Origin: Methanobacteriota archaeon | GTDB lineage: Archaea; Thermoplasmatota; Poseidoniia; Poseidoniales; Thalassarchaeaceae | Length of the DNA: 33,454 bases | Reading direction: 5' to 3' | NCBI GenBank assembly: GCA_002722735.1 | Contig: PBMR01000009.1 | Location: 1-33,454, forward strand | Part shown: piece after piece, positions 1-33,454 of the stretch | How positions within the stretch are numbered: the stretch's first letter is position 1 | Layout of the letters: every line of letters begins with the position of its first letter | Translations under genes and position numbers: made by a program | The notes under the pieces: generated by a model | Databases searched by the model: none | What the model saw: only the letters and a program-made list of their open reading frames with translations | Told to the model about the DNA's origin: nothing

Positions 1-1263
1 AGCGAGTTCCTCAACTCCTACCAGATTCATGATTGAGTCGGAAGTCCTGCATACCTCTTCCAGATTGACACCACTTTCGACTGCCTCCATAGAAGCCCTA
101 CGCAACTCTTCATGGGCTTGGTCTCTGGGCATTCCACGGCCCACCAACTCCAGCATCACCTTCTCTGCCATAATCAGGCCATCTTGGCTCTCAATGTTCT
201 TCCTCATCCTCTCGGCATCGACGACCAAGCCCGAGAGGACGCGGTCGCACTTGACGATGATGTCATCTAGCAGGACCATGGAGTGGGAGAGGGTGAACCT
301 CTCGCTGGAGGAGTTGGCTAGATCCCTCTCGTGCCACAACAGGGCGTTCTCGTATGATGGCACGACCATAGAACGCACTATTCGCGCGAGACCACAGGCA
401 TTCTCAGCCGTAATGGGATTCCTTTTGTGGGCCATGGTGGAAGAACCGACCTGCTTCTCTGAATCGAAGGCCTCCGATACCTCGGCAATCTCCGTTCTCT
501 GGAGGTTCCTGACTTCTTGAAGCACCTTCTCAACGCTCGTTGCGACGTTGGCCATCCACCCAACCCATTCGATGTATCGGTCTCTGCCCACTACCTGGGT
601 GGTTGCAACTGGGGGCTCGAGACCAAGTTCGCCCATAATCAAGTCCTGTAGTTCGAAAGCCCTTTCACCCTGCGCTGCTCCGGTTCCAACGGCTCCGAGG
701 AACTTGCCGGTAGTGCATCGCGATTCCATCTCGTCGAGGCGATCGAGATGCCTTTTGAACTCGTCAACCCAGACGGCCACTTTGAGGCCGAAGGTAATGG
801 GCACTGCTGCTTGTCCGTGAGTCCTGCCCAGCATGACTGTGCCTCGCTCCCTCTCTGCGATGTCGCACATCGTGAGAATCAGCCCCGAAACCACCTTTTG
901 CTGGAGATCGATGCTGTCCTTGATCTGAAGCGCTACCGCCGAGTCGACGATGTCGTTGCTGGTTGCACCAAGGTGTATGCACCACCCCGCTTCACCGGCA
1001 GACTCAGCCATTGCCTTGGTCAAAGCCATGATGTCGTGACGGGTCTCGGCTTCCAACTCCTCAACCCTGTCTGCAGTCACTATTCCGGGATCGGCTATGT
1101 CCGCGACGGTGTCGTAGTCCTCAGCGGAGACCCTGCCCATCTGGCAGTGAGCCCATACCAAGGCCCGCTCTACCTCGAGGAGCCTAGCGTGTCGTCCATC
1201 TCGAGACCAGATTTCCTTGGCCTCGTCCCGCCCATATCTGTAGTCGAGGGGGGATACGGGCAT
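1..1263 (-). CDS. purB: Adenylosuccinate lyase, 3' end cut off by the window edge
   Basis: The reverse strand is open for 421 codons from ATG at 1263 to base 1, where the gene leaves the window without a stop. The translation begins MPVSPLDYRYG and carries the fumarase/aspartase superfamily signature SSTMAHKRNP, as well as the HLGATSNDIVDSA and GRTHGQAA stretches typical of adenylosuccinate lyase. The family enzyme cleaves SAICAR to AICAR in purine synthesis and adenylosuccinate to AMP, releasing fumarate. Family members are about 430-480 residues, so perhaps 20-60 residues are missing. The gene lies 40 bases downstream of dph6 on the same strand and could share its transcript. Open frames on the plus strand over this span are shadows. 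The product call is secure; only the C-terminus is unseen. Confidence 0.95.
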   Translation of the reverse strand, partial: MPVSPLDYRYGRDEAKEIWSRDGRHARLLEVERALVWAHCQMGRVSAEDYDTVADIADPGIVTADRVEELEAETRHDIMALTKAMAESAGEAGWCIHLGATSNDIVDSAVALQIKDSIDLQQKVVSGLILTMCDIAERERGTVMLGRTHGQAAVPITFGLKVAVWVDEFKRHLDRLDEMESRCTTGKFLGAVGTGAAQGERAFELQDLIMGELGLEPPVATTQVVGRDRYIEWVGWMANVATSVEKVLQEVRNLQRTEIAEVSEAFDSEKQVGSSTMAHKRNPITAENACGLARIVRSMVVPSYENALLWHERDLANSSSERFTLSHSMVLLDDIIVKCDRVLSGLVVDAERMRKNIESQDGLIMAEKVMLELVGRGMPRDQAHEELRRASMEAVESGVNLEEVCRTSDSIMNLVGVEELA

Positions 1264-1303
1264 GGATTCTCAGACTGAGCCGACCGTGGTCCTCTGTTTG
1301 AGC

Positions 1304-2059
1304 CTAGCGATGCTCTCTCAAACTGCAAGAACGAAGGACCCAGACGCCCCTGCTGCCTTCCCAGGATGAATCGCCCTCACAGTGTATCACTCGCTTAAGG
1401 TGCGGTCCGTGGGTGACTATCGTTTCGAACTCACCCCCTTCCCCGTCCAGATTGAATCGGAACTCACTAGCTAGGACCTCAAGCTCACTGAGGGTTTGTT
1501 CAGTCAGGGTAGCACCGAGCCATCCCTCATCCAGTCCCTCGCACGAAACAGAGGTGAACCTCACAACGAAGCCGTGCTCCAAGAGCGATCTCATGTGATT
1601 CTCCGGCTCGTGGTGCCAAAGTGGGCAGAATGACGAGATCCCCAGTCTCTCGCACATTATCTCGATATTGGTTTTCTGATAGTCGGAACGGAGTGCACCA
1701 ACCACCAAACCGTCGATATCCAGCAAACAATCGTGCAACTCCAAGCAATCTGGACGTGTGAACGACTCCGGCCATATGGCTTGGAATGAGTCTCCGACCG
1801 AATAGGGACCGGACAGGGCTCGCTCCAAATCGATAATCTCCAGCCCCTCCTCGCCATTCGTGGTTACCGGTAGCCATGGAACACCCATCGAGGCTGCTTG
1901 AAGCCCTGCAACAGCAGTGTTCTGCGTCTGGAACATCATCGAATCGCTGCCTTGGACCCCCATTGTCACGAGAGTCACGATCTCCCATCCCTGCAACGAA
2001 GCCCACCATGCGGCGTAGGACGAGTCCTTCCCTCCTGATGCTAGCACGGCTATTCTCAC
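1304..2059 (-). CDS. dph6: Diphthine-ammonia ligase (Dph6-type ATP pyrophosphatase)
   Basis: The protein (about 251 residues) begins VRIAVLASGGKDSSYA, where SGGKDSS is the PP-loop of the N-type ATP pyrophosphatase superfamily. The rest (GVPWLPV, LVVGALRSDYQ, FCPLWH near the middle; GEGGEFETIVTHGP near the C-terminus) matches the Dph6/MJ0570 family, which uses ATP and ammonia to amidate diphthine on EF-2 as the last step of diphthamide synthesis. EF-2 with its target histidine is encoded at 11523-13730. I chose GTG at 2059 because homologues begin directly at the PP-loop strand; TTG at 2119 would add 20 residues with no family character. The gene is divergent from psmA and precedes purB by 40 bases. 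Confidence 0.88.
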   Translation of the reverse strand: MRIAVLASGGKDSSYAAWWASLQGWEIVTLVTMGVQGSDSMMFQTQNTAVAGLQAASMGVPWLPVTTNGEEGLEIIDLERALSGPYSVGDSFQAIWPESFTRPDCLELHDCLLDIDGLVVGALRSDYQKTNIEIMCERLGISSFCPLWHHEPENHMRSLLEHGFVVRFTSVSCEGLDEGWLGATLTEQTLSELEVLASEFRFNLDGEGGEFETIVTHGPHLKRVIHCEGDSSWEGSRGVWVLRSCSLREHR

Positions 2060-2120
2060 AGTCCGCCTAGCGGTCGCACCTCCATGAATGGCACCCTGAT
2101 CGAGTTCTCCCCCGACCAAG

Positions 2121-2129
2121 ATTGATAAG
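2121..2129 (+). promoter_or_regulatory. Probable TATA box of the proteasome/exosome operon
   Basis: ATTGATAAG lies about 33 bases upstream of ATG 2158. Archaeal initiation about 25-27 bases after the TATA centre would fall near 2150, which supports ATG 2158 over the upstream TTG 2122 or ATG 2143 as the psmA start. Inferred from spacing only. Confidence 0.4.
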
Positions 2130-2157
2130 AGTCCATTCAGGCATGGGGCCGATTCGG

Positions 2158-2868
2158 ATGCAGCCTAGCGGGCGAGGTTATGATCACGGGGTGTCAACCT
2201 TCTCCCCAGATGGCAGGCTGTATCAGGTTGAGTACGCCAGAGAGTCCGTCAAGAGGGGAACCACCACCGTTGGTCTGATCTACAAGGGCGGCGTCGTCCT
2301 TATCGTCGACAAGAGAATCCAGAGCAAGTTGGTGATTACGGACTCGATTGAGAAGATGTACCAGATTGACAACCACATCGGTATCACCACCTCCGGCCTC
2401 GTTGCAGACGCGCGCCAACTCGTCGATCGAGCAAGGGTCCAATGCCAAATCAACCGAATGACCTACGGCGACGCCATCCCGGTCCCTACCCTAGTCAAGA
2501 AGATGTGCGACTACAAGCAGTCCTTCACCCAGTATGGGGGGGCAAGGCCATTTGGAACCGCCCTCCTAATTGCCGGTATAGACGCAGAGGGAGTCCATCT
2601 CTTCGAGACCGATCCCTCCGGAGCGTACCAATCGTACCACGCAGGAGCAATCGGACGTGGGCGCTCTTCAGTTATCGACTATTTCGAGGGCAAGTGGAAA
2701 GCCGGCATGACGAAGAACGCCGCCATCAAGCTCGGACTTGAGGCGCTTCGTGAGTCTCTCGAGGATGACCTGAACCCCGATACCGTTGAAATCGCTTCGG
2801 TTGATAAGGACGGCTACAGCAAGATGGACATGGAGTCCACTCTCAAGCATCTCGAGAAGCTGTCCTGA
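2158..2868 (+). CDS. psmA: Proteasome subunit alpha
   Basis: A 236-residue protein beginning MQPSGRGYDHGVSTFSPDGR. The YD...FSPDGRLYQVEYA signature marks alpha-type 20S subunits, and GTTTVGL follows near residue 37. Alpha subunits form the outer rings of the proteasome core; they are not proteolytic themselves but gate substrate entry and bind the regulatory ATPase. Length fits the family (about 230-260). Two upstream starts exist (TTG 2122, ATG 2143), but homologues usually begin a few residues before the YDR/YDH motif and the TATA-like element favours 2158. This is the first gene of the conserved archaeal superoperon and is followed 38 bases later by SBDS. The beta subunit is not in the window. 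Confidence 0.95.
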   Translation: MQPSGRGYDHGVSTFSPDGRLYQVEYARESVKRGTTTVGLIYKGGVVLIVDKRIQSKLVITDSIEKMYQIDNHIGITTSGLVADARQLVDRARVQCQINRMTYGDAIPVPTLVKKMCDYKQSFTQYGGARPFGTALLIAGIDAEGVHLFETDPSGAYQSYHAGAIGRGRSSVIDYFEGKWKAGMTKNAAIKLGLEALRESLEDDLNPDTVEIASVDKDGYSKMDMESTLKHLEKLS

Positions 2869-2906
2869 GACCCCACCCTCTAAGCCGTGCTCCCCACTGG
2901 GCACCC

Positions 2907-3596
2907 ATGGTTAGCCTCGACGATGCTGTGCTGGCCCGTCTCGAGAAGGGCGGGAATCGATACGAGATACTAGTTGACCCCGAACTCGTCGACGACTGGA
3001 AGGGGGATCCTGATTCTGTCTCTCTCGACGAGTTACTTGCGATTGATGAGGTTTGGTCCGATGCCAAGGGTGGTGATAGGCCTACGAGCGAAGCCTTGGA
3101 ACGCGTCTTTGGAACCACTGACCTCACCACGTGCGTGACTAGAATCCTGAGTGAGGGGTCGATTCAACTGACCACTATGCAGAGACGACGGATGGTTGAG
3201 GAGAAGAAGCGACAGATCGTCAACCAAATCACCAGTACGGCTACGGATCCGAAGACCAGGCTTCCTCACCCACTCACCAGAATAGAGAACGCGCTCGAGG
3301 AGATCCGCTTCCCAATTGACCCCTTCAAGTCAACAGAAAGCCAGGTTGAGGATGCGGTAGCGGCTCTGAGACCGCTGATTCCCCTTCAATTCATCACTAT
3401 ACGCCTCGCCTTCAAAGTCCAAGGAAGGGATTACGGGGGAGTCCATCAGATGCTCAGGGACTCCGTTCAGAGGGAGGAGTGGCTCAGCGACGGGACATGG
3501 GCATGCGTAGTTTCTGTACCCGGGGGTATGAAGAACGACCTGATTAGCAAGGTCGCCGCACGCTCTTCTGACGTCGAAGTCAGGGAATTGGACTGA
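2907..3596 (+). CDS. sdo1: Ribosome maturation protein SBDS/Sdo1
   Basis: A 229-residue protein with the three-domain SBDS layout: N-terminal domain with YEILVDPELVDDWK (residues about 19-32) and VWSDAKGG, a central helical domain with EEKKRQIVNQI, and a ferredoxin-like C-terminal domain. The family helps release the anti-association factor from the large ribosomal subunit (together with an EF-2-like GTPase in eukaryotes), and its archaeal gene is characteristically placed between proteasome alpha and the exosome genes, as here. ATG 2907 directly precedes the conserved domain. Length is normal. Confidence 0.93.
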   Translation: MVSLDDAVLARLEKGGNRYEILVDPELVDDWKGDPDSVSLDELLAIDEVWSDAKGGDRPTSEALERVFGTTDLTTCVTRILSEGSIQLTTMQRRRMVEEKKRQIVNQITSTATDPKTRLPHPLTRIENALEEIRFPIDPFKSTESQVEDAVAALRPLIPLQFITIRLAFKVQGRDYGGVHQMLRDSVQREEWLSDGTWACVVSVPGGMKNDLISKVAARSSDVEVRELD

Positions 3597-3625
3597 ACTC
3601 TGCCTCCTTTCTCCAGCATCAACGG

Positions 3626-3633
3626 TTATGAAC
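3626..3633 (+). promoter_or_regulatory. Probable internal TATA box before rrp4
   Basis: TTATGAAC occurs here and again, base for base, before the EF-2 gene (11480-11487). Here it lies about 32 bases upstream of ATG 3661, suiting a leaderless or nearly leaderless transcript. It would place ATG 3628 inside the promoter, so 3661 is the better rrp4 start. Confidence 0.45.
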
Positions 3634-3660
3634 AGTCGGCCGGTCGCGCGGCTCGATAGC

Positions 3661-4338
3661 ATGAGCAAGAAGAATGGCGCGGGCGGACCGCGAGACAGGG
3701 GGCGGGCGCAATCGCTCGTCGTTCCCGGGCAAGATCTGGGAGAATCGGAAGGCCAAGAGGCCGGACATGGCGTAATCGTCATGGAAGGCAGGCTTCGGGC
3801 CACTAAGAATGGAAGAATTAGGAACCAAGGCAGCACTGTTTCCATTGAGCCGTTGCATACGAGGTACATTCCCCGGCCCGGTGATTTGGCCATAGGTTAC
3901 ATCGAGGGATGTACGAACAACATATGGTTCGTCGAGCTCGGGGCGCCTTTCAACGCCATTTTGCCCATGAGTCTCGGTCCCGGCAAGGTAGAATTTGGTG
4001 GCACACGTTCCGTAATGGACGTCGGTGAGACGATCCTGTGCAGAGTACAGGAAGTCGAGGAGACCCATTCTAGCGTAGTCACGATGAAGGGCATGGGCCT
4101 TCGCAAGATTCGCTCCGGTGTCATCGAGGAGATAGATCCCCATCTTTTAGGTAGATTGATCGGAAAGGGGGGTGAGTCACTCAAGCGACTGAAAGAGGAC
4201 GCCGAATGCAGGGTCATTGTTGCAGATAACGGCCGGATGTGGATCGATGGTGATTTGGATGGCATTCTAGAGGTACGCAGGCAACTCGACCTGATGACCG
4301 TGGAATCACGTCCTATCCCAGTCGGAGGTGGTCACTGA
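3661..4338 (+). CDS. rrp4: Exosome complex RNA-binding subunit Rrp4
   Basis: A 225-residue protein. After a low-complexity N-terminus come the Rrp4 N-terminal beta domain (YIPRPGDLAIGYIEG), an S1 domain (WFVELGAPFNAILPMS...VGETILCRV) and a KH domain with LIGKGGESLKRL at roughly residues 170-181. Rrp4 caps the hexameric RNase PH ring of the archaeal exosome and feeds RNA to its active sites. ATG 3628 is possible and would add 11 residues, but an apparent TATA element overlaps it. The stop overlaps the rrp41 start by one base (TGATG), so translation of the two is probably coupled. Order SBDS-rrp4-rrp41-rrp42 matches many archaea. Confidence 0.95.
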   Translation: MSKKNGAGGPRDRGRAQSLVVPGQDLGESEGQEAGHGVIVMEGRLRATKNGRIRNQGSTVSIEPLHTRYIPRPGDLAIGYIEGCTNNIWFVELGAPFNAILPMSLGPGKVEFGGTRSVMDVGETILCRVQEVEETHSSVVTMKGMGLRKIRSGVIEEIDPHLLGRLIGKGGESLKRLKEDAECRVIVADNGRMWIDGDLDGILEVRRQLDLMTVESRPIPVGGGH

Positions 4339-5054
4339 TGGGTGGCTACGGAGACGTCCAGATGATTGACGAAAATGGGAAGAGGGTTGATGGCCGGGGA
4401 CCCGGCGATCTTCGCGATATCACCATCGAGACAGATGTCGTCCCCGTTGCGGACGGGTCCTGCAGGATGACGTGGGGTACTAACGAGGTCATCGTTGCAG
4501 TCTACGGTCCGATGGAGTGCCATCCAAGAAAGCTCCAGCGACAGGACCGAGCGGTTCTGGATGTCGCATACAACATGGCCCCATTCTCGACTACTGATAG
4601 AATGCGACCTGGTTTCAACCGACGCAGCAGGGAGATCAGCAAGGTCACGAAAGACGCGCTCGAGAGCGTAGTCCTTCTCGAACTGTACCCCCGCTCCAAG
4701 ATCAGGATAAGCATCGAGGTCCTTTCTGCCGAAGCCGGAACTCGTTGCGTAGGCCTCACAGCAGCCTCAGTCGCGCTGGCCGATGCCGGAGTCCCAATGA
4801 CTGACATGGTGGTCAGCGTTGCAAGTGGGAAGATCAACGATGTCGTCGTCTGTGACCTTAACAAGGAGGAGGATAACTACGGCGAGGCCGACCTCCCAAT
4901 GGGCATACTGCCAAACTCGGGACAACTCGTATTCTTGCAGATGGACGGTGACCTCTCCCAAGAGGAGTTCAATCAAGCATGGCAGTATAACATGGACGCC
5001 GCTCAAATGATTCACAATTTCATGGTCGATTCTCTGAAGGGGGGTGAGGCCTGA
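4338..5054 (+). CDS. rrp41: Exosome catalytic subunit Rrp41
   Basis: A 238-residue RNase PH-fold protein. RVDGRGPGDLR near the N-terminus, the arginine-rich FNRRSREISK segment, AGTRCVGLTAASVALADAGVP and the EADLPMGI active-site region are all present. The conserved aspartate of EADLP is the residue expected to act in phosphorolysis, so this is the catalytic partner of the ring. Rrp41 alternates with Rrp42 in a hexamer and degrades RNA 3' to 5' with phosphate, or adds tails. It overlaps rrp4 by one base and rrp42 by one base, consistent with coupled, equimolar synthesis. Confidence 0.96.
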   Translation: MGGYGDVQMIDENGKRVDGRGPGDLRDITIETDVVPVADGSCRMTWGTNEVIVAVYGPMECHPRKLQRQDRAVLDVAYNMAPFSTTDRMRPGFNRRSREISKVTKDALESVVLLELYPRSKIRISIEVLSAEAGTRCVGLTAASVALADAGVPMTDMVVSVASGKINDVVVCDLNKEEDNYGEADLPMGILPNSGQLVFLQMDGDLSQEEFNQAWQYNMDAAQMIHNFMVDSLKGGEA

Positions 5055-5833
5055 TGGCAATACCCCTCGTGCCGAAACTGCTCCGTGCACACCTTGCTGA
5101 GTTGGCTGAGAACGATGCTCGCATTGATGGCAGGCAGCAGTGGGAGGGCCGAGATGTCGAGATCGAAACTTCCGTTCTGCCCAGGGCAGAGGGCTCTGCC
5201 AGAGTCCGGATGGGGGATACCATCGTTTTCGCTGGTGTCAAGTTCCAGATAATGAAACCATACTCCGACAGACCCAACCAAGGGGGCCTCATGTGCTCCG
5301 CCGAAATCAGGCCAGTCGCCGGAAGAAACTGGGAATCAGGCCCCCCTAGCCCGGAGTCGATTGAGCTAGGCCGGGTTGTGGACAGGGGGATCAGGGAGTC
5401 CGGATGCATAGATGTGGATGCCCTTTGCATCATTCCCGGAGAGAAGGCATGGCAGGTAATTCTCGATTTGTTCGCTATCTCTGACGATGGCAATCTATTC
5501 GATGCCTTCGCTCTTGCGGGTATTGCTGCCTTACGTAATGCGGTTGTCCCTGCGGAGCGCTTCGAAGTGGGGGAGGACTACTCCCTGGGCGTTTCCAAGA
5601 CTCCGATAATGTGTTCCTACCACAAGGTCGGCGACCGTTTCGTCTACGACGCCTGCGGCAGGGAGGAACTAGGGGGCGATGAGAGAATTCACATCACCCT
5701 TGGTGACGACGACCATGTCCACTCCCTGCAGAAGGGCCTAAAGGGAATTTTCTCCACCGAGGAGTTCACCGAAATCATGGGTCGGGCCCAAGAAAGGTCG
5801 AAGGAGATCAGGGATATCTTGGATTCTTTATAG
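5054..5833 (+). CDS. rrp42: Exosome non-catalytic subunit Rrp42
   Basis: A 259-residue RNase PH-fold protein with NDARIDGRQQWEGRDVEIE near the N-terminus and a degenerate version of the Rrp41 active-site region (VGEDYSLGVSKTPI instead of EADLPMG), as expected for the structural ring subunit. Rrp42 contributes to the RNA path in the Rrp41-Rrp42 hexamer. Start ATG 5054 overlaps the rrp41 stop. The C-terminal helix EIMGRAQERSKEIRDIL is typical. Length is normal (about 260-275). Confidence 0.95.
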   Translation: MAIPLVPKLLRAHLAELAENDARIDGRQQWEGRDVEIETSVLPRAEGSARVRMGDTIVFAGVKFQIMKPYSDRPNQGGLMCSAEIRPVAGRNWESGPPSPESIELGRVVDRGIRESGCIDVDALCIIPGEKAWQVILDLFAISDDGNLFDAFALAGIAALRNAVVPAERFEVGEDYSLGVSKTPIMCSYHKVGDRFVYDACGREELGGDERIHITLGDDDHVHSLQKGLKGIFSTEEFTEIMGRAQERSKEIRDILDSL

Positions 5834-5846
5834 GTTGGTGGCAATA

Positions 5847-6215
5847 ATGGCAAAGAGAACTCAGAAGGCGGGTGCAACTGCTCGCTATGGCCCTAGGTAT
5901 GGGGTCAGCGTCCGACGCAGAGCCGGATCCGCCATCGCCAAGAAGTCTAGGAAGTACACCTGCCCCAACTGCCACTACCCCAAAGTCCGCAGGAAGGCTG
6001 CTGGAATTTGGGAATGTAAGAAGTGCCAGCACGTCTTTTCCGGTGGTGTCTGGGAGCCATATACTCGAGCCTCTGAGGCCAACAAACGGATTATCCGTCG
6101 TTCGATGGAGGGGGCGACTGCTACCGATATGACCGTCATTGCCCAGCAGGCTGCGCTCGATTACGAGCGAAAGCTAGCGGAGAGGGATTCAGATGCAGGC
6201 TCCGAAGAGGAATGA
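5847..6215 (+). CDS. rpl37Ae: Large ribosomal subunit protein eL43 (L37Ae)
   Basis: The protein (122 residues) starts MAKRTQKAGATARYGPRYG and contains a C4 zinc ribbon, CPNCHY and CKKCQ, about residues 36-57, followed by HVFSGGVWEPYT. This matches eL43, a zinc-binding large-subunit protein. ATG 5847 follows the purine-rich GGTTGGTGG at 5833-5841, which decides against TTG 5835. Archaeal eL43 is usually about 80-95 residues; this one has an additional C-terminal tail of about 30-40 residues, charged and ending in EEE. The 3' end overlaps pcc1. The gene for RNA polymerase subunit P, often next in this operon in other archaea, is absent here. Confidence 0.92.
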   Translation: MAKRTQKAGATARYGPRYGVSVRRRAGSAIAKKSRKYTCPNCHYPKVRRKAAGIWECKKCQHVFSGGVWEPYTRASEANKRIIRRSMEGATATDMTVIAQQAALDYERKLAERDSDAGSEEE

Positions 6216-6435
6216 GCCCATCCTCCTGATCCTCTCCGTGGTGAACCCCCAAGCAGAGGCCCTTTCTGCATCCTTGGTCACAGAGGCTGATCACACAATC
6301 GACAACGAGAAAATACTAATCTCTCTGGATTCTAATAGCTTCAATGGTCTCAGGGCTAGGTGGAACACCCTCATGCGAGGGTTAATTGCCTCTGAGCAAT
6401 CGCTTGAGGCAACTCGAAGGGGGGGATTGGATTAG
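6193..6435 (+). CDS. pcc1: KEOPS complex subunit Pcc1 (CTAG/Pcc1 family)
   Basis: An 80-residue protein with the beta-alpha-beta-beta-alpha pattern of Pcc1: a first strand (PILLILSVV), an alpha segment with QAEALSASLVTEAD, a strand ILISLDSN and a helix with FNGLRARWNTLMRGLIASEQ, the family's aspartate/LR..N helix region. Pcc1 dimerises and bridges Kae1 in KEOPS, which makes t6A at position 37 of ANN-decoding tRNAs. The gene sits between eL43 and prefoldin beta, the position it holds in many archaea. It overlaps eL43 by 23 bases. Assignment rests on short-family pattern plus context. Confidence 0.75.
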   Translation: MQAPKRNEPILLILSVVNPQAEALSASLVTEADHTIDNEKILISLDSNSFNGLRARWNTLMRGLIASEQSLEATRRGGLD

Positions 6436-6442
6436 TGAGCAA

Positions 6443-6751
6443 GTGACCGCCGAGGAGATCCAAGGAGTTGCCAGGGAACTTCAAACTATCAGGAATCAGA
6501 TTCAGACCCTCTCATCTCAAGTCACCGAGTATGGAATCACTGTCGAGGCACTGGATAAACAGGATCCTGGGAGGCCAGTTTTCCGATCCTTCGGCAACCT
6601 GCTTCTGGAGGTTGACGATAGGACCTCCCTTGTATCAGAGTTGACCGAAGCTAAAAATACCCTCGACGAACACCTTAGGAGACTCTTGGAGAAGGAAGAG
6701 GGACTAAGGGAACAGTACGAGAGATTGGCTGAAGCATTTGAAATGGAATGA
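6443..6751 (+). CDS. pfdB: Prefoldin subunit beta
   Basis: A coiled-coil protein of 102 residues with GTG at 6443. Two long heptad helices (residues about 1-35 and 65-100) flank a central beta hairpin segment (GRPVFRSFGNLLLEVD, compared with the family's V+K.VG.+L). Prefoldin is the alpha2-beta4 jellyfish-shaped cochaperone handing unfolded proteins to the thermosome. The start is uncertain: TTG at 6386 would give 121 residues, closer to the family length, but would lie deep inside pcc1; GTG 6443 follows the pcc1 stop by 7 bases. The stop overlaps the next open frame (ATGA). Confidence 0.8.
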   Translation: MTAEEIQGVARELQTIRNQIQTLSSQVTEYGITVEALDKQDPGRPVFRSFGNLLLEVDDRTSLVSELTEAKNTLDEHLRRLLEKEEGLREQYERLAEAFEME

Positions 6752-6759
6752 GGTGCATT

Positions 6760-7593
6760 ATGCCTTCTTCGTCGACTAATGCCACAACCAAACTAGTCGC
6801 AGACTCGCTTCTCCTCAAGGAAATGCTCTCCGGGGGAAGTCCCGAGGAGGCCCTTGAACTCAGTGAGAGTCTTCTGAAACGCTCTAGGAGCGTTGAGGAG
6901 AGGGATCACCAGATGGAGGCTTGGCTGAGGATGGAAAGGGCGCTATTGGGTACGATAGGGAGCGAGCACATCGGAACTGAGTTGCGATGGTGCGTGGATC
7001 GCTTGTCGGCCACTTCACCCGGCTCTCCGTTACATGGCTTGGCATTGTTGAATCTCGGTGCATGGCATCGTAATAGGGGGGAGTCGATGATGGCTCTTGT
7101 GACGCTATCCGACGTCTCATCCTCCAATGGGCACCCCAATGACGTCATCGGACTATCACGATTGGAATCTGGAAGGATACTTTGCGAAATGGGTGACTTC
7201 GAGCCAGCCATGAGGCATCTGTGGGTAGCAATGGGCAGACTCACAGAGTCCAAGATGACTGAGGAAGCCTTAGTCAGTGGCATGGAGTGGCTGGATATGG
7301 CACTGGATGATGTCGATTATTCGTCTCCGAGGATGAGTGAGAGAATCGCTATCGCAGGACCGAGGGAGGCCCCCGGAAATTCGAGCATAGCCTCCCATCC
7401 AGATGACATCAGGGAAGTGGTGGAGTCCATCCTCCCTGTAGTCCTCAAAGACCTCTCTGGGGGAGCGAGAGATGATTTAGGGCTGGTTCTCGATGCAGGC
7501 GACCTCATTGGAGAGCCTGCTTGGGGATTCATGTTGGAGTCGCGGTTGGCCGAGATTCAAGATAACAGGCTTATCGAGGCACTCCAGTCGTGA
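6760..7593 (+). CDS. Helical (TPR-like) repeat protein of unknown function
   Basis: The protein of 277 residues is almost all alpha helical, with helix pairs such as SPEEALELSESLLKRS and CEMGDFEPAMRHLWVAMGRL that resemble degenerate TPR units, but no clean TPR consensus. No signal peptide or membrane segment. ATG 6760 is preceded by GAGGTG at 6750-6755; ATG 6748, which overlaps the prefoldin stop (ATGA), is the alternative and adds four residues. As last gene of the exosome/prefoldin operon it may serve RNA processing or folding, but that is context only. Its last 37 bases overlap the 3' end of the NUDIX gene on the other strand. Confidence 0.7.
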   Translation: MPSSSTNATTKLVADSLLLKEMLSGGSPEEALELSESLLKRSRSVEERDHQMEAWLRMERALLGTIGSEHIGTELRWCVDRLSATSPGSPLHGLALLNLGAWHRNRGESMMALVTLSDVSSSNGHPNDVIGLSRLESGRILCEMGDFEPAMRHLWVAMGRLTESKMTEEALVSGMEWLDMALDDVDYSSPRMSERIAIAGPREAPGNSSIASHPDDIREVVESILPVVLKDLSGGARDDLGLVLDAGDLIGEPAWGFMLESRLAEIQDNRLIEALQS

Positions 7594-7958
7594 TTTCGAA
7601 TCCTATCTATCTCATCCCCGCCCCACGCCGTTTTCTCTGGAACATCCATGCACCAGCCCACTTCCTCAATCGAGTGGTCATTAGATGTCCATGCTTCCGG
7701 GCAAGGTGATTCTGACACCTTCACGCGAACGACGAATCCACCATCAACAATTTCCGAATCCATTGCTTCTGCCACCCCTAGCAGACCGGTTTCTTCGTAC
7801 AATTCCCGGAGCGCAGCCACATCAGCTCCTTCTCCTGGGCGAATGTCGCCTCCGGGCAATTCCCAACCCCGGTCTTTGTGCCGTACCATTACCCAGCACC
7901 CATTATCCTCAGAGTCCGAGTCAGGGACGGCCCATACTAACACAAACCCATCACTCAT
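7557..7958 (-). CDS. NUDIX hydrolase
   Basis: A 133-residue protein with a complete NUDIX box, GGDIRPGEGADVAALRELYEETGLL, from about residue 36 to 60, i.e. G-x5-E-x7-RE-x2-EE-x-G, with the REL.EE metal-binding glutamates in place. Family members hydrolyse nucleoside diphosphates linked to another moiety; the substrate cannot be read from the sequence. ATG 7958 overlaps the 3' end of the upstream TPR gene (stop 7951-7953), so it is probably the last cistron of the ubiD-TPR-nudix operon. The 3' end overlaps the convergent plus-strand gene by 37 bases. Confidence 0.88.
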   Translation of the reverse strand: MSDGFVLVWAVPDSDSEDNGCWVMVRHKDRGWELPGGDIRPGEGADVAALRELYEETGLLGVAEAMDSEIVDGGFVVRVKVSESPCPEAWTSNDHSIEEVGWCMDVPEKTAWGGDEIDRIRNHDWSASISLLS

Positions 7959-8946
7959 CCTCCATTTCCTCCAATATTTCCTCGACGATATCCATTGCGT
8001 CTTTGCTACCTTCCGCTGCCATCCTCCGTGCAAGGAAGAAGGCCTCCGGCAGCCTTCCACTGGTGCGCAGCCCCGCTATCTCGTCGGCAGGCCCATCCTC
8101 GCCCCCATTATCGCTCTCATTTACGGATTTGTCAGAGGCAGGAATTGAAAGCAGCCTCATCCTATCTAAGAACTCGACCCTATCCGAAACTCCAGGAGAT
8201 TTCCATGGCCTTCCACCTCTACCGGCTAGTTCTTCCTCCATCCTCCCCTTGAAGCGGTCGCGGGCACCCGAGCTGGGGAAGTGTGTCTGTTCCTGATCAT
8301 AACACAGCCATGCTTGATCGTACTCCCCCCTCCTCTCGTACATCCTTCCCAATTCCCCCCACGCCTCGTGGTTGTTTGGTCGTTGGGCGAGCAGGTACCT
8401 CGATAGTTCGAGGAACAGGTCCTCTTTGCCGTTCGCCCTCAGTCTCTCCAGCCTCCTCGAGAATAGGATGTTTGCCCGGGAATCCCTGACATCCAGACCC
8501 TTCAGACGAGAGGAGAATTCAATAATTGCCGAATCATCCTCGCCTAGGATGCTCCACCACTCGTCCGGGTCGAGAGGATCGGCTTTCAGAGCGCCTTCAA
8601 GCAGCGAAACAGCAGATTCTAGGGGGTCAACACCATTGAGTTGGGACAGGTGATTCGGATCCCTCCCCAAAACTGTAATCAGATCCTCTAGCACGGCTCT
8701 GACACCCTCCGCATCTCCGATTCTGATTTTTATTCTGACAAGGAGACGCCAGTTGTCTGGATTCGTGAAGTCATGTAGGATGCTTTGCCTCGCACTCTGC
8801 TCGGCCCAAGAGAGGTTTGTATGGTCATCATCTGAGATTCTAAGGAATTTCTCGGCCTGACTTCTGTAACGATTGCCCAAACTGCGCCTTGGATGCTGCA
8901 GGGACTCTGTGATTCCGGGTGATCGCTCGGACATTTGGACCCTCAC
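7951..8946 (-). CDS. Tetratricopeptide-repeat protein
   Basis: A 331-residue soluble protein. A clear TPR unit lies at residues about 191-222 (NNHEAWGELGRMYERRGEYDQA), and weaker helix pairs precede it (NPDNWRLLVRIKIRIGDAEGV at 62-82, DPLDPDEWWSIL around 123-134). The N-terminal 40 residues are basic and probably flexible; the C-terminus is acidic. TPR proteins are scaffolds, so no specific function is assigned. Start GTG 8946 overlaps the ubiD stop (GTGA); ATG 8934 is an alternative. It is coupled to a UbiD-family gene upstream and a NUDIX gene downstream. Confidence 0.8.
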   Translation of the reverse strand: MRVQMSERSPGITESLQHPRRSLGNRYRSQAEKFLRISDDDHTNLSWAEQSARQSILHDFTNPDNWRLLVRIKIRIGDAEGVRAVLEDLITVLGRDPNHLSQLNGVDPLESAVSLLEGALKADPLDPDEWWSILGEDDSAIIEFSSRLKGLDVRDSRANILFSRRLERLRANGKEDLFLELSRYLLAQRPNNHEAWGELGRMYERRGEYDQAWLCYDQEQTHFPSSGARDRFKGRMEEELAGRGGRPWKSPGVSDRVEFLDRMRLLSIPASDKSVNESDNGGEDGPADEIAGLRTSGRLPEAFFLARRMAAEGSKDAMDIVEEILEEMEDE

Positions 8947-10214
8947 AGCACCGATTTGAAGGGCGAATGGTCGATTGAGGGGTCCAATGTCGCATCCATG
9001 CCAATCTTGCTCGTAATACCGTCTTTATCGCGACTTGGATCGAGACTTGAGCCCTTCTGACCAGAGAGAATCACGGTGTCCTTGTCGGGCTGCCATCGAG
9101 TCATCAAGGCCCACTCGACTCGAGCGGGGTCAGTGACATCAATGTCCTCATCGACAACTATCACCTGCTTCATGGACCTATGGCCATCGAGGGCAGCGTG
9201 GATGGCCTTGATGCCGTCATCCTTCTTCCCCGGAACTATCTGCACTACGGAAGACAGCCATCCGCAGCCACCCTCGGTGAGGTAGACATCAGTACAAGTC
9301 ACGACCTCCGACACAGCTGCCTTGATGGTGGGTGCTCTGGGCATTCCCATGAGAGTCTTGTGTTCCAATCCCGCTGGAATCAGGGCATGGAATATCGGGG
9401 CGTCGCGATGATGGACGGCATCGTATTCGATGACCGGCTCGAGCCTCACTCCATCCAAGGTTCCTGTGACATCAACGTAGGGTCCTTCCTGATCAGTCTG
9501 TAGGGTTATTCTGGCTTCCATGGCGTATTCGGAGTCGGCGGGCACGGCCACGCCGTTAGAAAGCTCCACCAACGCGAGCGGGCGACCGTAGAACCTCTGG
9601 TGGAGTGCTGATGCGACCCTGAGTTCATCGAGTGGCTCATCGAATGACATGGCACCGGCAAGCAGTAACACGGGATCTGGGCCGTTCACAACTGCAATCG
9701 GAATCTCATCCCCGGAATCTATTGCCATATCAGTCATTGTTCGGAGGTGCCGGGGTACGAACCTAGATACCGTGTGAGTCGGATCTCTGAGGAGTTGCCT
9801 GTGGAAAGATGCGTTCCGAGCTCCACCATACTGGGCGATAATCACAGAGGCAGACTGGTACCTACCACCATCTTCCGGATAGTGCCACGGGATGGGCAGG
9901 GCCGACAAGTCAACTCGCTCAGTGGTGTTTTCCAGAACAGGTGCTTCACCGCCCCCAACGATTACTGGATCGGTTGGGTTCATCATAGCCCATGCAAGGA
10001 TGTCAATTAATTCTCCAGGCTTCACCCCGAAAGATTCGCAGAGCCTTTGTCGGTCAACGACATTTAACGCTGCGCGATGCCCCGGGGCCTCCTTGACATT
10101 GGTCAGGATCATAGGTTGGTGCCCGGACGCCTTCGAGAGTTCGAGCATTTCATGCCGTACGCTGACGAGTTCATCCACCACTTGGACGTCCCGTAGCATT
10201 TCACGGAAGCCCAT
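8943..10214 (-). CDS. UbiD-family decarboxylase (candidate anhydromevalonate phosphate decarboxylase)
   Basis: A 423-residue protein matching UbiD-type decarboxylases: N-terminal FREMLRDVQ, central GGGRYQSASVIIAQYG-like prenyl-FMN-domain segment (written here as DGGRYQSASVIIAQ), a Glu-containing VPADSEYAMEARI segment and C-terminal IVVDEDIDVTDPARVEWALMTR. UbiD enzymes use prenylated FMN made by UbiX. In archaea one subgroup is anhydromevalonate phosphate decarboxylase of the archaeal mevalonate pathway, which would suit the isopentenyl isomerase/prenyl synthase gene 3.5 kb away. That specificity is inference. ATG 10214 is preferred over the upstream start at 10274, which adds residues without family similarity. 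The gene is divergent from uS12. Confidence 0.85.
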   Translation of the reverse strand: MGFREMLRDVQVVDELVSVRHEMLELSKASGHQPMILTNVKEAPGHRAALNVVDRQRLCESFGVKPGELIDILAWAMMNPTDPVIVGGGEAPVLENTTERVDLSALPIPWHYPEDGGRYQSASVIIAQYGGARNASFHRQLLRDPTHTVSRFVPRHLRTMTDMAIDSGDEIPIAVVNGPDPVLLLAGAMSFDEPLDELRVASALHQRFYGRPLALVELSNGVAVPADSEYAMEARITLQTDQEGPYVDVTGTLDGVRLEPVIEYDAVHHRDAPIFHALIPAGLEHKTLMGMPRAPTIKAAVSEVVTCTDVYLTEGGCGWLSSVVQIVPGKKDDGIKAIHAALDGHRSMKQVIVVDEDIDVTDPARVEWALMTRWQPDKDTVILSGQKGSSLDPSRDKDGITSKIGMDATLDPSIDHSPFKSVL

Positions 10215-10300
10215 AGTGTCGCCCGGCAGCCCAATCTGCTTGAATGTTGGCTCATGCGAACAGAATCGGGACACAACTCGACTGCTGCTCCCCCGTCAGT

Positions 10301-10310
10301 CTCATAAACC
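10301..10310 (+). promoter_or_regulatory. Probable TATA box of the uS12-uS7 operon
   Basis: CTCATAAACC with core CATAAA at 10303-10308. Initiation would fall near 10332, giving a leader of about 17 bases that contains the ribosome binding site AGAGGTG (10337-10343). Confidence 0.5.
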
Positions 10311-10336
10311 GATGGCAGGTCGCCGGCCCGTCATCC

Positions 10337-10343
10337 AGAGGTG
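10337..10343 (+). promoter_or_regulatory. Ribosome binding site that sets a TTG start for uS12
   Basis: AGAGGTG is complementary to the 16S 3' end and lies 5 bases before TTG 10349. It makes TTG 10349, not ATG 10379, the likely initiator, and the protein then begins with the family-typical GRGLFSGSK segment. Confidence 0.6.
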
Positions 10344-10348
10344 TGTGT

Positions 10349-10789
10349 TTGGGTCGGGGTCTATTCTCGGGTTCGAAGATGAAGGCCGATCGCAAGAAGT
10401 ACCGTTGGAAGGAGCGGCAATTTAGGAACCGCCAAGCGAAACGGAGGCACGGTGGGGTGCTGAAGCACGATCCCCTGCATGGAAGCCCTCAAGCCAAGGG
10501 AATTGTCATTGAGAAGGTCGGATTCGAGGCTAAGCAGCCTAATTCCGCTATTAGGAAGGCGGTCAAGATCAGCCTCATCCGAACCGGAAACAGGCTGACC
10601 GCATTCGCTCCCGGTGACGGGGCGATTTCATTCATAGATGAGCACGATGAGGTTATGGTCGAGGGAATCGGCGGGAGCAAGGGACGTTCCTACGGCGACC
10701 TCCCAGGGGTGCGTTACAAGGTCATCAAGGTAAATGGGGTGTCCCTTGATGAGATGGTTCGAGGACGAAAGGAGAAGCCTGTGCGCTGA
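10349..10789 (+). CDS. rps12: Small ribosomal subunit protein uS12
   Basis: With TTG 10349 the product is 146 residues, the usual archaeal length. The N-terminus [19 protein letters not shown] matches archaeal uS12, and [17 protein letters not shown] is the universally conserved decoding-centre loop. uS12 sits at the A site and affects accuracy. ATG 10379 would delete ten conserved residues, so the TTG start with its ribosome binding site is preferred. Nine bases separate it from uS7; EF-2 follows, the conserved str-operon order. The usual upstream archaeal partners (L30e, NusA) are replaced by a divergent UbiD gene. Confidence 0.94.
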
Positions 10790-10798
10790 GGTGGCAAC

Positions 10799-11419
10799 AT
10801 GGAGAGCGAACCCGAAGAGCAGAAGCAGAGAGAAGAGCCGAACCCGATTGCAGGCATAGGCACTATGGTCTTCGGCAAGTGGGATGCTGCGGAGGTGGTC
10901 TGCAAAGACCCGGGAATTTCCCCTTACGTCAATCTCAATACCATTGGAACCCCCCATTCAGGGGGCAGACATGCCAACGCGTGGTTCGGCAAGGAGAACC
11001 TATCCATTGTTGAAAGATTCATCAACAATCTGATGCGATCTGGAAAGTTCAGTGGTAAGAAGCAACACTGTGCCAAGGCTCTCGAAGATGCTTTTGACAG
11101 GATTCACGAGCGAAGCGGCGAGAATCCTTTGCAGAAGTTCATAGACGCCATTACTGAAGCCGCCCCATGCGAGGAGATCACCAGAATTAGGGTGGGTGCA
11201 GTCAGTCAGCCCAAGGCCGTCGACTCCTCCCCGAGTCGCCGTCTTGATGTCGCCCTGCGTAATCTTGCGATTGGTTCCGCCTCAGCTACTAGGAAGAGTA
11301 AGAAGTCGTTAACTGATGGGGTACTCTCTGAGATTTCTAAGGCCTCCGAGGGGGATGTCAACTCTTACGCTGTTGGAAAGAGGCACGAGGTCGAGAGAAT
11401 TGCATCGTCGGCGAGATGA
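10799..11419 (+). CDS. rps7: Small ribosomal subunit protein uS7
   Basis: A 206-residue protein with LSIVERFINNLMRSG, SGKKQHCAKALEDAFDRIHERSGENPL and RRLDVALRNLAIGSA, the core helices of archaeal uS7, and a C-terminal KRHEVERIASSAR typical of the archaeal/eukaryotic form. uS7 nucleates assembly of the small-subunit head. The N-terminal 15 residues are acidic (MESEPEEQKQREE). ATG 10799 has GAGGTGG 4 bases upstream (10788-10794). Probably cotranscribed with uS12; EF-2 begins 103 bases downstream with its own promoter. Confidence 0.95.
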   Translation: MESEPEEQKQREEPNPIAGIGTMVFGKWDAAEVVCKDPGISPYVNLNTIGTPHSGGRHANAWFGKENLSIVERFINNLMRSGKFSGKKQHCAKALEDAFDRIHERSGENPLQKFIDAITEAAPCEEITRIRVGAVSQPKAVDSSPSRRLDVALRNLAIGSASATRKSKKSLTDGVLSEISKASEGDVNSYAVGKRHEVERIASSAR

Positions 11420-11444
11420 CTTGTCGAAACCCTTCAGTCAATCG

Positions 11445-11464
11445 TTTTTACATTGAGTCTTTTT
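11445..11464 (+). terminator. T-tract terminator after uS7
   Basis: Two runs of five T (11445-11449 and 11460-11464) follow the uS7 stop without a stable hairpin. This is the usual archaeal termination signal and separates the uS12-uS7 unit from the EF-2 promoter. Confidence 0.5.
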
Positions 11465-11479
11465 AGAGGTCAATCGGAT

Positions 11480-11487
11480 TTATGAAC
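11480..11487 (+). promoter_or_regulatory. Probable TATA box of the EF-2 gene
   Basis: TTATGAAC in the 103-base uS7/EF-2 gap, identical to the element before rrp4. Initiation near 11508 would leave a short leader with GGGGGT (11512-11517) as ribosome binding site before ATG 11523. Confidence 0.5.
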
Positions 11488-11522
11488 CGCTTTCAGGTCG
11501 GCAATTCATTCGGGGGTCTGCA

Positions 11523-13730
11523 ATGGGTCGAAAGGAAGATAACATCAAGCGAGCTACTGAGGTAATGCATTCCCGTGAACACATCAGAAACCTCGCAATC
11601 GCTGCTCACATCGATCACGGAAAGACCACCCTCTCGGACAACCTAATTGCCGGCGCGGGCATGATGTCAGAGGAATTGGCTGGAAAGTCGAGGGTACTGG
11701 ATTTCGATGACCAAGAGGCCGCAAGAGGCATCACAATCAATGCTGCGAGCGCCTCCATGGTTCACAAGGTGAACGGCCAGGACTATCTCATCAATCTCAT
11801 CGATACCCCTGGCCACGTAGATTTTGGTGGTGATGTTACTCGTGCAATGAGGGCCGTTGACGGGTGCATAATACTGACTTGTGCCGTGGAGGGGGCCATG
11901 CCTCAGACTGAGACCGTAGTTCGGCAGGCCCTGAAGGAGAAGGTAAAGCCTGTCTTGTTCATCAACAAGGTCGACCGACTGATCAACGAGCTACAGGTAA
12001 CTCCCGAGGACATGCAGGAGAGGTTCATGATCCAGATTTCGAAGGTCAACAACCTAATCAGGCGGTTCGCCCCTGAAGAGCACAAGAAGAATTGGCAGGT
12101 CAGCGTACAAGACGGTACCGTGGCTTTCGGATCCGCTTTTCATAACTGGGGCATCACCGTGCCATACATGTCCAAGTCGGGTATTTCCTTCAAGGATATC
12201 TTCGAGCATTGTCACAACGAGCAGCAACGTGAGCTTGCAAAGAAAGCACCCGTGCATGAGGTTCTCCTTGACATGACCGTTGAGAAGCTCCCTTCGCCCA
12301 TGATTGCGCAAGAATATAGAATTCCTAATATTTGGCAGGGAGAATTGGAATCATCAGTCGGCAAATCCATGTTACAATGTGACTCAGGCGGCCCCCTTTC
12401 CTTGATGATTACCAAGATTTGGATGGACCCCCATGCAGGTGAAGTCGCAGTTGGCAGAGTGTACTCCGGAACCGTCAAGCAGGGTGATGCCGTTTGGGCA
12501 ATTGGCTCAGCGAAGTCCGAGAGAGTGCAGCAAGTCAGCATGATGGTCGGGTCCGATCGAATTCAAGTTCCCGAAGTTTCGGCCGGAAATATAGCTGCAC
12601 TGACTGGGGTCCGGAGCGCTGCAGCAGGTGTTACTATCGCACGTGAGCAGGACGCTACGCCATTCGAAGCCATACGCCACTACTCTGAACCCGTCGTTAC
12701 TGTCGCAATTGAGCCCAAGGCAATGAAGGACTTACCGAAGTTCATCGACGCGCTGAGGGGGTTAGCTAAGGCAGATGCATCCTTGGAGGTATTCACCAAT
12801 CAGGAAACGGGTGAGGCACTGCTTGCGGGAATGGGTGAGTTGCACCTAGAAATAACCGTCTACAGGCTGGAAGAGGAACAAGGCATCAAAGTCAATGTCA
12901 GCGAACCCATTGTGGTATATCGCGAGTCCATCTCCGGCAACAACAAAGGACGACCATTTGAAGGCAAGTCACCCAATAGGCACAATCGCTTCTACGTAGA
13001 GGCCGAACCCCTATCCGAAGAAGTGATCCAAGCCCTCAGAGAAGGTCATTTCGGGGATGGCCCTGTCCGAGCCAAGGATGCCAAGGAAACGGGAAACAAG
13101 TTCGCCGAGTTCGGTTTGGACAAGAATATGATGAGGAAGATATACGCAATAAACGGGACGACCGTTCTTGTGAACGACACCAAGGGAATCCAGAACCTAC
13201 ATGAGACTCGCGAACTGATTATCGAGGCATTCAACGACGTTTGCAAGAAGGGCCCTATCGCGGAAGAGCCTCTGACCGGCGTCCTAGTCAGGCTGGTGGA
13301 TGCCAAGTTGCACGAGGATGCCATCCACAGGGGCCCTGCCCAGACTATTCCAGCGGTTAGGAATGCCATCAAGGGATCCTTGATCAGGTCCAATTCAGTA
13401 ATGTTCGAGCCAATCCAGAAAATTAGGATAGATGCACCCAATGAATGGATTGGTGGAATCACGAGGGAAGTCACGACCAGGAGAGGGATCATAGAGGATA
13501 TGCCAGTGGAGGGGGGAGTCGCTAGCGTAATCGGTAAGATGCCCGTGGCCGAGTCGTTCGGATTCTCCAACGACATTAGGGCGGCAACCCAAGGGAGGGC
13601 TGTTTGGAATACTGAGAACGCCGGCTATGTCCAGGTCCCTTCCGACCTATTCCACAAGATCAGTGGTGAGATTAGGCAGCGAAAGGGCCTGAAGGAAGAG
13701 ATTCCCGGAGAGTCTCAATACACTGATTAA
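11523..13730 (+). CDS. fusA: Translation elongation factor 2
   Basis: A 735-residue GTPase. G1 is AHIDHGKTTL (near residue 28), G3 DTPGH, G4 NKVD; switch I contains RGITI. Domain II follows, then domains III-V with TGEALLAGMGELHLE and the diphthamide loop AIHRGPAQ, whose histidine is residue 602. EF-2 drives ribosomal translocation. The intact diphthamide histidine fits the presence of dph6 in the same window. Length is normal (about 730-740). The TAA stop directly abuts the stop of the convergent IDI-prenyl synthase gene, with no base between them. Confidence 0.98.
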   Translation: MGRKEDNIKRATEVMHSREHIRNLAIAAHIDHGKTTLSDNLIAGAGMMSEELAGKSRVLDFDDQEAARGITINAASASMVHKVNGQDYLINLIDTPGHVDFGGDVTRAMRAVDGCIILTCAVEGAMPQTETVVRQALKEKVKPVLFINKVDRLINELQVTPEDMQERFMIQISKVNNLIRRFAPEEHKKNWQVSVQDGTVAFGSAFHNWGITVPYMSKSGISFKDIFEHCHNEQQRELAKKAPVHEVLLDMTVEKLPSPMIAQEYRIPNIWQGELESSVGKSMLQCDSGGPLSLMITKIWMDPHAGEVAVGRVYSGTVKQGDAVWAIGSAKSERVQQVSMMVGSDRIQVPEVSAGNIAALTGVRSAAAGVTIAREQDATPFEAIRHYSEPVVTVAIEPKAMKDLPKFIDALRGLAKADASLEVFTNQETGEALLAGMGELHLEITVYRLEEEQGIKVNVSEPIVVYRESISGNNKGRPFEGKSPNRHNRFYVEAEPLSEEVIQALREGHFGDGPVRAKDAKETGNKFAEFGLDKNMMRKIYAINGTTVLVNDTKGIQNLHETRELIIEAFNDVCKKGPIAEEPLTGVLVRLVDAKLHEDAIHRGPAQTIPAVRNAIKGSLIRSNSVMFEPIQKIRIDAPNEWIGGITREVTTRRGIIEDMPVEGGVASVIGKMPVAESFGFSNDIRAATQGRAVWNTENAGYVQVPSDLFHKISGEIRQRKGLKEEIPGESQYTD

Positions 13731-15425
13731 TCAGTTGGTCCTGACTAATTGGTAGTCAGTGAGATTCCTCAGAACGTCTACTGCCTCCGATTCTTCCAAC
13801 TCATCTAGACATCTATGGGCCAGTGCGTGATGTTCCATGGCTCTTCCTTTGGCATAGTCTATCGAACCTGACTCTCGTAGTTCCTCCACGGCTTTGGACA
13901 GGTCTCCATCGTCGCAGTCCCCTCGTCCGAAAACCTTGTTGAAATGAGGCAAATCTTGGTTGCAGCTCATTGCGTGAATTGCAACTAGGGTCTTCTTACC
14001 TTGGACGATATCGGATCCAGATGGCTTTCCCAATGTGCCTGTATCCCCTGTAATGTCAATGAGATCATCCATGAGTTGGAAGCAGAGTCCGAGATTCATC
14101 CCCCATTGTGCCATGTTTTCTACTGTGCCTTGGTCGGCGTTGGCTAGTATTGCTCCGGTCCTCGCGCACGTTTCGAACATCGCACTGGTCTTGCCGGCAA
14201 TCATTGCAATGTACTCATCTTCCGTTACTAGGTCCTTGCTCTCAAATTCCATGTCATCCTGTTGGCCTTCGGCGACTCTCCTAACCATCTCTCCGATGTA
14301 GATGATGAGAAGTCTGAGATTTTCGGCAGGGATATCATTAGAATTTCCTAGAATCTCGAAACCGACAGCGAGCATGGCATCGCCCGCGCATATTGCTGTT
14401 GCATCATCGTAAGCGATATGGACGGCATCCAAGCCCCTGCGAATTGGGTCTTGGTCCATGATGTCGTCATGGATTAGTGTGAAGCTGTGAATGATCTCAA
14501 TCGATGCTCCGAGTGAATAGTGACCATAATTAGCATCCCCTACAGCCTCACCCACCAATCGGGGTAGGATCGCTCTAAGCCTCTTACCTCCTCCTTTGAA
14601 GAGGTGAATCATTGCCCCACGCAAACTCTCCTGAGTCGTCTGACTAAGGCTGGTCATTATCTCATGCTCGACAATTTCCCTATGTGGGGCCATCGCATCG
14701 AGAATATCATGAACGGGCCCGACCGACCGCCCATCCATATCTACCTCTCCGCAGAATTCGATTCCATCGAATGTCGTGTTTACGAGATTTCTGACATCAA
14801 ATCCCTCGGGCCCCATGAAATGATTCCAAATCAGTCTGAACCAGGGAGCCACGATGGCTTCGCTCCATTCCCCTTTGCCATCCATCATCCTCCCAATACT
14901 GTCTCCGTCCATCCAACGGACAGAGGATATCTCATTCTCATTTGGAAAAATATCGGCATCGCCCTCCACGATAAGGACGTGATCGAGCTCCCTCTCGATC
15001 CACTCTGAATCCCACCTGCAAGAATACTCCAATATTCCGATATGGTGGAAATTCCAGCTTTCAGTAGTGCTCAATGGTATTCCGAGTTCGTGTTCTAATT
15101 TCCTCTTTGCAGCGATGATGACGCCACTCTTGGCATCTCCATTCTCGCCCTCTATATCTAGCGGGTGACTGCAGCAAGTGTTACCCCAAACGCCGGGGAA
15201 GGTAATTTTCTCGGACGACCTGCGTTGTACCAGCAAGCGACCCTTGGAATCGAATAGGAGAACACTGAATGCCCTGTGCCTGTGCCCCCTCATGTAATGA
15301 CAGTCCAACTTCGATAGGGACCCCATAACATTGTCCTGCTCATCAACGACAAGGCACTTCTCTCCCATCATCTCGGACTGGGTGTCGTTTTGGCCCTTCA
15401 ACGAAGATGCCCGGTCATGTGTCAT
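13731..15425 (-). CDS. Fusion of type 1 isopentenyl-diphosphate isomerase and geranylgeranyl/polyprenyl diphosphate synthase
   Basis: One 564-residue frame joins two enzymes. Residues about 20-205 are a NUDIX-type IPP isomerase: HRHRAFSVLLFD, NTCCSHPL with the catalytic Cys about residue 85, and ERELDH with the catalytic Glu about 146. Residues about 245-564 are a trans-prenyltransferase: GGGKRLRAILPRL, first aspartate motif DDIMD (320-324), RRG, and second motif DDLID (453-457). Phe315, fifth before the first motif, resembles archaeal GGPP synthases, so a C20 product is likely. Together they would make DMAPP and extend it to the lipid precursor. No stop or frameshift lies between the domains. 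A TATA-like element lies about 32 bases upstream. Confidence 0.92.
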   Translation of the reverse strand: MTHDRASSLKGQNDTQSEMMGEKCLVVDEQDNVMGSLSKLDCHYMRGHRHRAFSVLLFDSKGRLLVQRRSSEKITFPGVWGNTCCSHPLDIEGENGDAKSGVIIAAKRKLEHELGIPLSTTESWNFHHIGILEYSCRWDSEWIERELDHVLIVEGDADIFPNENEISSVRWMDGDSIGRMMDGKGEWSEAIVAPWFRLIWNHFMGPEGFDVRNLVNTTFDGIEFCGEVDMDGRSVGPVHDILDAMAPHREIVEHEIMTSLSQTTQESLRGAMIHLFKGGGKRLRAILPRLVGEAVGDANYGHYSLGASIEIIHSFTLIHDDIMDQDPIRRGLDAVHIAYDDATAICAGDAMLAVGFEILGNSNDIPAENLRLLIIYIGEMVRRVAEGQQDDMEFESKDLVTEDEYIAMIAGKTSAMFETCARTGAILANADQGTVENMAQWGMNLGLCFQLMDDLIDITGDTGTLGKPSGSDIVQGKKTLVAIHAMSCNQDLPHFNKVFGRGDCDDGDLSKAVEELRESGSIDYAKGRAMEHHALAHRCLDELEESEAVDVLRNLTDYQLVRTN

Positions 15426-15453
15426 TTCTCTCAGTCATTCGGGGAATGAGGGG

Positions 15454-15461
15454 CATATATG
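15454..15461 (-). promoter_or_regulatory. Probable TATA box of the IDI-prenyl synthase gene
   Basis: On the minus strand this reads CATATATG, about 32 bases before ATG 15425, which implies a leaderless or nearly leaderless mRNA. Confidence 0.55.
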
Positions 15462-15547
15462 AAGTTCCTTCAACGAGAGGATATCTTCCACCCGACCGTT
15501 CAACCCGGCACCCAACAGTTACTCGTCGATAATGTCTGCGAGGGTTT

Positions 15548-15600
15548 TGTGGGTGGAGCTAATTTCCACTCACACAATCCCATCCTAGATGGGCAATTGT
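15548..15600. other. Two adjacent stem-loops in the divergent intergenic region
   Basis: Hairpin 1 pairs 15548-15557 (TGTGGGTGGA) with 15565-15574 (TCCACTCACA) over ten consecutive pairs including one G-U, with a 7-base loop. Hairpin 2 pairs CCCATC (15579-15584) with GATGGG (15588-15593) around a 3-base loop and extends by ACAAT (15574-15578) with ATTGT (15596-15600) across a 2-base bulge. Base 15574 is shared, so the outermost pairs compete. No open frame covers them. They may be part of a small RNA, a leader or protein-binding DNA; I cannot tell which. Confidence 0.4.
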
Positions 15601-15634
15601 CATGATTTCCCATCCTTAGTAAATCACAATCCTA

Positions 15635-15646
15635 CTTGAATTCAAG
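15635..15646. promoter_or_regulatory. Perfect 12-base palindrome next to a TATA box, candidate operator
   Basis: CTTGAATTCAAG is a perfect inverted repeat ending five bases before the TATA-like CATATTTA at 15651. It covers the position of the archaeal BRE, where a bound dimeric regulator would block or recruit TFB. The flanks ATGATTT (15602-15608) and AAATCAT (15647-15653) form a second, spaced inverted repeat around it. Confidence 0.45.
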
Positions 15647-15650
15647 AAAT

Positions 15651-15658
15651 CATATTTA
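15651..15658 (+). promoter_or_regulatory. Probable TATA box of the zinc-ribbon protein gene
   Basis: CATATTTA lies about 42 bases before GTG 15697; initiation would fall near 15681, before GGTGGGG (15688-15694). Confidence 0.45.
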
Positions 15659-15696
15659 GACGTACAGTTTAATCATGACAGACGATTGGTGGGGCT

Positions 15697-16020
15697 GTGT
15701 CGAACACTACTGACATTAGGAGGTTCCAGAGGTGGCTGCAAGCCGAACTCGCTGAAACCACTAACATCGAAGATTCGAGGGAAAGGGAGCGACGAAGGCT
15801 TCAAGTTGAGATTGCAATCGCCGAGGCGATACGTTTCAGGGAGCTAATCGAAAGATTTGGGGATAGTGTCGCAGCACCTTTCGTAGATATTGAATCTCCA
15901 ACTAGGGTAGCGAGCCAGAATGAGGTAACCGCCTCTCCAAAGGAATGTGGCGAATGCCCTTCGTGTGGTGCTGCCATGAGTCAGGATATTGACTTCTGCC
16001 CCGTATGCGGTGAGTTCTGA
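15697..16020 (+). CDS. Small protein with C-terminal zinc ribbon
   Basis: A 107-residue protein with a charged helical N-terminal part (residues about 5-55, WLQAELAETTN, RERERRRLQVEIAIAEAIRFRELIERFG) and a C-terminal C4 zinc ribbon CPSCG...FCPVCGEF ending the protein. It has no membrane segment. The zinc ribbon is of the generic double-zinc-finger kind, so function is unassigned; a small nucleic-acid-binding or adaptor protein is plausible. GTG 15697 has GGTGG four bases upstream. ATG 15675 is in another frame and stops after 12 codons. Its TGA abuts the convergent kptA stop. Confidence 0.75.
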   Translation: MSNTTDIRRFQRWLQAELAETTNIEDSRERERRRLQVEIAIAEAIRFRELIERFGDSVAAPFVDIESPTRVASQNEVTASPKECGECPSCGAAMSQDIDFCPVCGEF

Positions 16021-16710
16021 CTATTCCTCTTCGCCCCATGTTTCCCTCAAAAGAGCGAGAACTGGATCTTGCGGATCTACGATGCTTAGATACTCCCCTG
16101 GCACGTTTTCAGTCAGGTACACGGTCACGCCGGCATGCCAGATAGTCTCTCCAGTCGCCACCATCCTAGCAGTGTCAACCTCTAGTATCGTGGGGTTTGC
16201 CATATGCACCCTGCCCGCTTCAGCGGCCGTTCGGATACTGGCAGAAAGGTGTACGTGAGCCCTGCCTCCCGGATTGACACCTACTTCAAGCAGATTTCCT
16301 GCTTCTTCGGAGTCGCAGGGGTAGAATAGTGAATCCGGAATATCGCTGGTTGGCAGGTCAAGCTCTATTTCCACAGTGTGGCCGTAAGTGGCCCTGATCA
16401 TATTGCCGCGGACCTCGTACCTGCCCTTCTGGTCTGTCTCGGAAATCGCCCGGAGATGATGGGGCCGAAGCCAGTGGTGCCCCCTCTTGTTCGAGTTCTT
16501 GAACTGCCTGACGACGTCCCTGACGTCAATCCAGCCATTGATGTCCATTTCGAGGCTGAATTTCTCGGGTGCATGTCTCAGGACGAGTGCAAGCTTCCTC
16601 GCTATGCCGTCTCGTTCACCGGTCCTCATGATGAACTTACCATCAGAATTGCAGGCCGGACAAAGGTCATCATCAGAGAAATATCCATGAATTGAGCATT
16701 CCCTTATCAT
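16021..16710 (-). CDS. kptA: Probable RNA 2'-phosphotransferase Tpt1/KptA
   Basis: A 229-residue protein with an N-terminal zinc-finger-like segment (Cys5, His8, Cys17, Cys20) and the Tpt1 domain: ARKLALVLRHAP (Arg45-His46), a winged-helix lobe with NGWIDVRDVV, MIRATYGHT (Arg106, Gly110-His111) and GGRAHVHLS (Arg150, His152, His154), the expected NAD+ and RNA-phosphate site residues. Tpt1 transfers an internal RNA 2'-phosphate to NAD+, giving ADP-ribose 1''-2''-cyclic phosphate. In archaea the physiological substrate is unclear because their tRNA ligase does not leave a 2'-phosphate. Its stop abuts that of the convergent zinc-ribbon gene; it is divergent from coaBC. Confidence 0.9.
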   Translation of the reverse strand: MIRECSIHGYFSDDDLCPACNSDGKFIMRTGERDGIARKLALVLRHAPEKFSLEMDINGWIDVRDVVRQFKNSNKRGHHWLRPHHLRAISETDQKGRYEVRGNMIRATYGHTVEIELDLPTSDIPDSLFYPCDSEEAGNLLEVGVNPGGRAHVHLSASIRTAAEAGRVHMANPTILEVDTARMVATGETIWHAGVTVYLTENVPGEYLSIVDPQDPVLALLRETWGEEE

Positions 16711-16797
16711 GAGAATGGCCTATCGACACTCACTCAAGAACCCCTCGGTGAAGACTCCTGCCCCAGTCGACGCACTCATGAAGCACAGAGCGGTACC

Positions 16798-17997
16798 ATG
16801 CACGTGAGGAAGGACACCGGAGTTGGGTCCAGCAGTCGCTGCCTAGGGGGAAAAACAGTCTTACTCGCCGTTTCCGGGGGAATCGCTGCAGTTGAGTCAG
16901 TCAAACTCGCAAGGGAGCTTCGACGTCATGGGGCAACTGTCTTCAGTATGATGACAAGCAGCGCCGAGAGAGTAATCACCCCTCTAGCACTCTCCTGGGG
17001 GTCCGGCTCCGACGTTATCACAGATTGGGGGCCAGGAATGGTACAACTTGATGGCTTTGATGGGGTCCTGTTGGCACCAGCCACTCGAAACACGATTGCC
17101 AAGCATGTTCACGGTATCATCGACTCCCCCGTCATGATGGCATTGTCTGCTGCTAGGGGAAATGGAACCCCATTGTTGCTCGTCCCTTCGATGCACGACG
17201 ACCTATTCCATGACCCCGTAACGGGTGATCTGATTGATGCGTTGGAATCCGATGGGGCCGCCGTTCTTGTAGATGATTCAAGTGAAGGTCGGATTAAGCA
17301 GCCCGACGCCATTTCAATCGTTGCCGAGTTCTGTAATTTACTCAACTCCGGACTCAACAACCGTAAGAGAGTCGCCATCACCCTAGGGGCAAACAGGGCC
17401 CCCATAGATGCCGTGAGGGCGATTCAGAATGCCTCATCCGGCCAAACCGGATGGGCTATTGCAGAGCATCTCCATAGGATGGGCCACGAAATAATCTGTA
17501 TTGCCGGCAAGACCTCAGCACGGCCTTCGTTCCAATTACCCGATGTACGCAGGGATGGCACCCCAGACGGGATGCTCTCTGTTTCCCTGGAAGTCGCCAA
17601 GTCCGAGAATAAACCTGAAGCCTGGATTCATGCCGCCGCTGTGCTAGATTACTACGCGCATCCTGAGGATGGTAAGAGAGCCAGCGGAGAGGAGTCGTGG
17701 GAGCTAATCCTCAATCCCGGGCCTAAGCATATTTCCGAACTCACCCCAATAGTGGTGGGGTCCACCCGTATCGGCTTCAAGCTCGAGGTCGATGTTCCCG
17801 AGAGCACCCTAGTCCAGAGGGCGATGGAACAGATTGCTGCCTATGGGGTCGATGCCGTCGTCGCGAACCTAATGGGGGAGATGGGGGATGGGGATGCACC
17901 AAGGTGCAGGATAGTGAAGCCCGACGGCTCGATTCATTTGGTGAAGGATGACCTTGAGTTGTGTGAGGCCATTGAGGCCATCATTTCATCCAATTGA
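16798..17997 (+). CDS. coaBC: CoaBC-type phosphopantothenoylcysteine decarboxylase/synthetase, decarboxylase residues atypical
   Basis: A 399-residue two-domain protein. The CoaC-like flavoprotein half (about 18-180) has AVSGGIAAVESVKLAREL, APATRNTIAK and VPSMHDDLFHDP. The CoaB half (about 190-399) has TLGANRAPIDAVRAIQNASSG, HAAAVLDYYA and GFKLEVD. The pair converts 4'-phosphopantothenate to 4'-phosphopantetheine via the cysteine adduct in CoA synthesis. The catalytic His of CoaC, usually in a GHIxL or EHVxL segment, appears as Met81 in GMVQL, and the bacterial ACG..G.GRM lid is SSEGRIKQPD without Cys. The synthetase half looks intact. ProS follows on the same strand. Confidence 0.85.
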   Translation: MHVRKDTGVGSSSRCLGGKTVLLAVSGGIAAVESVKLARELRRHGATVFSMMTSSAERVITPLALSWGSGSDVITDWGPGMVQLDGFDGVLLAPATRNTIAKHVHGIIDSPVMMALSAARGNGTPLLLVPSMHDDLFHDPVTGDLIDALESDGAAVLVDDSSEGRIKQPDAISIVAEFCNLLNSGLNNRKRVAITLGANRAPIDAVRAIQNASSGQTGWAIAEHLHRMGHEIICIAGKTSARPSFQLPDVRRDGTPDGMLSVSLEVAKSENKPEAWIHAAAVLDYYAHPEDGKRASGEESWELILNPGPKHISELTPIVVGSTRIGFKLEVDVPESTLVQRAMEQIAAYGVDAVVANLMGEMGDGDAPRCRIVKPDGSIHLVKDDLELCEAIEAIISSN

Positions 17998-18044
17998 GCA
18001 CCTGTGAAGCAATTATTGAAGAGATTGGAGTCTGGGGGGTCATC

Positions 18045-19565
18045 ATGGCAAGTCCAGGTAAGGCCAAGCGCGGAATCCCGTCTAAGTCAGATTTCAACTC
18101 ATGGTACCCCGCTATCGTAGAAATTGCAGATTTGGTTGACAAGAGGTATCCGATTAAGGGTATGGACGTATGGAAGCCCTATGGCCTTACTACTATGACT
18201 CTGATTGATGACCTTGCTCGTTCAGAGATGGCCAGAACCGGCCATCAGGAGTATAATTTTCCATTGCTTGTACCGGGGGACCTTCTCGAAAAGGAGAACC
18301 GACTCGTCTCACGGCTCAAGGCAGCCCGTGAAGCCGGTGTGGACCCATCTGAACTGCGAATGGAGGATGAAGTTCCCGGATTCGAGAAGGAGGTCTATTG
18401 GGTCACTCATGGCGGTGCGAGCGAACTAGAGGTTCCGATGTTCTTGCGCCCTACTTCCGAGACCCCTATGTACACCATGTTTTCATTGTGGGTCAGAAGC
18501 CACGCCGACCTCCCTCTGAAGACTTTCCAGATTGTCAATACCTTCCGCTATGAGACCAAGCAGACTAGGTCCTTCATACGCGTTAGGGAGATTCACTTCT
18601 TCGAAGCCCACACAGCCCACGCGGACGAGGCTGACGCGAGTCGTCAGATCGAGGAGGATGCAGACATGGTCCAACGAATCCTTCACGATCTTTGTCTGCC
18701 TTCCATCGTTTCACAGAGACCTGTTTGGGATACATTCCCCGGCGCATGGTTCACCAAGGCTGCTGACGTGGTTATGCCAAACGGACGAACCTTGCAGGTT
18801 GCAACCTACCACCATTATCGCGACCAGTGGGCGGGCGCATTCGATTTGTCATACGAGGATTCAGATGGACAGACTAAACTCTGCCACCAAACCACATTCG
18901 GTATGTCTGAGAGGCTGTTAGGGGCAGTTGTTGGGGTGCATGGTGACGACAATGGACTAATCCTTCCCCCTTCGGTAGCGCCTTATCAGGTCATTTTGAT
19001 GCCCATTGCCGTCCACGCTGACAAAGGCGTATTGCCAGCCGTGAATGAACTGGCTGATATTCTCACTTCCGCCGGCCTGAGGGTCAAGATCGACGACCGG
19101 GATGTCAGGCCCGGGGTGAAGCACTATGACTGGGAGATCAAAGGGGCTCCAATCAGACTGGAACTTGGTCCGCGAGACCTCTCGGAAGGGAAATGCGTCA
19201 TCTCGTTGAGAACGGGGGGCAAAGAGGAAGTCCCCTTGGACGGGATTTCTTCCACTATATCTGGCGCGCTGAATTCTCTTGCAGATGAGCTCCGAGCACG
19301 CGCCAACACTACTCTTGTGGACCGTATTAGACCTCTTCCTTCGATAGAAGGCATTGAGGGAAACTTCGAATTCACAGAGCAACTTGAGGTTGGGATTGTT
19401 TACGAACTCGCCTTCGACGGCAGCGACTCTGATGCAGAAGTCTTGGAGAAATTGACTGGTTTGACCCTATTGGGGGATTGCGACAAATCCTTTGACGAAC
19501 CTCGCCCTTGTGCCATTACAGGCAAGTTAACTCAAAGGAGGCAGCATGTCGCCCGTATGTACTGA
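18045..19565 (+). CDS. proS: Prolyl-tRNA synthetase, archaeal/eukaryotic type
   Basis: A 506-residue class II synthetase. DFNSWYPAIVEIADL near the N-terminus, LRPTSETPMY, motif-2 FRYETKQTRSFIRVREIHFFEAHTAHA and the motif-3 region FGMSERLLGAVVGVHGDDNGL-like stretch are present, followed by the anticodon-binding domain (VILMPIAVHAD, VKIDDRD..PGVK..DWE.KG.P.R.E.GPRDL) and the archaeal-type C-terminal domain with Cys residues and the ending ARMY. It charges tRNA-Pro. ATG 18045 has GGGGGGT four bases before it and matches family N-termini; TTG 17994 overlapping coaBC is unlikely. The 3' end overlaps the convergent membrane-protein gene by 39 bases. Confidence 0.96.
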   Translation: MASPGKAKRGIPSKSDFNSWYPAIVEIADLVDKRYPIKGMDVWKPYGLTTMTLIDDLARSEMARTGHQEYNFPLLVPGDLLEKENRLVSRLKAAREAGVDPSELRMEDEVPGFEKEVYWVTHGGASELEVPMFLRPTSETPMYTMFSLWVRSHADLPLKTFQIVNTFRYETKQTRSFIRVREIHFFEAHTAHADEADASRQIEEDADMVQRILHDLCLPSIVSQRPVWDTFPGAWFTKAADVVMPNGRTLQVATYHHYRDQWAGAFDLSYEDSDGQTKLCHQTTFGMSERLLGAVVGVHGDDNGLILPPSVAPYQVILMPIAVHADKGVLPAVNELADILTSAGLRVKIDDRDVRPGVKHYDWEIKGAPIRLELGPRDLSEGKCVISLRTGGKEEVPLDGISSTISGALNSLADELRARANTTLVDRIRPLPSIEGIEGNFEFTEQLEVGIVYELAFDGSDSDAEVLEKLTGLTLLGDCDKSFDEPRPCAITGKLTQRRQHVARMY

Positions 19566-20117
19566 TTTCTTCCTGACGAAAAAGCCAATCAGGGCCAATG
19601 AGGAAAATAGGGCCAGCAGAACCCCATCAGCCATGCCGATTTCCATCGGCTGGGCCCAAGCATCGACGGTATGCAATTTTTCCCAACTGTAGGCCTCCGT
19701 CCAAACCAACCTTGTATTTCCATATTCTGGATTACAAATGTAATTCATATCGGCCATTCCAATCGAGCACAGAATCGAACCCCCGCCGAATAATACGTTA
19801 AAGCCGACACCGAGGATACCAAGAACTCCAAGGGTTAGTGGGATCAACCTCGTCTTTCCCTTAGCCATTCCCTTCTCTCCGGACTTCAATATGCCCAGTT
19901 CGGGTTGGAAGTCCGGAAGGCTAACGCTTGGGGATAGGTCCCCCGTTTGCTGGGGGGTCGCAGGGGTCTCGATTTCTGGGGCAAACACCCCAAGCCCCTC
20001 CAGACCCTCTCTACCATAGATTCTCTCTGCCAAGGCATAAAGACTGGGGTTACCTTCGATTTCAGATGGTTCGATGTTGCCATCGAGCAGCCGCTTAACC
20101 GCGTCAGGGTCATCCAT
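19527..20117 (-). CDS. Small membrane protein of unknown function
   Basis: A 196-residue protein. The N-terminal half is soluble, with a short helical part (MDDPDAVKRLLDGNIEPSE) and a Pro/Ser-rich stretch. Two membrane segments follow, about residues 91-111 (LIPLTLGVLGILGVGFNVLFGG) and 163-182 (VLLALFSSLALIGFFV). The loop between them (about 50 residues) is probably extracytoplasmic and contains two cysteines (SILCSIG, NYICNPEYG) that could form a disulfide. No family is recognised. It lies downstream of the transketolase genes on the same strand after a 52-base gap, and overlaps proS at the 3' end. Confidence 0.65.
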   Translation of the reverse strand: MDDPDAVKRLLDGNIEPSEIEGNPSLYALAERIYGREGLEGLGVFAPEIETPATPQQTGDLSPSVSLPDFQPELGILKSGEKGMAKGKTRLIPLTLGVLGILGVGFNVLFGGGSILCSIGMADMNYICNPEYGNTRLVWTEAYSWEKLHTVDAWAQPMEIGMADGVLLALFSSLALIGFFVRKKSVHTGDMLPPLS

Positions 20118-20169
20118 TCAGTATGATTCTCGCCATCCCGACCCCTATGAAATGAACGCATTATGGTAT

Positions 20170-21129
20170 TCAGGAGACGGCGTTTCTCCTGCTGATGGAA
20201 CGCTTCGCAGCATTGGAGATCCCAGTTGGGGTCAGCCCTACTGCCTCCATGAGGTCATCTGTGCCCCCACTCTCGCCGAATCTGTCAGCCACACCGACCA
20301 TCTCCAAGGGAGTTGGCCGATTGAGCGACAGCCATTCTGCCACGGCGCCCCCCAATCCTCCGAACGTGATGTGATCCTCCGCGGTGACCAAGCAACCACA
20401 CCTTTCAGAGAGTCTGTCAATCAGTTGATTATCCAAGGGTTTGATGGTGTGCATGTCAACAACTGTGGACTCTATTCCCTCATCGGATAGGTCGGAAGCC
20501 GCATTTAGCGCCATCTCGACCATAACCCCGCAGGCCAGAATGGCGACATCACTACCTTCCCTGAGTACGCTGCCTCGACCAATTCTCAGATGTTCCATGT
20601 TTTCATAATCGTATTGACGCATGGTCTTATTCCTCGCAGTGCGCATGTACGAGGGCCCACCCATCTCCACCAGTTGTATCGTCAATTCCTCCGCAGAAAT
20701 GTCATCGCAGGGATGAATCACAGTCATTCCCGGAATGGTCCGGTAAATTGCCAAGTCCTCTATCGCTTGCGCACTGCTACCGTCTGAACCCGTGTGAATT
20801 CCACCATGACTGCCACAGATATGGACAGGCAGTCCGGGTCGGGCGATACCATTCCTGATTTGTTCGAAAGCGCGTTCAGTGAAGATCGCGAAAGTGCTAG
20901 CGAATGGAATCTTCCCAGAGGAAGCCATTCCTGCGGCTACAAGCATCATGTTCTGCTCGGCTATGCCGAGGGACACCGTCCTCTCTGGATACTCTGATCG
21001 GAATAGGCAGGACTTGGTCGATTTCCCGAGATCTGCCTCCAGAACCACCACCCGCGGATCCTCTGCGATTCTCAGCAAAGCACGGCCATAGCCATCTCTA
21101 GAAGCGCACGATTCAGGGGGCGCGCTCAT
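20170..21129 (-). CDS. Transketolase, C-terminal subunit
   Basis: A 319-residue protein equal to the Pyr and C-terminal domains of transketolase: LEADLGKST near residue 33, SLGIAEQNM with the cofactor-activating glutamate about residue 78, FAIFTERAFEQIRN, and a C-terminal domain with VVDMHTIKPLD and TAEDHITFGGLGG. Together with the N-terminal subunit it forms a TPP-dependent enzyme that moves two-carbon units between sugar phosphates. In archaea lacking the oxidative pentose phosphate route this provides ribose 5-phosphate or erythrose 4-phosphate. Its ATG overlaps the TGA of the N-terminal subunit gene by four bases (ATGA). Confidence 0.93.
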   Translation of the reverse strand: MSAPPESCASRDGYGRALLRIAEDPRVVVLEADLGKSTKSCLFRSEYPERTVSLGIAEQNMMLVAAGMASSGKIPFASTFAIFTERAFEQIRNGIARPGLPVHICGSHGGIHTGSDGSSAQAIEDLAIYRTIPGMTVIHPCDDISAEELTIQLVEMGGPSYMRTARNKTMRQYDYENMEHLRIGRGSVLREGSDVAILACGVMVEMALNAASDLSDEGIESTVVDMHTIKPLDNQLIDRLSERCGCLVTAEDHITFGGLGGAVAEWLSLNRPTPLEMVGVADRFGESGGTDDLMEAVGLTPTGISNAAKRSISRRNAVS

Positions 21130-21941
21130 GCCAACTCCTCCAAAGCCAAGCCGAGCTCCTCATCTGTGGGGGCCTTGCCATGAAAGGCTGGGTTGTTTTC
21201 CATGAAGGAGACTCCTTTGCCCTTGATCGTGTTGGCGACTATGGCAACAGGTCTTTCCTGAGTATTTGCAGCCCAGTCAATTACACCTACCACTGAAGCT
21301 AGGTCGTGCCCGTCGACTTCCTTGACATCCCACCCAAAGGAAGAGAACTTAGCGGCGATATCGCCAATCTCCATTTGGGCATCTATGAAGCTATCATTTT
21401 GAATCCCATTCCTATCGATAATTACCTTCAGGTTCGTGGCGTTATGGTGTGATGCAGCCATTGCGGCCTCCCAGACCTGACCTTCTTGGGTCTCACCGTC
21501 GCCAACCATCACCCAGACCAGTCTGTTGCTACCATCCATCTTTGCTGCGATGGCACAACCCAAACCGAATGACATCCCCATTCCAAGGCTCCCACCGGAG
21601 AAGTCTACACCAGCAGTCCAACGCATGTCAACATGGCCTTGGCAGATTGATCCAAGCTTTCTGAAGCTCATGATGTCGGACTCAGCGAGGATGCCCATTT
21701 GGTGGAGGACAGCATACATCGCAGGGCTAGCATGCCCTTTGCTCAGAATGAACCGATCGCGGTCTTCCCATTCGGGTTCGTCGACCCTGAAGCTCAGGTT
21801 GGTTCCATACAGGGCGACCATGAGGTCGATAGCAGAGAGCGAGCCACCAGGATGCCCCGAGCCTGCTGCATTCGTCATTCTGACTATGTCCTTCCTGCAT
21901 TTCCTAGCCATTTCAGTCAGTTCATCGAGACTGAGTCGCAT
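21126..21941 (-). CDS. Transketolase, N-terminal subunit
   Basis: A 271-residue protein equal to the TPP-binding domain of transketolase. GSGHPGGSLSAID (residues about 27-39), SKGHASPAMYAVLH, GSLGMGMSFGLGCAIAAK and the metal/TPP motif GDGETQEGQVWEA are all in place, and the C-terminus has NTIKGKGVSFMENNPAFHGK. It works with the C-terminal subunit encoded next. The two-gene arrangement is common in archaea and some bacteria. ATG 21941 is the only reasonable start. The promoter must lie within 21942-22064, shared divergently with mqnE. Confidence 0.94.
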   Translation of the reverse strand: MRLSLDELTEMARKCRKDIVRMTNAAGSGHPGGSLSAIDLMVALYGTNLSFRVDEPEWEDRDRFILSKGHASPAMYAVLHQMGILAESDIMSFRKLGSICQGHVDMRWTAGVDFSGGSLGMGMSFGLGCAIAAKMDGSNRLVWVMVGDGETQEGQVWEAAMAASHHNATNLKVIIDRNGIQNDSFIDAQMEIGDIAAKFSSFGWDVKEVDGHDLASVVGVIDWAANTQERPVAIVANTIKGKGVSFMENNPAFHGKAPTDEELGLALEELA

Positions 21942-22017
21942 TTGTCCAAGCCCCCTGACGATTTCGATGCAATCAGGCTATTGATGGTTTTCAACCGCGC
22001 TACACCGTGGTACCTAG

Positions 22018-22025
22018 ATATAATT
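22018..22025 (+). promoter_or_regulatory. Probable TATA box of the mqnE-mqnA unit
   Basis: ATATAATT lies about 44 bases before ATG 22065. Initiation near 22048 leaves a short leader with GGAG at 22058-22061, which favours 22065 over the upstream in-frame ATG 21984. Confidence 0.45.
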
Positions 22026-22064
22026 GGGTTCAAATCCTACTGTCGACCCGTTCTGTCGGAGCCC

Positions 22065-23267
22065 ATGCTGATTGCCGATCAATCTGCAAATTCGGGATGG
22101 AGGCACAGACTCTCCGAGATGGAGATCCCAATCACCGTAGGACGAGACTCGACACTCAGTCGAACGCTCAAGGGAGTTATCCGAGGCCGTAGAATCACTG
22201 CGGATGAAGGTATCGTATTACACAATCACAACTCCTTCGCAGGTCTATGCGCACTAGCCGACATGATCAAGCGCTCTAGATACGGCGATCACGTTTACTT
22301 CAATGACAATCTTCACATTAACCCCACCAATATCTGTACTTTGGCGTGCAGGTTCTGCGCTTTTCGTAAGGGCCTACGCCATCACGAATCCTATGCCCTT
22401 TCACCGGAGGAGTTCGTCTCCCGAATAGAGTCTTGCGGGACATCTATCGATGAGGTCCACGCTGTCGGGGGCCTGCATCCCCAGTGGACCATTAACCACT
22501 ATGCTGAAATATTCAGATCAATCAAGGCTCGTTTTCCCGGAATCCACATCAAGTCACTCACTGCTGTCGAGATCAAGCACATTGCCATCAGATCCGGGTT
22601 GAGCATCAGAGAGACTCTTGGAGCCCTGAAAGAAGCCGGCCTGGGTTCCTTGCCCGGTGGGGGGGCCGAGATTCTGGTCGATTCGGTCAGAGACCGGATT
22701 TGCCGTGGCAAGGAGCTTTCTGAAGAGTATCTGGAAATACACGGAACCGCCCATTCATTGGGGATTCCAACTAACTGCACCATGCTCTTCGGAACTGTGG
22801 AGGAAATAGTGGATCGAATGACTCATCTCGATACCCTCAGGATTCAACAGGATGCCTCGGGGGGTTTCCAGTGCTTCGTCCCCTACCCATTCCTTCCCGA
22901 CAAGGCACGCCTTCCCGAAGCACGATTGGCATCGGCCAACGAGATCATTCGGGTAATCGCAACTTCTAGGATAATGTTGGACAATATCCCGCACATCAAA
23001 GCATACAGAATGAACTTGGGTGATGCTTTGGCTTCAATTGCCATCAACTCTGGGGCAGACGATATTGATGGAACGGTTGGGCACGAGGAGATAATGCACG
23101 AGGCAGGTAGCACCACTAGGTCGGACTTCAGCGAGCGGGAACTCGCCCGGCTGGTTATTTCATCGGGACTTGTTCCTGTGAAGCGAGACTCGACTTATTC
23201 GTCCCTCCGTATAATCGGTGAAAATGAACGAACCAATATACTCCAGCCCCTTGCTAGCCCGGTGTAG
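22065..23267 (+). CDS. mqnE: Aminofutalosine synthase, radical SAM enzyme MqnE
   Basis: A 400-residue radical SAM protein. The cluster motif is Cys91-x3-Cys95-x2-Cys98 in NICTLACRFCAF, preceded by HINPTN. Further on come AVGGLHP, HIKSLTAVEI, SLPGGGAEIL, TNCTMLFGTVEE and LDNIPHIKAY, which point to MqnE rather than MqnC or the cofactor F420 enzyme CofH. MqnE joins 3-(1-carboxyvinyloxy)benzoate (from MqnA) with SAM to make aminofutalosine, the second step of futalosine-route menaquinone synthesis. The frame stays open back to 21699, inside tktA on the other strand; that extension is rejected. ATG 22065 or 22119 is most likely. MqnA follows after 8 bases. Confidence 0.87.
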   Translation: MLIADQSANSGWRHRLSEMEIPITVGRDSTLSRTLKGVIRGRRITADEGIVLHNHNSFAGLCALADMIKRSRYGDHVYFNDNLHINPTNICTLACRFCAFRKGLRHHESYALSPEEFVSRIESCGTSIDEVHAVGGLHPQWTINHYAEIFRSIKARFPGIHIKSLTAVEIKHIAIRSGLSIRETLGALKEAGLGSLPGGGAEILVDSVRDRICRGKELSEEYLEIHGTAHSLGIPTNCTMLFGTVEEIVDRMTHLDTLRIQQDASGGFQCFVPYPFLPDKARLPEARLASANEIIRVIATSRIMLDNIPHIKAYRMNLGDALASIAINSGADDIDGTVGHEEIMHEAGSTTRSDFSERELARLVISSGLVPVKRDSTYSSLRIIGENERTNILQPLASPV

Positions 23268-23275
23268 GTAGTAAT

Positions 23276-24073
23276 ATGTCTTGGCGACGTGTTCTCGGTA
23301 GGGTCGCGTTCGTCAATTGCGATCCCGTATTTTCATTCTTGGAGGATCGTTGGAATATCCTATCCGCTCCTCCAGCGTGGCTAACTGGTCATTTGCTCAG
23401 GAGGGACTGCCTTACAGCCCCAATTCCTACTTCTGATTACGCACTTCACTCCGATGAACTGCTCTTGGTGCCTGACCTCGGTATCGTCAGCAATGGGCAA
23501 GTTGGATCGGTTCTGCTCTTTGGAAGTAGGCCGATCGAATCCATGAGGGACATCGCTCTGCCCTCGGACTCCTCAACGTCGAAATCCTTGCTGAAATGGA
23601 TTCTCCGTGAAAGAAACTTCGATCCTAAATTTTTGGAGATGGGGCCCGACATAGGGATGATGCTGGGCGATTGCGACGGGGCTTTGCTCATCGGTGATCG
23701 AGCCTTGTCCGCTGCTAGTAGTGACCCTGAACTAGTACAGCTAGATTTAGGGGCCGAATGGACCCAGAAGACGGGGCTTCCCATGGTTTTCGGCGTTTTC
23801 GCTGCCAGAAGGGACTCGCCTGTAGAACTTGTGAGGGAGGCCCATGATGATATGGTCGAACAGTATGTGAAATTCCAGAGGGACTCCAATGTCAGAGATG
23901 CTGTAATCGGTGCAGCGGCCGAGAGCATAGGTTTCTCCAGAGAAAGGATGGATGCCTACTTCGAGCAAGAGGTCAGCAATGTTCTGGATACTAGCAGCAT
24001 CTTGGGCTTGACGCTATTCCTCAACGAGGTTTGTGGGATGAAAGAAGAACCAACCTGGTTCGTTTCAAACTAA
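23276..24073 (+). CDS. mqnA: Chorismate dehydratase MqnA
   Basis: A 265-residue periplasmic-binding-protein-like fold enzyme. RVLGRVAFVNCDPVF at the N-terminus matches the family's .lG.i.y.N..P.f; CLTAPIPTSDYALH, IALPSDSSTS, GALLIGDRAL and GLPMVFGVFAARRD are in the expected order. MqnA dehydrates chorismate to 3-(1-carboxyvinyloxy)benzoate, the committed step of the futalosine pathway. It is probably cotranscribed with mqnE. Its stop overlaps the stop of the convergent HEAT-repeat gene by four bases. Confidence 0.88.
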   Translation: MSWRRVLGRVAFVNCDPVFSFLEDRWNILSAPPAWLTGHLLRRDCLTAPIPTSDYALHSDELLLVPDLGIVSNGQVGSVLLFGSRPIESMRDIALPSDSSTSKSLLKWILRERNFDPKFLEMGPDIGMMLGDCDGALLIGDRALSAASSDPELVQLDLGAEWTQKTGLPMVFGVFAARRDSPVELVREAHDDMVEQYVKFQRDSNVRDAVIGAAAESIGFSRERMDAYFEQEVSNVLDTSSILGLTLFLNEVCGMKEEPTWFVSN

Positions 24074-24549
24074 TCAGAGTAGTCGAGACGATCACTCGAA
24101 ATCCACTCGAGCAGATCTAGGGCAACCTCGCAGGACTCAGCGACGACAACCTCTGGGTCATTCTTGAATGTCTCCAGTGTCGCTAAGGCAACCCTATCCC
24201 CAATCGCACCTAGGGCTTCAGCCGCCTCATGCCTGACTATTGCATCTTCACTTTCGTCCTCAAGCCTCCTCACAAGATGAGGTACTGCATTACTGTCTTG
24301 CATCTGCCCTAAGACGTAGGCAATTTCATGCTTGAGCAATGCAGAGTCAGAATTGAATGCTGCTGCTAGGGAGTCTATGGCGTCTTTTCCACCAATATTC
24401 CTCAAAGCGAACAGGGACCTCATCCTAAGGAACATCCGCTCCTTCTCATCACATAGAGTCGTCCTCAGGGAACTGATGTTTTGGGACTCACTCGGGGGTG
24501 CAGGATCGACTGAGCCGAACTCGCTGATATCTGGTTTCTCGTCGTCCAT
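24070..24549 (-). CDS. HEAT-repeat protein resembling half of deoxyhypusine hydroxylase
   Basis: A 159-residue protein of HEAT helix pairs after a 30-residue N-terminal stretch. Two His-Glu pairs, LLKHEIAYVLGQM (His74-Glu75) and VRHEAAEALGAIGD (His107-Glu108), are 33 residues apart, the spacing of the iron-binding HE pairs in each half of eukaryotic deoxyhypusine hydroxylase. SVDPAPP at residues 13-19 matches, from memory, the linker before the second half of the eukaryotic enzyme, and the end ESCEVALDLLEW also fits. Eukaryotic DOHH (about 300 residues) has two such halves, so this one would have to dimerise. It would hydroxylate deoxyhypusine on IF5A. A generic PBS-lyase-type HEAT protein is the alternative. 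It starts one base after the mqnD stop. Confidence 0.72.
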   Translation of the reverse strand: MDDEKPDISEFGSVDPAPPSESQNISSLRTTLCDEKERMFLRMRSLFALRNIGGKDAIDSLAAAFNSDSALLKHEIAYVLGQMQDSNAVPHLVRRLEDESEDAIVRHEAAEALGAIGDRVALATLETFKNDPEVVVAESCEVALDLLEWISSDRLDYSD

Positions 24550-24550
24550 A

Positions 24551-25411
24551 CTAATCTTCGTGCCCCACAAATTGAATCGCCCCCATATCCATATCTTCCC
24601 TAACGAGCCCGATTTCTTGGCCTTTTTGCAAGAAGAGCCTGACTGCCTCGCGTCCCTCACGTCCGTAATCGATGGTGCGTTCGTTGACGTACATAGACAC
24701 GAACTTCTCGTTGGTGGGCTCATCGATACCCCGCCCCCACCGGCGAGCGAATTCAAGAGCCGCATCTGGGTAGTTCAAGGCGTATTGGATACTAGCCTTG
24801 ACATCCTCTGCTATTTCTCTACAAACCTGCTCTCCCAAGTCTTTCCTGACGACGTTACCACCCAGTGGCAATGGGAGGTCAGTTGCTTGATTCCACCACT
24901 TTCCGAGGTCTAAAACGACATGCCCCCCCTCATCCTCCCACGTTAACTGACCTTCATGGATGATCACTCCGACATCGTGTTTGCCCGAAATAACTCCAGG
25001 AAGAATTTCATCGAATGGTACCTCGACGACACTCACTTCTCCGAAAGCGAGTCTCAGTGCAAGGAAGGCGCTGGTACTGAGGCCGGGAATAGCGATATCC
25101 CTTCCCATGGCCTCTTTCTGGGTCATTGGATTAGTGGAGATAATCATGGGGCCATATCCCTCTCCCATGGAGGCCCCACAGTTCATCAGGGAATATTCGC
25201 TTGAGATCTCTGGAAACGAGTGGATGCTGACTGCGGAGACTTCGTAGTTGCCTTTCAACGCCTCCCGATTCAAGGTGTCGATATCGGCAAGAATATGGGC
25301 GTACGTACGTCCCGGTGTCTCGATTGCCCCTGAAGTGAGCCCATAGAACATGAACGCGTCGTCAGGGTCGGGGGAATGCCCGATTCGCACTAGCAGTGGT
25401 TCGTCTGACAC
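24551..25411 (-). CDS. mqnD: 1,4-dihydroxy-6-naphthoate synthase MqnD
   Basis: A 286-residue protein with the MqnD layout: RIGHSPDPDDAFMFYGL at the N-terminus (family S.CPNDTF.F), DIDTLNREALKGNYEVSAVSIHSFPEI, GYGPMIIS, IAIPGLSTSAFLALRLA, HDVGVIIHEGQLTW and DLPLPLGGNVVRKDLG. MqnD converts cyclic dehypoxanthine futalosine to 1,4-dihydroxy-6-naphthoate. The start GTG 25411 places the conserved first strand at residue 8. It is on the opposite strand from mqnE-mqnA and probably cotranscribed with the HEAT-repeat gene that starts one base downstream. Confidence 0.88.
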   Translation of the reverse strand: MSDEPLLVRIGHSPDPDDAFMFYGLTSGAIETPGRTYAHILADIDTLNREALKGNYEVSAVSIHSFPEISSEYSLMNCGASMGEGYGPMIISTNPMTQKEAMGRDIAIPGLSTSAFLALRLAFGEVSVVEVPFDEILPGVISGKHDVGVIIHEGQLTWEDEGGHVVLDLGKWWNQATDLPLPLGGNVVRKDLGEQVCREIAEDVKASIQYALNYPDAALEFARRWGRGIDEPTNEKFVSMYVNERTIDYGREGREAVRLFLQKGQEIGLVREDMDMGAIQFVGHED

Positions 25412-25499
25412 GGCTCATCGCCGGTCATCGAGTTGAAATTTGTTTGCATGGGGGTATCTGGCTCGCAAGGATGAAGAGTCAGACGAAGCAGGCGACACC

Positions 25500-25694
25500 A
25501 TGCCCGACCCAAGCAAGCTATCGACTGCAACAGGACAACTAGGGCCCGTTTGTTCCATCACTGGGCAAGCCCTCACATTCGCTGAGGCCATTGTCCTAGA
25601 CAACGAATACGTCTGCTGGGAGGCCTATGTCGAGGCCACTGGAGCGGCACCGGCAACCGAGGGTAAGCAAGTACCGGGACTTCATCTCGACTAA
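25500..25694 (+). CDS. Small protein of unknown function next to primase
   Basis: A 64-residue acidic protein, MPDPSKLSTATGQLGPVCS at its start, with two cysteines about 20 residues apart (PVCSITGQAL and YVCWEAYVEA). No family is recognised; the pattern vaguely recalls half of a zinc-binding treble clef. A TTG at 25440 in the same frame would add 20 residues. Its TAA directly abuts the first possible start codon of the primase gene, so the two are probably one operon. Confidence 0.55.
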   Translation: MPDPSKLSTATGQLGPVCSITGQALTFAEAIVLDNEYVCWEAYVEATGAAPATEGKQVPGLHLD

Positions 25695-25730
25695 TTGAAA
25701 ACTTATGTCCCACCTGACTCTTGCTACTTC

Positions 25731-26942
25731 ATGGCAGGTGGGTGGAGCCGCTTCGCGCTGCGCTTCTCTGAGTATTACGCTTCGCTAGGCACCACTACTC
25801 TCTGGACCCCGCCTAGGCTGAGATCAAGGGAGTGGATGTTCGTCCCCTGGGGGGGCGGTCCCCCCGATAGGCACAGGGCCTTCCAAGGCAAGACTGAACT
25901 GCTTTCCTACCTCCAGAATCGCACCCCCCACTCTTGCTTTCACAGTACCGCTTACTACCAGAGACCCTCAAACAGGAAGATGTCAGAGAAGGGTTGGTTG
26001 GGTGCTGACCTCATCTTCGATCTGGATGGGGATCATCTGCCAGGTGTCTCGGATACCGATTTTCCCACCATGATTGATACCATACAGCACCAGGCTTGGA
26101 GGCTATGGTCGGAATTCCTGAAACCAGAGTTGGGTTTCAGGGATGAGTACGTCCAAACAACATTCTCCGGACACAGGGGGTTTCACATTCATGTGAGGGA
26201 TCCGAACCTGCTGCATCTCGATTCCAACGCGAGGAGGGAGATCGTCAATTATATCCGAGGAGAGGGGATCGACGTTCAATCTGCTCTGGCGGGGCCGGAT
26301 ATTAGTTGGGGAAACAGGGCCCGATCAGGAATGGATTCTGTGTTGGAACAGCTTCGAGTCATCTCGGACAAGGGAGCCGATAGAAAAGCCACCCTAGAGA
26401 GGCTCCATGGAATACTGAAGTCGAGGGCTAAATCACCACGGACTCGAGTCAGGTCTACCAGCAAGGCGAGGATTTTGGAACTTGCGGAACTCGCCGAGTC
26501 GACCAAACGAATCGATCGTTTGCGAGGTGATAGAGCGCTATCGGTTTTCGGTGAGTATTGCACGCCGATTTTCTGGGAGTTGGTCAAGGGGGATGCATCA
26601 GTAGTTATGGGTAGTGCTGGGGAAACGGACGAGGCCGTCACAGTGGATACTAAGAGGGTCATCAGGTGGGTTGGTAGCCTACATGGGAAATCTGGCCTTA
26701 GGGTCACCGAGTTCCCTTTGCATAGGCTTGATCCCAGCACTAGCGACAGGTTCGAACCCACAAGGGAGGCCGTTGTTTTCAGCCTGCAGAATAGTATGGC
26801 AGTAACCCTCCTCATTGACGATGTTACTGCAGAACTAGCCGAAGAGAGGATTGAGGGCAATGAGGGGGAGATTTTTGAGGTCAGTGAGGCCATGGCTACC
26901 TTTCTAACTCTGAAGGGTTGGGCGGAAGTAGTGCAGCAATAA
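25731..26942 (+). CDS. priS: DNA primase small (catalytic) subunit PriS
   Basis: From ATG 25731 the protein has 403 residues. The AEP-primase catalytic motif is DLIFDLDGDH (Asp97 and Asp99), followed by FSGHRGFHIHVRD (Ser146, Arg149, His152) and the C-terminal RVIRWVGSLHGKSGLRV with the nucleotide-binding His. REWMFVPWG near residue 33 matches the family's REwgF. PriS makes RNA primers with PriL at replication forks. TTG 25695, directly after the upstream stop, would add 12 residues and cannot be excluded. The large subunit is not in the window. A 241-residue minus-strand frame inside is a shadow. Confidence 0.93.
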   Translation: MAGGWSRFALRFSEYYASLGTTTLWTPPRLRSREWMFVPWGGGPPDRHRAFQGKTELLSYLQNRTPHSCFHSTAYYQRPSNRKMSEKGWLGADLIFDLDGDHLPGVSDTDFPTMIDTIQHQAWRLWSEFLKPELGFRDEYVQTTFSGHRGFHIHVRDPNLLHLDSNARREIVNYIRGEGIDVQSALAGPDISWGNRARSGMDSVLEQLRVISDKGADRKATLERLHGILKSRAKSPRTRVRSTSKARILELAELAESTKRIDRLRGDRALSVFGEYCTPIFWELVKGDASVVMGSAGETDEAVTVDTKRVIRWVGSLHGKSGLRVTEFPLHRLDPSTSDRFEPTREAVVFSLQNSMAVTLLIDDVTAELAEERIEGNEGEIFEVSEAMATFLTLKGWAEVVQQ

Positions 26943-26970
26943 TCGATGCTCGACCTTCCCGCAACCACAG

Positions 26971-26980
26971 AATATTGAAT
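26971..26980 (+). promoter_or_regulatory. Probable TATA box of the EF-hand protein gene
   Basis: AATATTGAAT is centred about 29 bases before ATG 27005, implying a leaderless transcript and supporting 27005 over the in-frame start at 26918 inside priS. Confidence 0.4.
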
Positions 26981-27004
26981 AGTGGAGGACTCCGGAAGCA
27001 TTGC

Positions 27005-27961
27005 ATGGTTGATGCTCTAGACAGCATTGAATTCGATTCTGACGACGACGACTCTACGTTGCCGCCCCAACCTCCCGGATTGGTGTTACCACCTCCGCCA
27101 CTCGACTTTTCCTCACATCCCCCACCCCCTCAGTTTGGTTTTCCACCTGAGTTGGGTGATGATGGTGACCTCCTAGACGCGGCCAACGCTCTGGATAGTC
27201 TTCCCAAGACCAATTTCCAAAGTCCGTCCGCGGACTTCAAGTCTATTTGGGAAAGTAGGAAAGCTTCTGATCCAACTATCGGTACTGGGACCAGGGATGG
27301 AATTTATGGGCAGGTAGATCGTATTGCTTCTGGCAAGCCGGGCAGCCTGATGGACAGGTTCTCAGACCGATTTGGCTCAGATTTGGACAGGGAAATAATC
27401 GTCCTTAGGAAGAAGGAGCAGCAGGATTTGCGTTCCATCAAGCCTACGGTAGAGTTGATCTCCGCTCCTGAAGAGATCAACGAGATGTCCTTCTCCGAAT
27501 TCTTGGAGGCCATGGACGACGGGGAATTTGTCGCCAAGGTTTCTGAAGCAACTGGAATCTCCAGTGAGACCCTGAACGACCTAGACCTAAATTCCCTCAA
27601 GTCATTCTTCGACAAGGCCGACGTAGACGACTCCGGCACGCTAGACTTCGATGAATTTGTCGTTGCCATTCAGAGATTCAGGTCCTCGGATGAGGAATTT
27701 CATCGGTTCTTCGTTGTCATTAACAGCCTCTTGGGTGAGATGCCTGACGATTTTACCAACAGTTTCATCGAGTCGGAGTCATTCAATCTCTTCCAGCAGG
27801 TTGGTAGAGATCCCCAGAAAACGGATGACGAGACCCGTGCCCGATTCTTCGGGATGATTAACGACCTCTTGGGGGACTTGCCCGATGCCATCGTGCATAA
27901 CTTCGTAGAATCCCCTGATTTCGAACTGTACAAAATGGTGGCCGATAGGTATGGTGGTTGA
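27005..27961 (+). CDS. EF-hand protein with proline-rich region and duplicated C-terminal repeat
   Basis: A 318-residue soluble protein. Residues 10-50 are acidic then proline-rich (PPQPPGLVLPPPP). One canonical 12-residue EF-hand loop, DVDDSGTLDFDE (206-217), has all Ca2+ ligands: Asp206, Asp208, Ser210, Thr212 (backbone), Asp214, Glu217. Its partner around 163-180 (FSEFLEAMDDGEF) is degenerate. Two 33-residue repeats follow (234-266 and 280-312) sharing RFF..IN.LLG..PD...F.ES..F.L...V, 16 identical positions. Calcium-dependent protein-protein interaction is plausible; function unknown. The downstream membrane protein begins 3 bases after its stop, so they probably work together. Confidence 0.75.
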   Translation: MVDALDSIEFDSDDDDSTLPPQPPGLVLPPPPLDFSSHPPPPQFGFPPELGDDGDLLDAANALDSLPKTNFQSPSADFKSIWESRKASDPTIGTGTRDGIYGQVDRIASGKPGSLMDRFSDRFGSDLDREIIVLRKKEQQDLRSIKPTVELISAPEEINEMSFSEFLEAMDDGEFVAKVSEATGISSETLNDLDLNSLKSFFDKADVDDSGTLDFDEFVVAIQRFRSSDEEFHRFFVVINSLLGEMPDDFTNSFIESESFNLFQQVGRDPQKTDDETRARFFGMINDLLGDLPDAIVHNFVESPDFELYKMVADRYGG

Positions 27962-27964
27962 TTA

Positions 27965-28783
27965 ATGGGCTTGCTTGAGAAGGCCGATCAGATTCGTTCG
28001 GGTGAAGAATCGCAGGAGGCACCACCTGCAGCCCCTACTCCGCCTCCTACTGTGGTCTTGGATCCCGAGCCAGTGCAAGAAGCCCCCGAGGCTAAACCCA
28101 AGACTCGAAGACGGGGAAGGAAGCCCCGAACTCCGAGGGCAAAGAAAACTAGGCAGGCCAAGACACTGCCGGCGGGGTTCGAAGAGGTAACCAGCGGTCA
28201 GCGCATCATTCGGCGAGTCTCCGACTTCATTGTTTCCTACGGATGGTGCGTCCCCATCGTTGGGATATTTGCCTGGGGGTCTAATTTCGATCCGACATAT
28301 TTCATCATCCTAGGGATGTTGTTGATGTCCTTCAATTTGATTTTCATGCCGCGTTCCACGGGTAGGACTGTTGGAAACTGGATCAGCAGAACCACTTATG
28401 TCAATTCCAAGGGAACAGCACCAAACCCATCTTATTTGCTCATCAAGGGATTCACATTTGTCGCCGTCTTGATTGGGATGACTATGTTGGCATCCTCAAC
28501 CGCGACTGGATGGGGGGAGACTTCCGGGCAAATCCAACTTGCCATAGGCCTAGTTCTATTATTGCCCCCCATGTTGGACTATGTTTTCTTTCGCTTCAAG
28601 CGGGATAACATGGGGCTGTGGGATACACTCTTTGGCGGAGTCTGGCTGGTCAGAACCACCAAGACAGCTGAGGCAAAGGGTTGGCTGAAGAGGCTAGAGC
28701 AACTGGGTGACTACTCTGCAGATAGGGGATGGCTCCAAGACAAGGAAGTCAGTGAGTCCACCTCTGTAGAGGGATCTGATTAG
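27965..28783 (+). CDS. Membrane protein with disordered N-terminus
   Basis: A 272-residue protein. Residues 1-75 are polar and disordered, first acidic with a proline-rich run (PPAAPTPPPTVV), then strongly basic (RRRGRKPRTPRAKK), then about four membrane segments: around 94-108 (WCVPIVGIFAW), 111-128 (YFIILGMLLMSFNLIFM), 157-178 (LIKGFTFVAVLIGMTMLA) and 188-205 (IQLAIGLVLLLPPMLDYVFF). The C-terminus is soluble with WLKRLEQLGDYSADRGW. No family recognised; an RDD-like topology is possible. It follows the EF-hand gene by 3 bases and converges on the CNNM gene. Confidence 0.7.
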   Translation: MGLLEKADQIRSGEESQEAPPAAPTPPPTVVLDPEPVQEAPEAKPKTRRRGRKPRTPRAKKTRQAKTLPAGFEEVTSGQRIIRRVSDFIVSYGWCVPIVGIFAWGSNFDPTYFIILGMLLMSFNLIFMPRSTGRTVGNWISRTTYVNSKGTAPNPSYLLIKGFTFVAVLIGMTMLASSTATGWGETSGQIQLAIGLVLLLPPMLDYVFFRFKRDNMGLWDTLFGGVWLVRTTKTAEAKGWLKRLEQLGDYSADRGWLQDKEVSESTSVEGSD

Positions 28784-28791
28784 GCGACTCC

Positions 28792-29850
28792 TCACTCGGA
28801 CTCATAGTCGTAGCGACTCTTGGCAAATTCCCTCATGTCCTCGTGAAGGACCCCTCCGTCAATCGCTTCTTGGTCCGACTCGTCCACAATTTCGACTCCC
28901 AGCAGCGTTTCGATGATATCCTCCATCGATATCAGCCCTGCGGTGCCCCCAAATTCGTCTTTAGCCACCAATAACTGCTCCTTGCTCTCCAACAGGATGT
29001 CGAGCGCCCTGTCCACAGAGTCCTCGGTGCTGCAGGATTGCACATCTCTGGAGATCTCTGCCATGGTCTTCGAGAACTCGTCGTTTGCTGCCCTGCGAAG
29101 GATCTCACTCCTGAGAACCAGTCCCCTCACCTCATCCACACTTTCTCCTGTCACAGGCATCCTTCCGTGAATCATTATTGGAATCCTCTTCAGAACGTCT
29201 CCGACAGTTTCTGCCCTGGTTACCGTTGTCATGACCACCCTAGGGGTCATTATCGAGCTAACATTAATCTCCCTGAGCCTCAAGAGATTCTGGATTACGG
29301 CTTCCTCGTCTTCTTCGATAACATCTGACTCCTCTGCTATGTCAGCAAGTACGGAGAGCTCGTTACGCGTCACTGTCGCTGTCTCTACTCGAGGGAGAAA
29401 AGACCGAATTAACTCGATTGGCTTAACGATGACCCATAGGAGAACCATCATGACTCTGAGGACATGGTATGAGGGAACCGTGAGTCTGCGCCAGTATAGT
29501 GCTCCGATGGTTTTGGGCAGAATCTCACTGAGCAGAAGTATGGCCAATGTTAGTATGGCCGATGTGAAGAATATGACGTGCCCACCACCGAACTGGTTTT
29601 CGACCTCAGCACCCACTCCAAGCGCCCCAATCGTATGAGCGGCCGTATTGAGGGTGAGGATTGCCGTTAGAGGGCGCTCGGGATCCTCCTTCCAAGCCGA
29701 CCAAGCCAGGCTTACCTTGCTATGGGTGTCTCTGAGGGAAGCGATATGACCGTGCGATGCTGATAGCAGCACGGCCTCAAGAATGCTACATAGAAAAGAA
29801 GCGCACAGCGCCAGTGCGGCGTATGCGGCAATCATCGTGTAATCAGTCAA
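28792..29850 (-). CDS. CNNM/CorC-type transmembrane protein with CBS pair
   Basis: A 352-residue protein. An N-terminal DUF21/CNNM membrane domain (residues about 5-150) has LCSILEAVLLSASHGHI and a conserved SEILPKTIGALY segment; two CBS domains follow (about 190-310) with IMTPRVVMTTV, RMPVTGESVDEVRGLV and EFGGTAGLISMEDIIE. The family is linked to Mg2+ or other divalent cation efflux, with the CBS pair binding adenine nucleotide. TTG 29850 is chosen because AAGAGG lies 7 bases upstream on the minus strand; ATG 29835 is the alternative. The C-terminal CorC/HlyC domain of bacterial relatives is missing. Confidence 0.87.
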   Translation of the reverse strand: MTDYTMIAAYAALALCASFLCSILEAVLLSASHGHIASLRDTHSKVSLAWSAWKEDPERPLTAILTLNTAAHTIGALGVGAEVENQFGGGHVIFFTSAILTLAILLLSEILPKTIGALYWRRLTVPSYHVLRVMMVLLWVIVKPIELIRSFLPRVETATVTRNELSVLADIAEESDVIEEDEEAVIQNLLRLREINVSSIMTPRVVMTTVTRAETVGDVLKRIPIMIHGRMPVTGESVDEVRGLVLRSEILRRAANDEFSKTMAEISRDVQSCSTEDSVDRALDILLESKEQLLVAKDEFGGTAGLISMEDIIETLLGVEIVDESDQEAIDGGVLHEDMREFAKSRYDYESE

Positions 29851-29944
29851 TTCCGATGCCTCTTGGAGTCCGATTGAGGAGTTGTGGGAGTACTCGAATT
29901 ACCTTCCACTGTGCATGGCTCCATGCCTTTCCGGGCGAACATGA

Positions 29945-29953
29945 CATAAATAT
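29945..29953 (+). promoter_or_regulatory. Probable TATA box of metG
   Basis: CATAAATAT. Initiation would fall near 29975, on GTG 29974 or shortly before ATG 29986, suggesting an almost leaderless mRNA. Confidence 0.55.
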
Positions 29954-29985
29954 CTAACTTGACGGGGCAGAAAGTGGTTGCCGGG

Positions 29986-32184
29986 ATGAGTTACGTAACA
30001 ATTTTCATGGCATGGCCCTACGCCAATGGCCCTCTTCACTTGGGCCACGTCGCCGGCAACTGCCTCCCTGCAGACATACAGTACCGGTACGAGCGAGCCC
30101 GTGGGCGCAGGGTCCTGATGTGCAGCGGTTCAGACGAGCATGGCACACCCATCACCCTCACCGCCGAAGAGATGCAGATTCATCCCCAGGAGGTTGTCGA
30201 TACATACCACTCGAGCATTACCAAATCCCTGGCTGATTTGGGGTGCTCATGGGTCAATCCCGTCGATCCCAGGGGGGTAGAATTTGGTGGTGCACTCTAC
30301 AACAGAACCTCTGACCCAATGCACAAGGAATTAGTCAGAGAAGTATTCACAAGTCTGCTGGAAGCCAATTTTCTCGAGAGCAAGACAATGCAGCAGTATT
30401 GCTCAATAGGCTCGGGGGGCAGTCTCAGGTTTCTTCCTGACAGATATGTCGAAGGCGATTGCCCTTCCTGCAATGCAAATGGTGCAAGGGGCGACCAGTG
30501 TGATTCCTGTGGGGCAACATACGAAGCCCATGAGCTTGCCAATCCCCGATCGAAACTCGACCCCGATGATGAAATAGAGGTCCGAGACACTGACCACTTC
30601 TTCTTGCTCTTGGACAAGTTCCAGGAATCGCTAGAAGCCCATGCATCCGAAAGGCAGGAGGTTTGGAAACCAAATGTCAGGGCGATGTCGAAGAGCTGGC
30701 TAGATATGGGTCTACGCCCCCGGGCGGTGACTAGGGACATCGACTGGGGAATCACCTTGCCACTCGATGGTGCTGAGTGGGAATCGAAGAGGGTGTACGT
30801 TTGGTTCGAGGCGGTTCAGGGATACTATACGTGTGCTAGAATCTGGGCTCAACGCTATGCTGCTAAGGTCGGCCATCCAGATGGAGCCTCTGCTTGGGAG
30901 AGGTGGTGGAAGGTCCCCGAGGAAGGCCCTCCCCCCCGTCACATCTACTTCATGGGCAAGGACAACATACCCTTCCATACAATCATATGGCCTGCAATAA
31001 TAATGGGGTTGAATGCATCGGGGAATGACATTGGCATCACTCACGAGCCATCTCCGGGCAACTTGGTCATCGAGGATAACGTTTCTGCTAACGAATACCT
31101 GATGCTTCAAGGAGGGCAGTTCAGCACGAGCAGGCGCCATGCAGTCTGGCTTCCATCCTACTTAGAGCAGTACGATCCCGACGCCTTGAGATACTATCTT
31201 TCCATCAACATGCCCGAGATACACGACACCGACTTCCGATGGAATGAGTTCGTCGAACGGGTGAACAACGAACTGATTGGAACCTACGGCAATTTCGTCC
31301 ATAGGGTGATGACTCTTACTCATAGATTGCCTGCCAACGGTAGTAATCCCCTAGCAAACTACGACGATATCTCCGATCATAGCAATCTGATAGAAGAAGT
31401 CGGGTCACTGATGTCCAATGCCATCGAATCGATGGAGAAGCAGCGTTTCAAAGAAGCACTCCGGACGATTATGGGAATAGCTCAACTAGGAAACGCCTTG
31501 CTTCAAGAAGCCGCTCCATGGAAGTTCATTGGATTGGAGGACTCGGAAGAGAGGTCCAATTCCCTCTCTTCCCTGGCTATGTCATGGAGGCTCTGCAAGT
31601 GCCTTGCTGTGGCATTGAGGCCCTTCCTCCCCTTTTCATCCGACAGGATTTGGGGAATGTTGGGTGAGATTTTGAAGATCGACGAAGTGCTTTGGGACGA
31701 CGCTTTGGACATCACCTCGCCCCTCTCTTGGAACCCCGAAACCCCTTCTCCATTGTTCTCCAGACTCGACTTGGATGAAATATTGTCCAAAGAATCGTCT
31801 CTTGCCGAAGACAGGAAGGACAATGATGTCAAGACCTCTCCCGAGACTGGGGGGGATTTCATCCAGGTCGACGATTTCTTGAAGGTTCAAATGAGGACTG
31901 GAAAGGTCATTTCAGTAGAGGACCACCCCGATGCCGACCAGCTTTACGTCATCACCATAGAGGACGAACCCGGCTCTTCAAGGACGCTTTGTGCTGGCTT
32001 GAAGGGCTTGTACGAACCATCGGATCTCGAAGGGCTTAATGTGGTCTTCGTAGCCAATCTGGAACCGCGTAAACTCAGAGGCATCCTCTCCGAGGGAATG
32101 CTTCTCGCTGCTGATGATGGTGATGGGAATGTGCGCGTGCTTACCCTGGATGGTGACATCAGATCAGGCTCAGTGGTTCGCTGA
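29986..32184 (+). CDS. metG: Methionyl-tRNA synthetase with C-terminal tRNA-binding domain
   Basis: A 732-residue class I synthetase. The HIGH signature is HLGH (18-21) in PYANGPLHLGHVAGN, followed by SGSDEHGTPI. A zinc knuckle has CPSC...QCDSC. The KMSKS loop appears as FSTSR in GGQFSTSRRHAVW. The anticodon domain is helical, and residues about 620-732 form an EMAP/Trbp111-like OB domain (VQMRTGKVISVEDHPDADQLYV, RKLRGILSEGMLLAA). It charges Met and initiator tRNA. GTG 29974 and TTG 29959 are alternatives. The fused OB domain is common in bacteria, and in many archaea it is a separate gene. The 3' end overlaps tsr3 by 15 bases. Confidence 0.96.
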   Translation: MSYVTIFMAWPYANGPLHLGHVAGNCLPADIQYRYERARGRRVLMCSGSDEHGTPITLTAEEMQIHPQEVVDTYHSSITKSLADLGCSWVNPVDPRGVEFGGALYNRTSDPMHKELVREVFTSLLEANFLESKTMQQYCSIGSGGSLRFLPDRYVEGDCPSCNANGARGDQCDSCGATYEAHELANPRSKLDPDDEIEVRDTDHFFLLLDKFQESLEAHASERQEVWKPNVRAMSKSWLDMGLRPRAVTRDIDWGITLPLDGAEWESKRVYVWFEAVQGYYTCARIWAQRYAAKVGHPDGASAWERWWKVPEEGPPPRHIYFMGKDNIPFHTIIWPAIIMGLNASGNDIGITHEPSPGNLVIEDNVSANEYLMLQGGQFSTSRRHAVWLPSYLEQYDPDALRYYLSINMPEIHDTDFRWNEFVERVNNELIGTYGNFVHRVMTLTHRLPANGSNPLANYDDISDHSNLIEEVGSLMSNAIESMEKQRFKEALRTIMGIAQLGNALLQEAAPWKFIGLEDSEERSNSLSSLAMSWRLCKCLAVALRPFLPFSSDRIWGMLGEILKIDEVLWDDALDITSPLSWNPETPSPLFSRLDLDEILSKESSLAEDRKDNDVKTSPETGGDFIQVDDFLKVQMRTGKVISVEDHPDADQLYVITIEDEPGSSRTLCAGLKGLYEPSDLEGLNVVFVANLEPRKLRGILSEGMLLAADDGDGNVRVLTLDGDIRSGSVVR

Positions 32185-32715
32185 ACGTCCCGAATCGAAG
32201 AACTCCCATTGTAGTCCTGTCAACTCCTCGCGACTTAGGGCTCCGACGTATGCGTTCAGGGGCTCCTTGTTCAGTTCCATGAACTGCTCTCCGAAAGGAA
32301 AGGGATTCAATACCCGAATAGCCTGTTCATTGCGTCCCATCAAATAGAGAGAGGCTGCTAGGGCCTCTGCTGTGGAGAGACGGCCAGGTTTTCCCCAAGA
32401 CACCGGGTTTGAGGCAAGTAGGATGGGAAGGGAACGGGATTCCAGCATTGTCAGCTGATCCAACAGAGTTAGAGACTCCCCCACTTTCTTCCACGAGCAG
32501 TCCAGAGCAACAATGGACCCCCCCAGGTCTATCATGCGCTTGTCCTCAGGACCTAGTACAACTGTCGCTGTGGGATCCAGCAAGAAACCCCTCTTAGGGG
32601 CATTTCGAATATCAAATTGCAACTTTGCGAGGCCATGTGACCCAAGTCTACGGGCCGTACACTTTCTTGGGTCATCTTGGTCGAGGTGAATCACGTGTAG
32701 GGGGACTTCGCTCAC
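32170..32715 (-). CDS. tsr3: rRNA aminocarboxypropyltransferase Tsr3
   Basis: A 181-residue protein with the family's marks in order: HLDQDDPRKCTARRL at the N-terminus, GFLLDPTATVVLGPEDK, GSIVALDCSW, LLASNPVSWGKPGRLSTAEALAASLYLMG and LNPFPFGEQFMELN. Tsr3 uses SAM to add an aminocarboxypropyl group to the hypermodified N1-methylpseudouridine of small-subunit rRNA helix 31; many archaea carry the acp-modified base. Start GTG 32715 overlaps the mbf1 stop (GTGA), so translation is coupled. The 3' end overlaps metG on the other strand. Confidence 0.9.
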   Translation of the reverse strand: MSEVPLHVIHLDQDDPRKCTARRLGSHGLAKLQFDIRNAPKRGFLLDPTATVVLGPEDKRMIDLGGSIVALDCSWKKVGESLTLLDQLTMLESRSLPILLASNPVSWGKPGRLSTAEALAASLYLMGRNEQAIRVLNPFPFGEQFMELNKEPLNAYVGALSREELTGLQWEFFDSGRSANH

Positions 32716-33284
32716 GATTCACGTCTCCTAGAACGAGCACCGGACCTCGAGACGCCAAGCCTCCTGCCCTTCTTCTTGACCCTCTTGACTTTCTCCGTCT
32801 TCTGGATTAGGTCCCCTGCATCAGAAATCGTCATCTCATTCGATCTCTCTGAAATCACCATCCTCGTGTTCTTTGGCATCGGGACCACAAATAATTTCAG
32901 ATTCAGCATTTTTTCTATCTTACGAATCACGGTGTCGGTTGGCCTAATCCCATTCTCAGCCTTCTGGATGACATTCGCCCTTTCGTTGATTCTACGGGCT
33001 AGGTCCCCTTGCGACCATCCCTTGGATTCTCGCGAGGTTCTAATTCTTGTGTGGAAGTCATCAGACAGTTCCTCTGAGTCCTTGGTCATGATATCGACTC
33101 CTGAAATGCCTCTCCCAGTTACTTGGTTAGAGATCAGATTTGACCGTGCAGTCGTCGGAACATGGCGCTCCACAGTAAGGCCCATGGAGTCGATACACCG
33201 ATTGCAGCACTCCAGGGTTGTCTGAGAGATTGAGGCCTTGCGTGTGGGCACTCCTTCAAGACCACACAGTTCGCATGTCCCCAT
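32712..33284 (-). CDS. mbf1: Archaeal MBF1 homologue (zinc ribbon plus Xre-type HTH)
   Basis: A 190-residue protein with an N-terminal zinc ribbon (CELCG at 4-8; CCNRC at 26-30), a linker, and a helix-turn-helix of Xre/Cro type (residues about 78-130, RIRTSRESKGWSQGDLARRINERANVIQKAE...). This is the archaeal aMBF1 layout, a conserved protein found associated with ribosomes and thought to link transcription with translation. The C-terminal tail (about 155-190) is very basic (KVKRVKKKGRRLG, SRRRES), which could bind rRNA. It is coupled to tsr3, also ribosomal. Confidence 0.9.
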   Translation of the reverse strand: MGTCELCGLEGVPTRKASISQTTLECCNRCIDSMGLTVERHVPTTARSNLISNQVTGRGISGVDIMTKDSEELSDDFHTRIRTSRESKGWSQGDLARRINERANVIQKAENGIRPTDTVIRKIEKMLNLKLFVVPMPKNTRMVISERSNEMTISDAGDLIQKTEKVKRVKKKGRRLGVSRSGARSRRRES

Positions 33285-33326
33285 AGTAATCCCATACCAT
33301 GGGTGAACATGATTCCTTCGCAGGTG

Positions 33327-33334
33327 TCATAAGT
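33327..33334 (+). promoter_or_regulatory. Probable TATA box of the last gene
   Basis: TCATAAGT lies about 25 bases before ATG 33355, so initiation at or beside the start codon (leaderless) is expected. Confidence 0.4.
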
Positions 33335-33354
33335 GCATGTTCGGAGTGCTAACC

Positions 33355-33454
33355 ATGTCAAGTGAGGCCGAGGATGCGCCTAGGGAGCCGGGAGACTTCG
33401 AATCGAATGCTCCTAATCAAGAAGCCACTCTGTCGCATTTGAGAAGAGATTTCG
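33355..33454 (+). CDS. Start of an unidentified gene, cut by the window edge
   Basis: ATG 33355 opens a frame that runs to the window end (33 codons). The visible part is polar and acidic (MSSEAEDAPREPGDFESN), probably a flexible N-terminus, and no family can be named. The TATA-like element 25 bases upstream supports a real gene, divergent from mbf1. Confidence 0.5.
   Translation, partial: MSSEAEDAPREPGDFESNAPNQEATLSHLRRDF

Follow-up and report, generated by a model that had tools for sequence, protein, structure and literature searches.

A single-half homologue of deoxyhypusine hydroxylase in marine Poseidoniales archaea

The genome of a Thalassarchaeaceae archaeon (order Poseidoniales) encodes a protein of 159 aa that is homologous to the eukaryotic deoxyhypusine hydroxylase (DOHH), has half the architecture that defines this enzyme, and is probably its functional equivalent. 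The gene is located in the window, i.e., the whole stretch of DNA that was analyzed (33,454 nt, contig PBMR01000009.1, assembly GCA_002722735.1), and was identified as a single-half DOHH homologue with four HEAT repeats from its translation, its match to human DOHH, an AlphaFold2 model, and Foldseek searches. We consider it likely that it encodes an archaeal deoxyhypusine hydroxylase, which corresponds to half of the eukaryotic enzyme, is homodimeric and O2-dependent, and acts on aIF5A. Dimerisation, the binding of iron, the hydroxylation step, and the occurrence of hypusine in vivo were inferred.

Gene and genomic context

The DOHH reading frame runs from 24549 to 24070 on the minus strand, stop codon counted, and the plus strand across these positions contains many stops. 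The initial annotation had described here a HEAT protein of 159 residues, having two His-Glu (HE) pairs at 74-75 and 107-108, spaced 33 residues apart, and SVDPAPP ahead of the repeats. The minus-strand translation matched this description, both pairs were invariant in 99 archaeal homologues, and SVDPAP was nearly invariant in them. On the minus strand, the His74-Glu75 codons are at 24325..24330, the His107-Glu108 codons at 24226..24231, the Gly81 codon (His74 + 7 residues) at 24307..24309, and the SVDPAPP leader (residues 13-19) at 24493..24513.

The DOHH start codon (ATG) lies 1 nt past the stop of an MqnA/MqnD-type menaquinone biosynthesis gene, which is directly upstream (24551..25411, minus strand; Pfam VitK2_biosynth, 244 bits; conserved order). 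The two genes are probably co-transcribed, and the upstream gene is a syntenic neighbour outside the hypusine pathway. A second MqnA/MqnD-type gene (23276..24073, plus strand; Pfam, 153 bits; synteny) is convergent with DOHH, and their ends overlap by 4 bases. The related loci came from euryarchaea of Marine Group II (Poseidoniales, with Thalassarchaeaceae among them), and the order mqn - DOHH - primase was fixed throughout Poseidoniales. The dhs and aif5a genes did not adjoin the DOHH gene at the loci tested.

Sequence homology to DOHH

When the window protein was compared with all PDB sequences (phmmer), human DOHH was the top match (260 bits, E 6e-77), and its two halves were matched separately with 126 and 133 bits. 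Human DOHH was also first in PDB for a profile made of 42 archaeal homologues (346 bits; 161 and 183 bits for the halves). In the profile-profile comparison, the human C-half with the linker was aligned over 145 columns at 50% identity. The human sequence used for the alignment, half-identities, tree, and the plasmid and profile comparisons was entered by hand and checked by eye against the phmmer-aligned stretches.

The generic repeat models HEAT_PBS and HEAT_2 were passed by the window protein, and the Pfam matches comprised HEAT repeat models only, probably because Pfam has no DOHH model. The best equivalog-type HEAT model (NCBIfam) was NblB with 40.6 bits, the cut-off of 300 not being met, and the CpcE model gave 27.5 bits against a cut-off of 330, also not met. 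The protein is thus a DOHH homologue and not a generic HEAT protein, and the earlier preference for DOHH over phycobilin lyases and generic HEAT families was borne out (260 bits for human DOHH vs. 41 bits for NblB).

The combination of the HE pairs and SVDPAPP is far above chance. Coincidental HE pairs were ruled out, as was a truncated pseudogene, the 99 archaeal homologues being intact and of equal length. The gene is under purifying selection (dN/dS ~0.07 in a comparison with a congener; dN 0.124, dS 1.81). Searches for relatives of the archaeal protein in viruses, phages, and plasmids gave none, and when plasmids were searched with human DOHH, the only matches were HEAT proteins of ~30% identity from Bacillus and Rhizobium.

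Active-site residues and predicted structure

In the alignment of 99 non-identical archaeal sequences, H74, E75, G81, H107, and E108 were invariant. In human DOHH, iron is anchored by H56, H89, E90, H207, H240, and E241, and the substrate by E57, E90, E208, and E241 together with a pair of glycines, given as G65 and G214 (PMC9117371). His74-Glu75 corresponds to H56-E57 and H207-E208 of the human enzyme (His for iron, Glu for substrate), and His107-Glu108 to H89-E90 and H240-E241 (iron). Gly81 is the counterpart of G214, which binds the substrate side chain; the human glycine at H56 + 7 is G63 in the sequence and matches G214 of the C-half. The DOHH residues matched by the archaeal invariants are those established by mutagenesis (PMC9117371).

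The AlphaFold2 model based on the 42-homologue alignment had four helical hairpins (pLDDT 89, pTM 0.80; without the alignment, pLDDT was 47.5). The best fold match in PDB (Foldseek) was human DOHH, with 0.7 Å over 127 columns for 4d4z_A (TMq 0.79) and a TMq of 0.81 for 4d4z_B, whereas generic alphaRep matches of comparable length mostly lay at about 2.1-2.4 Å. No significant match to the predicted structure was found in BFVD. A standard DOHH chain has two symmetrical halves with eight HEAT hairpins in all; the window protein departs from this layout, with one half and four hairpins.

Distribution, copy number, and decay

All 80 relatives detected in a scan of GTDB contigs were from Marine Group II, and those measured were ~155-165 aa long. 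A search of 390 Thermoplasmatota genomes yielded the DOHH gene in ~96 of 128 Poseidoniales (counted by hand) and, outside this order, in nine genomes of six families (~155-170 aa). The survey was restricted to Thermoplasmatota; Asgard archaea, Thermoproteota, and bacteria were outside the sample. One copy was present in G015, a 2.1-Mb genome in one contig, and only one DOHH match was obtained in the window's own genome (20 contigs, ~80% complete).

In four genomes of Poseidoniales (G092, G106, G203, and G209; loci L136, L137, L138, and L139), the DOHH gene at the conserved locus had decayed, and no sampled genome of the Thalassarchaeaceae genera g4 and g5 yielded an intact copy. In G078, a member of g5, only the first ~25 DOHH residues are left. 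Here, the DOHH leader MSEDKPDTDEFGSVDPAPPS stands at the DOHH locus (L135:602-2155) and is joined in frame to a 490-residue protein that is unrelated to it and has a DUF531 domain. As several Poseidoniales lack DOHH or have a decayed copy, the gene is useful but dispensable; yeast lia1 mutants are also viable (PMC8153317).

Hypusine pathway genes

Deoxyhypusine synthase (DHS) and aIF5A, whose presence in the genome the initial annotation had named as a check on its reading, were both found. The DHS of the window's own genome exceeds the curated DHS equivalog cut-off and carries the catalytic GGGISKHH, and the target lysine of aIF5A is within SKPGKHGSAK. The aIF5A gene was detected with TIGR00037 and missed by PF01287. 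A DHS-family gene was present in 24/24 genomes checked and aIF5A in 29/30.

The same genome has a SpeY-like DHS-family paralogue without the KHH catalytic motif (contig C3, L003:1492-2824, minus strand), which adjoins a SpeD homologue. This arrangement resembles the marine group II SpeDA/SpeY route reported in PMC10407285. The paralogue was ruled out as the real DHS, as it is the other gene that has KHH and passes the DHS equivalog cut-off. In the DOHH-bearing families outside Poseidoniales (L195, L198, L199, and L193), a second type of DHS-family gene was observed, having GGGxPKN instead of GGGISKHH; in G214, a gene of this type was the only DHS-family gene found.

Associations with COX1 and the aIF5A loop

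Outside Poseidoniales, the terminal oxidase gene COX1 was present in 9/9 genomes with DOHH vs. 74/262 of all such genomes (Fisher ~1e-5, from a total that differed slightly and without correction for relatedness). In pattern scans of the 390 genomes and at the aIF5A loci L141-L168 and L133, the target lysine + 3 of aIF5A was Glu (KHGEAK) in 184 genomes, all without DOHH, and in the DOHH genomes where the loop was read, this residue was Ser or Ala. By family (hand count), the residue was other than Glu in 8/8 families with DOHH, and Glu was found in 42/44 families without it (Fisher 6e-8). This value overstates the strength of the association because relatedness was ignored. The exceptions were f17 and f23, DOHH-less families with non-acidic aIF5A loops; the loop association is therefore one-way, and related genomes do not count as independent. 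Together, the COX1 and loop associations point to O2 and aIF5A and provide indirect support for hydroxylation.

Proposed reaction and alternative explanations

In the proposed reaction, canonical DHS would first attach an aminobutyl group to aIF5A, and archaeal DOHH would then hydroxylate the resulting deoxyhypusine. Two copies of the protein would pair face to face, each giving one His/His-Glu set (H74, H107, and E108) and E75, and the homodimer would rebuild the diiron centre for O2 activation, for which eukaryotic DOHH uses two fused halves. Each archaeal chain has two HE pairs, four being reached only in a dimer. Should the diiron site require two halves, as it does in eukaryotes, one half per chain and one gene per genome would imply self-pairing, a step that is inferred. 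Given the single copy in G015 and the one match in the window's own genome, the partner half can only be the protein itself. It is improbable that iron is bound by a monomer or that a different HEAT partner completes the site: the homodimer was not modelled and each half has a complete His, His-Glu set, but no second DOHH-like half was found in the window's genome or G015, and eukaryotic DOHH juxtaposes two such halves.

Homodimeric deoxyhypusine hydroxylation by the archaeal protein was also weighed against a different use of the fold. A diiron or mono-iron oxygenase of the DOHH fold could act on another substrate, such as another protein lysine or a polyamine, and there is no direct evidence of the substrate, the gene is unlinked to dhs and aif5a, and it apparently shares an operon with a menaquinone gene. 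We regard this as quite unlikely: the substrate-binding E75, E108, and G81 show the same invariance as the iron ligands, the protein is ~50% identical to human DOHH, for which a single substrate is known, and both DHS and the aIF5A lysine are present, along with the aIF5A loop association. A generic HEAT or PBS-lyase-like scaffold without iron chemistry is hardly credible, even if Pfam names nothing beyond HEAT repeat models; it was ruled out by the invariant HE pairs, the DOHH score set against that of the best equivalog-type HEAT model, and the structural fit (0.7 Å to DOHH vs. ~2.2 Å for alphaRep).

Origin of the single half

For the origin of the protein, the initial annotation had offered either an ancestral half preceding the duplication or a truncated acquisition from a eukaryote. 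The evidence leans towards a linker motif older than the duplication, and a late eukaryote-derived truncation remains possible. In the latter case, the C-half and linker of a eukaryotic DOHH gene would have been gained late and kept truncated, possibly with the same function. For each of the 42 archaeal sequences compared, identity was higher with the human C-half (mean 48%) than with the N-half (mean 42%), and the SVDPAPP linker is common to the archaeal proteins and the human C-half, as such a gain would have it. Late acquisition is nevertheless the less favoured origin, and somewhat unlikely: the single-half form occurs across eight Thermoplasmatota families, whose groups diverge deeply (~39-58% identity to the window protein for members of other families), the locus is fixed across Poseidoniales, and identity between the human N- and C-halves is just 39%, which fits an archaeal half close to the pre-duplication state.

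SVDPAPP, in full or in a recognisable version, is present in the archaeal halves examined. An origin of the motif before the duplication is favoured because these halves have it, are vertically inherited phylum-wide, and are nearer to each human half than the human halves are to each other. As far as sequence identities can tell, a single-half ancestor with the motif retained in the C-half is plausible but unproven, and the tree was not decisive: it had long branches and one eukaryotic species, and the human halves were not placed. With these limits and no other phyla sampled, the direction of descent is not fixed. Only tentatively can the archaeal single-half DOHH be seen as a homodimeric hydroxylase that has kept the ancestral form, the two-half enzyme of eukaryotes having arisen from this form through duplication and fusion. 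If so, hypusine would be an archaeal trait of aerobic lineages, and the aIF5A loop would have adapted to the hydroxylase by losing the acidic residue at lysine + 3.

Comparison with known systems

DOHH has been regarded as confined to eukaryotes, although hypusine has been known from some archaea for decades. No archaeal DOHH orthologue was known according to papers from 2012-2021 (PMC3306375, PMC5178350, PMC6105217, PMC7773846, PMC8153317), and archaeal DOHH was not found reported in the open-access literature to August 2026; subscription papers and preprints were outside the scope of this search, and a prior report is possible. The closest known system is eukaryotic DOHH (human, PDB 4D4Z; yeast Lia1), with which the archaeal protein shares ~50% identity (human C-half), the four-hairpin unit, the HE pairs with their spacing, SVDPAPP, and the place of the second step after DHS. 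It differs in that the eukaryotic enzyme consists of two fused halves (~300 aa, four HE pairs), whereas the archaeal one has 159 aa and two HE pairs and must dimerise for a full site, its activity being inferred. The PBS-lyase HEAT proteins (NblB, CpcE/CpcF, and YibA) belong to the same HEAT-repeat superfamily, but score no more than 41 bits and fit the structure less well.

The aIF5A of Sulfolobus solfataricus is hypusinated (PMC6105217). Its pathway likewise has canonical DHS and aIF5A, but the hydroxylase is unknown and no DOHH homologue has been reported there, so archaeal DOHH leaves hypusine in Sulfolobus unexplained. In bacteria, YfcM hydroxylates the modified lysine of EF-P, the orthologous factor, and is described as having a non-canonical hydroxylase structure (PMC4231759); it resembles DOHH in the kind of target. 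With a conserved candidate in very common marine archaea, the question of archaeal hypusine becomes testable with a protein of 159 aa. The single-half DOHH would also be a minimal and symmetric form of an unusual diiron oxygenase, and it could help to date the duplication behind the eukaryotic enzyme.

Other genes in the window

A protein of 564 aa encoded at 13731-15425 (minus strand) combines a NUDIX domain, which looks like type I isopentenyl diphosphate isomerase, with a polyprenyl diphosphate synthase. The archaeal protein encoded at 26918-27961 (plus strand) has an EF-hand-like motif, for which the Pfam match is weak; the position of its gene beside primase is conserved across the order Poseidoniales.
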